This document shows, one piece after another, positions 1 to 64,000 of a DNA stretch of 64,000 nucleotides; the first letter of the stretch is position 1; the number at the start of each line of letters is the position of its first letter. The notes under the pieces are model-generated. The model was not told the DNA's origin. It worked only from the letters and a program-made list of their open reading frames with translations, and did no database searches. Position numbers and translations under genes: made by a program. The stretch covers positions 11,130,347 through 11,194,346 of the forward strand of contig CATQJL010000316.1 of assembly GCA_958299035.1 (NCBI GenBank). The letters run 5' to 3'. This DNA is from Cylicocyclus nassatus. Lineage: Eukaryota > Nematoda > Chromadorea > Rhabditida > Strongylidae.

Positions 1-50
1 GGAGGAAACTGTTAACTCGTCCGGGAGCGTGTAAGGTTGGCCTGCGCGTG

Positions 51-240
51 TACCGTCTGCACCCCAGAGAGGTTCCCATGTGAACCAGCGTGCGTACGAG
101 GTGCGACGCTGCCTTTCGCTCTTTTTGACACGTTTCTCCTGAGATTTCAACGGAAGTGCCCGAGGTTAACACGTTCAAAAGTGCGAAAGGCAGCGAGATG
201 ACGTGGTACCTATGGGAACCTCTCTGGGGCGCAGACGATA
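51..240. repeat. Short inverted-repeat (foldback) element
   Basis: The stretch 51-130 (TACCGTCTGCACCCCAGAGA onward) recurs in inverted orientation at 176-240 (…TCTCTGGGGCGCAGACGATA), and the inner arm CGCTGCCTTTCGC also pairs with GCGAAAGGCAGCG. The spacer is about 45 bp. This is the structure of a small non-autonomous DNA element or foldback. No target-site duplication is clear, so the superfamily is not assigned. Confidence 0.6.
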
Positions 241-3200
241 AGTTTGAGCGCCATTTTCTCGGCAGGGAAGGCATGCTGTGCAACCAGGATTGCACTGTTT
301 TCATACTTGGGCGACAAGGAATATCGCATTGAAATCCTGAGCTGCTGAATTTTGCCGATCCACTGCCTTTAAGTTTCCAAACTTTATTCGAAAATTAAAA
401 ATTAATAGACTTTCTAGCTTTGAATGCGAGTGTATTTAAATGTTTTATTCTTATTCGATTTGCATTAAAGTATAACGTAAAAGTGACTGGTACTGCGGTA
501 GAGTCAAGCTTTTGTGAGCGCGAAAATCACAAAGAGTTTAACTTTGGGATGCACTAGTTTTCCGCTGGTTTGGATAAAAACATAATACACCTTTTTAACA
601 AACATGGTTTCATGCGGGTTTCTGGAACGCTGCCATGTGGAACCGAAGTGAGCATAAATTTTGTATGACATATTTATAACAAGCAAGTTCGCGGGTGCTA
701 GTCTTCTCATGCGCTTGTAGTTTGAAAGGATTTTTATTGACAGAAAATTTATGCAGGGTTTTGCAAAATCACTTTATCAGATAAGAAAGAACAGTCCTGC
801 TCACCATGACCAAGTTGAGTAATTTAATAATCAGAACTCAATCCTAAACAATCACACATCGGAAGAAAACTTTTTACTGTTTTTCGTTAGTAAACTAAAC
901 AAAGATAGAAACACTCTGCTTTGCATTGAAAACGCTCTTCTTTCTCTTTCCAACGGTCAGTTATAACTGTGTGAATGTAGCGGTTGCTCGGACTTTTACT
1001 GGATTTCCACTCCATACTCCATAAATTAGGTGGTTCCATAAGTTCGTAGCGTTTTCATTTTCGTTGTCGTTTTCTGGTGAAGCAGTTGGATTAGGGCAAA
1101 TTATCTGATATTAATCGAAACAGCCAAGTTTTTTCAAAACCTTCTTGTTGTTTTTGAAGCAATTCTGATGATTTTTGGTTCATAATTTCTTAGAGCAAAT
1201 TTTTTGAGTGGCAGGAAATGGCCATTTCGGCACCTATGCTTTTCACATTTCGTCCATATCCCACAAATATTTCTCTGTGTGTATAATCGGAGTAGCAAGT
1301 GGCAAGTAACGTTGATGTGCTGACACAATGGTGTCCAGCCAGTATGCTAAGAACTGTTTTAACGAAGTCTCAAAAGTTGCTGTCTTCGACTGCTGCAGCT
1401 TGAGTTTTACGCGTCGTTTCGTAACAGAATGTTCTCGTCCTGCTATCAAGCCTTGTGCGATGAGCAGCTTTGTCTAGGTAATGCAAAAGTTTGAATCAAC
1501 CGGTGACCAGCGATTTTACGCTTTCCCGAAAAATTTTGGCTTAGAAAACTTCCCCATTCCGGCCAAACGCAAAACATCTACACATGCCGTAAAAGTGCGC
1601 TCTATCATTCTCTGTAGCGTCTCCCTTGACAAGATTATTGTTCGGTGCATCATGGTCCGGTAAACAGTATTCTTCATCACTCATAGCAATTTCGAGTAAA
1701 AATTTTCCTCTTGTAATTTCCGTTCATAGCGCCGAAGATGGAGATGCCGAAAGCGGCGTTTTTTGCCACAAAAAAACTCTGCTTTAAGCCGCCACAAAAC
1801 AAAGGTTATCAGGTTTACTCTGGAAATAAAACGCAGTTCTTGTTGAGTAGAATTGGCTCTTTCGGAGGGTACGCACATTTTGCGGTAAACCTACCGCTTC
1901 ACCAGAAAACGACGACAAAAATAAAAACGTTACCAACTTATGGAATAACCTAATACATCTTGAATAAATTTACTCTAATTGTACAAGTACAAGATCACCT
2001 GGTTTTTTCTAAATTTGGCCAGCTCTGAATACATTGAAGAATTTTGTGAACAAGGGACCCTCTACGGTGCTGCTCCTCACCTAAAAAAGAAGAAGGAAAG
2101 CGATTTTATCGCAATGCGCACTGGTGCGGCGCTGCTTGCCTAGAAATGAAAAAGGTGCGTCTTGCACTTGTGAAATTAGGGTAGTGCTTCTTGTTACTGT
2201 GAATTTCAAAATCGGTGTTCTATCTCTTGAGAGGTTGCAAGGCAAGCAGATAGAGTAAAACTCAATAGTGACGCTTATTCGGACATCTCCAATTCAATTT
2301 TTGTAATCTTTCAAGATTATTTTACTCAGCCAAATTTTATAGGCGGTCTGGCCGCATACAACACTAGACTGTTGCCAGTTCAGGTACCATTTGATGAATT
2401 AGGAGAAAGGGTAGAATAAATGAAATAAGCCGATTGTGCTCAAAGTGTTTGTCTATCATTATTCTATGTAAAAGGCATAAACTTCGGGACCTTCTGAGGT
2501 TAAAAGTAATACACAAGCTGAACAATAGATCGTTTATTGAATAAAAACCAGTGCCAACAAGCTCTCGTACAATTTCGTAAAGCGGGAACCAGCGAGGGAG
2601 CCGACAAGCGCTTGGTGCAGCGTTTCTTCATTATTTCGAGATCTTGGCTTTGCATTGAAGTGTTATCGACTGTATCTGAATAAATAAAGAAATAAATGTT
2701 TGAGGATATCAAATGCATACCGAGTCTTTTAGTGCATTAATGCGCTAAAAACAGCCTCATTTTGAACGCTACCTCTACCGGCTTCTGGAAGAGATTAGGT
2801 GGACCAAAAGTGGATCTGCTCCGGGTCGTACAGTCATATCCATGGTGCCAGATTCGCTAACATAAAGTATGATTTGAAAATTGATTTGTAGATGTCAAAA
2901 TGCTTTATGCTTTTTGCTGTTATCTCATCTTCTGTTAAAGCAAGAAATCCAAAGAGTTAACGAAGCATATACGTAGCAAAACACGAGGTAGAAACTGTAG
3001 CTCTATTACAGCAGATTTCTGTGTTGAGACTTTCGAACTGTGCTCCATTTACTTCTGCCTGTCATGTGCCCACTGCAAGCCCGTTTTGCGAGCGAAAAAT
3101 AAATTTCTACTTTATGGTAGTCATTCGTATCTAGAACTCATTGCTTAATCACTATTTGAAATAACATAGATAACTAATGATACTTACATCATGTGTCAAG

Positions 3201-3621
3201 TTTGTTCGACCCTACATTTTACCAATATTATTAATAGCTGTCAAAATATTTTTAGAACATATTTATTAGAACATGTGCATGTAGTAGGTGCTAATATTTC
3301 ATAACGCTTTGGCTTACACTGAAAGGTGCTGATATTTTATGACGCTTTGAACTTATATTGAAGGATTATCTACGAAATCCTCTTCAGAAGTCGGTAGATG
3401 TGGCTTCCTCCTTCGTCCTTAGTAGCTGGACCTGATGCACGTGCCTCCTCGCTTTCAGGTCTGCCTGATTCACTTTTCGCGATAAGCGAGGAATGAGGCT
3501 TGCTCTTCCCTCCTTTATAGATGGATTCCGTTCGCGTGATTCTTCTTTTCGGGGACAGATAGGGTCTGTTTGAATGATTCTCTCTCCTCGAAGAAACCGG
3601 TGAGCTCTGTTTCGCCTGGTT

Positions 3622-5045
3622 CTACCTCCTCGAGGGGACGGCAGATGGGCTCTGTTCATGTAGTTCTCCGTTCTCTGGAAACCGGCAGGTAAGCCGTGTT
3701 CGAGTGCTTTTCCCTAGGAGATCCGGCAGGTTGACTCTGTTGTGGTTCTTCTGAGAATCAGGCGAACAGAGTTCACCTGGCGGTTCTCTCTTCTCAAGGG
3801 AACAGCCAGGTAAGCTCTGTTTGCCTGATTCTCTCTTCTGTGGGACGACCGGCAGGTGGGACTCCTCGTTTTGCGCCTTTTGGCCTGGTACAGCCTGCGG
3901 AGGACACCTATCCTTCTTCCTAAGCTCAAATTTGGCGGCATATGTGGCTCCATTTTTGCTCGCAAGCAAGATAAAAAGGTAAAAATCTCCTTTTTTTGCT
4001 GAAATGAAATAAGTTGTTTCTGTCTATTAAGATGGACTACAGCGTTCAAATCTGGTAAACTTTAACGAAAAAGTTCGGTATAATGTGACTTTTAAGAGAT
4101 TGAAAAAGCGGTGGACGCGTCCACTAAAATGGTATTGATCATCACTATAGAGATGATTCGAACTCACAGGTTAAAATTGTTTATGCTGCGGCGAAAGCAG
4201 CGTTTCAGCCGTGCATAGTCAGTGCGGTTGGATTACTCACACATAATCAAGCATTTTACTCATGTCCAAACGGTGCTGGACTGAAGCGAATAAGTTCAAT
4301 GATTTGTAAGGAAATATATCAGAACTGTTTCCTACTTACTGCAACCTTGTTCAGCTTTTCGCTATAAGTTGAGCCATTTAATAAAAGCCGTTATCTCAAG
4401 TTGGGTATCTTGCACATTGCACAAAATCATTGAAAAAAGTTTTTCTGAGAGCTTACCGTAGTTCATCGCTCAAATCGCTTGTAACAAATGTGAAATTATA
4501 AGTTTTTAAAAAAGGACTCACCCTAACCTAATTCGTAGACTACAAATGTCAACGAAATTGAACGAGTCTAAAGCAAGATTTGGCTTGAGTTGAGTATCAA
4601 ATATCAGCGAGTTTTCGGTGTCAAAACAGAAAGATCACGGCTTCATGATACTAGCTACATGAATTACATTTCTACCCCGCCTGCTTATCAATAAAAAATA
4701 ATGTCTTCATCGCATATATGTTACTTCGGCAGATAATCAAGTCAATTTAACGTTCTTGTATTGACTAAAGTTACAGTCGCAATACATCAGACCAACCATG
4801 ATTAAGTCCTCTTATTTCTTCTTCCGAACAATACCGTGATTGATGGTGTAAGCGCACCACGAGCGATAGGACAGTAATCATCTTCGCGAAGGAAGTTCCC
4901 ATATTGCTTGAGCCCATTTTTGCAATTTTTTTCAAGTTTATTCTTATGTTGCGTGAGCACCGCCTCTATCTGAACCTGACCAAAAATCGTATCTCAAAGT
5001 TCGAAAATCAAATTCTTCGGTCTTACAAGGAATAAGGAAACGTAG
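3622..5045 (-). pseudogene. Gene A, copy 1: decayed gene for a tailed secreted-type protein
   Basis: This is the paralogue of the gene at 19938-21689. The first exon (about 5027-5045) has AGG where the paralogue has its ATG, and is two bases shorter, so it is shifted in frame; its donor GTAAGA is kept. The second exon (4802-4975) is open for 57 codons after a TTTTTGGTCAG acceptor and includes NCKNGLKQYGNF and a YCPIARG stretch before a stop. The equivalent of the third exon (from 4567) keeps the acceptor but has an early stop, and the micro-exon counterpart near 4350-4420 also has stops. The last exon (3622-3998, acceptor TTTCATTTCAG) keeps a long frame rich in Pro, Ser, Lys, Gln and Arg with several Cys (for example GCSLEKREPPGELC), ending at 3622. 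The start loss plus internal stops argue for a pseudogene, although the tail frame is still open. Function unknown. Confidence 0.55.
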
Positions 5046-5071
5046 GCCCCTCGGCTTGACTGCTGCTTGTA

Positions 5072-5208
5072 AGGGTAGCGGAACGAACACTTTAATTAGG
5101 CAGCGCTTCCGCGGGCTGCTGATGTCCTTTCGTCCTACTGTTGTGCATCGTGTTGAGATAGTAGTCCGCGGAGGCGATGCTCAATTGAGGTGTTTGTTCC
5201 TTCAACCC
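5072..5208. mobile_element. hAT-like MITE with 8-bp target-site duplication
   Basis: A 137-bp insertion is flanked by the perfect 8-bp direct repeat TGCTTGTA (5064-5071 and 5209-5216). Its ends are imperfect inverted repeats, AGGGTAGCGGAACGAACAC against GGGTTGAAGGAACAAACAC, extending about 45 bp. The paralogous locus (21690-21720) lacks it. The 8-bp duplication is typical of hAT transposons. It lies between the TATA box (about 5227-5233) and the former start of gene A copy 1. Confidence 0.75.
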
Positions 5209-5226
5209 TGCTTGTACTAACGAGCC

Positions 5227-5233
5227 TTTTATA
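5227..5233 (-). promoter_or_regulatory. TATA box of gene A copy 1, displaced by insertion
   Basis: On the minus strand the sequence reads TGTATAAAAGGCTCG. The paralogue has CCTATAAAAGGGATCG about 35-40 nt upstream of its ATG. Here the box is about 180 nt away because of the 137-bp hAT-like MITE at 5072-5208. This is a match by pattern and by position relative to the paralogue; no transcript evidence is available. Confidence 0.5.
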
Positions 5234-5244
5234 CAATTTGGTGG

Positions 5245-6860
5245 ACGCTTGAGGCAGCTGCCTGATTATCTAATTCCCATTGACTTTTGGACTGAGGACA
5301 CTTCGACTATTACAACAGCGTTTTTTTTTGTGACTTTCAATGAACTTTGTAAATGTGTAATTGCTTTTGAACAAAACTCAGCAATTACAGGCCAATTGTA
5401 TGCAAAGACAATGTGCCACTGCGGACGCTGTCGAAGTCTTTCAGATCAGGCGTACTTTCATCCTTCCCATTCTGCTCTCTCTTTTTCGAGGCAACTGCCT
5501 GATTGTATCATGCTGAATTTATTAATTTCCATTGACTTTTGGATGAGGACACTTCGACTATTACAACAGCGTTTTTTTTGTGAACTTTCAACGAACTTTG
5601 TAAATGTGTAATTGCTTTTGAACAAAACTCAGCAATTACAGGCCAATTGTATGCAAAGACAATGTGCCACTGCGGACGCTGTCGAAGTCTTTCAGATCAG
5701 GCGTACTTTCATCCTTCCCATTCTGCTCTCTCTTTTTCGAGGCAACTGCCTGATTGTATCATGCTGAATTTATTAATTTCCATTGACTTTTGGATGAGGA
5801 CACTTCGACTATTGCAACAGTGTTTTTTTTTGTGAACTTTCAACGAACTTTGTAAATGTGTAATTGCTTTTGAACAAAACTCAGCAATTACAGGCCAATT
5901 GTATGCAAAGACAATGTGCCACTGCGGACGCTGTCGATGTCTTTCAGAACAAGCGTACTTTCATCCTTCCCATTCTGCTCTCTCTTTTTCGAGGCAACTG
6001 CCTGATTGTATCATGCTGAATTTATTAATTTCCATTGACTTTTGGATGAGGACACTTCGACTATTGCAACAGTGTTTTTTTTTTGTGAACTTTCAACGAA
6101 CTTTGTAAATGTGTAATTGCTTTTGAACAAAACTCAGCAATTACAGGTCAATTGTATGCAAAGACAATGTGCCACTGCGGACGCTGTCGAAGTCTTTCAG
6201 ATCAGGCGTACTTTCATCCTTCCCATTCTGCTCTCTCTTTTTCGAGGCAACTGCCTGATTGTATCATGCTGAATTTATTAATTTCCATTGACTTTTGGAT
6301 GAGGACACTTCGACTATTGCAACAGTGTTTTTTTTTGTGAACTTTCAACGAACTTTGTAAATGTGTAATTGCTTTTGAACAAAACTCAGCAATTACAGGC
6401 CAATTGTATGCAAAGACAATGTGCCACTGCGGACGCTGTCGAAGTCTTTCAGATCAGGCGTACTTTCATCCTTCCCATTCTGCTCTCTCTTTTTCGAGGC
6501 AACTGCCTGATTGTATCATGCTGAATTTATTAATTTCCATTGACTTTTGGATGAGGACACTTCGACTATTGCAACAGTGTTTTTTTTTGTGAACTTTCAA
6601 CGAACTTTGTAAATGTGTAATTGCTTTTGAACAAAACTCAGCAATTACAGGCCAATTGTATGCAAAGACAATGTGCCACTGCGGACGCTGTCGATGTCTT
6701 TCAGAACAAGCGTACTTTCACCCTTCCCATTCTGCTCTCTCTTTTTCGAGGCAACCGCCTGATTGTATCATGATGAATTTATTAATTTCCTTCGACTTTT
6801 GGATGAGGACACTTCTATTACAACAGTGTTTATTTGTGAACTTTCAATGAACTCTGTAAA
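5245..6860 (+). repeat. Tandem array of a 252-bp unit, six copies
   Basis: The marker ATGCAAAGACAATGTGCCAC recurs at about 5399, 5650, 5902, 6155, 6407 and 6659, a spacing of 251-253 bp. Units are nearly identical and come in two variants: units 1, 2, 4 and 5 read CGAAGTCTTTCAGATCAGG, units 3 and 6 read CGATGTCTTTCAGAACAAG, giving an AAB-AAB pattern. The paralogous locus at about 21735-22010 has a single diverged unit. The array lies in the intergenic region between the divergent genes A and B. Short ORFs repeated inside it (for example 5647-5835) are by-products of the repeat. Confidence 0.95.
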
Positions 6861-6936
6861 TCTGTAATTGCTCAAACCCAAACTCAAGTGGTGAAATCCT
6901 TGATTCGATTGACACGATTTCATTTTTTGAGCCAAA

Positions 6937-8051
6937 ATGACCAGAGCTGGAGCTGTGTTGTTCTTTACTTCCTTATAATTAGTCGAAGGCTAGTCTATCA
7001 CTATGGTACAGGTTAGTCAGATCAACTGGGGCGCGTTAAGTTGTAATCATGATTTGCAGTCAAAAAATGGTTATTACGATATGTCACTGGCGGCAAATTG
7101 CGCTGAAAATAGAGTATAGTCGTCCTCACCCCTCTAGTGGTCGAATTTGAATTCGAACTGGAGCAGGCCTGCCTCGGCAGAGCGCGGCAGACCGCCCCTC
7201 AGCCAACCGATTGCACATGAGTTTTCCCCTTATTTTCTTCGCATTTCTTTGCTGTCTCTCGTATTGCGGCAATGTTCTTAAGCAGATTTTTGAACTTCGT
7301 ACCGCTAACTGTTGTTTTGTGCAGTTGTGACCGTTTGTTTTAGATTTTTTCCAGGTAAACCGGGAAGAAGGATGCAATTGGAGATTTTTGGATGAGAAAT
7401 CTCTCTACCGGTAAGTGACATACACACACATGTGATTTGATGAACTTTGTCAAGTTTTTCGTCAGAATGTGAATTCTAAACTATTTTTTTTCTTGCGATG
7501 GGGCTGAAAATTCTCTCAAAAAACGTTTGTAAAGAGTTAGTGGACGAAATCTGAAATCTGATTAAGAACATTGCCACAATAGGAGAGATAGCAAAGAAAT
7601 GCGAAGAAAAGAGGAAAATTTATGTGCAAGCCGTTGTCTGAAGGGCGGTCTGCCGCGCTCTGCCGTGGCCGGCCTGCTCCAGTTCGAATTCAAATTCGTC
7701 CACCGACCGACTAGTGGGGTGAGGACGACTATACTAACCCATTTATGAAAGTACTATTTGCTCTCCTGTTCTTGCCATGGCTACAAACTTTAATTCGCGA
7801 AGGTTCCCTTTGTTTAAATGAAAATAATCATTAGTGAGTTGCTGACTCAGCCTGACAAGGTAAGGTTGTTTGCTGACAAATTGCAATCTTGAATTGGAAA
7901 TTGATTTTTTTCATCGTCCTACGCAGTAAAAGTTATGCAATGGTATGATAACTATAAGAGTTTTAAGAATACAGTTTGCTTTGACCCCTTTTTACCTCTT
8001 TGTTATAACTCTCATGCTAATGACTTTCTCGAGTATACAAATCTCAGTTAG
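6937..8051 (+). pseudogene. Gene B, copy 1: interrupted small secreted-type protein gene
   Basis: The first exon starts with ATG at 6937 and encodes the hydrophobic peptide MTRAGAVLFFTSL. The donor that is GTTAGT in copy 2 is ATTAGT here, so splicing is probably lost. The second exon is recognisable (WGALSCNHDLQS, then GYYDMSLAANCAEN) and runs to about 7114, where a 615-bp MITE (7117-7731) is inserted. A third exon is preserved at 7927-8051: acceptor CATCGTCCTACGCAG, then an open frame (VMQWYDNYKSFKNTVCF, then DPFLPLCYNSHANDFLEY) to a stop at 8049-8051, with two Cys. In copy 2 this same exon is broken by an early stop. Function unknown; a small cysteine-containing secreted peptide is the simplest reading. 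Confidence 0.45.
7117..7731. mobile_element. 615-bp TA-flanked MITE with about 180-bp terminal inverted repeats
   Basis: The ends are TAGTCGTCCTCACCCC and GGGGTGAGGACGACTA, flanked by TA on both sides (7115-7116 and 7732-7733). The arms 7117-7297 and 7551-7731 pair over about 180 bp, including a CGGCAGAGCGCGGCAGACCG segment. No transposase frame is present; the minus-strand ORF at 7126-7377 is arm sequence. Copy 2 of the segment lacks it. TA duplication suggests a Tc1/mariner-mobilised or similar element. Confidence 0.8.
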
Positions 8052-8498
8052 AAACAAAGGCAGACCCATGTTCAGCTTGTTGAAATGAACCTTTTGGAAT
8101 TTCAGTTACTGTATCCGCTTGTTAAAGTACGTTACACAAAGTTTTATCAGTTTTGCCATCTTCAGTTTTTTTTCTGTGGGTGTGCCTGGCAAAATACAGA
8201 CATGTTTTACCGAGCAGTTTTTCAAACAATCATTTGATGCTACATGGCTCTAAATCATGTTTTAGTACATGTGCGCATGCTTTAACTCTCACATCCATAT
8301 CCGTGACCCTTTACAGACGTCTACAGACTCTTATTAGCATCTGTACCTACCGTCTGCGTGCCATTTTAATGGCATGAATCGATGCGAAGTAAACAGTATT
8401 TTAATTATAGTGGTCAGGACTTCCGCAGGCCTTTGGCCTAATTCAAGACCTTCATCTTTTCAAATGATGCGCTGTGCACATAAGAAAAGCACGTGTAG

Positions 8499-8867
8499 CA
8501 GTGACGTACCGAAGGGAGGGGGTGGGGTGCGCCCCCCCCCCCCCCGAGAATGGGTGCGAAATTTTTGAAAGTTACTCATATGTGTTATAAAAATGTGCAG
8601 AAGACTTGTTTTTACTTGTAAATAATTGAAATAATTTTTAAACATTTTTAAAAATTTAAATTAGCCCTATAAAAAAAATTTTCCGGGTTCGTGGCTGACG
8701 CCACGCCCCCTTTTTTCGAAATTTTGGAGTCAGGGGCCCGGAAAAATTTCGGGAAACATCCCGAAAATTTTTCGGAGTGCGTGGCTGACGCCACGCACCT
8801 TCATTAGAAAACTATTTTTGTCCCCCTCCCCCCCCCCCCCCGAACCGAAATCCTGGGTACGCCACTG
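8499..8867. mobile_element. hAT-type MITE, 369 bp
   Basis: The element starts CAGTGACGTACCGAAGG and ends CCTGGGTACGCCACTG, and is flanked by the perfect 8-bp repeat ACGTGTAG (8491-8498 and 8868-8875). It has C and G runs near both ends and an internal inverted GTGGCTGACGCCAC motif. Similar ends occur at 25851-26020 and at the broken autonomous hAT at 56110, so these probably form one family. Translations through it are not genes. Confidence 0.85.
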
Positions 8868-8875
8868 ACGTGTAG

Positions 8876-9928
8876 GTTTAGGGAAAGTATAGTAGGGAAA
8901 GTAGTCATTAGTCCTACAGTATAAGGAAACACAAGTACCTTCTTTCGCGCTAAATCGCTTGTGTGAGTGTACACTCGAGTCACTTCATATGATCATATGT
9001 ATCATGTATCATTATTGCACACACTCTCTACCTTTGGCGCTGAATTCTTGGTCAATGTTTTTTACTCTTTCTAGGTACTATTTACCTCAAAGTGATATAA
9101 ACGATAAGAATCGTTCAGTCTCTTCTCGACTGAAAATCCAAGATGAGTACGCCAAAAATGAACGGTGTGTGCAATGTCACATTTGATCATATAAAATGAT
9201 CCGACTGTACAGCTATTACCTTTTGGTTGTAATAGGGTATTTCGATAATGAGTGGATCAGTTTTAATACCTTAGTAGGCTGTACTGTAGCGCAGTGCCAC
9301 TATAACGGGCGACAGAGGGAGCAGCGAGTACAAGCTTTGGGTGGAGAAAAAAATCTTTGCATATTGATGAAAACACACGTCTGCTTTATTCTAATAAATT
9401 TCAAAATCTCAAAAGTTGGGGGATGCACAAACATAAATTATTGAAAATAAAGTAGACATAAACAATAAGGACATTAACTGGCATTTTGATCCGCATGCAT
9501 GTCGTATGCATTAACATACCCTTGGGGAGGGGGTCGCCGCTTAGAAGAAGGCTCTGAATCCTGGGGCTTTGAATGTCCGGGTTTGACGCTGCCTATGTCC
9601 GTAACCACTCTTGCTATCCTTCACTGAGAAAATATGAATAGGAGCGAAAAGCTGCACAAGCCGTTTGGTACATATTTTTCACCTTTTTTGTATGAACGCC
9701 TGATGCTTTTCAGCGCCCGACCGTCTTCTCTTTAAAATCACTTTTCTTTCTTCGAAGTTAACGATAACAATCCAAAGTTGTGCTGATTATCTAACCTAAC
9801 AGTGCTAAGCGTGTTGCTGATAAGAACAGATGAGTTACTGAAATACCGGAATTTTACATAAACCCCAACTTCTGACTCGTGTTTCATTGCGATTTTCATG
9901 AATTCGACATATCACTTGTTCTTGTCAG
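8876..9928. other. Segment without a supported gene
   Basis: Open frames of 75-82 codons (8959-9186, 9196-9444) have no recognisable motif and no copy in the paralogous segment that I could align. The part from about 9500 aligns with 27800 onward. Nothing else is supported here. Confidence 0.5.
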
Positions 9929-10021
9929 GAACGCTTAGCATTGTTTGTTTAGACACACAGTGGAATTTTGGCACGTTTTCATTGAGTGTGAAGAAAGAAA
10001 AATGCTTTGAAGGAAAGGTCA
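9929..10021 (+). pseudogene. Conserved exon of unknown gene, copy 1 (shifted frame)
   Basis: A TTGTTCTTGTCAG acceptor precedes an exon that aligns with 28179-28253 in copy 2. In one frame it reads IVCLDTQWNFGTFSLSV, matching copy 2's IVWLDKQCNFNTFSLSL, but the first codons are out of phase, so the copy appears to carry a one-base shift. The protein family is not recognised. Confidence 0.35.
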
Positions 10022-11199
10022 GCCGCCGGGGATCACTAGGGGTAAAAAAAACCTGGAAAATGCGGGTCTTACAGCTTCTCACTTCTGCTCAACATGTTCC
10101 TAATAAAGAAAGGTAGGAATACTACGAATAGGTAAACAGCGCGGGATCCAGAAGTTTTGAGCTTTGAGATATGAAGCTTTTTTTGAGCTGCGATCTCCTC
10201 CCCTTCAAAGATGTGCACACGATCCTTGAGGTGGCAAAGTGAAGAACGCATGTCATTAGATGCATTTTGATGAGCTCTTTCCAAATCTAGTCCTTTGGAA
10301 AGAAAACTTGCGTGTGCTCAAACTTAGCGGTTAGAAGCGTGAAGTCATTGAGGTTTAAACACTCACTATGCTTGAAGTCCAAATTGGAAGTACCTGGCTA
10401 GCATGAAATGAGTGTAATGATTTCAAGGAATGCTCACGTTTATAGGAAACACAAATAAGCTGAATAGTAATTCTTGGAGATGTGTAAATGCGATAGTTGG
10501 ATTTTGAACGCTCACAAGTTTTTGTTAGAGAACCGCAACGCATCGAAAAATATGTGATCAGTTCTTCAAAACACATCTAATGGTAAGCGGTTCAAATAAT
10601 ATTTCCATGTTGAGTATATATCGGTTTCGCACTAAGAAATGCTCAAAACTCGTTTCAGGATAGTGCGGCGCAGCTGGTAAAGATAGATAATAGATATTTA
10701 GAATCAGCGTTTCAAGCTGATTCCAACGGTATATGTCTCTTTTGAAAGACCAGCCTAAGTTAGGTGCTTCCTTATAAGAGTAACCAAAAGTTTTGGTACA
10801 ACAAAGTATATTCACTTTACAAATAAAATTGTTGCAGTATCATAGCGAAGATTTCGAGAGCAGTAGCCACGTAATATAGTTCTTTGACATAAATCTAATG
10901 ACATACTACCGGTTCCGTGCCACATGTCATTCCATTTTCAAATTCAAAATAGATAGAGTTTAGTTTCAAACGGAAGAAGCTTATAAGCACTTTTGAGTTG
11001 GAAAAAGGTGTATAGGAAACGCTCAAGCGTTGCTCCCACTTTATTTTAGTTTTTTTCCCGCTACAAAATTACGGGGAGAAGTCAACATCTATAGACTTAA
11101 TAGATTCCCTTCTTTATGGTGACGAACCTGCGTTTTCTAGCTTAAGTTTTGCAATGCTGCTTATTAGTCGAGCACACAGGCGTGGTCTCTGAAGATTCT

Positions 11200-11574
11200 C
11201 AGACAATCGATCGGACCCCTCCGCCGGACAGTCGAAATCTGCCAGAGTCGCGCCGGACCCAGTTGACCAATGAGAGCGGGGCGATTGGGCGTTCCCTTCT
11301 TGTAGGTCGCGGTGACATCACTGGCAGGCGAGTGGGACCCTTCTCCAACCCTGCTGCAAAGGTACGCCATTTCTGCTTCGGAGGTACGCCAGATTTGGCA
11401 GAGCCGCGCCGGAGAAATTTGCTCGCCGCGAGTCCGCCAGATTTGGAAGAGCAGAAAATCGGAGGGGTCCGGAGCACAAATGGGAGGTCTCCGGAGCACG
11501 AGTGGCAGACCCACCGCTGGGGAAACCCCGCGGCCCTGCCATTTCTCCGCCGGAGGGGTCCGATCCGTTGTCTG
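11200..11574. mobile_element. GC-rich 375-bp inverted-repeat element
   Basis: The ends CAGACAATCGATCGGACCCC and its inverted partner ending GGGGTCCGATCCGTTGTCTG pair over about 30 bp. Internally, CGCCAGATTTGG and related words are repeated. The element is far more GC-rich than its surroundings, which creates overlapping ORFs of 74-159 codons on both strands; none has protein-family motifs. It sits between the end of segment copy 1 and the gene C family. Confidence 0.7.
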
Positions 11575-11589
11575 ATTGTGAGTTACTAT

Positions 11590-13560
11590 GATCTTCGTTT
11601 TTAGCTGTACAGTAGCTTCATGAAAAATTGAAAACTCAAACACTGTTACATTTCATATAAAGGATGCAATTACTTCGTTCCAACTTTTCCGAAAAGAGAA
11701 ACCGATTCTAGGTCTCAAACTCGCGTTCATTGTGGGTTTAACTTGTTCGAAAACGGGAACGACAATACAAAGTTCTTCCATAGCAGTGAACAACCCTATG
11801 AGAAGTCTCACTTCAGCTCATAGACTTCATCGAGCTAAGCAAAGGCTTGGAGCCTGTGTAAGAATATTTCTAGATCGAATCAATTTAAGAAGCACCTTTT
11901 TTTTGATAGAAAGATATTACTTTTAAAAATTCGAGCAACCCACATCAGGAACTGTTGTATGAGTTGTCCGGAAAACGATGTCGCATCGTGTCTCAATATG
12001 CAATATCGCAGCAGGGTGCGCACAAAAATAAGTAAATGGAGCATTAACCGATAGATCAGAACAAGCTCTACGAAATGAATCTCGCCAGGTTTCATTTGCG
12101 CGAAGTTTGAAGCCAAATTTCATATGGCACTAAAGATCTTTAAAAAAACGAAAAAAATCGTATCTCCGTTCAGGAAATTCCTGGGAACTCCTAACTTGCA
12201 CACGCATAGTCTCACTATACGAGACATTCGCATGCACATCTTTTGTTTTTCCATGGCCGAAAATTGAGAAAACGAAATTTGGCATAATTTTGCCAAAACA
12301 ATTCTGAGCTTCTCTCACATAAGTGAATGAACCCCTAACCATAACCATGAATTTTCAGCTTTAGACAAGCGCTAGTTTTCGGGATAAATTAAACTGTTTG
12401 CAAAAACCCGAAAAACGCGACATATTCGCACTTTTGAGCTATATTTATTTCTCGTACTGTAGCCATGGAAAAATACCACAAACTACACAGGTGAATGTCT
12501 AGAGCAGGGAGTACATGCCTGTGCGAATTGGAGATCCATAAGAAGTCCATGAGCAGGGATACGATTTTTCGGATATCTAAAAAAAATTTATATTTTGAAT
12601 TCGAACTTTATGGAGCACGTTTCCGCGGAATTTTGTAAACTATCTTGTTGAACTTGCTTTGTTCTATCAAATGATACTCCATTCGCTGTTTTTTGTGGTA
12701 ATTCAGTCGCGGTAGGATGCCAGGCGATATTATTTTCCGGATAACCTAATATTTTTATCATTAGTATTTGAAATGCACTTTGTATTTAACAAGAACCTGT
12801 GCCTTCCATTTAGGTTTCCAACTGAAATTACTAGTGATTGTACTTGCACACTTGTTGTCGGGCTGGTCCAAAAAGTTCGTTTGAACTATGTTGAAAAATC
12901 GTGAGTTTTTCAAAATGGCAGTGGTTTCGCTCAATAAATATGTCAGAAAGAGGAATTTAACAATGGCATATCGACAACTCTCTAAAACAAAGGCTGCGGA
13001 GATTGCTGGAAAATGAAAGGGAATGATTACTCGTACTTTAATAATGCCGACCAAGATCCAGTAATTGTTACAATGAAAAGCGGTCTAACATGAACTTCAT
13101 TCTATTAAATGAGCGCAGTGCTGAGCTTTCTGAGTAGCTACGCAAGGACAATGCAAAAAAAAACTCTCCGTCTTTACCCCTTCGAAAATCATAAATTTTA
13201 ACAGAAATAAGCAGGTTCAGACTTGATCATGATAAGGTCATTCTATTTTCGAAAACGGCAACGACAATACAGGGTTATAGCAGTGAACAGCACCTCCACA
13301 AGAAGTCTTACTGCAGCTCATAGAATCGTCGAGCTGAGCAGGATTAGTATCTCTAAACCGAAAATTCAAGAAGCACCTTGCTTGATAGAAGGACACTTAT
13401 CCTTGTATTATAGTTATCGCTGCCTTCTTTCACGTGTCACCAAGAATTTGTAAATTTTTCCAAAAAATCAAGGAACCCACATGAAGCGCTGTTATACTTT
13501 TATCATTAGTATTTTATTGAAACACACTTTGCATTAGCAAGAACCTGAACACAGGTGCGG
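11590..13560 (+). repeat. Gene C family, first and second diverged copies
   Basis: 11590-11870 and 13215-13350 align with 42430-42700 (shared GTTCGAAAACGGGAACGACA and a TAGACTTCATCGAGCTAAGC stretch). 12740-13060 aligns with 43890-44220, 41910-42250 and 55415-55640. A 3-prime splice-like site (TATGTCAG at about 12945) precedes a + strand frame starting with GCATATCGACAACTC, but it meets a stop after 17 codons, so this copy is decayed. 13495-13560 repeats the start of the same unit. No intact gene is claimed here. Confidence 0.5.
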
Positions 13561-13719
13561 AAAAATCAAAAGGAAGATAATTGCTCGTACTTCAGTAATG
13601 TCAACCGAAATCCAAAACAGCATGATTTTTGAAAAGTGCTTCTGCCACCAACAAATCTAGTTGACAGCGTGTTCGATTGGAGCTTGGCACTCAATGGGAG
13701 CAAACTTGACATTATTCAA

Positions 13720-14105
13720 GTTGGCGCCTTACTAAGGCATTTGATAAAGTTTGTCCTTGAAGTTACTGACTAAGTTAAGCAAAATCTGTGTTGGAAGTAA
13801 TTTGCTTTCCTGGTTGACATCTTATTCGCGCGATCGACATTTGACTGTAAGAATTGGACATTTTTACTCAAAAAAGTACTGCTGCACTAGTATGTAGTGT
13901 CCCTCAGGAGGGTGTATTAGTCTTTTGCTCTTTCTGATTTATACTCTCGACATACCTTTTGTTTTGAAAACTTCGTCAGCATACAAGTAAATATGCTGGT
14001 GATATAAAAATTTATGGAGCCGGTGATGAAAAAAAAAGCTGCAAAAGTTTAGTTGGCATTGCAAATAAATACAAGACTACAAAACTTGTTTCAAAATTAA
14101 AAGTA
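13720..14105 (+). pseudogene. CR1/Jockey-type non-LTR reverse transcriptase fragment
   Basis: Translation across frames gives a run of RT-like blocks in the right order: TKAFDKVCP (motif A region, Asp of the AFD motif), LLSWLTSYSRDRHLTVRIG, a CTS/VPQEGVL block equivalent to the conserved PQGSVLGP motif, LLFLIYTLDIP, and YAGDIKIYG in place of YADD. Frame changes and stops separate the blocks, so it is a dead, 5-prime and 3-prime truncated copy. It belongs to a different clade from the RTE element at 59182-62127. Confidence 0.65.
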
Positions 14106-14235
14106 GCTGACATTGAGTCAAACACTCCTTACGCGCTGTATATCACTTGAAAGTATAAGCAAAATAATCGTTGAGTTGATAGGTAAGTCTGCGCAACCCT
14201 TTTCCTTTACCGCAATACTGAAACTCATTTTACAT

Positions 14236-14600
14236 ACATATACAGGGCGTCTCAAAAAATGTCTACTGTTTGATTCGCAATCGTCTCTTGCATTAATGTT
14301 TTCAGCCGAGCTTTATGTGACATTCTGTAATGTAACTTCAATTCAGACTTCTAGTATGGAAAGGGCACCCATTGTTATTCGTTACTGTAAGGTTACGGGA
14401 GGAACTTCCAGCATCAAGGTGTCTGCAAGTTAGCAGCAACTTTGGATAATCTCCGAAACTAAAATTTGTTTTGTGGTAAGTTTTTAGAAAAACGCTGATT
14501 CTATCAAGTAACTTTATACAAATTTTCGACACAGTTGGGGACGTGTGAAGAGGTTTCCGAATAATTCATGAACGTTGTTTTTTTTGGTGTGCCTGGAATA
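14236..14600. mobile_element. Degenerate TIR element of the TACAGGGTGTCCC family
   Basis: It starts TACAGGGCGTCTCAAAAAAT and continues with sequence similar to the arms at 51921 and 63398 (TGTTTGATTCG for TGTTTGATCG). A weak, worn right end may lie near 14575-14600. The flank immediately to the left, …ATACATA, also resembles the flank of the 51921 copy. It is much more diverged than the other copies. Confidence 0.4.
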
Positions 14601-15890
14601 ATTTCCGAAAGAACGTTTACAAAAATGTGCGGGGCTTGTTCTTGAAAACAGCAGCCTCAATCAGCTTGATTATGAAATTTCCAGCTTTTTTGCAGACTTT
14701 TTATGAGGCAAGATTTATTTCCAATGTTACATCGCCGTCTTCAAAATCTCTGCCGTATTTTACAGTAAGAGAACATATCGTTTACATCTCTTACATACCT
14801 TCTATTTTCCGGGGTCACAGACTCATAAGTTAAATTGTTCGAGTCTCCCTCCCCCCACCCCTTCCCCCTCCCACAAAGATGAATGTCAAAAGAGTATCAG
14901 AGAAGGAGAAGATATGTAACTTAATGAAAAAAGCAAGGTAAACTATTGAAAGCTTAAAAGCTATAATAAGTTGGAAATATTGTTTTGCGCTACTGCGAGT
15001 CTGTTTTTCGCATCAGCGGTGTCGGTTCACATCTCGGTCTTGATTCGTACTTTTATGGTTACAACGTCGTATGAAAGAAAGCTGATTTTTTTCCAATGTT
15101 TTTATCAAGGGCAACCTTGTTTCGGGAGTGGCGATTGTTTGCGCCTTCGTCATTCGCAGCCTATACTTTCCGAAAGATTGGAAATTACTGGAACCGTCCC
15201 TAGGGCTAGCGCAATGAATATCAAAGAATTCCGTCATAACTTCACTTAATTCTTGAGATTATCCTTTCTCACAATCAGGAAATTTTTTTGTTCTCTTTAC
15301 TGCAGCAGTAACATCTGATCTACTATGAAAATGAAGTAAATTCCAAGTAAGATGTATATTACAATAACATGTGAAGTAAAAACAGTGTGATAAAAGGATA
15401 TCCGATGGGTAGTGTTTGATCAAACAATCTTTTCGAAGGAGAAGTTTTTGTTTAGACGATGATCAGAAACTATGTCAACTAGTAAGTTTCTTCTTGCATC
15501 CACTTGTTGGTCTTAACATTAGAGCTAAAAGCTGGGATTCTGATTGCTTTTTCGAAAGCACGATAATACTGTCATAATATGTATATTATATCAATGAATT
15601 CCAAGATCGTGAGAGCTGCCCTCGTATCAATAGCATCCCGATACAAGGGACATTCTTCTTATACTCCTTTGACACAACATTAAAGCATTCTTTCACAACA
15701 TGTCACCGAATTTCGTTATTAGTTTGGAAATCTCAAATTGTTTCGAGATGTTGATTTGTTTATTAAGTAAATCTTTATGCATAGTATACTTTGCAACAGA
15801 AATTTTTCTCTAGTGACTGAATATGGAGTGATTTCGAAATCCATAAATACCGACTAAACTAATATAGACTAACTTAGAGATTTGTAAGTT
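14600..15890. other. Segment with no supported gene
   Basis: AT-rich sequence with ORFs of 60-100 codons that lack motifs, conserved copies in this window or clear splice sites. A short C-rich run lies at about 14848-14872. I see nothing else that can be named. Confidence 0.5.
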
Positions 15891-15894
15891 TGAA

Positions 15895-16190
15895 TAAGCG
15901 TACCAAATAAATATCGAATGAGTATTCGAATGATTTATTCGAATATTTATTTGATATTTATTGACCGTATTTAAAACTTGTTGACATACCCACACGGTCA
16001 ATGGCTTTTCATCACACTCGAATATTTCGAATAATATTTTCATTCTAATATCAAGTCGTATTAGACATTCGAATGAAACTTTCGAAGAATATTCATTCAA
16101 AACCTCAATTTCCAAAGAATCGAGTGAACGAATTCTATTCGAAACTCGGATTATTCGAGTCCTCGAACTTTATTCGGTACCCCGTTTTCT
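15895..16190. repeat. TTCGAAT-rich low-complexity palindromic tract
   Basis: The palindromic heptamer core ATTCGAAT and relatives (ATTCGAATA, TTCGAATATT, TTCGAATG) occur many times in both senses across about 300 bp. The tract immediately precedes the left edge of segment copy 2 (about 16190), and a faint version (ATTCGAAAATTAAA) starts copy 1 near 388. Confidence 0.6.
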
Positions 16191-17480
16191 GATCGATTAC
16201 CCGAGTTTTCAAACTTAGTTCGAAAATTAAAATTTAAAAGGCTGTCTAATGAATGCGAATTATTCAAATGTTTTATTCGAATTGCACCGAGTTGTAATGT
16301 CCTCGTGACTGGTACCGCTTAGGTAGAATCAAGCTTTTGTGAGCGCAAAGATAAGGAAAATTAATTTGAGATGCAGTAGTTTTTGTGCTTGTTTGGATAA
16401 AAAGATGATTTACCTTTATGAAAAACCTGGTTTCATGCGATTTTTTGGAGCCGCTGTTGTGTGGAATCGGAGTGAGCATAAATTTTGTATGGCATACTCG
16501 TAGCAAGCAAGCCGCAGGTGCTAGTCTTCTCTTGCGCTTGTAGCTTTACGAGATTTTTATTGTTAGAAAATTCATGCATAGTTTCGCAAAGTCATCTTAT
16601 CAACTAAGAAAGAACAGCTTTACTCAATCTCAAAAAATTGTGCGATTTCATATTCAGCCCACAATCCTAAACAATCACACATCAGAACAAAAGCTTTTGC
16701 CGCGTTTACTCGTTAATAAACGTTCGAACAAGGATAGACAAACATTTTGCTCTACATTGTACACGCTCTTCTTTTTCTTTCCAGGGATTCAAACTTTTCC
16801 TCAAGTTTGGCGACTGCTCGAACATGTACGGAATGTCTTAATTTAGATTTATCTTTAAATTTTGTTCTTCTTATTGTTGTGACCTTCAACTTGCCGTTTT
16901 AAACTCTTAAGAGAGGTTAGGGAAGCAGATAGAGCAAACCTCAACCTTCGATCAAACAAATTTTCAGCATTGTAGGTGGTCTAGTCGCAGATCACACCGG
17001 GCTTCTGACCCAGTTACCTTTCCATGAAATAGGTGAGCCAATTGTGCTCAAAGTGTTTGTCTATCATTACTCTATGCGACAGGCATAATTTCGGAACCTT
17101 CTGAGGTTGAAAGTAATAAGAAACAATATATCCTTATTATTGAATAAAGATCAGTGCCAACAAGCTATATATTAATCACTTGCATAATTTCGTAAAGCGC
17201 AAACGCCGACGGAGGCGGCACGCGTTTGGTGCAGCTTTCGTGGCCGTTTCGAGATCTTGGCTTTGTCATTAAAATGTTTTGAAGATGTGCCAACGTTTTC
17301 ACTACAAACTTTTCAAGACAGCAATTTTCAACGATATGTATCGGTTTAAAAAAGAATAAGTGGCACAGAAATGGATCTGCTCTAGCTCGTACAGTCACAT
17401 CCATAATCTCAGATCACTAACTTGAAGTTGGTGGGAAACGGAACTTATCTACCCAACGAAGACTTGCCGCAACGTAGCTA

Positions 17481-17856
17481 TAGAGGTCATGAACTGTCAG
17501 CAACGTTATTAGCACCCAATTGTACCCTAAAAGAGCTCATCTTGCAATGCATGGAACCATGATTTTATTAAAATTTTGAACTCAAAGTTCAGATGCAATT
17601 CTTGTTCAGTGCGATAAAAATTAGTTTTTTTTGGAAACCAACAGTATATACGGGAACACCATTCAAGAAAATCTCTAAATATCAATTTTCACCTCAATTG
17701 GACGGAACTTACTACTGAACTTTGGGTTCGAGATTTCACGAAAATCTCGGTTTCACGTATTAGGACGATGAGGGTAAGCTACTGTCCGTGCAAAAATCAG
17801 CTCCACTACATGCAAACTGAATGCTGATTAGCGTTGCTGACAGTTCATGACCTCTA
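17481..17856. mobile_element. 376-bp TA-flanked MITE
   Basis: The ends TAGAGGTCATGAACTGTCAG and CTGACAGTTCATGACCTCTA are perfect inverted repeats of at least 25 bp, extending to CAACG. TA flanks both sides (17479-17480, 17857-17858). No coding potential. It lies directly next to the Harbinger-type element at 17864. Confidence 0.8.
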
Positions 17857-18082
17857 TAACTAACAAGGGAAGGAAGGTTGGTCGAAGTGGCCTTTTGAAA
17901 TGAGGTGTATACCGCCTTGTAGAGCTTGTAACACTGATTCCAAATCTACCTTTGCTATCTGCTGCGGGCTTCTGGGCGAGGAGTTATGAAGGTTTCTGTG
18001 AGTAAAAATCTGAATGCAAAAATAGGGTAAAATCAGTCGTAACCTTTTCCCAATGTTCAAATGAGGCAGCAGCGAATTGGTA

Positions 18083-18297
18083 ATATCTGCTCCAAGACGA
18101 AGGCGGTCGCCCAAATAGGTTGAAAGCATGCGAGGCTGCAGCGCGCGGGCAATTGTCAACCACAGGTCGCGCGCACGCTCAGTCAGCGGTCGCTCACGGG
18201 AGCGTACGCGCGACCCGTGGTTGACAATTGCCCGCGCGCTGCAGCCTCGCATGCTTCCAACCTATTTGGGCGACCGCCTTCGTCATGGAGCAGATAT
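18083..18297. mobile_element. 215-bp near-perfect palindromic element
   Basis: The arms start ATATCTGCTCCAAGACGAAG and end inverted CTTCGTCATGGAGCAGATAT, pairing over about 95 bp with a short GC-rich loop (about 18178-18205). TA flanks both sides. It is absent from the related element at 24660-25115. The two mirror-image ORFs beginning MRGCSARAIVNH are arm by-products. Confidence 0.85.
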
Positions 18298-18382
18298 TAT
18301 GTTTGAATCAAGAATATCTGTTGCACCGAGTGACCCGACTACCAACTAAACCCAATAAAAAATGTCAAGACTGATTTTAGCC

Positions 18383-18816
18383 GGGTATATGTCAAGAATA
18401 ACGATAGGTGGCAATAGTGGCACCCTGAGTGCCCGGGTGTCAATAAACGGTGCACTGGTAGCACCGCCACAGCAGCGGACGATCTTACGCAGGCTTTACA
18501 TTTTGAAGCGGTAAATGCCCAAAACTTTGTTTTTCTTCAAAAATGCTTTATGTTAAGGCTTCTGCTATTTTTTAAAGATGGAAGTAATCAGCAATCACAT
18601 CGCTATAAACATGCGATAGAAATGTTTTGGGCTCAATCCAGCATGTGAAATGCGTAAGCTTGTTTGGTCGTTGTAGAAAACGATTTTCAATGAAGAGAAC
18701 TGAAGTTTGAATAATTGCTCTCAACTTCATGAATGAGTGAGGGTGGGCTGTTCTGCGCGCGCGAGCAGCTGGCAGCTAGCGGCTGGCAGAGCTATCGTTA
18801 TTCTTGACCGCCACCC
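18383..18816. mobile_element. Mutator-type MITE with 9-bp target-site duplication
   Basis: The ends are GGGTATATGTCAAGAATAAC and, inverted, GGGTGGCGGTCAAGAATAAC, both continuing GATAG. The perfect 9-bp repeat ATTTTAGCC flanks it (18374-18382, 18817-18825), and the related element at 24660 has a single ATTTTAGCC there. A 9-bp duplication fits Mutator-like elements. It has no transposase. Confidence 0.8.
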
Positions 18817-19937
18817 ATTTTAGCCTACTCTTGCGTTCAGATTTTTACTCACAAAAACCTCCATAACTTCTCGACCAGAAGCCCGCAGCAGATAGCAACG
18901 GTAGATTTGGAATCAGCGTTCCAAGCTCTACAAGGCAGTATACATCACATTTCAAAAGACCACTTCGACCAACCTTCCTTTCCTTGTAAGTGGTGGCAAA
19001 TCTTCGGGTAGATAAGTTCCCTCACCTGAAATTGTTATGTTTTAAAGACTGATTTTCCGATAGCAAATTTGCTTTAAGTGGTTGCTATCTCATCTTCTGC
19101 TAAATCAAGGATTTCGCCAAAATATTAGGTAAAAGCTGTGGTTTTTCTACAGCCGAATTGTCTTGTTGGCAAATCTGTTGGTATGTGCTGTACTTCTATT
19201 TGGCATGTGCCCACCCGAAAGCCCTCTGTACGAGCGGAAATCAATTTCTACTTTTTCTTTTATTATTGTCTCATAATTTTTTTACCGCTTTTACTACAAC
19301 CGCCGTATTTTCGTATCTTTCGTTCATCTATTGTGGTTTGAGTATTCGACAGGGCAAAGCAAGCTCTACAAGATGGCTATCAAAAGTCTGCCCAAATCGA
19401 TACCACGTCAAGTTTTGAGCTGAAATCTGATAGTAATCAAAAGCGAACTTTTGTGTCAAAATTCCTATCTCCTCCCCAAAGTGGCTAAAAAATTCCTCAT
19501 TTATCCTAGCATATGCTTGACATATCGCACATAATGTACACTTTCCGATTATTTCCATGGTTAAAATAAAGAAAAAAATGAATGAGGTAAAATGGCAAAC
19601 TCCACCCTTGGATGTCCTGAGCTCTTCCCATGCATGTGATTATATGTCTCATACATACAGAAGTACAATCATGTATTTGCATCCTTTGTAGGTGCCTCAA
19701 TTATTGAGAAATGCTGATGTTCAGGGTAAAAACGGTAAGAAATTATTAGACACCCTATTAGTTACTCGTATCTGTGAACTCCTGCTTAACCACATATGTA
19801 TGATAAGTAATAAACACGTGCCAAATTTGTTGGAACCTACATTTTACTATATTATTACTTGCTGTCATAATATTTTCAATACATGTTTATTTTCAACATG
19901 TGCTTGTAATCGGTGATGATATCTCACTACGCTTGAC

Positions 19938-21689
19938 CTATGCTGGAACTATGCCAGATTTCATAGTTCCGTGGCTTTCTTTGTCTTGGGGAGGTGGAGG
20001 TGGGGCTAATTCTTTTTCAGCAGCAGGCGCGGAATGGGGAGGTGGATCCCGCTCTTCTACCTCTCTTTCAGGCAAACCAGATCTGCCTAGGTCACTTCTA
20101 TCGCTAGGCGGGTATTGTTGGCTTGGTCCTTCCTTGCCAACAGACGAAGTGTTTCCAAGTGATTCTCCCTCCTGGGGACCGGCAGATTGACTATGTGCGT
20201 TTTTCGAACCGGAAGGTAGGCTCTGTTCGCCGCCTTCTTCCCTAATGGGAGGACCAACAGATGGATTCTCGTTTGTCATCTCGGAACCGCTAGGTGGTTT
20301 CGGTAAGTCTTGCCCTTTGAGGGAATCGGCAGATTCGCTCTCTCCGGGGTGCTTAGCAGGTGGGGCTAATTCTTTCCCAGGGGCAGGCGCGGAATGCTCG
20401 TGCTCGCTTCCTTTCTCCTGGTGCTGCCTCTTCGTTTGACAGGGTTCTTTCTTCGATGGACAATCTTTCTTTTCCTTCTTATCTTTCTTGTGCTTCTTTC
20501 CCTTCTTTCCTCCTTTATTGGGCGAAAATATGGTGGCGCATGTGACCTTGGGTCCGAAGTGCGAGCAACCAAGAAGAAGAGTTTTAGGTCCTTTTTTATC
20601 CTAAAATGAAACGGTTTGTTGCTGCTCATTACCATGGATTACAGCGTTAAAATCGATTTATTAAGCGAGAAAGTTCGGTATAACGTAGACTTTGAGCAGA
20701 TCGGAAAATTAGTTTGGACGCGCATGCATTAGAAAAGTATTGACCGTGCGCTATAGAGGTGATTTAAACACACAGCTCAATATGGTTCATGGCTGTTGCG
20801 GCGACGAGCAGCATTTGAGCCGTGCGTCGCATAGTCCGTGCGGTTGGTGAATTACTCGTACTGATCAAACGTTTTACTCATGCCAAAACGATGCTAACCG
20901 AATCGGAAGGGTACAATGATTTGCAAAAAATTATATCGAAATTGTTTTCTACTTACCCCATATTTATCGAAATATCCTTGCAGGAGATGTGCCATATCCG
21001 CGTAGCCCCGTCGATCTCTGTATAACTGCATAAAATCATTGAAAAAAGTTTTTTTTTGAGAACTTACCGTCCAACGTCCATTGTCTCATATGTGAAACCA
21101 CATTCGAGAGCCCGCGGAATTTCCTTTTTATTTAACACAGAGCAGGCAACATGTTGCAAATTAGGCAAAGGAATCTGAAGCAAGGTTCGTTTTGAATTAA
21201 GTATTGATTCTCAGCGGGTTTCTGGTGTGAAAACTGAAAAATCAAGGCTCCGTAGTAGTAGTTTCACATAGATTTCAATTCTACTCCTCTCGCTCACTAG
21301 TAAAAAGATCGAATTAAAACGCCCGTTGTTCATTGTTTTATCTCAAATGTGTTACTCCGGCAGGTAATCAAGTCAACTTATACGTTTTTGTGTTGACTTG
21401 AGTCATAGCATCGCAATACATCAGACCAACCATTTGTAGACCATTCCTGAAATTTTGCCCGACCAATGTCTCGGTTGTTTTCGAAAAGTTGCCCGTGATC
21501 GACACGGTTTCCACACATTCTTCATCAATGTATAGCTTGTAATCGATTTTATTTTTGCAGTTTTCTCCAGTTTCTGGACTTTTTTTCGACAGCACCGTCT
21601 CTATCAGAATCTGACCAAAAATACATATCTCAAAGCGTGAAAATCAAATTCTTCGAACTTACAAGAAGTGAGAAAATGTAACGGCGCAT
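19938..21689 (-). CDS. Gene A, copy 2: five-exon, probably secreted protein with Lys/Pro/Ser-rich tail
   Basis: Proposed exons on the minus strand: 21663-21689 (ATG at 21689; MRRYIFSLL, donor GTAAGT), 21610 down to at most 21368 (TTTTGGTCAG acceptor; ILIETVLSKKSPETGENCKN, then YKLYIDEECVETVSITGNF), 21068-21174 (CTTGCTTCAG acceptor, 35 open codons: IPLPNLQHVACSVLNKKE, then ALECGFTYETMDVG; donor GTAAGT), 20957-21017 (TTATACAG acceptor; RDRRGYADMAHLLQGYFDKYG, donor GTAAGT) and 19938-20600 (ATTTTAG acceptor; 220 codons). The last exon begins DKKGPKTLLLGCSHFGPKVT, has a Lys block (KKGKKHKKDKKEKKDC) and a long Pro/Ser/Glu tail to the stop. The short hydrophobic start suggests a signal peptide. Exons 3-5 join in frame; the junction of exons 2 and 3 is unresolved, because exon 2 reads to a TGA at 21368-21370. 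Family not recognised. A TATA box lies just upstream and the gene is head-to-head with gene B. Confidence 0.6.
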
Positions 21690-22070
21690 TGGCTTGTCTG
21701 CTGCTTGTGTACTCACGATCCCTTTTATAGGATTTGATGAGCGCTTGGAATTGCCTGATTGTGTCGTACTAAATTTGTTCTTTTCAAATGAATTTTGGAC
21801 TGAGAACACTTAGACTATTACAGCACTGGTTTTTTGGTGAACTTCCAATGAACTTTGAAAATGTGTAAATGTTTTTGAACAAAACTCAGCATTTATGTAC
21901 AGCTCAATTCTAGCAAAGACAATGTGCCACTGACTGTGGACACTGCCGAGTTCTTCAGATCAAGCGCACTTTCATCCTTCTCATTCTTCTCTTTTTTGAG
22001 CCTAACTCAAGCGGTAAATTTCTTGGCTCGGCACGATTTTACTATCTTGAGTCTGGCAAAATGAGCCAAA
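21690..22070. promoter_or_regulatory. Divergent promoter region between gene A and gene B, copy 2
   Basis: About 380 bp separate the minus-strand ATG at 21689 from the plus-strand ATG at 22071. On the minus strand CCTATAAAAGGGATCG (21721-21732) puts a TATA box 35-40 nt upstream of the gene A start. 21735-22010 is a single diverged copy of the 252-bp unit that is repeated six times in the equivalent place of copy 1 (shared ACAATGTGCCACTG and CAAAACTCAGCA). A shared bidirectional promoter is an inference from layout. Confidence 0.5.
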
Positions 22071-22250
22071 ATGACCAGATTTGGTATGTTAACTTTTATT
22101 TCCTTATAGTTAGTCGAATGCTAATGCTCTATGTTTTTTACATGCTTGTCAGCTGGGGCGCCCTAAGTAAGAAAAGTAGTAATGATCATGATTTGCAGAC
22201 AGAAATGATATACTACGATATGCCTTTGATAGTAAATTGCGCGAAAGAAA
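22071..22250 (+). CDS. Gene B, copy 2: first two exons of a small secreted-type protein
   Basis: Exon 1 is 22071-22108 (MTRFGMLTFISLY across the junction). The intron has a GTTAGT donor and CTTGTCAG acceptor, 44 nt long. Exon 2 is 22153-22250 (WGALSKKSSNDHDLQTEMI, then YYDMPLIVNCAKE) ending at a GTAAGAG donor. Copy 1 encodes a matching peptide with the same tripeptides WGA, HDLQ, YYDM and NCA. Immediately after the donor, from about 22258, a 3.1-kb inverted-repeat element occupies the intron. The next exon, intact in copy 1 (7927-8051), is found at about 25574 but meets TAA after four codons. The single 125-codon frame 22061-22438 is not the gene: it runs through the intron and into transposon DNA. 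Function unknown; a start at 22061 in another frame is less likely. Confidence 0.5.
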
Positions 22251-22365
22251 GTAAGAGTTCTCATAAGTTTCAGTTTCATCTAACTGCAATGAATCGTACA
22301 CTTGCTGATTCTATAGAAGCAGGGTACCATTCATTAGAGCAAAGCAAGCTCTATGAGATAGCATA

Positions 22366-23466
22366 CAGTGCTGGACATAATTATACAGCCACTCTAGAAA
22401 TCGTCGTAATTTTTGTTCTTGTCAATGAATCTGTCTGAAACTTTGCTGTATTGTGCGCATGTCAACCTACCATAACCCCTCAAAACGGCTTCCAGTCTTG
22501 TTGAGTTTGAACGGAGAAAAACGAAAAAAAAATCGAAAAAGCCTTCTTTGAAAGCTGGACAAAATTATACAGCCACCTGGTTTTTCTAATCACTATCGCA
22601 TTCGTTGACTCTCAAATTTTTTTGTACAATTACATCCCAAAATATGAAACATTTGCGAGACTTACGGCCTGTCTTCTTACTCAAATAGAAGCAATCGCTG
22701 CATTTCTTGCTTTTAAAAGCATTAAAAGTCAATCTCCTTCAACAAACAACTGCTTTAAAGAGTTTTCAAGCTCTTGTTTATTCCAAGTGATAATCACGGA
22801 ATCTACTGACCCTTTTGGATAGATGAGGTAAAGAGCGCTTTCGTAAACTCTGCGTAATCACTGATTTTGACGGACAGACTCCAACCTCAACCTCAACAAC
22901 ATGCAAACTGAGTTTTGTGGTTCAAAAGCGTTCCAAGCCTATGTTGAGGTTGGAGTCTGTCCGTCAAATCAGCGATTACGCAGAGTTTACGGAAGCGCTC
23001 TTCACCTCATCTATCCAGAAGGGTCAGTAGATTCCATGATTATCATTTGAAATGAACAAAAGCTTGACAACTCTTTAAAGCAGTTGTTTGTTGAAGGAGA
23101 TTGACTTTTAATGCTTTTATAAGCAAGAAATGCAGCGATTGCTTCTATTTGAGTAGGAAGACAGGCCTAAGTGTCGCAAATGTTTCATATTTTGGGATGT
23201 AAATGTACAAAAAAAATTTGAGAGTCAACGAATGCGATAGTGATTAGAAAAACCAGGTGGCTGTATAATTTTGTCCAGCTTTCAAAGAGGGTTTTTTTCG
23301 ATTTTTTTCGTTTTTCTCCGTTCAAACTCAACAAGACTGGAAGCCGTTTTGAGGGGTTATGGTAGGTTGACATGCGCACAATACAGCAAAGTTTCAGACA
23401 GATTCATTGACAAGAACAAAAATTACGACGATTTCTAGAGCGGCTGTATAATTATGTCCAGCACTG
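22366..23466. mobile_element. 1.1-kb Tc1-like foldback element
   Basis: The ends CAGTGCTGGACATAATTATA and TATAATTATGTCCAGCACTG are flanked by TA (22364-22365, 23467-23468). CAGTGCTGG is the hallmark end of Tc1-type transposons. The two arms, about 22366-22899 and 22942-23466, are near-perfect inverted copies over about 530 bp, leaving a loop of about 42 bp, with no room for a transposase. Mirror ORFs at 22622-22822 and 23185-23379 come from the arms. Confidence 0.85.
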
Positions 23467-24659
23467 TATAAGCGTAGGCGACGGCTTCAGTACACCGCGA
23501 TTTAGAAGCCGAAATGTAAGAAGATCAAATTGAAAGTTCTTCGTTCAAAACATACTCAACGGATTTCCACTAGTCCACGGATATGCGCACCACATCAGGC
23601 AATCATATACGCCTTTTCTGCATTTTTCTCTGGGCTAAAAACTGGAAAAATGAAAACATGCTTTAAAAAGCGACACTGCGCTTTTACCAAACAGGTAAAC
23701 GTATCTACAATCCTTTGGAAGTATAATCGTAGAATTTCGCTTCCCGCAAGCGTTAGTTTTCAAGAAATATTAGATTTAGCTTTTGTTGCTTGAGTCTTTG
23801 ATGTTGAAATTGATTTGTTCTCGGAAACTAGAGCTTATAGAAAGCTGAAAATGTGCGGTTATACTTTCAAAGAATCATAACAATGTAGTTTACACGTGCT
23901 TATGTGGAACAGCGCAGCATCGCTTTTTCAGAAACATGAAATTTTTCGTTTTCTCAGTTTTTAAGTTGGGAAAAATGCATTTAAGTTTTTTGAAAAAAAA
24001 TCTAAGTTTTTTCGGTACTTCCGTTATCCGGACCCATTTTTTCAAACAAAAGATATTGCTTCTATCCTTATACCATATTTTGTCCCAGCTTCACAGGAAG
24101 GATTGTCAATCTTCTCCCACGTGTCAAAAAACTTTGACATGTCATCTACATGTTTAACAGGTTTTACCAAGAGTTTGTTTACCCTACTAGCCATGCAGTT
24201 TCAATGTTTTTGGTCAGTTTTGACCTCATTTCGATCAAACGGTTTCAAAGTGAACATTGTCATAATAATGACGATATACTGTTATCGATGAACAGTCTAG
24301 CTTGCTCAGAATAGAGAAGTTCGCTAGGATTATTTGAAAGGCGAAATAAACAGCAGCAGAATACTTTAAGCTATCACTTATAGCCTTTTCTGACTAAGTT
24401 CTCATTGTGAAAAGGGTTTGAAGAGAAAGACATTTGTGATCGTTGCTGAAAGCAAGTAAGATGTTCTAGAATAAGTTCATGATTGTCTTTCTCTTACGCA
24501 AAACAGTCGAAGCTTCAAAATGGACACAAATTCTCATTTAACTCACCGGAAATGATTTCGAAAAACATGTCAAAATGGACATGGACCAAAGCATGCCAAG
24601 TTTTTCGTGACACATGGCAAGGACGCAGCCATCGTAGAGTCTATGAAAAATTATTCTTA

Positions 24660-25115
24660 CAGGGGAAGGAAGGTTGGTCGAAGTGGCCTTTTGAAATGAA
24701 ATGTATGCTGCCTTGTAGAGTTTGGGACGCTGATTCCAAATTAATCTTTGCTATCTGCTGCGGGCTTCTGGGCGAGGAGTTATGAAGGTTTTGTGAGTAA
24801 AAACCTGAATGCAAAAATGGGGTAAAATCAGTCGTAACCTCTTCGCAATGTTCAAATGAGGCAGCAGCGAAGTGGTACATTTGAATCAAAAATGCTTGTT
24901 TCACCGAGTGACCCGACTACCATCAGCCCTATAAAAAATGTTACGACTGATTTTAGCCTACTCTTGCATTTAGAATTTTACCCACGAAAACCTTCACACT
25001 CACGCAGAAGCTCGCAGCAGATAGCAAAGGTAGATTTCGAATCAGCGTTCCAAGCTCTACAAGGCAGTATACATGTTATTTGAAATAGCCACTTTGACCA
25101 ACCTTCCTTTCCTTG
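24660..25115. mobile_element. PIF/Harbinger-type MITE, empty copy
   Basis: It starts CAGGGGAAGGAAGGTTGGTC and ends with the inverse of CAAGGAAAGGAAGGTTGG, flanked by TTA on both sides (24657-24659, 25116-25118). The 456-bp length is the uninterrupted form of the element at 17864-18986. Inner words such as CTGCTGCGGGCTTCTGGGCG also pair with the far arm. Confidence 0.85.
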
Positions 25116-25850
25116 TTAGATTAAAGAACGTAGAATAAGAGAGACTTTTGAAAATTTGGGTCCGGATAACGGAAAAGTGCCGTTTTTTCTTATAATTTGA
25201 GCATCCAGAGCTTTTTAGATTTTAGCTTATAGCTCGAAGTGTACTGGAGCTGGTGCGCACGCTTACATGCCATCTTATAGAGCTTGCTTTGCTTTATCGA
25301 ATGGTGCCCTGATCCTAGTTAGCATTGAGAAGTTTATGACTCAATGCGGTCAAAAGTCAAAATTGAAAAAAAAAACTTATGAGACAATCTAACGTTATGT
25401 ACCTCTCATTTTTCGGCCTTGGTTACAAATCCTAAATTGCACAGCTTTCTCCGTCCGAATGAAGTTAGTCACTGAGTTGCTAACTCAGCGTGACATAGTG
25501 AGACTGTCATTTGCTGACAAATCAATGCGCAATTACGAGTTTGAAAATTGATTTTCTTGATCGTCTTTCACAGTAAAAGTTATTTAATGGTATGGAATGA
25601 CTGAGCAAGTTCGGCTCGCTGAAAAAAGTCTTTTGACGTTTCAATCTACCATATCAGCTTGTTAAGGTACGTAACACAAAATTTTATGCCACTTTGACAT
25701 CTTCAGTTTTTTCCCGTGGGCATATCAATCAAAATACTGACATGTTTTACAGAGCAGTTTCTCGAAATAATTATTTGGTGCTACAAAGCTTTGGATCATG
25801 TTTTAGTATTTGTGCGCATGCTTAACTTATACATCCATATGCTTGACCCT

Positions 25851-26020
25851 CAGTGGCGTACCCAGGATTTCCGTTTGGGAGGGGGGGAACTTTTACAAAA
25901 TCATACAAGCATTCGAGGTTCGGCTGTAAAAGCTGTAATACTTCTGCTGAAACAGTATTACACACGAATATTTCTATTCTCGAAGGGGTGCCCCCCCCCC
26001 CCCTCCTCGGTACGCCATTG
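25851..26020. mobile_element. Short hAT-type MITE
   Basis: It starts CAGTGGCGTACCCAGGATTT and ends TCGGTACGCCATTG, with G and C runs inside the ends, like the element at 8499-8867. No matching 8-bp flanks are visible (TTGACCCT against CCAGGGAA), so one edge may be rearranged by the neighbouring insertion at 26030. Confidence 0.65.
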
Positions 26021-26029
26021 CCAGGGAAC

Positions 26030-27797
26030 AATACCAACTTCTCAGATAATCGCCGTGGGCAGGCGTCCATGCGAATTTTGAGCAAGCGGGCACCGGAAAA
26101 AACAGTTCGCTGATTTCTTGCGGACCGCTTGCAGATATTTGGAAGAATGTTGGCCATTCTCTAGACGGATGCTCGGAGAACAGTCGCGGTTTCTAGATTA
26201 GCTGCGGCGCGCTGGCCGCATTTTCGCGGATTCTTCGCAAGAACATGCAAAATTAATGAGGATCGCACGGTCCTTTGTGGAGGACCGCGCAGTCCTCAGG
26301 TACTTTGCTGAGGGAAAGTACCCGAAACTTGAGTAATTAAACCATCGATGACACCTCTGCCACATAGAGTCTCACCTTTGCTCGGCGTACGCCCGGAACT
26401 GCTTAAAAAGAGTCCGAGCGCTTGCTGAAAATTTGGTCAGCGCTCGCTGAAAAAAAAAATTATTTGAAGAGCTCCCACAGAAAATATTGCTTCCCGCTGG
26501 CAGAACAAGCGACAGTGAAGGGGCGGCGTATCAGGATCCTCCAAAGGCCTGCCGCTTCTTTTCCAGGCGCGCAATATTCCCTTCGCGCCTACCTCGCGCT
26601 TATGTCGTACTTGTCTCGAACATTTTTGCGACAGTTCCCCTCCGGACAATCGTCTTCTTTCTCCTAACATTGATTGAAAAGGTCGCAGTTTGAACAACGA
26701 TTTTCCAATGCTAACAAAAGATGAAGAGGTGGAACTTTCAGTAATCAACAAATGGATGTAAAACTTTCGATCACCTTAGTCGAGATGAATGAGAAAGGTT
26801 GTTATTTTTGTAGTCGGAAAGGTTACTGCATTAACGATTTGTCAAACATACAAAAAATGTGAAAACTAAGCTGACTGACAAGCAAATACTACATCCCGCT
26901 GTGGCTATCGAGATGTGTTAGATAAAAAGAAGCAAACGATGATCATGTATTCCCAACAGCGGAACCAAGTCATGAGCATTTTTTTGGAAATAAACAACTT
27001 CAAAAACACGGCGTACATCATTTTTTGGCAGTTCATTGGGCCCGCTGTACCTAATTTTGTCCTTTTGGGAACCGACGCTTCAAATGGGTATGTAATACAG
27101 CAGGACTACAATCACAGAAGGAATTGTTAAAAAATCCTTTATGATTGATTTCTCTCTTACATGCCATGTTTCTGCGGTTCTGAGCTTCTCTTATTGCCAG
27201 ACTGCACTCTGAGCTACAAAATAATTTCTACAAAAAGGATGCAGACTCAAAATACTCGTTAAGCATCGTACATTTAGTCTGGTGTCATCTGTACGTTTTC
27301 GACAGTTTTTTGGCCATGCTATTGTCCACATACATATACACGATTCGCATTTCGAGCTTTGTACACTATCGGTATGCATAAACTTCAAATTGTCACTTCG
27401 ACTAAGTTACTTCCCTGGCAAGAGGCACTTTCCTTGTCAGCCTACTTTTATTATTGTATTAGTCCCACAGCTTTTTCTTTTTTTTGTTATCATTGAAAAA
27501 TCGTTGTTCATGCAGTGAAAAAAGACGATTGCCCGAAGAGGAACTATCGCAGGAATGTGCGAGACAAGTGCGACATAAGCGCGAGGTAGGCGCGAAGGGA
27601 TTATTGCCTCATAGAGGCGCGCCTGAAGAAGAAGCGGCGGGTCTTTGGAGGATCCTGCACGCCCCCCTCCCTCCCCCAGTGAAGGAAGTACCGTCCGCTG
27701 AAGGTTTGGCCAGGCCTCAAAATTCTGCTGGCCGCCTGCAGAAAAGCGCGAGTTTGTGGACCGCCTGCCCCCGGCGATTATCTGAGTTAGGGCCGCA
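26030..27797. mobile_element. 1.77-kb inverted-repeat element, GC-rich arms
   Basis: CTCAGATAATCGCCGTGGGC near 26039 pairs with CGGCGATTATCTGAG ending near 27787. A second, inner arm pair is strong: 26520-26665 (GCGCGCAATATTCCCTTCGC and beyond) against 27522-27670. The paralogous position of copy 1 (about 9510) lacks it. The centre (26670-27520) has no recognisable transposase. ORFs of 100-145 codons in the arms are mirror by-products. Confidence 0.65.
26230..26343 (-). ncRNA. Candidate SL1-like spliced-leader RNA gene or pseudogene
   Basis: On the minus strand the 22 nt at 26343-26322 read GGTTTAATTACTCAAGTTTC followed by GG, which matches the nematode SL1 leader at 19 of 22 positions, and the next bases are GTAC, giving the GT donor that follows a leader. 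Downstream are short hairpins (GGTACTTT/AAAGTACC; GAGGAC/GTCCTC), then AATTTTG (26254-26248), close to the Sm-site consensus, then a terminal hairpin TTCTTGCGAAGAA. That order is the layout of an SL RNA. SL1 is known from general nematode biology; the match was made by eye. It lies inside a transposon-like element and may be a relic. Confidence 0.3.
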
Positions 27798-28178
27798 TGC
27801 ATTAACATCCCCGCTGTGGAGGGAATGGCAGCTTAGAAGAAATCTTCAAATCCTAAAGCTTCAGATGTTTGGGTTTTACGCTGTCTATCCATCCGTAACT
27901 ACTCCAGCTGTTTTTCACTAGGAACATATGAATAGGAGCAAGAAGTGCACAAGCGCATTTTTTACCTTTTTGTATGAACCACTGATGATCTCCAGCGCCC
28001 GACCGTCTTTTTTTTCGAAGTCATTTTTCTTTCTTCGAAGTCAACTAAAACAATCCAAGTTGTACTGAGTAACAGTGCTGAGCGTGTTGCTGTAAAACAA
28101 TTGAGTTATTGAAGTAACGAAGTTTTCGATAGTTCATCGCGATTTTCATAACTTCGACATATCATTTGCTTTTTTCAG

Positions 28179-28253
28179 GAACAAGTTAATATTGTTTGGT
28201 TAGATAAGCAGTGCAACTTTAACACGTTTTCATTGAGTTTGAATAAAAAATGA
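28179..28253 (+). CDS. Candidate terminal exon of an unknown gene, copy 2
   Basis: After a TTGCTTTTTTCAG acceptor the frame is open for 24 codons (EQVNIVWLDKQC, then NFNTFSLSLNKK) to TGA, and AATAAA overlaps the stop, as a poly(A) signal would. Copy 1 has the same acceptor and the same peptide core at 9929-10021 with a frame shift. Which gene it belongs to is not resolved; gene B lies upstream on the same strand. Confidence 0.35.
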   Translation, partial: EQVNIVWLDKQCNFNTFSLSLNKK

Positions 28254-29338
28254 CTTTGAAGAAAAGACGGTCGGCCGCCGGGATTATCAGAGGATCATAT
28301 AAAAAGCTGAAAAGTGCGGTTTCACAGCCTCTCGCTTCTGTCCAATATGTTCATGTAGAGGATAGTAGGAATACATACTTACGGATAGGTAACAGGACGT
28401 CAATGCACGCGACCCCTAAGGTGGTGAACTTAAAAAACGTCACTAGAGCGTCCTTATGAGTGGTTAAACTTAACGGTTAAAAAAGTGAGGTCACTGGAAT
28501 TTTAACGCTTAGTATGTTTGAAATCCAGTTTGGGAGTAAACGACTAGCATGAAATGAGTGTAATAATTTCAAGGAATGCGTATGTTTAACGGAAACACAA
28601 GTAAGCTTTGAACAAGCAATTCTTGAAGGCGTGTGAATGCTGAAAGTTGGCCATATTTGGACTTTTGGACGCTCACAAATTTTTAGAGAACCGCAATGCA
28701 CATATGGAAGGTATGTAATCAGCTCATTAGAAGATTCTAGTGGTAAGCCGTTCACTAGTATTCCCACGTTGAGTATCGCGTTAAGAAATGCTCATAACTA
28801 GCTTCAAAATAATGCGCCCCAGCTAGTGAGGATATTCGGGATCAGTGTTTCAAGCTAATTCCAACGATATATGTCTCTTTTTAAACAACTTGTCTAATTT
28901 AAATGCTTTTTCTTATAAGGATATAACATTCTGTCGACGGTGTTGACACAACGAGAAAAGCATATCCGCTTTACAAATAAAAGCAGCAATATTGCAGGTA
29001 AGATTTCGAGAGCAGTAGCCACACATCTGTTTCAGGAGCAGCTTACTAATGAATGCCAACTATAGTTATGTTTGAGTAAGGCAGTTTTTGACATGAACAC
29101 CATCGCCTGCTACCCGCTTTGTGCTAAATGTCATTCATCATGTTCAAAGCAGAGTTTCTGCTCAAAAAAGGAATTATGCCTATAATCGCACTTTCAAATT
29201 GGAAATAGGTGTATATCATCAGAAACGTTCGTGCGTTGCTCCCAATTTTACTTTTCGCAACTACAGAATTACTTTTGTCCCATTGAGCAATTTGCATCAA
29301 AGGCCAGCGTAAAAGCATTAAGTTGGCACTGTTTACAA
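28254..29338. other. Paralogous stretch with conserved splice-like sites but no gene model
   Basis: It aligns with about 10030-11075. A donor-like GGTAAGC (10582, 28743) and the peptide around AHKFL..ENRN are shared by both copies, each with a stop at the same place, so coding exons are likely, but I cannot connect them. Confidence 0.35.
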
Positions 29339-29373
29339 TCTTATATATAAAGCTGAATGTCTGTTTGTCTGTA

Positions 29374-29404
<31 letters not shown>

Positions 29405-30498
29405 ATGTCTGTACGTATGTTCCGAATAGAAAATTCCATTTCTGAACCGATCCGGACCAAACTTGGCACACATACACTTCGGGCCCCGGCGGGTGTCATA
29501 GGCTACTTTTCGTCATCGATCGATATCGATTTTTTTGCTGAGTTCACCTACGGGGCTGGGAGTTGGCACAGGGGGGTAATCGAGCATGGGGATTCCGAAT
29601 ACAATATTGGTTTTCAGGATTATCGATTACTTTTATCGATTTTATCGATTTTTTGCAAAGTTTGAGCTACGGGGGGCTGGGAGTTGGCACAGGGGGGTAA
29701 TCGAGCATGGGGATTCCGAATACAATATTGGTTTTCAGGATTATCGATTACTTTTATCGATTTTATCGATTTTTTGCAAAGTTTGAGCTACGGGGCTGGG
29801 AGTTCGCACAGGGGGGTAATCGAGCATGGGGATTCCGAATACAATATTGGTTTTCGGGATTATCGATTACTTTTATTGATTTTATCGATTTTTTTTGTAA
29901 AGTTTGAGCTAGGGGGCTGGGAGTTGGCACAGGGGGTAATCGAGCATGCTGATCATTCCCAAGGGGGACACCCCTGTGCCAAATTCCAGCCCCCTAGCTC
30001 AAATTTTCAAAAAATCGATAAAATCGATAAAAGTAATGGACGATCTTGAAAACTAATATTGTATTCGTAATCTGCATGCTCGATTACCCCCTGTGCAAAA
30101 TCCCAGCCCCGCAGGTCAAACTTTACAAAAAAGTCGATAAAATCGATAAAAGTAATGGACGATCCTGAAAACTAATATTGTGTTCGTAATCAGCATGCTC
30201 GATTACCCCCTGTGCAAAATCCCAGCCTAGCATGTCAAAATTTACAAAAAATCGATAAAATCAATAAAAGTAATCGATAATTCTAAAAACTAATATTGTA
30301 TTCGGAATCCCCATGCTCACTTCCCCCCCCCCCTGTGCCAACTCCTAGCCCTGTAGGTGAACTCTGCAAAAAATCGATAAAAATCGATAAAATCGACATC
30401 GATCGATAACGAAAAGTGGACTGTGACACCCGCCGGGGCCCGAAGTGTATGTGTGCCAAGTTTAGTCCGGATACGGCGGAGCCGGGTAAGCCAGCTAG
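29339..30498. mobile_element. Helitron-like composite element with inverted 121-bp repeat units
   Basis: It begins TCTTATATATAAAGCTGAAT, followed by a (TCTG)n microsatellite (29358-29420), an ACCGATCCGGACCAAACTTG module and TATCGAT-rich DNA. Three to four direct repeats of a unit of about 121 bp follow (29549-29945), then similar units in the opposite orientation (29960-30360), then an inverted remnant of the terminal module ending GCCGGGTAAGCCAGCTAG. A TC start and a CTAG end after a short hairpin are Helitron hallmarks. Long frames here only reflect the repeat. Confidence 0.55.
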
Positions 30499-30517
30499 TC
30501 TTATATATAAAGCTGGA

Positions 30518-30552
<35 letters not shown>

Positions 30553-31108
30553 ATGTCTGTCTGTACGTATGTTCCGAATAGAAAATTCCATTTCTGAACC
30601 GATCGGGACCAAACTTGGCACACATACACTTTGGGCCCCAGCGGGTGTCATAGGCTACTTTTCGTCATCGATCGATATCGATTTTATCGATTTTTTGCAA
30701 AATTTGAGCTACGGGGCTGGGAGTTGGCACCGGGGGGGGGGGGGTAATCGAGCATGCTGATCACCCCCACGGGGGTGATCAGCATGCTCGATTACCCCCT
30801 GTGCCAAATCCCAGCCCCGTAGCTCAAACTTTGCAAAAAATCGATAAAATCGATAAAAGTAATGCACGGCTTCGAAAACTAATATTGTATTCGTAATCAG
30901 CATGCTCGATCGATATCGATCGATGACGAAAAGTAGCCTATGACACCCGCCGGAGCCCGTAGTGTATGTGTGCCAAGTTTGGTCCGGATCGGTTCAGAAA
31001 TGGAATTTTCTATTCCGAACATACGTACAGACAGACAGACAGACAAACAGACATGCAGACAGACAGACATACATACATACAAACAGACATTCAGCTTTAT
31101 ATATAAGA
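30499..31108. mobile_element. Second Helitron-like palindromic element, directly abutting the first
   Basis: It starts TCTTATATATAAAGCTGGAT immediately after the CTAG of the preceding element, with no spacer. It carries one repeat unit, then GATCACCCCCACGGGGGTGATC at the dyad centre (about 30755-30785), then the mirror image, ending ATTCAGCTTTATATATAAGA at 31108. The whole is one near-palindrome of about 610 bp. Confidence 0.6.
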
Positions 31109-31727
31109 TAACTCTTTTGCTTTACGGCTTTCTAATAGCTTCATGCACCGTTCTTTAGGGCGAGATTGAGCTTAGATTCACAGTATAAAGCGAAACATCA
31201 ACCAATTTTCATTACTGCGAGATTACGGTATGAACTTCGAGAAGGATTTTCGGGAGTTGAAAGCCATTTTTGCCTCAGAAGAGGAAACCGAACAAGCCAA
31301 AAACTCTATTGGACTAGTCGAAGCCTCTGATTCTAAATGTGAATTTGCTGTGGCTTCTTTCACAAGTTATTACAGCTTCAGAGTAATAGATGTCTTTCCA
31401 ACGTATAAGTGTTTTACACCAATGAAAAAACTCGAAACAGCGATAAAAAGCTGTACAGTGAAAGCAGCACGTCTGAAAAAGTTGTTATACAATTTTCCAA
31501 ATTTTTCTGGAATATTTTTTTCCAGAAGGTCTATTCCACTGTGGCGCTGCAAGCTGAAAATTTATACCGTAATCCTACGACAATGAAGAGTAACTGATAA
31601 TTCGGCCCATACCATAAAGCTAAGTTCAACCTCGCCTTACAAAATGGTGCTTCAAGCATCTCGAAAGACATGAAAGCAAAAGAGTTATTAACGATCAAAC
31701 AGTGTGCACGTCTTTTTGGGGCACCCT
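31109..31727. mobile_element. TACAGGGTGTCCC-family MITE, left end cut by the Helitron-like element
   Basis: The right arm ends …GTTATTAACGATCAAACAGTG then TTTTTGGGGCACCCTA, matching the right end of the copy at 63398-63956. The left arm is present from AACTCTTTTGC but lacks its first 50 or so bases, where the Helitron-like element begins. The interior holds a frame 31230-31586 (118 codons) without motifs. Confidence 0.65.
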
Positions 31728-31839
31728 ATATATGTGCAGATTGGCCCTCACCTTACGGTTACGGTAACTCTGCGGTTTACCTCTACTGCAACAAATAGAT
31801 ATTATTTCTATAATAAGCACATCGAGTAAGCCCTCTATG

Positions 31840-31990
31840 GAGAGCTTCGGGTATCCATGTAAATTGACTTTGTACCTTATATCGTACCCTCACTTCCAAT
31901 ACATCAGAACCTTCTCCTTGCCAAGCTGAGTGAATCTTTGGATTCAAAATTCGTCCGCTTTGAAGCGAGGTATGGCCGTCCGCAAAGGGG
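31840..31990 (+). pseudogene. Degenerate copy of the AELxxMVxxxSEFVHSEARY exon
   Basis: It aligns with 40620-40735: both read TCGTACCC-CACTTCCAATA, then a frame SLDSKFVRFEARYGRP here against ALDSEFVHSEARYDHA there. The palindromic decamer tail that follows in the other copies is absent. No start or splice context survives. Confidence 0.4.
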
Positions 31991-32303
31991 GTTGACGCAG
32001 GAGTTCCTAGCACCTCCATTCGCACCACATTCACACTTCAGAAGCTCCTCGTGCCTTCGCGCAGAGGTCAGCCCCGCCCATGGCTCCACTCATTCACTGG
32101 TCACATTCCTAACCTTTGTCTGCGAGAATAGCTAGACATGCAGATGCGAAAATTAGTGAAAAATCGTCCCTTGCAAGGCAAATCCCCGAAAAGGCCTTAC
32201 AGTACTTACAGTAAGCACTGAGTGATCGAGTGTAGGCCCTTCTGAACCAGCTTTAATCGCGATGGCTACGATAGGTCAGCGAGTTTCAGAGGTCACTCCT
32301 TAA

Positions 32304-32925
32304 AGGCAGTGTCCAGGCAAATCTGGACCCTTTGGTTTTTTGCGTGGAAACTGATGGGGAGCCACTGACTAAACCACTGCCCGAGTTGCAGCGCACGGGA
32401 TTCACTCATGCCAGAGAAATCGGCGTCCGAATCGGTCGTCCCCGCGCCGTGACCGTAACACTTCAACAGTCTAAACGCACATCACGGTCCCGGCGCGAAA
32501 CCATGAGGACAGGGTGTAGCGCGGAAACTCGTTGGGAGGGTACGAAATAGCACGGAAAATGAAGATATCTCAAATGTAATCAACGAAAACACCATGAACA
32601 ACGCGGAAAAGGCAGCCGAAAGAAGCCGCCGCAATATGGAAAACAAGGGCAATTCTCGAAAAGCAGAAGAATTAGGAAATTTACAGTATTTGTGCAACGA
32701 GTTTGCGCGCTACATCCTGTCCTCATGGTTTCGCGCCGGGACCGTGATGTGCGTTTAGGCTGTTGAAGTGGTACGGTCACGGCGCGGGGGCGACGGGCTC
32801 GGAGGCCGATTTCTCTGCCGTGAGTGAGTCCCGTGCGCTGCAATTCGGGCAGTGGTTTAGTCAGTGGTCCCCCATCAGTTTTCATGCAAAAAACCAAAGG
32901 GTCCAGATTTGCCTGGACGCTGCCT
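32304..32925. mobile_element. PiggyBac-like MITE with TTAA flanks
   Basis: The ends AGGCAGTGTCCAGGCAAATC and GATTTGCCTGGACGCTGCCT are flanked by TTAA (32300-32303, 32926-32929). The arms pair over about 235 bp (32304-32540 with 32690-32925). The centre of about 150 bp has no transposase. TTAA duplication is the piggyBac signature, although the A/T-rich ends make TA or TAA alternatives possible. Confidence 0.7.
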
Positions 32926-33180
32926 TTAATTGGCTGCTTCGATAAGGCGAGCGGCTGACCTAAGCATGTGCGCTGCAGAGATGGACGAGTTCCTCAGTGG
33001 TGACCTCCCTCCTCAGACCCTTGATAGAGATGTCGTACGCGCATGATTCAATCGAATGAGTATCTGCCGTTTTACCTAATAAACTCGCTGCTATCCACTA
33101 ATTGACGTGTTTCTTTGCTTCGACTACTGAAGTACTCTATTTTTGGTTGAGTGGTGAGTGCTGGTAGCTCTTTTTGCTCC

Positions 33181-33354
33181 ATGTGTGCAATCCTTGCAGC
33201 ATCGTGTATCGTCACATTCATTTGTGTATGTGAACTAAACGAAGCTTGCAGGGAAAACACACTTTTTGGCCCATTATTGCCTGACAACCTGAGACCCGAG
33301 ATTCTTGTTAATGCAGATCGTCGCCAAGCCAACAGGATTCTGCGCCCATTATAG
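33181..33354 (+). CDS. Possible small secreted peptide, 57 residues
   Basis: From the ATG at 33181 the frame begins MCAILAASCIVTFICVC, a hydrophobic stretch that looks like a signal peptide, then ELNEACRENTLF and a basic, Pro-containing end (PLLPDNLRPEILVNADR, then RILRPL) to TAG. The frame is open upstream of this ATG without an earlier ATG. No copy elsewhere in the window, no recognised family and no clear splice sites. It could be a chance frame. Confidence 0.35.
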   Translation: MCAILAASCIVTFICVCELNEACRENTLFGPLLPDNLRPEILVNADRRQANRILRPL

Positions 33355-33975
33355 CGGTTGCATATTTATATGTAAACTATACAAATACTTACCAGTTTTG
33401 AACCTAGTTCTTAGCAAGGAAAATAGCGGATATTATTGTTTCGTGAGCTTTGGAGAGCTGAGAAGTTCCAGAATCTAGCTCAGAAGTTTGATCTACAAGC
33501 AGTGGCTTATAAACACCCAAGATTCCATGCCCAACCCTAAAAATCAACAAGAAAGAAGCAGCTTTACGCAGAAAACTAGATGCTACCGAACAAATGCCTT
33601 GGCATTGAGCGAAAGTCGTTTAGAGCAAACTATAAACTATTAGTATCGTGCAGAGATCATGGGAAACCATCTGTTGCACTTTGAATTGTGGGTCGGTCGC
33701 GTGTGCTTTCCTCTCGACGCATCATGCAGTTCACAACGTTCAAACATGTGATAATGCATGAAGTAGAAAGGATGCACACAAACAAAATAGCAGTATAAAA
33801 GTAATCAAAATGAGATGAGGAAATCATTTCATTCATATAAATAGTCAAGAATTCAAAACTACGTTTCTAGAAACAAAACTGATAAAATTAGGCCGTAGAA
33901 TAGCAAAATGGAGCGAATAGCAGCTTTACAGAAATGGGGCTGGATAAGGTGAGGATTACTACTGCGTTCACATCT
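33355..33975. other. Segment with no supported gene
   Basis: AT-rich sequence with one minus-strand frame of 63 codons (33657-33848) of no recognisable type. I see no repeats or splice structure here. Confidence 0.5.
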
Positions 33976-34100
33976 GAACGCTGTGACTTTCGAAAATAAC
34001 TCAGACACTCGCGGTTGAGTCGCGCAGGGCAAAACGAGGTGTCGTCAACGAATGCCTGGGCGACTCGCGAAATTGGTGTCGCGGCAAAATCAGGACACCT

Positions 34101-34260
34101 GTGGCCGTATTTATCAACGAAACCCGTGGGTTCCGGAACCCACTGGGTTAGTGCTTTTGATGAATATCGATTCTTCCCTGGAGTAGAATCGATATTCATC
34201 AAAAGCACTAACTCAGTGGGTTCCGGAACCCACGGGTTTCGTTGATGAATACGGCCACTG
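34101..34260. repeat. Near-perfect 160-bp hairpin
   Basis: TGGCCGTATTTATCAACGAA at the left pairs with TTCGTTGATGAATACGGCCA at the right. Arms of about 73 bp contain TGGGTTCCGGAACCCA, itself a palindrome, and leave a loop TTCCCTGGAGTA of about 12 nt. It sits within the left inverted repeat of the 2.4-kb unit. Confidence 0.85.
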
Positions 34261-34693
34261 GTTTTGTGTCGCGGCAAAAGTGCGCGACAAAATCGGGGCA
34301 AAATTGGGACACCTGCGCGAGACACCAAAATGTCCCGATCGCCTTCAGAGCACGCGGCCTACGCCCCTACTGACAGCTTTTTGCGCCCTCCAAGCCCTCT
34401 CTCACGCCTTCCTTTTGACTTACCCAACGTCCTTAATCAGTTTGGGTCCCACTTCTTATGCTTGTAACTTTTCTGCTAATAAACCACAGTCTTATGTCGC
34501 GAAATTTATTAACAAATACACAAGATCTTTTTGAGCAGGCTTTACATTAACATCGAAATGAGACACACAGACAGACAGCAAGTATGAAATTCGAAGCACC
34601 ACAATAACGAAACAAGGTTACGAAACAACTACAACAAAAAATGTAGACAAATCATCAGGCTTCCTCGATTCTTCGACTTCATCTTCTACGCAT

Positions 34694-35964
34694 TCAGTCT
34701 TCTGAATCACCAGGTCTTCCTGAGTGTACTCCTGCCTTCAGTGTCTTCGATGACGACACGCTTTTTCTGAAAAACAAGAATTATTGATACCAGGACCACA
34801 TAAAACAGATGAATCACCTTTGATGGAAGAAGAGCGGATCTTTCAGGGTCAAAATGATATGGTCTGGTATCAAATGATATGGTTCGAATGTCTGCCCTGC
34901 AAAATTATAGTTTAGAAGTGTATCGCTTCTTCCGTATGAGAAAACTCATGAGGCCCTCCCTATTGTTATCCTTGCGTGACCGCTCCATACAACTCTTTTC
35001 TCTGAGAGGACGTCGAATAATTTTTCATCATCTTCTGCTAAGTACAAGCACCGCCTAAATTCCAGTGCACATAAAGGTCTTCCGAGGACATACATACCTA
35101 TTTGAATTTCGCTTATGCTCATCTAGCGTCCGTAGAAGTTCTTCGCCGCAGAGGCCGACAGCGTCAAGGACGAAACCTAAATCAGTTATCAAAAGTAATG
35201 TACTTACTTAAGTAATGTACACATCGACCCACTTATTAGCAAATCGAACAATCCTTCTGGGAGGTCTTTAAGATGATCAAATTTTCCATCTTCCCGCTCT
35301 GTCTACAGGCTTAGTTTTGTATTTCCGTTGGAGGTTCGCAGGCCTAAACGGTGATTACGAGACAACCTTATTATCTTCATCTATTAGTCGCGTACATTTA
35401 GAAAGAAGTGCCGCAAAAAGTCGAGGACCAACAGGATGAAGGACAGATGAAACAGATAAGGGTAGACCCGTACAAACCAGCAAGTGAAAAAGAAAAGAAA
35501 AATAAAGACAGAAAGAGGTAATCTGCGGTGCTCAAAAAGCAACATACCCGCACCTTTCTTCTGTCTTTCTAAAGCTCCTGCTTGTCGGGCAAGGTAAGCT
35601 GGACCCGCCGATTTTCCGGAGAAGCCTAAATAAGCAGAATTAGTTCCAAAAAGATAAATAGAAAAATGTACCACTTTCGACTTTTCTTCGGCGATTCCGG
35701 TTTCTCAACGCACTTCTGTAGTTCGTTTTCGCAAATATACTGCAAATAAAGTTCATAAAAAAAGCTTTTACCAAAACCAATAACTCACCTCCAAAACTGT
35801 CCAGAAGCGGACTTGTTTCTAGACTTTGACAAACCACAATTATCCAGCTAATCTTCAAAATCTACGACTCTCAAAGTCGAGAGCAGTACGCCATTTACCA
35901 AAGGGTCATCAACAGACATTTGTTTGTACGCGCAGCTTTGAGGAATATTTGCGTCTGGAATCAT
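34694..35964 (-). CDS. Unrecognised gene made of short, nearly equal exons
   Basis: Minus strand, well-formed splice sites. The 3-prime exons join in frame: 35548-35625 (GFSGKSAGPAYLARQAGAL), 35221-35298 (REDGKFDHLKDLPEG, LFDLLISGSM), 35098-35176 (FVLDAVGLCGEELLRTLDEH), 34981-35054 (RCLYLAEDDEKLFDVLSEKR, VVWSG), 34818-34896 (QTFEPYHLIPDHIILTLKD), 34694-34766 (ending GRPGDSED and TGA). Exon lengths are 78, 78, 79, 74, 79 and 73, about 25 codons each; introns are 43-85 nt apart from one of about 250. Acceptors are TTTAG, TTTTTCAG or TTTTGCAG; the 34981 donor (GTCACG) is weak. Upstream exons are less certain: ATG at 35964 (MIPDANIPQSCAYKQMSVDD), a GTAAAT donor and an exon reading YICENELQKCVEKPESPKK at 35672-35739, whose phase does not join cleanly. 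No domain recognised. Confidence 0.5.
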
Positions 35965-36837
35965 GTATTTGTGGAAGCACAGTCACAATGTAACAGCTTG
36001 CAAAAGTGTAACTTGTAGATTATGAAAAGAGATGTTTCGCTAGAATATGCAAACATGGTCATTTGCTACGAAGCTAAAAAGTCAGCAACCAGCCAATATG
36101 ACAAGAGTCATCCCTGGACGGTACAAAACAACAATTCATAGAGCTTGCAAATCAAAAGAAAGAGAAAAAGCAACAAATGCTGGGAAGAATTGACCTATAG
36201 GTGCATTATTTCGAAATCTCCTTGCCCGTCGCGACAAAATCGCACCGAAGTCGGGACGAAATTAAAATGATGACTCGCGGTCCACCGGATTTTGGTGCGA
36301 ACGTCCATTTTGTTGGCGGATACCCTGCGCGACTCAACCGCGAGTGTCTGAGAAAGCGTTCCGCAGAAGACTCGTCCGCAATGACCGCAGCGCACGCGCC
36401 CGCGTCCTGCTTGCTGGGTTACTGTAGTGGACGGTGGGTTCAGAAGGGCCGTCTCCCGAGTGATCCCTTTGGTAAGAAGAACGTAATTTTCTCTGCAATG
36501 GAATATTTTTCACAGTTGTTATTTCTACATTACCACAGAAGTTTGTCGCTATAACATACGGATCATTGCTATGAACCTCCAGAAACTCGTTGAGGATACA
36601 TAACTATCGTCACTTGTGATACCATTTACAACCATACTTGATGCTCATAGTTCAAAAGCGCAATCTTTGGGATCTTGTTTATCTGGGGATAACCAACGAT
36701 AAGCTGAATGCTAATATTCTTAAAGCGTAAAACCCACTTTCTCTTGAACAGCAATGACTTTCGGTTTAGATTTCAGTAACTTATCGAATTTCTTTTAATT
36801 TACAATACCGCTCACATTTTTTGAAAAAAAGACGCGA

Positions 36838-36940
36838 ATGTATGGACATGTATGGACATGTACGGACATGTCCATACATGTATGGACATGTCCGTACATG
36901 TCCGTACATGTCCATACATGTATGGACATGTCCATACATC
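36838..36940. repeat. Palindromic decamer array, left arm
   Basis: The words TATGGACATG and its complement CATGTCCATA, with CGGACATG/CATGTCCG variants, repeat about ten times. The mirror array in the right arm (about 40738-40798) has fewer repeats. The array is open in the frame of the adjoining exon-like sequence. Confidence 0.85.
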
Positions 36941-38288
36941 AGCGTCGCGTGGTCATATCTCGCTTCAGAGTGGACGAATTCTGAATCCAAAGCGACCATT
37001 CGATTCAGCTCGGCGCGGAAAATCTTCTGGTATAATGGAAGTGGGGGTACGATGTCTTCGATATTCCGTTTCCAGTTTTCTCAATGTGTTCTGCGGAGGT
37101 CCTTTCGCGAATATGTGAGGCAACGCCTACCCAACATAGAAGACTTTACTAAGTACTATTCGATAATACTGTTCTTGTAGATTATTGTGCGCTAGAAAAT
37201 AGGCTCAGACTTCTTTCCAAAGGAGATGAAAGCGTTGGTGAATTTTGGAAAAATCACGCGTTTTTAAATTCTACTCGCCATAACTCCCTTCGAAATAAGT
37301 ATATTTTGAATCCGAAAGCAGCGCCTTGCTCAGCTCATCAAGTCGAATCTTCCTATGTACAGCATGTCCTTGATATTTCGATTTCAGTATTCTTGAATCT
37401 TTCTGAGGACGTCTTTTCGCGAAGGTGTAAAGCAGCGAGCATTGTCCCGAGAACATTCCAGCAAGAATCTTTCGATAGCACTTTTTCTGTAGATTACGAT
37501 GTGCTAAATAGTAGCCGCAGGTTTCTTTTCGAAGGAAATAGAACGGCTGGTGAATTGTGGAAAAATCTTGTCGTCCCAAATTCTACTCGCCATACCCGCA
37601 GGATACGAAGCTATCTTGCTAAGCAGATGTGAGTTTCGAAATCAGCAGATCGGATAACCTCTGTGAGCAACTTTTCCGTTCGGGTTATTCTATTTTTTCT
37701 CGTTTTACGCTCCAGAAGCTCGCCGATGGATTTTGGTCAAAATGTTGATGTTCCTGAATTGTAAGGAAACTTCGCTTATAGAGGCTTTCGAACACGCTCT
37801 TTACGAAAATCGTGGTTTTTGAGGATTACAGGGTCTTTTTGGAGAGATACGGTGAGGTGACTGTAACTTCATCACGAAAGTACGTAACTTTGGCCGCACT
37901 TCTCGCGTATCTGTCAGAAACCTTGCCTGCTTGCTTTTCTCAGTCAAAGTTACTAGGAACTGTGCTATCGAATGGTGTTTTACTCAGGCTCCAGTCTGTG
38001 AAATTCGCCGAGTTACGTGCCTACGAAAAGGCGTCCTCATGAATTTTGCCCAAAGTGTAAAGATCGCATATCTCGTCGAAATTTCTCCGTGAATGCCTGT
38101 ATGACGCTCGCATTGCGGATATTATGTTCGCTTCGTCGAACGACTCCCACTGCACTGAATATGGTGCTTGCGTCTGCTTCAGCTGCTCAATTGAATATCA
38201 AAGATATTTCGTGGCTAGAGCTCAAAGCACCAAATCTAACACAATAAGATCCATTGAAAATGTGGAAGGATTTGATCAGCGCGTTGTA

Positions 38289-39575
38289 TTAGGTCATTCG
38301 GAAAGTTTTTTTCCTTTTTGCGCCTTTGATGTTGATACCATATTTTAAGAGGGTGTCAGGGGGCTGATAAGGGTCGCCATATGTAGATCATGGATCTGTA
38401 GAGGAAGTCTTCTAGTTTCTGGGATCCCACCGAAATTGCAGAAGACGCTTTGTAGGGAAGTTTACGCGGCTTTAAATTCGACATACGAAAACGCGATTTT
38501 CGAATAATTGTATTCTCTAAGCTTAAATTTGAGCGTAAGACCGTTGAGGAAACCATCATTGTGCGTAATGCATTTGCCAAGACCACGACCAAGACGTCTT
38601 TCTTGAGGTAGGTTCAAGTTTACTTCAGAAAGTTCAGATCTAGAGAAGTGAAAGCTAATATTTTGCTGTGTCCTGGAAGGTGTTTCTGCCATATAAACGA
38701 GCATCTCATAGGGTGCTTTGGAACAAATCGCAATTATAGCTGCGTAAAATTATCAGCAGGCCCTGAAGTGTCATATAACCCTATTAGGAGCCACCTTCGC
38801 TAAAGCTGCAATACCGAAAAATTTCAGCGGCATGTACCCCACAAATTGTCGCACTCGCAGATTGAGGGCGCGTTGACTCTGCTTTCGTCGCTCATTTTAT
38901 GTAGCAATCCTTTTCCAGCCCGCGTTATTAATTACAGCAAAAAATTGACCAAGTGCGGCTATGAGAAGCGACAATGTGGTAAATCATTTCGAATAAGCAT
39001 TGAAAGCATGACCAGAACAATCTGTCATTCCAAAAGGTTGATGCATTCAAATTAATGTAATCCTGCTGGTCTTGTACGCTATAAACTTGCTAAAATCCGA
39101 TTGTGCTGTAAAAGCAGAGTAGTGTGTGTCGCTCTGAAGACCGTTTGTCAAAATTTCAAAACTGAGCAGACTTGCAAGTATAAGCTAGAGAGATGCAATC
39201 CACGCCCATGACTTCGCCAAACCACATGTAAGAAAAGTGGCTCTCACAAAAGGGGTTGACTGCGCACCGAGGTTTCTGTTTATTTTTCAAACTCCTTAGA
39301 CCTTCCTTTACCAGTCACCGAATTTTCCAATTCCTCGGTGCCTATTAAAAAATAATAGGACCTAATAGAGATTGACTAATCAAAAACGCCTTTTCAGGCA
39401 GTGATTCCTCTGAGATCATTCCGCGAGAGAAAAGCACAAGAGCACTTCATGAGTGTAACCAGAAATTTGCTGAACACAATGCAGTTTATTTGATGGAAAA
39501 AGGTTGAATCAGGAAAAAATTGTGCTCATTTGAATTTGGAGGTGCAAAAACGAAAAAACTTTCCGAATGACCTAA
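38289..39575. mobile_element. Mariner-type element, 1287 bp, inside the foldback loop
   Basis: The ends TTAGGTCATTCGGAAAGTTT and AACTTTCCGAATGACCTAA are flanked by TA (38287-38288, 39576-39577). Length and ends fit a full-size mariner. A second copy is at 53756-55025. I cannot find an intact transposase or its DDD motifs; stops occur in all frames. The best shared frame is on the minus strand (38462-38704, RTQQNISFHFSRSEL). Confidence 0.7.
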
Positions 39576-40649
39576 TACAAGCGCTCACGGAGAAATTTCG
39601 ACGAGATATGCGATCTTTACACTTTGGGCAAAATTCATGAGGACGCCTTTTCGTAGGCACGTAACTCGGCGAATTTCACAGACTGGAGCCTGAGTAAAAC
39701 ACCATTCGATAGCACAGTTCCTAGTAACTTTGACTGAGAAAAGCAAACAGGCAAGGTTTCTGACAGATACGCGAGAAGCGCGGCCAAAGTTACGTACTTT
39801 CGTGATGAAGTTACAGTCACCCCACCGTATCTCTCCAAAAAGACCCTGTAATCCTCAAAAACCACGATTTTCGTAAAGAGCGTGTTCGAAAGCCTCTATA
39901 AGCGAAGTTTCCTTACAATTCAGGAGCATCAACATTTTGGCCAAAATCCATCGGCGAGCTTCTGGAGCGTAAAACGAGAAAAAATAGAATGACCCGAACG
40001 GAAAAGTTGCTTACAGAGGTTATCCGATCTGCTGATTTCGAAACTCACATCTGCTTAGCAAGATAGCTTCGTATCCTGCGGGTATGGCGAGTAGAATTTG
40101 GGACGACAAGATTTTTCCACAATTCACCAGCCGTTCTATTTCCTTCGAAAAGAAACCTGCGGCTACTATTTAGCACATCGTAATCTACAGAAAAAGTGCT
40201 ATCGAAAGATTCTTGCTGGAATGTTCTCGGGACAATGCTCGCTGCTTTACACCTTCGCGAAAAGACGTCCTCAGAAAGATTCAAGAATACTGAAATCGAA
40301 ATATCAAGGACATGCTGTAATAGGAAGATTCGACTTGATGAGCTGAGCAAGGCGCTGCTTTCGGACTCAAAATATACTTATTCCGAAGGAAGTTATAGCG
40401 AGTAGAATTTAAAAACGCGTGATTTTTCCAAAATTCACCAACGCTTTCATCTCCTTTGGAAAGAAGTCTGAGCCTATTTTCTAGCGCACAATAATCTACA
40501 AGAACAGTATTATCGAATAGTACTTAGTAAAGTCTTCTATGTTGGGTAGGCGTTGCTTCACATATTCGCGAAAGGACCTCCGCAGAACACATTGAAAAAA
40601 CTGGAAACGGAATATCGAAGACATCGTACCCCCACTTCCAATATATCAT

Positions 40650-40832
40650 AAGATTCTCCGCGCCGAGCTGAATCGAATGGTCGCTTTGGATTCAGAATTC
40701 GTCCACTCTGAAGCGAGATATGACCACGCGACGCTGATGTATGGACATGTCCATACATGTATGGACATGTCCGTACATGTCCATACATGTCCATACATTC
40801 GCGTCTTTTTTTCAAAAAATGTGAGCGGTATT
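40650..40832 (+). CDS. Candidate exon of gene D family, in the right arm of the foldback
   Basis: After CATAAG the frame reads AELNRMVALDSEFVHSEARY, then DHATLM, continues without a stop through the palindromic decamers (YGHVHTCMDM-type repeats), and reads IRVFFSKNVSGI up to a GTAAGTG donor at 40833. Relatives: 52964 onward (AELIKMVSMEELVHSKARY) and the worn copy at 31912. The mirror arm carries it on the minus strand at about 36830-37020. Function unknown. Confidence 0.4.
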
Positions 40833-41350
40833 GTAAGTGAAAACTATCCCATCGATCTTATGAGTTTAGTAGGTTGGGTAGTCGTTTTGCTATGCCAACA
40901 GAATGTCCATAATTTCAGCATATATTTAGCTCAATTTTTGCAAAAGTAGTATACCAAACCTCGCCAAAGAAAGTACAACATTCTTACCATTCATTATCAT
41001 GGGCACCCGAACATAAATTGACACAAATTCAAGGATTTTTAGTTTTGAGCACTCATTCAAATTCTATGAAAAATTTGTTAGAAAATAATCTTTGGTTGTA
41101 ACATAAGCCTTGCTTCAAAACAGGCCAAAAACGCAACAAGTCATATTTTACATATTCCGTATAGATTCTATAATTTTGTATTCGATAGACAAAACAAGCT
41201 CTACAAGGTTTGACTGATTCTTTGATTTGCATGAAATTTCAACAGGAAGTCTCAACTAAAAAATAGAAAAATCCAACTGTCTGAAAAATCAAAAAAAGTG
41301 AGGACTACGTCAGAAAAATTTTAAACACCTGCAACTTGCTTAGTAGATAG

Positions 41351-41581
41351 ACTTACAATTGGACCTCATGTAAGCTTATCTCGGCTGAAAAGGCGCGGCA
41401 ACTTTATGCTAAAGCGATTAAGACTTTGTCGGAAACAGCGACAAGGACGCAATGTTCATCCAAAGCATTGAATAGCACATACATCAAGAAGGCTTACTCA
41501 TGGTATGTGCTAGCTAAGAAGAAGATTGGAACCTATGTAAAGACAGTCGTACCGAATTGGGTCAAAAAGCATCTTATCTGA
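41351..41581 (+). CDS. Unknown gene D exon, 76 codons
   Basis: The frame opens after GTAGATAG with TYNWTSCKLI, then SAEKARQLYAKAIKTLSE, TQCSSKALNSTYIKKAYSWY, VLAKKKIGTYVKTVV and ends PNWVKKHLI at TGA. Composition (Lys, Ala, Thr, two Cys) looks like a helical secreted protein rather than a chance frame. The paralogous sequence at 53438-53691 shares SKALNSTYIK in one frame, but its best exon uses another frame. No ATG is present, so an upstream exon is required. Confidence 0.4.
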   Translation, partial: TYNWTSCKLISAEKARQLYAKAIKTLSETATRTQCSSKALNSTYIKKAYSWYVLAKKKIGTYVKTVVPNWVKKHLI

Positions 41582-42093
41582 TAAAAAGACAATCTCCTTT
41601 TCGGAATGCAAAGTAAATATGAATTGTAGCAGACTTTAGCACTGCGGCTGTACACGAGATCTTGAATGGCTGAAGTTGCAGCCCAGCCGTTCAATGTCCT
41701 GTGGAAAGCTAAAGCGAAAAAGTTTTTTTGCCAATGTTATTCGTTTGATTATGAACGCCAAAATTGAACTTCGGTTCAAAATGCTTTCCTAATCACATTG
41801 AATCTCATTTTCTACTTCTGTGTTACAGTTATGCTACGCTCTTGCACGTGTCATTGAGGGTTTTTGGATTTTTTCAGATATTTAAGGAACCCACAATAAG
41901 TGTGTTTGTTTTATTGAAACGCACTTTGTATTAGCAAAAAAGTGGCTGCCTTCCAATTAGGTTTTCAAGTGAATTTACTAGTGTTGTACTTGCACACTTG
42001 TTGTTAGGCCGTTCCAAAAGTTCGTTCGTCCTATGTTTGAAGAATCGTGGCTTTTTTCTGAGCGGCAAAGGCTGAGCGCAATGATTTTTTTAG

Positions 42094-42309
42094 AAAGGGA
42101 AATTCAAGCACTTGTCATTAGCTTGTCGACAACTTAAAAAAAAACACAGGTTGCGGGTAAAATTGAGAGAAAATGACTATTCGTACTTTGATAATGCTGA
42201 CCAAAATCCAAAAGATTCGTTACAAAATAAGCAGTCTACTTTCAGTCTGATAAATGAGCACAGTGAAAGATCGCAATATTTTCTTGATGTAGGCTTGGCT
42301 CCATTCTGA
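42094..42309 (+). CDS. Gene C, best-preserved candidate terminal exon
   Basis: An ATGATTTTTTTAG acceptor is followed by 71 open codons: KGKFKHLSLACRQLKKKH, then LRENDYSYFDNADQNPKD, QNKQSTFSLINEHSERS and a stop after FLDVGLAPF. Copies at about 12946, 44091 and 55601 keep the acceptor (TTTGTCAG or TTTTTTCAG before AAA-GG) and the words ACRQL and, where readable, NADQNP, but have stops. Conservation of splice site and frame across four copies supports real coding origin. Family not recognised. Confidence 0.4.
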   Translation, partial: KGKFKHLSLACRQLKKKHRLRVKLRENDYSYFDNADQNPKDSLQNKQSTFSLINEHSERSQYFLDVGLAPF

Positions 42310-42699
42310 ATTGTAAAAAGGTAAGTGCATCATCTTTAGGTGGTAACTTCTAGCTTATTGCAACGCTCAGCTCTTTACTTCGGACAGGCAGGGTCGTCGT
42401 TGAAGAATACTGCGCTAAACAAACCAAAATGCCTTTCTTTGTTTTCGCTGTACAGTAGCTTTACGACTGAAAGTTAAGCACCGAACGTTCATACAAACGA
42501 TGCACTTGCTTCGTTCTAACTTCTCCGGAAACAGAAACCGAGCCTAGGTCTCAAACTCGCATTCATAGTAACGTCATTGTAAGTTTAACATGTTCGAAAA
42601 CGGGAAAACGGGAATGACATTACAGGGTTTCAACGCAACCATAAGAATTCTCACTGTAGCTCATAGGCTTCATCGAGCTTAGCAGAGGCTTGGAAACTA

Positions 42700-43729
42700 T
42701 TAGGTTGTCCCGAAAGTTTTGTCCGTTTTTTCAACCTATCATAAGAACACGTGGAACAAAGATAGGGAAACGCTCTAAACACTGCCCGACGCATGTTTTC
42801 CTTCTCTTTCTAACTGTCAAGTCCACATGCCGATTACTCTTTTGCTCACTGAGATAAATGCCGAAATTTCGAACCCATGGTTTTTACTATGTCCAAGTTT
42901 GACAATTTTTCACATCTTCATTTTCAACTTTTGGAAGAACTTTGATAGCCCTCAGATAGCCCTCAGTTAGAGTAAGCAAAGGGCAATGCAATGCAATTAT
43001 TTGGCATATCTAGCTGGCTTTTCAATATTTTTAAAGATAATTTTTCAGAAGTGTTCACTTCTGCGAGGTTCTAAAATACAGAAAAGCCTCGAACACTAAC
43101 AAATCACCGGATTTTGAAGCTTTCAAAAGCCGATTACGATTATTCACTATTTTTACGAAGCAAATGAGCGTTTACCGCTTCGAAATATAAGATTTTGCAT
43201 TTTACGTGTGCCCGCTGGGGTGGGGTCAAATTCAAGAATTATGAAAATTTTATCGCCAAAGAACCCGCAAATTGGAGAGAAAATACACTCACTGGAAAGA
43301 GGAGGAAAAACTGCATCGAATAACACCTTAGTTGTGCGCCGTTTCACGATCTCTGGCTTTTGGCATCACCAAAAGTGGAATTTGATAGCATCAGAAAAAT
43401 AATTCTAAAAAAAATCAAGGGTTGACTATAGATGCCGCAAAATTGAATTATATTGCCCTTTGTTTGCTCTATCTAAATGTTGCCAAAGCTTTTCCGAAAG
43501 TCAAAAATGAAGATTGTGAAAAATTGCCAAACTTGGACATAGTAAAAACTATGGATTTGAAATTTCGACGTTTATCTCAGTGAACAAAAGATTAATCGGC
43601 ATAGAAGCATGACATTTAGAAAGAGAACGAAAAGATGCGTCGGATAATGCTTAGAGCGTTTCCCTATCTTCTTTTCACGCGTTTTTATGATAGGTTGAAA
43701 AAACGGACAAAAATTCCGGGACAACCTAA
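42700..43729. mobile_element. Mariner-type element with about 240-bp inverted repeats, 1030 bp
   Basis: The ends TTAGGTTGTCCCGAAAGTTT and, inverted, TTAGGTTGTCCCGGAATTTT are flanked by TA (42698-42699, 43730-43731). Arms pair to about 42940 and 43500. The interior of about 550 bp holds no transposase; the overlapping 64-codon ORFs at 43153-43402 have no motif. It interrupts the gene C family sequence, which resumes at 43732. Confidence 0.85.
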
Positions 43730-43731
43730 TA

Positions 43732-44590
43732 TATAGGAATTCTTGACTTAATCAATTTAAGGAGCATCTTATTTGGTAGAAAGACACTAATCTTTTTGTA
43801 CAATAGTTATTGCTACGTTTTTTCTAGTGTCACCAGGGACTTGTGAATTTTTCCAAAAATCAAAAGAACCCACATCAAGGTGGTGTTATACTTTTATCAT
43901 TAGTATTTTATTGAAACGCACTTTGTAATAGCAAAAACCTGGCTGCCTTTTACCTAGGTTTGCAACTGAAATCACTAGCTATTGCACTTGCACACTTATT
44001 GTCGAGCTGGTTTCAAAGTTCATTCGAACTATGTTCAAGAATCGTGACTTTTATCGGAATGACAATGGTTTCGCTCATTAAATTTGTCAGAAAGAGAAAT
44101 TTAACAATGGCATGTCGACAACTCTAGAAACAAAGGTTGCGGGAAAAAATTGCGGGAAAATGAAAGAAAATGAACTCGCACTTAAGTAATCCCGACCAAA
44201 ATCCAGGAATTGTTTACAATGAGAACTTACATGAATTTCTATTGAATGGGCGCAGTGCTGACTGAGCTCTCTTGAATACCTACGCAAGGACAATGCCAAA
44301 AATATTCCTTTTTTATCGTCTCTTCAAAAATCATGAATTTCAATAGAAATGAGCAAACAATCATTTACTTCAAAATGAATGTAAAAATTTCCGTCTAAAC
44401 AATTCAGCATTTATTACGACTTGTTTTCGGATTTTTGGTGATCTTGCTCAAATTCACTGAAGCGTGGAATCTTCTTCTTCCATTTTCTTCTTCGCCCTGG
44501 GTTCAATAAAAATCATCAAAACATCAAAGAGTCAATGGGATGTAGTTGATTACTTCTAACAAAGTGATACAGAAAGCGCTTACGGTTTGA
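43732..44590 (+). repeat. Gene C family copy, decayed
   Basis: Aligns with 12740-13110, 41910-42260 and 55415-55700. It keeps ATTTGTCAG and the frame start MACRQL at about 44108 but meets TAG straight after. On the minus strand GTTTCAATAAAAT gives a poly(A)-like signal. No intact gene. Confidence 0.5.
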
Positions 44591-44597
44591 AATAATA

Positions 44598-44987
44598 TTA
44601 GGGTGTCCCATGATCCTTTTTTCGGATTTTACATAAATTGTGGTCTCTCTGTTACTTCATTTATGCAACATGGGTTATCATACGGGTCACCCAGCATCCT
44701 CCTAAATCGAATTCTAAAAGAAGTTTGTCCAGCTTTTGATAATAATTAGAAATGATAATTAGCTTAAGGCAACGTGTCTTCGTTCCAAAATATCTTAGGA
44801 TCTTCAATTTAACAATATCCTAGGATCTTCAATTCAACAAACAAATACTCAATACATCAGACATCAGATATTTCTCATACAAATTCCGTATTCTATTTTT
44901 GCTTGAAAATGAAGGAAACATTGATTGGGGGGTACAATGACAAACTGTGCCCCTATTGGTCATGGGTGCCTCTCACGCACAAGCTTA
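44598..44987. other. Solitary mariner-like end and no gene
   Basis: TTAGGGTGTCCCATGATCC at about 44598 looks like a mariner/TACAGGGTGTCCC-type terminus but I found no partner. The rest of this stretch is AT-rich without supported features; TAGGATCTTCAATT is directly repeated near 44808 and 44830. Confidence 0.35.
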
Positions 44988-45245
44988 TCTTATATATAAA
45001 GATGAATGTCTATTCGTCCTTCTGTTTGTACGGTACATACGTTTCGAATGAAAAAAATTCATTTCTAAACCGATCCGGACTAAACTTTGCACCATGCACT
45101 TCGGGTGGGGCGGTGTCGTTGGCTACTTTTTGTTATCGATCAATATCGATTTTATCGGTTTTTTTGTCAAAGTTTGAGCTACGGAGCTGGGAGTTGGTTC
45201 AGGGAGGAAGGGGGGGGGGGAGAGGGGGAAGGTAAGTCAGCATGC
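44988..45245 (+). mobile_element. Truncated Helitron-like terminus
   Basis: TCTTATATATAAAGATGAAT, then a short TCTG-like stretch, the module ACCGATCCGGACTAAACTTT, TATCGATTTTATCGG and GAGCTACGGAGCTGGGAGTT match the start of the element at 29339 in order. It ends in a G-rich run and GTCAGCATGCTGATTAC; no repeat units or mirror half follow. Confidence 0.65.
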
Positions 45246-45632
45246 TGATTACTAATGTATTATTGATAGGGTTCTGACGTAGTCGGGTTATCAGCCATTC
45301 ACTGATAAAATTATGCATGTTATGAATACAATATCCCGAGAGGTGTATTCGTCGGGCAGGTTGGGCGGAAGTTCCACTACCGCATAGTTGATTTGCGCGA
45401 CTTATCCTTAGGCATTGTTAACGCGATCACAGTTTCGACGCCATCTTTTCATTAAATGTCCATAATTCACTTGGCGCTCAAACATACAGAAAGTAAAAGA
45501 ATTTGTGATGAAATCTGGGCGCGCTATGCATTTGTAGTCTGCCACTGTTTAGTGGATATTATAGCAGCTGGCAAACGCATAAAACGTTCCCGAGCAGGGC
45601 CCGGCACGAGTCGGTTTCTAGGGTTTCTGAGA

Positions 45633-45882
45633 ACGAAGTCTCCCCTGACTTTTGGAAGTTTTAGGAAGTCCCCTTTGATCTACCAGCTTAGGAGAAGATG
45701 AAAACAAGAAAGGTTTACTAGTCTGAAAGAAAGGACGTAAGATAAGAGTTTCTGAAAACGAAGTCTCCCCTGACTTTTGGAAGTTTTACGAAGTCCCCTT
45801 TGATCTACCAGCTTAGGAGAAGATGAAAACAAGAAAGGTTTACTAGTCTGAAAGAAAGGACGTAAGATAAGAGTGAAAATCC
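45633..45882 (+). repeat. Tandem duplication of a 125-bp unit
   Basis: AACGAAGTCTCCCCTGACTT at about 45632 recurs at 45757, and the whole 125-bp stretch through GGACGTAAGATAAGAG is repeated with only about two differences. Two complete copies, so this is recent. Confidence 0.95.
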
Positions 45883-46083
45883 AAATTGGAGCTGAATACT
45901 ACGCATGCACAAGACTTTGGCATTAGAGCGCGATATTTAACAAATTGAGAAAAAAATGAAGGCAAAAAACAAAGGCAAGGCAATGATATGAAAATGCTTT
46001 CATGCTCAGGGATAGATTTTTGATCGGGGAATCCGTCCATGCTAAAAAGATCGGAAATTTATGTGAAGTGACGAAAATATATG

Positions 46084-46106
46084 CTCCAGACGATCTCAGA
46101 TCGTCT
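46084..46106. repeat. Perfect 23-bp dyad
   Basis: CCAGACGATCT-C-AGATCGTCTGG, with a further half copy CCGTCTGGAGACGATC just after it. It could be an end of a worn element; nothing more is supported. Confidence 0.6.
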
Positions 46107-46223
46107 GGTGGCCGTCTGGAGACGATCTAATTTTGGAAAACGTATTACTTTTCATAAGTTTTCAAACCTTTCTACATAACTCTTTTGCAAATAATTTTCA
46201 ATGTATACAGTTCAAATTTGGTG

Positions 46224-46970
46224 TCATATGCTTCTGTGTGCGCTGTAAACAAGCAAGTTGTTTATTTGAGCCTTGCTTTCAAATCGCGCGCACTTTTCGC
46301 CGTACACGATAGAGCACGTCAATCGTGTGATAACCTGTCCGAAAAGCTTGTGTTCGACTAAATGGCGCTTATTGTTGGTGCTCAACCTCGACTCGTCAAA
46401 AACGATATCTCTTTTGCTTTTTGCTCCAAAAACGAAGTCCAGCCTGCTTCCAGACGATCTGTGCCGGGCCCTGTTCCCCTCAAATCTTAGAGCAGTATCC
46501 GGGTAAAAAGTCGATTTAGCCCAAAAACGGCAAAAAAGGGCTCTAAAGGAGGAGGGAAATCGAAAGCGGGGTCCTCCCCACTGTGAGTTTCGCAGTCTTA
46601 GCTTCTGGAGCGATATTTCCAATTCCTCTAGCGCCCTGACATCTCCACCGACCAGGTGCAAATGCACGACTTGAAATCGGGATTGAGAAGATCGCTCTGA
46701 AAGCTGGGAGCGTAAATTCACAGTGGGGAGGATCCTGCCCACCTGCTGTCCCTCCCGTGTTAGAGCCGCTTTTCGCCGTTTTCGCGCTCTCCAATGTGCA
46801 TATTCGGATTCAGCGTAGCGAATAGGCCCGGGTAACCAAAAAATCTCAAGAACGAGTTTTTGCCCGGATGTTGTCTTCAAGGGAAGACGAAGCGGCATGC
46901 AACTTGCATCATCACAATGCAGACCATGACATTGAGGTTTCTGATTTTTGCCGCAGAGTTGGAATTCCAA
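46224..46970 (-). other. Long open frame of 248 codons, origin unclear
   Basis: The minus-strand frame from 46970 to 46224 has no stop, unusual for this AT-rich DNA, but it crosses an inverted-repeat insert (46565-46740, GGTCCTCCCCACTGTGAG against TTCACAGTGGGGAGGATC) and a plus-strand frame overlaps it. A segment reading RDIVFDESRLSTNN faintly recalls the FSDES block of Tc1-type transposases, but no other catalytic block is visible. I treat it as a probable transposon relic rather than a gene. Confidence 0.3.
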
Positions 46971-47600
46971 AGAGATAAAAAACGAAGGAGAGGGAGCATG
47001 CTCTATGACCTCGCATCCATTCAGCGTGTTGGAAACCCCGAGTTTTGTTTAGCTGGGAGTAAACTATCTGTTGATAATGTTTTGAGAAGCCTTAAAATCA
47101 TATAGCCGGCATTTCAGCAAGCACCAATCAACCATTTTCTCTCTTGGGGCTGCATGAATCACTCTCCTAAACTGGCAAGGGAATGTGTCTAAATCAAGTC
47201 GGGCTTTTAAAAAGAGATTTACAAACTAGAAATCAGCTTAAAATGCTGATTTTGATTATGTTCTTTTTAACTTCACTTTGAATCAAGTCATGAGTTGTGG
47301 AATCTTGATTCGGACTGTTAGCGAGCCCGATCTCTCATCTGTTCGGGTTTCGACCTGAACAGGTACTTTCCCGAGCGGGCGGTAATTAAGCGTTCGGAAA
47401 AAGCTACATATTGCCCCTGATTTGCCCGAAGACTGCGTGGGGTTAATCAAGCAAACAAACATCTTTGCTTTGGACATTTACCTTATGTTTTGGAGCACTT
47501 AATTGTAGTCGAGTAGTCGTTGTTTGCTAACGTTTGTCGGAGCATGAGTGCAAACATCTTAAGAGCTTGACTTCCTTCCGTATGACAGTTTTGTAATGAA
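46971..47600. other. Segment with no supported gene
   Basis: Only short frames without motifs. No repeats linked to other parts of the window were noticed. Confidence 0.4.
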
Positions 47601-48130
47601 ATTTGTTTGTGCTGCTGGAAATGATATGGAACGTGGTACGGCACAGCTATGAGTGCTTCTTCGATCTCGCACTCTTATTGATATTTTGATGCAATCCCTT
47701 TGAATAAAGCAAAAATTTAATGGGAAATAAAGTGCACTTTTTTGTTCCTACGAATGTCAACAATCAATTTTCATCATTGTTTCAAATCTGATCGCTGATC
47801 CAAATGTACGAAAGGGCATAATACTCTATTAATGAAGCTAAAGAAGGTGCAAAACATCTTCAAACAAGAGGCCTCAGCGTTGAACCCCAAATGAGTATTT
47901 CTCAACAATTGTAATAATGAGGCTATGGTAACAATAACTGCGATTGCAAATTTCGCTAAGCTCGTTCCTCAAAGTGCTTTTGCACTCATTTAACACGGAC
48001 ATAATGGGTCGTTACGTAAAAAAACTTCATTTGTTTCACTGAAATGTGCACAAAATACGTAATAAAGCTAAAAAACATTTGCCAAAGGTTTTATTTTGAC
48101 ACATAAAACAGGACTTTTTGAACACCTGAT
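47600..48130 (+). repeat. Local duplication, first copy (second at 49165-49520 and 50332-50420)
   Basis: CTTCGATCTCGCACTCTTAT and the following TGATATT..GATGCA occur at about 47661 and 49183. GTGCAAAACAT near 47868 and 49387 and GTTACGTAAAAAAA near 48012 and 50355 keep the same order. A mariner-like element (49519-50332) splits the second copy. Confidence 0.6.
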
Positions 48131-48417
48131 TAATGTTAATTTGAACAGGAAGTGAACATCGTTGTTGATATCGAGAGCAAGTACATTTTTTGAATGCTCT
48201 TACCTTACGGAAAAAAATGCATAGTCTCTATGGGATTTGAGTATGGGTTGTGTTATTGAAAAGCACTAAACGCTAATTTTACATTTGTGAAAACTACTTC
48301 AAGGAAAGGGAAAGGGCTAAAATATTGAAAACGCACGAAATAAGATCATTCCCAACAGCTTTCCCACTCTTCTACTTGAGTCACAAAAACTGTGACAGGT
48401 TCTATCGCGCATTTGAT

Positions 48418-48567
48418 AGGAGGCCTTTTCATTTATGATTACATAGCCTCTTGAGAGGAATGAATGATAACAGCATCTGCTTAGCGTTCTGCAGATTAAG
48501 AAGACCGATTTGCTGTCATCATTCCATCCTCCTCAAGAGGCATATAATCATAAATAGGAAAGCCTCT
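48418..48567. repeat. 150-bp imperfect hairpin
   Basis: GGAGGCCTTTTCATTTATGA at the left pairs with TCATAAATAGGAAAGCCTC at the right, and inside CTCTTGAGAGGAATGAATGA pairs with TCATTCCATCCTCCTCAAGAG. Loop about 40 nt. A short foldback element. Confidence 0.7.
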
Positions 48568-49035
48568 TTGACTGATTGTAAGTATCTTTGCCTAGAATAA
48601 CTCGATCTTCTTTTCAGCCTTACATGCTTGAATCGAATATTGTTCAATGTCCTCAGTCAAAGGAGTCAGTTAACAAAAAAGTTTTTTTGGCCAAACTATC
48701 GATGTTGATTCATAAAAACTCCACGACTTTTGTTCAGAATCATAGTGAGAATAAATAATGTCAGCAGCGCTTTTTGAAACATAAAGTCCGTCTAATACGT
48801 GTGATTCATTTTACGTGTGATCACGTGATCATTACGTGTGATCAATTCGATGAATACAATTTTCCAGTGCAAAATCAAAATTTATGGCATATGTGAATCA
48901 TAGAACAGCGACCTTCAAAAAAATTCGATCAAAAAATGTGCACCATTCTATTGCCAAACACTAAAAGTAGTGCTACTTTTTCCATGTTTGTGACCGTAGC
49001 CGCAGCGTACTCTACGTTCTTATACAAACAGCCGT

Positions 49036-49140
49036 TCAGGGTGCCCCGAAAAGAAACCGATTATTTGGTCTCTTGACAACTCATAATTGTGCGTTGCTTT
49101 ATACTCTGTAAAGCAGAGCTGGCTTTAACTTAGATTTATT
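49036..49140. mobile_element. Partial TACAGGGTGTCCC-family arm
   Basis: CAGGGTGCCCCGAAAAGAAA and, downstream, GCAGAGCTGGCTTTAACTTA align with the left arm of the element at 51921. No right half is present. Confidence 0.5.
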
Positions 49141-49518
49141 TTATATTTTATTTTTTTAGATATATGACACAGCTATGACTGCTACTTCGATCTCGCACTC
49201 TTATTGATATTCTGATGCATTCGCTGTTCGCTGTGAAAAGCTAATGCTCATATGGATGTTGACTGTTTGATTTCCATCAAAAATTGTTTAAAATGATCAC
49301 TGTTGTAATGTTCTGACAGAAGGGCATCTGACAGAACTCAAGTAATGAAATTAAATCTGACCGCACTCAGGTAATGAAATTAATGAGTGCAAAACATAGA
49401 GATGGTCTCATTAATTGAATTCAAATTAAGATCTTCCTCAACAAGTGTGATAGGGCACTGGCAACGATGGCTGTGCAGACAAAATTTTGCTAGACTCGCG
49501 TATCGCGCACTCATTTCA

Positions 49519-50332
49519 TTAGGTTGAACACTAAGTTTTGCAACTTGTTTCATAACTTCACTCTCAATCAATATGGCGCACTCAAACTTTGGCATCATGT
49601 AGAATGCAATGTGAGCTACAAGAGAGCACAAATTGTCTGCATTTTGAACACGAAATAGAAAAGTTTCAGGCATTTTTCGAAAACTAGTGAAATTTGAGAA
49701 TTTTTGAGGTTTCAAGCTAAAATGAAGCCTTTAGCAGCCTAGACCATGCGCAGTAATCCGGATTCATCTACAAATTATTGGTGGAGGTTGACTCCTTTGG
49801 ACTAGTAAGAAAGAAACAAAATTCAGGGGCATGTCGAGATTTGGCGTCCTCACAAATTCGAACGAGCCGATGTACGCAAGAGCTGCTGGGGACGACCGTC
49901 AATGACTAAAGAGTCCGAAGCTCAAATTCCTCCGAGACTTCACATAGTAAGGTTATTTAACCTGCCGAACGCGAATATCATATTCATTCGTTGAATCAAC
50001 GCCATTTTCCTTGTTTAGGGTGAGACCCCATATCGTACACCTAAAGTAATCTTACAAAAAAAGCCCTTATCACGGAATTTCACTATCGTTTTCGTGATCA
50101 GCATGTCGGATAACACTCCTATGCCAAGTTTCAGCCAAATCCGTCGAACTTTGAATTTTCCCCCTTTATACCATACAACTACCGTAACCCTCACTGCGAC
50201 GTCAGAATTTGGTAGGACAGCAGCTGCGCTTGTAGCTTACGTAATAACCAACACAGTGGCAAAATTTGAGTGCACCATGTTGAGTGAGAGGGAAGTTATG
50301 AGACCAGTTGCAAAACTTAGTGTTCAACCTAA
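49519..50332. mobile_element. Mariner-like inverted-repeat element, 814 bp
   Basis: The ends TTAGGTTGAACACTAAGTTT and AAACTTAGTGTTCAACCTAA pair over about 130 bp (49519-49640 with 50205-50332). The mirrored peptides AKLSVQPN in a minus-strand frame (49380-49715) and a plus-strand frame (50094-50339) are arm by-products. Only the right flank shows TA. No transposase is recognisable. Confidence 0.65.
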
Positions 50333-50419
50333 TAAATAAACGTGTGCTGAGACCGTTACGTAAAAAAATCTTCAATTTCTTCATTCACATGTGCTCAAAA
50401 GTACACGTTAAGGTGAACA

Positions 50420-51900
50420 CGACTGTTCATTTGCGAAATCTTAAAATCTACTGGAAAAAATCTCATTTTAGTGCGCTTACACATTTTTGCTCTCCCTCAA
50501 CCCCCCCCCTCCAAGTAATTCTTATAACTCTCCGTGGCTGTGACGCTTTCCTGGGAAACTCGGAATGAGCGTTCAAGGCCTTTTAAGATGGATGAGGAAA
50601 GCTCAAAGAAACTATGTATCTTTTTTGTAAGCGTGAACAGTCGGAAATCACTTGCTTTTGGTTTTGATGAAGTAAATCACTCTTGGCCAATCCTAACTTG
50701 TTAAGGGTGTAGAAGGCTAATATATGCCTAAGTTCGGTTCCATAAAGTCTTCTAGTGAAAATTGTCGTCAAACATTAATTTTCTGTATAGATGTTTTACA
50801 GCTATAACTTTCTGCGAATAGAAGTAATCGACGACTTCAAAGTTACAGGTGCTAGGGCAAAGCAAGAGCTAGCAGAGCCCATCCACCAATTCCTTTTCGG
50901 CGCTCACGTCAAATGTAAAATTTTCATAACTCGTAAATAGGCATGCACACATGCGCTGAAGCGAGGTCAAAAAGTGGCTAATTTTTGTTTGGTCAAAAAA
51001 ATCTCTCGGAAACGCAGACCCTATAGGCTCTTTCATGTTGCAAAATAATCTACTAAATTTTCTCTATCTGTCCATTGTTAGATAACATTGCCTACCAATT
51101 TTCATAGGAGAGCATTGCCATGTCAAAAAAGACAAGTTTGAAGAAAAAAGTTTTTGAGTTTTTGCTTCGCCACGCGGGCTTATGTGGGGTGTAGCCTACC
51201 TCAACTCAAACTCGTAATCAAATCTTTTTATTTCAAAACGACAAAAGAAAAGCAACAAAATAAACATAAAACAAAATAACAGAAAACATGTAACTAGAAC
51301 TAGATAACAAATGAGAACTGATGCAAAAGTATAATAACGGAAATAAATAGTAAAGATATGTTTGCCAGTTGGACTTGCTACAATACTTGCTGTCCTCTTT
51401 CTGTTCAATGCTTGTTTTTTTAAACTTGTCTTTTATACCTGTTTTTATAATCGCTTGAAATTAGTAGATAAAGAATACAAAACAATTGTTCAAACTCCAA
51501 GTCAGCAAATATGATTCTACCATAGCACTTATATATCTTGATGATAGATGTTCTAAGAAGATACGAAAGAAGAATGCAAGAGACGATGCAGCTTCTTGCT
51601 GCGCTCGACATTCCTCGAAATTGTCTCAGTTATCATCTTCCGCGATGCTAAGAAACTGGCGTGCAAAGCATGCTTTTTAAAATAGGACCGGAGAACAAGG
51701 ATTCAACTCAGTAACTACTTGTTTATTGTAGAGCAATTCCTTGTTTGCGCGTCGTTTTACGACAGTGATTGGTATACGGCAAAAAATCAGTTTACATGAA
51801 TACACAAAGCTCTGCTTAGAGGGCTTACTGGATGTGCTAGTTACAAAATAAATTCTTTCCTTGCAGTCATGGTATACCGTAAAGTTACGGTAGCGTAAGA
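50420..51900. other. Segment with no supported gene
   Basis: AT-rich, with scattered frames of 60-80 codons lacking motifs and copies. A C-rich run lies near 50500. The word GGGCAAAGCAAGAGC at about 50853 belongs to a short motif seen near several elements. Confidence 0.45.
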
Positions 51901-51920
51901 TGAGGGCCACTTTGCACATA

Positions 51921-52598
51921 TACAGGGTGTCCCAAAAAAATGTTTAGAACGTTTGATCGTTAATATCTCTCTTCTCAAGAAGTCTTTTGCCTTGCTTCAG
52001 TACGTTTTGTAGAGCTGGCTTCAACTTAGATTTCCATTATAGAACGAATCACCCATCTCTCTTCATTACTGTAGGATTACGGTAGAAACTTGAAACATAC
52101 GGCGTCAATGTGGAAAAAGCTGCCGTTTCAAAATTTTTCAAAAAATTGTGAAAACTTGTGTAATAGGGTTTTTATAGACGCTGAGTTCAATACTCAACTA
52201 TTCACAAGATTACGAAGTTTTCTAAACGGTGTAATCGCACTTTTTAGGAACATTGAAAAAAAGGCCCCTACCTCTCACCTGGCATAACTCTTCAATGAAG
52301 CATCATAATAAGTTGGGAACTTTACAGTTATAATCAGCAATTCTAATTAGCCTGGTGCAAAAGTTTTCAGGCTGTTTTGTTTCCTTTCTGAGGCAAAATA
52401 TGGCCTTTCATGATTCAAAACCCTCTTTGAAGTTTCTACCGTAACCCTACAGTAATGAAGAGAGATGGGTGATTCGTTCTATAAGGAAATCTAAGTTGAA
52501 GCCAGCTCTACAAAACGGTACCTGAAGCAAGGCAAAAGACTTCTTGGGAAGAGAGATATTAACGATCATTCTAAACATTTTTTTGGAACACCCTGTAT
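51921..52598. mobile_element. TACAGGGTGTCCC-family TIR MITE, 678 bp
   Basis: The ends TACAGGGTGTCCCAAAAAAA and, inverted, TACAGGGTGTTCCAAAAAAA pair over about 180 bp, including GCTGGCTTCAACTTAGATTT and TACTGTAGGATTACGGTAGA. The interior of about 300 bp has no transposase. CAGGGTGTCCCAAAA ends are usual for mariner/IS630-type elements. Confidence 0.85.
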
Positions 52599-52696
52599 AT
52601 ATGTTCGATTTGCTCAGAGAACTGCCGGATGCGATGACTATAATCGAACGACTCATTGTGCAATGGAGGCGACGTGGTAGGTGTACGGTAGTCGCT

Positions 52697-52845
52697 CAGT
52701 TTCAACGGGGTGGGGAAACGAAGTTTGGGCCGCCTTCGCGGACGACTGGTCCTAGAACGACTCGCGCCACATTGCGAAAGTAACAGCTGCCCGCTGAGGT
52801 GGCTTGAACTGGCGGCTTTCGTTCCCCTACCCGTTTCAACGAACC
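52697..52845. repeat. Short GC-rich inverted repeat
   Basis: GTTTCAACGGGGTGGGGAAA near 52699 pairs with CCCCTACCCGTTTCAAC near 52825, with GGCCGCC/GGCGG words inside. About 148 bp in total. Overlapping ORFs of 79-97 codons cross it and are not supported as genes. Confidence 0.6.
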
Positions 52846-52963
52846 TTTCCAAAATTCTGTTCAAATGGGCTATTCAGTGCGCTGATTATGTACGATGACA
52901 TAGGCAGATAACGGTAGATATACCAAGGAGGTTCTTTTGTAGGATCTGTTTTTTTTTTTTCAG

Positions 52964-53113
52964 AAGATGCTCGTCGCCGAGCTAATTAAAATGGTATCTA
53001 TGGAAGAACTCGTCCATTCGAAAGCGAGATATGCCCGCGCAATGATGATGCTACGTGAATCAGGTGACGTCTCAATCACGCGTCCGTCACGCAACTCACA
53101 CGAATTCGCGTGA
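52964..53113 (+). CDS. Gene D family exon with an unusual palindromic tail
   Basis: A strong acceptor (a T run, then CAG at 52961-52963) is followed by 49 open codons: KMLVAELIKMVSMEELVHSK, ARYARAMMMLRESG, then ITRPSRNSHEFA and TGA. It matches the exon at 40650 up to ARYxxAxxM. The following DNA differs completely: here it consists of GTGA/TCAC words with GTGAATCA and TGATTCAC at its two ends, before matching again at CGTCTTTTTxTTT and GAGCGGTATTG. The donor may be GTGACG right after GAATCAG or one further down. Confidence 0.45.
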   Translation, partial: KMLVAELIKMVSMEELVHSKARYARAMMMLRESGDVSITRPSRNSHEFA

Positions 53114-53437
53114 GTTTGATTCACGTCTTTTTATTTACACAAAATACGAGCGGTATTGTTTGTGCCAGTTGTGGCAATATTATAATTTGGTATGTGCGAA
53201 TGATGTAAGAGCTCTCATTCTGGTGTTATCGCTTTAACTAACGTCTAATGTTAACGCGCATTTTTTTCTCTATCTTGCTAAGAGGCGTCTATGCAGTGTG
53301 TTATGAGTAGATTCGCCAGTGATTGTGAGTACCAACCTATTGTATTGCTTGATCTTTGTGCGATAAACCAAAAAAACCAATGCATAGCAGCTGCTCTTTG
53401 TATAAAGCCTTTGTTATAGCATCTGCACTTTTTTCAG

Positions 53438-53632
53438 ACTGCATCATATTTCGAATGGCCAGAAAATCGTCTAAACTGGAGAGATTTGGGGGGTATCGCC
53501 TTTCAGAAATGTGAAGAGAGACATGATGATAATCCTGCATTTTCGTTGAAAAAGTTGGAAATGCAATTCCAAAGCATTGAACAGCACATACATAAAAGAA
53601 GGCTCACACAATGTACATCGGAGTCTTCGTAA
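53438..53632 (+). CDS. Gene D exon, 64 codons
   Basis: A CACTTTTTTCAG acceptor leads into TASYFEWPENRLNWRDLGGI, AFQKCEERHDDNPAF, SLKKLEMQFQSIEQH and a stop after IHKRRLTQCTSESS. Two Cys, many charged residues. The same strand carries the exon at 52964 about 330 bp upstream, so both may belong to one gene. In a second frame, 53548-53691 is also open (KSWKCNSKALNSTYIKEG onward) and matches the paralogue at 41351-41581. Family not recognised. Confidence 0.45.
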   Translation, partial: TASYFEWPENRLNWRDLGGIAFQKCEERHDDNPAFSLKKLEMQFQSIEQHIHKRRLTQCTSESS

Positions 53633-53755
53633 TAGCCAATTAGAAAATTTAAACCAATGTAAGGACATTTTTAAACTATTATAAATCGGTCAAGAATCAC
53701 CTTATTTAATAGAAAAAACTAATCTTCTTTTGGAATGCAAGGTGAATTTGTTGTA

Positions 53756-55025
53756 TTAGGTCGTTCGGAAAGTTTTTTTTCTGCGCCTTTGTTGTTGGTG
53801 CCATATTTTGAGAGGGTGCCAGAGGGCTGATAGGGGTTGCTATATATGCATCTTTAGGGGAATTCTCCTAGTTTTTGATCCCGCTGAGGTTGCAGAAAGC
53901 GCTTTGTAGGGAAGTTTACGCGGCTCTAAACTCGACATATGAAAACGCGATTTTTGGACATTTGCATACTCTAAGCTCAAGCTTGAAGGTAAGATAGTTG
54001 AGGAAACCATCATTGTGCGCAGTGCATTTGCCAAAACCACGTCTTTCTTGAGGTAGGTTCGAGTTTACTTTGAAAAGTTCAGATCTAGAGAAGTGAAAGC
54101 TAATATTTTGCAGTGTCCTGGAAGGTACCCCTGCCATATAAGCAAGCATCTCAGAGGGTCCTTTATTGCAAATCGTAAATATAGCTGCTTATAATTATCT
54201 GCAGGCCTTGAAGTATCATATAGTCAGTCCCATCAGAAGCCACCTTCACCAAAGCTGCGAAACCAAAAATTTTTGACATGTACCCTACAAAATGTCGCAC
54301 TCGCAGGTTAGGGCGCGTTGGCTCTGCTTTCGTTGCTCATAATTTGATGAAACAATCCTTTCTTGGCCTGGGTCATTAACTACAGCAAATATTGGCGAAG
54401 TGCGGCTGCAAGAAGCGACATTATGGTAAATCATTAGGAATAAGCATTGAAAGCATGGCCAAAACAATAGTCACTCCAAAGGTTGATGTACTCAAATTAA
54501 TAATCCTGCTGGTCTTGTACGCTATAAATTTGCTAAGGTGCGGTAACTGTAAGAGCAACGTACTGTAAGAGCAGAGTAATGTGTTATCGCTCTGGAGACT
54601 TGTCAAAATTCCAAAACTGAGCGTACTTGCACGTTTAATCTATGAAAGGTCCCATAGACACCCATGACTCCGTCAAACCGCATGTAAGAAAAATGGCTCT
54701 CAAAAGGGGTTGACTATGCACCGAAGTTCTTGTTCATTTTCCAAACTTTTTAGACCTTCCTTTACCAAGTTTTCTAATTCCTTGGTGCCTATTAAAAAAT
54801 AATAGGACCTAATAAAGATTAGCTAGTCAAAAACGCCTTTTTAGGCTTTATTGATTCCTCCGAGATTATTTCGCAAGAAAAAAATACAAGAGGACCATAT
54901 GGGTGTTACCGGAAATCTGCTGAACACAATGCAATTTATTTGGTGGAAAAAGGTTGAATCTGGAAAAAATTGTGTTTGTTTGAATCTGAAGGTGCGAAAA
55001 CGGAAAAACTTTCAAAATGACCTAA
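53756..55025. mobile_element. Mariner-type element, 1270 bp, second copy
   Basis: The ends TTAGGTCGTTCGGAAAGTTT and, inverted, TTAGGTCATTTTGAAAGTTT are flanked by TA (53754-53755, 55026-55027). It is collinear with 38289-39575 throughout. The minus-strand frame 53916-54149 (RTLQNISFHFSRSEL) matches 38462-38704. No transposase motif is visible. It interrupts gene C/D family DNA between 53755 and 55028. Confidence 0.75.
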
Positions 55026-55099
55026 TAGCAAGCATTTCAGACTTCAACTCCGCAGCTCCACATGAGACCTTCAAGGGCTGAAGATCAAAACTGACTGCT

Positions 55100-55985
55100 C
55101 AAAATGCTATTCTCATTACATTAAATCTGATTTTCTACTTACATCGTAGTTATGCACGCTCTATCACTTGTCATTAAGGGTAATTGAAATTTTTTTTGAA
55201 TTCAAGAAAACCTTCAATCGCTAGACTTGCAACTGAGCCATTCAATGTCTCGTGAAAAAGCTAAAGCGCAAGTGCTCTTTGCTAGTGGGGCGCGAAATGC
55301 TCTTCTAATTAAATCTTACTTTCCAGTTCTTATATTATATCATGTTACGCTCTTCAGGTAGTCACTAAGGGTTTCTAAATTTTTCAGAAATTCAAGGAAA
55401 TCACATCAAAAGGTATTTTTTTATTGAAACGCACTTTGTATCACCAAAAGGTTGCCCTCCAATTAAGTTTGCAATTGAAAATACTGGTTGTACTTGCACA
55501 CTTATTGTTATGCCGGTCCAAAAGTTCGTTCGCACTATGCTAAAAACTTGTAACTGCTTTTCTGAGTAGCAATGTTTGCGCTCATTAATTTTTTTCAGAA
55601 AAGGAATTTTAAACACTTGACAATAGCATGTCGATCTCTAGTTTGTGAGTTAGCTCAAAAATCAAAAATTTTTGCAATAAAATCAGACAGTTATTAACTT
55701 GACTTTTGAAGGAGCATAGTGCCCACTGAGCTCTTGATGGTCAACTGAGTTTCTTCAAGTACATCGCCAGGAATGAGTGTCTTCTCTTCTCAAAAATAAC
55801 AAGTTTTTCTAATAAAGTGCACAATTGAAATGATTCGCTCAATTTGCAAGAGAATTTGAAAAATTTTGTGCTAAGATTGTTCATCATTTACTGTGACGTT
55901 TTTGGTTTTCTGGTTAGCTTGCTCAAAATCATTGAAGAATGGGTGATCTCAACTCTCCGTTTTTCTCTCTGCTATGATTATTAAG
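55100..55985 (+). repeat. Gene C family copy, decayed
   Basis: 55415-55640 aligns with 41910-42120 and 43910-44110. The acceptor AATTTTTTTCAG at about 55590 and the frame reading IACRSL are kept, but no long frame follows. On the minus strand a 71-codon frame (55401-55616) ends in GGQPFGDTKC-like sequence over the same DNA, and GTTTCAATAAAA gives a poly(A)-like signal. Confidence 0.45.
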
Positions 55986-56109
55986 GCTTGTATGCACGTA
56001 AATACTTGCGGGAGAAAGGAGGGAATTTGAAAAAAGCCGCGTCATATCCCTCTTGTCCAGATTTATGCCTTCTTTTTTCTATCTTGCGAAGGTCCTCACA
56101 CCCACTTGA

Positions 56110-57470
56110 CAGTGGCGGCCAAAGGACTTCCGTTCGAGGGGGGGGGGGCAGAATTTTTTTTTCAAATGAAGGTGCGTGGCGTTAACCACGCATTCCGAAA
56201 CATGGGTGCGATAGGGGGAGCCGGGCTCTCCCCAGGTGAAGGGGGTCTTGGCTGTTTCCGTCCAGGGTGAAGGGGGTATGTGAGCCTAGGTGGGGGGGGG
56301 GGAAGAAGAGAGAAAAGGTAAAAAAGTGTGGTATGAAGAGCTCTAATTTGTACCTTATTTAGGTACAAATTGAAAAATTTTCTTTAAAAATTTAAAAAAA
56401 GTAATAAATCAGAAAAATTGACTTTATGAAGGTCTGTGCTCCTATTTCATTGCATCAACAACAAAACGAAAGCAATAAGGTTTATCCCAAAAGATGTACA
56501 AGTTAGGAACAACTTGCAACATCTGCACGTCATCATCAACAATATCACTATCGCTAACGTCAGAGACAACAAGTTCGGTGCCTGAAAGATCTTCTTCTTC
56601 CTTCAAAAGATCATCGGAGCAGAAGTAAAATTGCGTCAGAAAGCGTTCTGAGTTGAAAATGGATTTGAAACGTTCTTCTTTTTCCAAGCGCTTTTTTCTC
56701 TGGCCCTCTGGTAGCACTAGGAAGTCAGCATGTAGGTGACAAGTTTCTCCATACTTTTATCTTTTAGGATATTTCAAAAAGTCGTACGATGACAGCCTGT
56801 CTGGACCACTTATAATCTTTTAAATGAAGTTTTTGGATAACAATATGTTTAGTAGAAGGTTGACAAATCTCAAGTAATTGCTTAGATGGTCCACTGTTGT
56901 ACGAGTTCTGCGTTGCGTTCTGATAACGGTGTAGATAGAAAATCCCCTCTCCACCTCTGCCGTGCTAGTCGGAATGGGAACTAGCTTTGCTAGTAAGTCC
57001 ATCAGATTTTTGCGGTAAGTAATGGGAAAAGAGCCAGATCGCATATGCTTTTGCAACACGGGAAGGAAATATTGCATACTTTCTTGGGCCTTGTCGAACT
57101 CTGTCTTCACCTCCTCTGGCATACGTCTTGTTAGCTGACGAGAAAGCTGCTCAACTTGCATTTGCGGAGTAGCCGAAAAAAGTAGATATTATGCTGCGCG
57201 TTGGTTTTTTTTCTTTAATATCATAAGTCATAATGTCACAATCGAGATTCCAGCAGCATAAAGCACAGAGTTAAGTTCGTACTCCAGCCGGGATCTAAGA
57301 GCAATAGCTACGCTTTGTACTAACACCTTCCTTTTGCTCATATTTATGTTCGTGAATTTAGCAGCCTTAAAATCTTCAGCAACTTGAAGATCAGCAATAG
57401 ACTTCTTGGACATTTCCTCATCGAAACTAGGCAAACTGCTTAGATTTCTGATGTACGAAATAGAAAGTTT
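56110..57470 (-). mobile_element. Broken autonomous hAT transposon
   Basis: CAGTGGCGGCCAAAGGACTT at 56110 is a hAT-type end like those at 8499 and 25851, followed by a G run and GTGCGTGGCGTTAACCACGC, also similar to the inside of the 8499 MITE. A decayed transposase lies inward on the minus strand. The far end, expected past 57470, was not found. Confidence 0.6.
56442..57434 (-). pseudogene. hAT transposase remnant with C-terminal dimerisation domain
   Basis: Three minus-strand frames in order: 57228-57434 (DLQVAEDFKAAKFTNINMSK and VAIALRSRLEYELN), 56820-57161 (EVKTEFDKAQESMQYFLPV, then LAKLVPIPTSTAEVERGFS and TVDHLSNYLRFVNL) and 56442-56717 (acidic tail). The PTSTAEVERGFS block followed by R..R..T.D.L...L is the signature of the hAT dimerisation domain. 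Stops and frame changes separate the parts, and the N-terminal zinc finger and DDE residues are not visible, so it is inactive. Confidence 0.75.
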
Positions 57471-57989
57471 CGCTCAATTGTCAACTCTGTATCAATGTCG
57501 ACAACATTTTCGTCGGCATAAGTTTCTCCTTCTGCCTCGCTGTTGAAATGGAACACATGCGAGTCATCTGCGATTTTGTAAAGTATTCTGCCTGCCGTTT
57601 CTTCTTCAAACTGCTAACCTTTCCAAAACATTGAAGGATATTTCAATAACATTTTGCTCTTCTGAATGCCTCAAAGTTTTTGATTCATTGAAATCAACCA
57701 TTCTCTACATTTAGTGAGTCTAGAGCGTTTTCACGAAAGTGACCTTCTTACACTAGGTTTACAGAGTGTAGATTCCAGAAATGGGCAGATTTTTGTGTGA
57801 AGGGTGGATGTTCACCAATCTCCCATAGTTTTTTTTTTGAGTATGTGCTGATAATGATGGCACAACTGTCAACCAAAAGCGCATTTTTTACTAAAAAAAA
57901 AAACATAAACATATAACAACGATAAGCAGGCTCAGACGCGTTCGCTCGCGTTCCCCTTAGTGCTGATAACGATGTCAATTCACAGCAGA

Positions 57990-58680
57990 TTTTTTACTAT
58001 TAGCTTGCTCCGCCCAGCTCCACCAATGTATTGGCTTTTATCGGTCACCATAGCAAGTGCTTTTTAGAGCCGGGAAGCAAAGAAGCCCTAACATGCTGTA
58101 TACCATTCGAAAGCTGAGATCATGGAGAATCGAGGCGAGATATGAGGGATTTTATGTACTTCAAAAATTAACTGATTTTGTGTCCTCACTTTCTGCTCTT
58201 CAAAGTTAATGAAGACTTGCGTTTTAACACAGATAGATAATCAGCAGTGATTAGGTGTTCGTTTGGCAGAAATCTGCTGTTGAAAATGACATGTTTTCAG
58301 ATAAAATGCGGTGTATCTCTCGGTGGAGGGGGGCTAGGAAGAAGTCGGCGGTCTAGATCGAATCCCTTTTTCCTGAGCTTTCGAATGGTATAAACTCGCT
58401 GGGCAAAAAAACTTACCAGTTTTCAAAAATGGGGTGGAGATATTTACTATTAGCTTGCTCCGCCCAGCTCCACCAATGTATTGGCTTTTATCGGTCACCG
58501 GAGCATGTGCTTTTTAGAGCCAGGAAGCAAAGAAGCCCTAACATGTTGTATACCATTCGAACGCTGAGATCATGGAGAATCGACATAGACCATCGACTTT
58601 TTTCTAGGTCTTCTGTGTCGCGAGATATGAGGAATTTTAGTACTTTAAAAATCAACTGATTTTGTGTCTCACTCTTACCG
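57990..58680 (+). repeat. Pair of 200-bp direct repeats next to the retrotransposon
   Basis: TTTACTATTAGCTTGCTCCG and the following 190 bp occur at about 57994 and 58445, nearly identical (CACCATAGCA against CACCGGAGCA; the second copy has an extra 45 bp, CATAGACCATCGACTTTTTT onward). The spacer contains a third, shorter TTTCGAATGGTATAAACTCG word. No coding function seen. Confidence 0.8.
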
Positions 58681-58866
58681 TCGCAATATACCGAAAAGAG
58701 TGGTAGCTTTGAACAAAGAAGTGTTGATTACATTACTAAAAGTAAGATTGATTAATTTTATATCGAACTGTAACACTCAGGGACGTATTTATGAATGCTC
58801 GGAAAGAGTTTGTGCATCTGTAGAGGCTTTTTTTATAAATAAATAATATGAATAAACATAAATACC

Positions 58867-61800
58867 GTTTCTTTTCCACGGATCTCCCTCATAGAGGGAT
58901 CACAGCCGTTAGTCGCGAGGCTACTTGGGGCGTCCCCAGGTGGCGGATAGGGGGATAATCGCCGACCAAAAGCGACCCCGCGCCTGCTCTGATAGGCAAG
59001 CGGAGCCGGGGGACGGACTCCTTGCCTCCACTAAAAGCTTGCGCCCTAATTTTCCGGGTAGGTGTGTGGGGAGGCGAGTTCGGAGTCGCCTCCAACAAAT
59101 AAGCTCCGATCGTCCCTCGCGGGGGTTTTGAGCCCAACAAGCTATCCCTGCGAGTAAATTCTTGTTCGACACAGTGATAATATGGAAAGCTCCTTTAATC
59201 TTGGAAGAGCCACTGGTAAGGCAGCGCCAGTGGGGACAAGGTTTGAAAGGCAATCTAGGCTGCCAAAAACGAGACGGACTATGATGACGATCTGTACTTA
59301 CAACGCGAGGACGCTGGCATCGGACGCATCTATCGAAGATCTCATGGTGCAAGCAAGGAAGATTAAGTACGACGTCATCGGACTGACCGAGACAAGGAGG
59401 CACCACCCGCTGAACGCCACATTTGAGACTGGAGAAGAACTGTTTCTAGGAACATGCGACAGTCGAGGAGTAGGTGGAGTGGGAGTCCTTGTCAACACGA
59501 GTTTGGCCATGAACATCGATTCGTTCGAACAACTTACAACTCGAATCGGACGTTTGCGAATATCAAGATGTGGATCAATCCCTGCCTTGACCGTCTTCAT
59601 TGCGTACGCCCCAAAATCCAGCTACGACGAGGACGAACTCGAGGAATTTCATATGGACTTGGAGAAGTTCTACAGAGAAGATCATACCTTCTACAAGATC
59701 ATCGTCGGTGATTTCAACGCGAAGATCGGAACTAGAAGGTCGACTGAGAAACTTCACATCGGAACCCATGGTTTGCAGTGGAACGAACAAGGGGAGAGAC
59801 TGTCCGAGTTTATCATGACGACGAGGACTATCCATGGAAACTTACAGTTCCAAAAGCTCTCTTCCCTACGCTGGACCTGGGAATCGCCCGGTGGAGAGTA
59901 CCATAACGAGATTGACCACATCATCGTCAACAGAAGGTACTGCCTGACGGGCGTCGCTGTTGTTCCGAATTTCTACACGGGATCAGACCATCGTCTCCTG
60001 CGCGCCAAATTCTACTTTCCGCGGAATGGAGAGAGAGCCGTCAAGTTCAGGAAACATCGTCCCATGAATACCACCAACTGGGATCTGTTTTCTTCGATAT
60101 CCGGCTCATGGCGAGATACCGCGATGGACAACATCGACGAAGAATACGAACGGTTCGTACAACATCTCCACGGTTGTGCCAAGGAAGCTCAGAGTCTAAG
60201 AAGCACGAGAAGGCGTCTCACCAAGGGGACTTTGGAGCTGATACGCCAACGTGGACGCGCACGAGCCACAGGCAACTACCGACTGACGTCCGAGCTTGCG
60301 AAGCGATGCAGCGAAGCGATAAAAGAAGACCTTAAGGAGAGAAGAGTAGCAGTGATGGTTGACGCCGCGGAGGTTGGAAGAAGTATACGCAACGCCTGCC
60401 GAAGCTTCGTCAACTTCAAGACAAAGATGACCGCACTTCGTCGTCCTGACGGAACCATAACTGCTTCCCGAAGATCAATGGAGAAGGTCATCCACGACTT
60501 CTACTCGGATCTTTTTGCGAGCCACGTCCACCTTCCACCATGCCATTTCAAGGAGGACGAGTATGTCGCACCGTCTGTTCTTCCTTCCGAGATTCGTCAT
60601 GCTATCATGTCGATGAAAAACCGTACAGCACCCGGTCCCGACAGGATTAAGCCAGAACATCTGAAGAATCTTTCGCCAGTTCTCATCAAGACTTTGGCAA
60701 GGCTCTTCACGCGGTACCTGACGGAAGGCAAGGTTCCAAGGCAATGGAAGACCAGCAAAACCGTGTTGCTGTACAAGAAGGGAGATCCCTGCGACATCGG
60801 CAATTATCGCCCTATCTGCTTGTTGTCTGTAGTCTACAAACTCTTTACGCGAGTCATTCTCAACAGGATCGGAAGAGAGTTGGACGAAGGACAACCATGC
60901 GAGCAAGCTGGGTTTCGAAGAGGATTCAGCACGATCGACCACATACACACGGTGTCAAGGCTCATTGAAGTGTCACGAGAGTATAAGATGCCGCTCTGTC
61001 TCACCTTCATCGACTTGAAGAAGGCCTTTGACTCAGTTGAGACTGAAGCCGTCATCGATGCCTTGAGCAATCAAGGTATTCCGATTCATTACATCAAGAT
61101 AATTCGTGAGCTGTATAACGACTTCACAACCACCATAACACCATTCTACAAGGGCATCATCATTGACGTGAAGAGAGGCGTGCGACAAGGCGACACTATA
61201 TCGCCGAAACTATTCAGTGCCGCTCTGGAGAACGTCATGCGTAAGTTGGAATGGGACAACATGGGAGTGAAAGTCGACGGCCGGCAGCTACACCACCTTC
61301 GCTTTGCTGATGACATCGTATTGATAACACCAAGCATCACGCAGGCGGAACAAATGCTGGCCCAGTTTGACGAAGTGTGTGGAAAGATCGGTCTACGGCT
61401 GAATCTAACGAAGACGATGTTCATGAGGAACGGAAGAGTGCCTGATGCTCCTTCCATGCTCAACGGGACGAACATCACCGAATGCTCAAGGTACACCTAC
61501 CTAGGTCGTAAATTCAATATGATGAACGATCTAGCTCCGGAACTGAGCAGGAGGAAACGTGCAGCATGGGGGGCATATAAGACAATTGAGGACGTGGTGA
61601 AGAAGACCAAGAACATCCGGCTCCGCGCCCACCTTTTCAACTTGACGGTTCTTCCCGCTTTGACGTACGCTTCAGAAACATGGACAATGAGGAAGCAGGA
61701 TAAGCACGCAGTCAGTGTCACTGAACGTGCTGTTGAGAGAGTGATGTTAGGAGTGAATCGACTCACGCAAGTGAGGCAAGGATTACGAAGTTCTACCCTA

Positions 61801-62150
61801 CGTCAACGATCGAAGATCAGGGACGCTGCCGCGTACGCCAAGCAGAACAAGATAAGATGGGCCGGGCACGTAATGCGTTTCGACGACAACCGGTGGACGA
61901 GAGCTGTAACAGATTGGATACCACTGGACGTCAAACGCGAACGAGGAAGACCGCCGACGCGATGGTCAGATATGTTCACGAAGTCCTTTAATGAAGTCCT
62001 TCAGAGCATTCCACGTGTTCCTGGTGCGATACGTAAACATTGGTCAACAATCGCCCGAGACAGGGACGAATGGAGGCATCACTGGTACCCGCTCGTGCAA
62101 CACGATGATCAACGGGGATGCAGGTGATACAGGTGACCGTTTCTTTTGTA
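58867..62150 (+). mobile_element. RTE-type non-LTR retrotransposon, apparently full length
   Basis: A GC-richer leader of about 315 bp (about 58867-59181) precedes a single long ORF, and only about 20 bp of untranslated sequence with GATGCAGGTGATACAGGTGA follow before ordinary AT-rich DNA. Short or absent 3-prime UTR and short repeated tails are typical of RTE elements. The exact 5-prime end and target duplication are not resolved. Confidence 0.8.
59182..62127 (+). CDS. RTE retrotransposon protein: AP endonuclease and reverse transcriptase
   Basis: The 981-residue frame has no stop. Residues about 36-280 form an apurinic-type endonuclease: ICTYNARTL (Asn41), VIGLTETRR (Glu70), IIVGDFNAKIG (Asp177, Asn179), EIDHIIVN (Asp245) and TGSDHRLL (Asp269, His270). 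Residues about 515-770 form the reverse transcriptase: WKTSKTVLLYKKGD, NYRPICLLSV, EQAGFRRGFSTIDHI, LTFIDLKKAFDSVE (Asp611, Asp617), RQGDTISPKLF and LRFADDIVLIT (Asp710, Asp711). The C-terminus has IRWAGHVMRF. It nicks target DNA and primes reverse transcription of its own RNA. All visible catalytic residues are present, so recent activity is possible. ATG at 59182 is chosen; 59281 (MMTICTYNART) would also keep both domains. Similar proteins are abundant in hookworm genomes. Confidence 0.95.
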   Translation: MESSFNLGRATGKAAPVGTRFERQSRLPKTRRTMMTICTYNARTLASDASIEDLMVQARKIKYDVIGLTETRRHHPLNATFETGEELFLGTCDSRGVGGVGVLVNTSLAMNIDSFEQLTTRIGRLRISRCGSIPALTVFIAYAPKSSYDEDELEEFHMDLEKFYREDHTFYKIIVGDFNAKIGTRRSTEKLHIGTHGLQWNEQGERLSEFIMTTRTIHGNLQFQKLSSLRWTWESPGGEYHNEIDHIIVNRRYCLTGVAVVPNFYTGSDHRLLRAKFYFPRNGERAVKFRKHRPMNTTNWDLFSSISGSWRDTAMDNIDEEYERFVQHLHGCAKEAQSLRSTRRRLTKGTLELIRQRGRARATGNYRLTSELAKRCSEAIKEDLKERRVAVMVDAAEVGRSIRNACRSFVNFKTKMTALRRPDGTITASRRSMEKVIHDFYSDLFASHVHLPPCHFKEDEYVAPSVLPSEIRHAIMSMKNRTAPGPDRIKPEHLKNLSPVLIKTLARLFTRYLTEGKVPRQWKTSKTVLLYKKGDPCDIGNYRPICLLSVVYKLFTRVILNRIGRELDEGQPCEQAGFRRGFSTIDHIHTVSRLIEVSREYKMPLCLTFIDLKKAFDSVETEAVIDALSNQGIPIHYIKIIRELYNDFTTTITPFYKGIIIDVKRGVRQGDTISPKLFSAALENVMRKLEWDNMGVKVDGRQLHHLRFADDIVLITPSITQAEQMLAQFDEVCGKIGLRLNLTKTMFMRNGRVPDAPSMLNGTNITECSRYTYLGRKFNMMNDLAPELSRRKRAAWGAYKTIEDVVKKTKNIRLRAHLFNLTVLPALTYASETWTMRKQDKHAVSVTERAVERVMLGVNRLTQVRQGLRSSTLRQRSKIRDAAAYAKQNKIRWAGHVMRFDDNRWTRAVTDWIPLDVKRERGRPPTRWSDMFTKSFNEVLQSIPRVPGAIRKHWSTIARDRDEWRHHWYPLVQHDDQRGCR

Positions 62151-63397
62151 AATTTATGAGTGTACTTGTTGTTTGAAGTACTGAGCCTGCAAAGCCTTTT
62201 GATAACGATTTTTATTTTATATTCTCAGAGTACAGTACCAATCTCAGCCCAGGTGAAGGAGTTTGGCTTCAAAGTGAGGGGGGTAAGATCCATTACTCCC
62301 CCTATCGCAACTATGCTCCGAAAACTTTTTTGGGATGCTTCTCAAAATTTCTGCAGGCTCATAATTCATAGAATCTAGAACAAGGAAGCGTTTTTTACAA
62401 GGCTAATTTAAACTTTGAGAAATTCGAAAGATTATTTGACATCCCTGGCTGCCATTGTAGATCCTCTACAAATATACGACATTTTCATCAACTTCTTCGA
62501 GAAATATTAGGTTGGTGCAAAAGTAATGGCCGATTTGCGAATTCTCACTTTGATGTGCTATAACTTTTTGAACGATCTACATTTCCAAATGCGGTAACCA
62601 TCATCAAAAGCATCAAACTTTCGGCAATACAGCGCGCATTTATTTATACTCGCATCATGAACGGGCAGAAAATATGGATTGAAAAGCAAGAAAGGTTTTC
62701 TGCTTTATAACTTCCTTTAAAGTTTATTAGTATGAATGATAAGTAGCCTATCTTGTAGCCGCAAGCCACTAGTACAAAACAACAAAAAGAATTTGGGCAA
62801 AGAAATTTGCGAGGAAGAGAAAAAATTAAAATTTGAATTTTCTCAGTTTTTAAACAAACAACTTAAAAACAAGGCGTGATCCCCTAGGGAACTTCAGGGA
62901 TTACAAAAAACAGTGGAAATCTCAGTTTGTATGGCAATGTTCTGCCACCCATTATCCTCTCAAATCCCTTCCCCAGCGAGGATGTAGTGCGTGCATACGG
63001 TCCTATGACCCAAAAAAGAGTCTCTCTAAAATGACTGATTACCTCCAACTACTACTAAAACTTGATATCAAGCGAAAAAATTAGAATAGAAAGCGGTTTA
63101 GATTCTCGAACGTATTTAGAAGGAACTCTGGGTTAACTAGTACTACTTGATCGCACTAATAGGCTGTTCTGAGATTGGAACTCTTTTCTAAAAAACTAAA
63201 ATTCTTCTGTTTCCCTAGCACACTTGAACACATTTGATAGAGCAAGCAAACTCTGAAAAATAAGCGCCAAAGATTCGCCTTAGTTGTAAACTAGGTAAGC
63301 GCGAAATAATTGAAGGGCCAGGAATTAAAAATTTTTAACTCCGCAAAAATCAGGTTTCTTTGCAGAAAATTTCTGTAGATTCCCAATTCCGTCATTA
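62151..63397. other. Segment with one mariner-type end and no gene
   Basis: At 62507, flanked by TA, TTAGGTTGGTGCAAAAGTAA is the classic terminus of irritans-group mariners. No inverted partner or transposase follows before the window end, so it is a solo or truncated end. The remainder is AT-rich without supported features. Confidence 0.6.
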
Positions 63398-63956
63398 TAC
63401 AGGGTGTCCCAAAAAAATGTTAACATTGTTTGATCGTTAATAACTTCCTTGCTTTCAAGTCTTTCGCCGTGCTTCAGGTACCATTTTGTAGGGAGCCAAA
63501 CAAGCCAAAATCTCTTGTACTATGGTAATGAAAGCCGCTGATTTGGGATATGAGATTTTCGTTTCGTTATGATACTTTTTTTCGAAGTTATCCTAGGTAA
63601 AGTGTAATAACTGACTTCCCAGCATGTGTCAAAAATGTAATTACACCGTCAAAAAAGCTGAAAACAGTTGCAAAAAGTTGTGTAGTAAAATCAGCATGCG
63701 CGAAAACCCTAGTACACGATTTTTCAGATCTTTTGAAAAAATTTTTGTCAGAGGACATATTTCATGACGGTTCCACATGCTGGAATTTCCTACCGTAATT
63801 CTACAGTAACGAAGAGCGTTGTATGATCCGCTCGATACTGTGAATCTAAGTTTATCCTCGCTCTACAGAATGGTACCTAAACCTCGGCGAAAGACTTGAA
63901 AGCAAGGGAGTTATTAACGATCAAACAGTGTTAACATTTTTTTGGGACACCCTGTA
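63398..63956. mobile_element. TACAGGGTGTCCC-family TIR MITE, complete, 559 bp
   Basis: The ends TACAGGGTGTCCCAAAAAAA and TTTTTTTGGGACACCCTGTA are perfect for 24 bp, and arms of about 170 bp pair (GTTTGATCGTTAATAACTTC, GCTTTCAAGTCTTTCGCCG). TA lies outside the left end. It is the best-preserved of the copies at 14236, 31109, 49036, 51921 and here. No transposase. Confidence 0.9.
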
Positions 63957-64000
63957 CAATAGACGCATAGTGGTATTCAGAAATGCATTTGCTGGTTTTT

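Follow-up and report, generated by a model that had tools for sequence, protein, structure and literature searches.

Cylicocyclus nassatus is a horse-parasitic worm. The window analysed here, a stretch of 64,000 nucleotides of its genome, contains a unit with matching inverted ends, inside which a reading made from the sequence alone (the sequence-only reading) had drawn a spliced gene of six near-equal exons. Is this gene real, and does it belong to the worm or to a transposon? We consider it likely that the unit derives from a cut-and-paste DNA transposon resident in the worm's own genome and is a non-autonomous copy that has lost internal sequence and decayed. In the fuller element a transposase-like gene would lie upstream and an accessory gene (gene A) downstream, both on one strand between terminal inverted repeats (TIRs) with ~11-bp subterminal repeats.

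A transposon family with fixed ends and a 2-bp target duplication

The unit, previously put at about 2.4 kb, measures 2353 bp and is indeed bounded by matching ends, namely perfect inverted repeats of 30 nt (Table 1); 100 shuffles gave 0 matches. A search for other copies with the same ends had been advised, and in the genome (514.7 Mb, 369 contigs) it returned 92 forward and 90 reverse TIR matches with no more than two mismatches (control: 0 and 0). For the left end, at least 41 genome matches of 92-100% identity were obtained, with 40 of 185 candidates scored. Genuine TIR pairs are present in 13 of the 20 fetched copy loci and enclose elements of 476 to 6937 bp. A single end is visible at five loci (L012, L014, L015, L021 and L024), and the partner end of L014 may lie ~11 kb off. 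The second end of L019 is a true end, which aligns to window 36118-36344 and is altered in its outermost bases; L025 shows the same kind of alteration.

Target-site duplications (TSDs) were counted over the 14 elements with both ends, comprising the window unit and 13 fetched loci, with L019 excluded. The 2-bp flanks are identical in 12 of them (permutation mean 1.6; 12 was reached in 0 of 5000 permutations), the exceptions being L009 and L010, and identity over 3 bp or more occurs in 0 of 14. Outside this count, a further element of 3429 bp at C316:1637374-1640802 (L031, L040, L043) has TC at both sides. No empty target site for the window insertion was present among the fetched loci. With fixed-end TIRs in many copies and a TSD of fixed length, the unit is one copy of a cut-and-paste TIR DNA transposon family, on which a literature search found nothing.

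Close to both ends of the unit, and of L010 and L011, lie the ~11-bp repeats (GACAAAATCGG), and these two loci also have the motif of the window's outermost left subterminal repeat. The nested MITE-like insertion is absent from most copies, the alignments of which to the window skip from 34101 to 34258. Farther inside, seven of the 20 copy loci (L013, L014, L020, L022, L025, L026 and L027) stop matching at 35436, while L017 matches the opposite side of this junction, starting at 35434. To judge from the alignments, the window unit is an internal-deletion derivative in which exons of a 5' gene (SAP-like) are fused to the 3' half of gene A.

The surroundings of the unit yielded several further observations. 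Its left flank resembles that of L009 (window 33532-33983 against L009:7717-8173, 82% over 472 columns), and so does its right flank (36396-36459 against L009:9202-9265, 95% over 64 columns); therefore, both copies lie in related repeats. Two short palindromic arrays with the unit ATGTATGGACATGTCCATAC lie at 36838-36939 and 40737-40798, and a tandem array of a 252-bp unit at 5266-6872 (6.4 copies, 97% matches). Scans of the window against Rfam (gathering threshold) and for tRNAs were empty, and viral-contig scans gave no matches.

Table 1. Features of the window unit (window positions) and related loci elsewhere in the genome
Feature	Position	Strand	Remarks
TSD, left copy	33998..33999	.	AA; counted over 14 two-ended elements
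Left TIR	34000..34029	+	5'-CTCAGACACTCGCGGTTGAGTCGCGCAGGG
Subterminal repeat, left end	34080..34107	+	repeat family D3; last bases fall within the nested insertion
Nested short palindromic (MITE-like) insertion	34102..34257	.	78-nt arms; CTG as 3-bp overlap at borders
Subterminal repeats, left end	34272..34310	+	~11-bp unit GACAAAATCGG
Gene A, last exon	34655..34766	-	KKRVVIEDTEGRST / QEDLVIQKTECVEDEVEE; two frameshifting deletions relative to L019
Gene A, exon	34818..34896	-	ADIRTISFDTRPYHFDPERSALLPSK; 21-nt in-frame insertion
Gene A, exon	34950..35054	-	...LAEDDEKLFDVLSEKRVVWSGHARITIGRAS; 9-nt in-frame loss; next donor AT, GT in L027
Gene A, exon	35098..35176	-	FVLDAVGLCGEELLRTLDEHKRNSN(R)
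Gene A, exon	35233..35343	-	ACEPPTEIQN*ACRQSGK/GKFDHLKDLPEGLFDLLIS; in-frame TAA; 1-nt deletion
Gene A, exon fragment	35396..35436	-	LLVLDFLRHFFLN; truncated by the internal deletion junction
Internal deletion junction, 5' segment / gene A segment	35434..35436	.	breakpoints of copy-locus alignments
5' gene, exon 3	35548..35625	-	GFSGKSAGPAYLARQAGALERQKKGA
5' gene, exon 2	35675..35739	-	YICENELQKCVEKPESPKKSRK
5' gene, exon 1, decayed SAP-like	35789..35919	-	in-frame TAG
Subterminal repeats, right end	36230..36268	+	repeat family D3
Right TIR	36323..36352	-	pairs with left TIR
TSD, right copy	36353..36354	.	AA; counted over 14 two-ended elements
Checked ~3.27-kb elements	C1:16749810-16753078, C1:87526750-87530022, C223:13031871-13035153, C223:22041912-22045191, C223:59967203-59970470		
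Two-gene loci (transposase-like gene and gene A)	C305:28375099, C112:47463590, C112:236356, C305:34631752, C316:30370096, C223:46402403		

The transposase-like gene and the question of superfamily

Protein P0014 carries the stretch KLHCFIDHCVLEDL..SASPFER ahead of a gene A part, and P0005 a related but shorter transposase-like stretch. A copy on C112 has the same transposase-like gene upstream of gene A and in the same orientation, with LCMDGVTF and RFRPDALYLISEGVT farther upstream. This copy is degenerate. The motifs of the catalytic layout D, D, H(3-4)H, E, with H(4)H in this element, were all chosen by eye and show changes from the published pattern. A search for the transposase gave 60 matches, of which those with at least 57% identity fall on nine distinct loci; according to the list of P0009 matches, gene A follows at six of the nine (Table 1), on the same strand and no more than 4 kb farther downstream. 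The search with P0009, an N-terminal protein, placed no gene A at the other three (C1:103148396, C305:3809936 and C112:80742440), and among the matches listed none lies beside the more distant transposase-like matches. Twelve distant matches are gathered within ~207 kb at C223:85943635-86150243, again with no gene A match in the P0009 search. No single copy combining both TIRs with intact versions of the transposase and gene A was found.

The 5' gene of the window unit is encoded by 35434-36352, which matches L017 at 88% and contains three exons. One L017 peptide reached 23.6 bits against the Pfam SAP domain (PF02037; cut-off 23.9) and two joined L017 frame pieces 27.4 bits; one L017 query matched SAP with a Pfam E of 4e-5, and the window's own peptide had no Pfam match to this domain. 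The SAP-like exons have 19 listed matches and at five loci, including the window, are found a few hundred bases inward of a TIR. They were never found joined to the transposase-like gene. Since none of the 19 listed matches falls on the six two-gene loci, their link to the transposase is guesswork based on position, under which they would form its N-terminus. A literature search on SAP domains added nothing.

In plants, CACTA elements follow a rule of 13-bp CACTA ends and 3-bp duplications. The termini of the C. nassatus element, CTCAG..CTGAG, are neither CAC..GTG nor CA..TG, and its subterminal repeats near both ends are a CACTA/CMC feature. Pfam transposase models, including Transposase_21, had no match in P0005, P0014 or the typed pieces, the queries comprising only fragments and a degenerate copy; because its transposase pieces were not recognised, the element was not filed in CACTA. 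Its best reading is that of a CACTA-like two-gene transposon, a candidate member of this superfamily, with a putative TNPA-like accessory protein.

Three known systems bear on this reading. As far as its description goes, SmTRC1 is likewise an animal TIR transposon with a 2-bp flanking repeat, present in 7 of 14 copies, and with several spliced products (PMC1636069). Its D-G and D-x-L/M-H-x3-L-G motifs are roughly, not exactly, recognisable in the C. nassatus element; however, SmTRC1 matches Transposase_21, which the C. nassatus pieces do not, its TIR sequences differ, and no counterpart of gene A was found in that description (PMC1636069). By its description, Spm/En of maize, with the proteins TNPA and TNPD, likewise couples a transposase to an accessory protein, has subterminal repeats close to either end and gives rise to internally deleted dependents (PMC2613891, PMC1636069). 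In the accounts given there, TNPA binds the subterminal repeats and transposition needs both proteins, which are spliced from one unit in Spm, unlike the two genes here (PMC2613891, PMC1636069). The element Tgmt* is given a 3-bp duplication (PMC2613891). Finally, the CMC/CMCT clade (EnSpm, Mirage, Chapaev, Transib), as outlined in PMC12730594, resembles the C. nassatus element in its duplications of 2 to 5 bp and, as far as motifs chosen by eye allow, in H(3-4)H ahead of the last E, but its ends are mostly 5'-CA..TG-3' instead of CT..AG, and the C. nassatus element has no firmly established C(2)C motif (PMC12730594).

It is rather unlikely, though the strongest of the alternatives, that the same transposon belongs to another superfamily with 2-bp duplications, for example an ISL2EU/Harbinger-related or a new one, with gene A perhaps as the main mobility protein. 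The non-CAC termini and the blindness of Pfam to the transposase pieces would agree with such an assignment, as would the 3429-bp element on C316, which gave no match to the transposase part of P0014, yet H(4)H plus E in P0014 (KLHCFIDHCVLEDL...SPFER) and the D-G motif (LCMDGVTF) resemble the CMC/TRC layout (PMC12730594, PMC1636069). The 2-bp duplication itself is described both for Harbinger-related elements (PMC12730594) and for animal CACTA-type elements (PMC1636069, PMC6004678).

Gene A and the decay of the window copy

Pieces of gene A occur in 16 of the 20 fetched copy loci (all except L009, L010, L012 and L024), with the last exon on the left-TIR side, and P0009, searched against the genome, had 114 matches, spread over six large contigs. 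The sequence-only reading had offered an unknown transposon gene as one of two possibilities, and this one is supported by these occurrences of gene A. In the C112 copy and three divergent subfamilies the protein consists of a coiled coil, a helical part (HDHFL..DFxRHFFLNAC..ACRQSGK..DLPESLVTFLIS) and a basic-acidic tail; divergent subfamilies have layout and intron positions in common. No Pfam family matches gene A or the joined 193-aa model of the window. Matches below the cut-off (XLF_CC, Cyclin_C, Herpes_UL6, DUF1722, CRIM and others) were taken as chance. The best E in a PDB sequence search was 0.85, and AlphaFold models were poor (mean pLDDT 51.5 and 49.3), the coiled-coil helices being modelled better than the remainder. 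Three protein searches, which rely on shared words, returned 2, 12 and 20 proteins, all from C. nassatus except P0007 (on a 1067-bp contig), and none from another named species; the largest search scored the best 7994 candidates.

Selection was assessed by dN/dS in 169 gene A pairs, after exons with less than 45% identity or with stops and pairs of fewer than 50 codons had been dropped; 44 of the 169 were saturated. At dS of 0.25 or more the median of the finite values is 0.27 (range 0.11-0.72, 106 pairs), at dS 0.1-0.25 it is 0.62 (0.45-1.05, six pairs), and at dS below 0.1 it is 1.08 (0.38-2.07), with 12 of 13 pairs measurable and 6 of the 12 at 1 or above. Some close copies remain below 1 (0.38, 0.39), and gap-free placement raises some of the values. 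These ratios suggest purifying selection among distant copies and none that is clear between close ones, a pattern which in turn suggests that gene A belongs to the transposon and was not captured from the host. It fits a gene that is selected while spreading and decays once inserted.

Capture of a host gene had been the other possibility raised for the window, with gene A as a worm gene that was acquired by the transposon and spread along with it. No parental gene was found, and the protein searches led back to C. nassatus and P0007 only. Several exons and the lack of resemblance to any Pfam family would suit a captured gene, but the repetition of the gene A family on six contigs, the purifying selection on its divergent subfamilies, its position behind a transposase-like gene at six loci and the failure of shared-word searches to return proteins of other named species make this origin improbable. 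A sister subfamily with a different exon pair, similar to P0012, speaks in its favour. Several TIR pairs are spaced ~3.27 kb, P0012-like exons lie inside all five such elements checked (Table 1), and residues 101-139 of P0012 are found at 40 places among the matches listed. Acidic P0012-like exons lie at L027:6337-6621 and L025:4604-4320. Exon capture and a further transposon gene are both possible for these sister elements. The same exons together with further P0012 exons, with no gene A among the matches listed, occur at C223:4661880-4664045, which is either the parental gene of the P0012-like exons or another copy.

As for the gene originally drawn, its six minus-strand stretches of 78, 78, 79, 74, 79 and 73 nt do exist (35625-35548, 35298-35221, 35176-35098, 35054-34981, 34896-34818 and 34766-34694), and their near-equal lengths are partly an artefact of the chosen borders. 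Of the proposed spliced globular protein, the GT..AG introns and an open frame of 193 aa stand, the latter made up of the six exons and three upstream pieces chosen by the analyst, but the joined product does not: comparison with P0001-P0012 rules it out as a real protein and reveals a chimeric exon set, with three wrong borders and a wrong frame in the last two exons. Exon 35625-35548 belongs to the 5' gene, not to gene A, the second exon runs in truth from 35343 to 35233, and exon 35054-34981 extends to 34950. In the last two exons the continuation of P0001 is IGRALADIRTYHFDLERSALHPSKKKRVVIEDSEG; this agrees with the window frame ADIRT..YHFDPERSALLPSK..KKRVVIEDTEG, not with FEPYHLIPDHIILTLKD. 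P0010, an unreviewed gene prediction, follows the drawn frame over part of the last exon (SSSKTLKAG).

Stops in orthologous copies had been named as evidence against the drawn gene; stops and frameshifts relative to the family were found, and they lie within the window copy itself. It has two in-frame stops (TAA 35313-35311 in the ACEPP exon, TAG 35850-35848 in the SAP-like exon), three frameshifts (deletions of 1 nt near 35284, 7 nt near 34726 and 1 nt near 34669) and one lost splice donor (AT instead of GT beyond 34950), besides in-frame changes (loss of 9 nt near 35026, gain of 21 nt at 34882-34862). Compared with its closest copy, L019, dN/dS is 0.95 with gaps handled (74 codons, 12 replacement and 4 silent changes) and 1.05 gap-free. 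Judged by its reading frames, the window copy is dead and decayed. It is hardly credible, despite the GT..AG introns and open frame, that the drawn model is a real, expressed host gene designed with near-equal exons, given homologues that match different frames and borders, the disruptions listed above and no sign of selection against L019.

How the element may move and what it means for the family

In a fuller copy of such a CACTA-like two-gene transposon, the parts could act as follows. The upstream gene would encode a CACTA/CMC-like transposase that cuts and joins, by analogy with Spm/En. The gene A protein would multimerise through its coiled coil and bind the subterminal repeats, so helping to bring the ends together in the way of TNPA in Spm/En. 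The window copy was presumably mobilised by proteins of fuller copies and decayed afterwards.

We tentatively suggest, as a possibility well short of probable, that gene A encodes an orphan coiled-coil protein of transposition, so far in one strongylid only, with the role in an animal that TNPA has in plants. It would cover the subterminal repeats, bring the two ends together and perhaps control silencing; the ~3.27-kb sister subfamily would, in addition, have acquired exons from another gene and multiplied them to dozens of copies.

A transposon family of C. nassatus with ~180 TIR sites, the predicted fragments of which stand in databases as unnamed proteins, now has boundaries, a target rule and a partial gene content. 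Gene A also directs attention to a family of accessory proteins that no Pfam model covers. Should gene A work in the manner of TNPA, an animal element would allow tests of CACTA-type transposition by two proteins, one of them dedicated to binding the ends.
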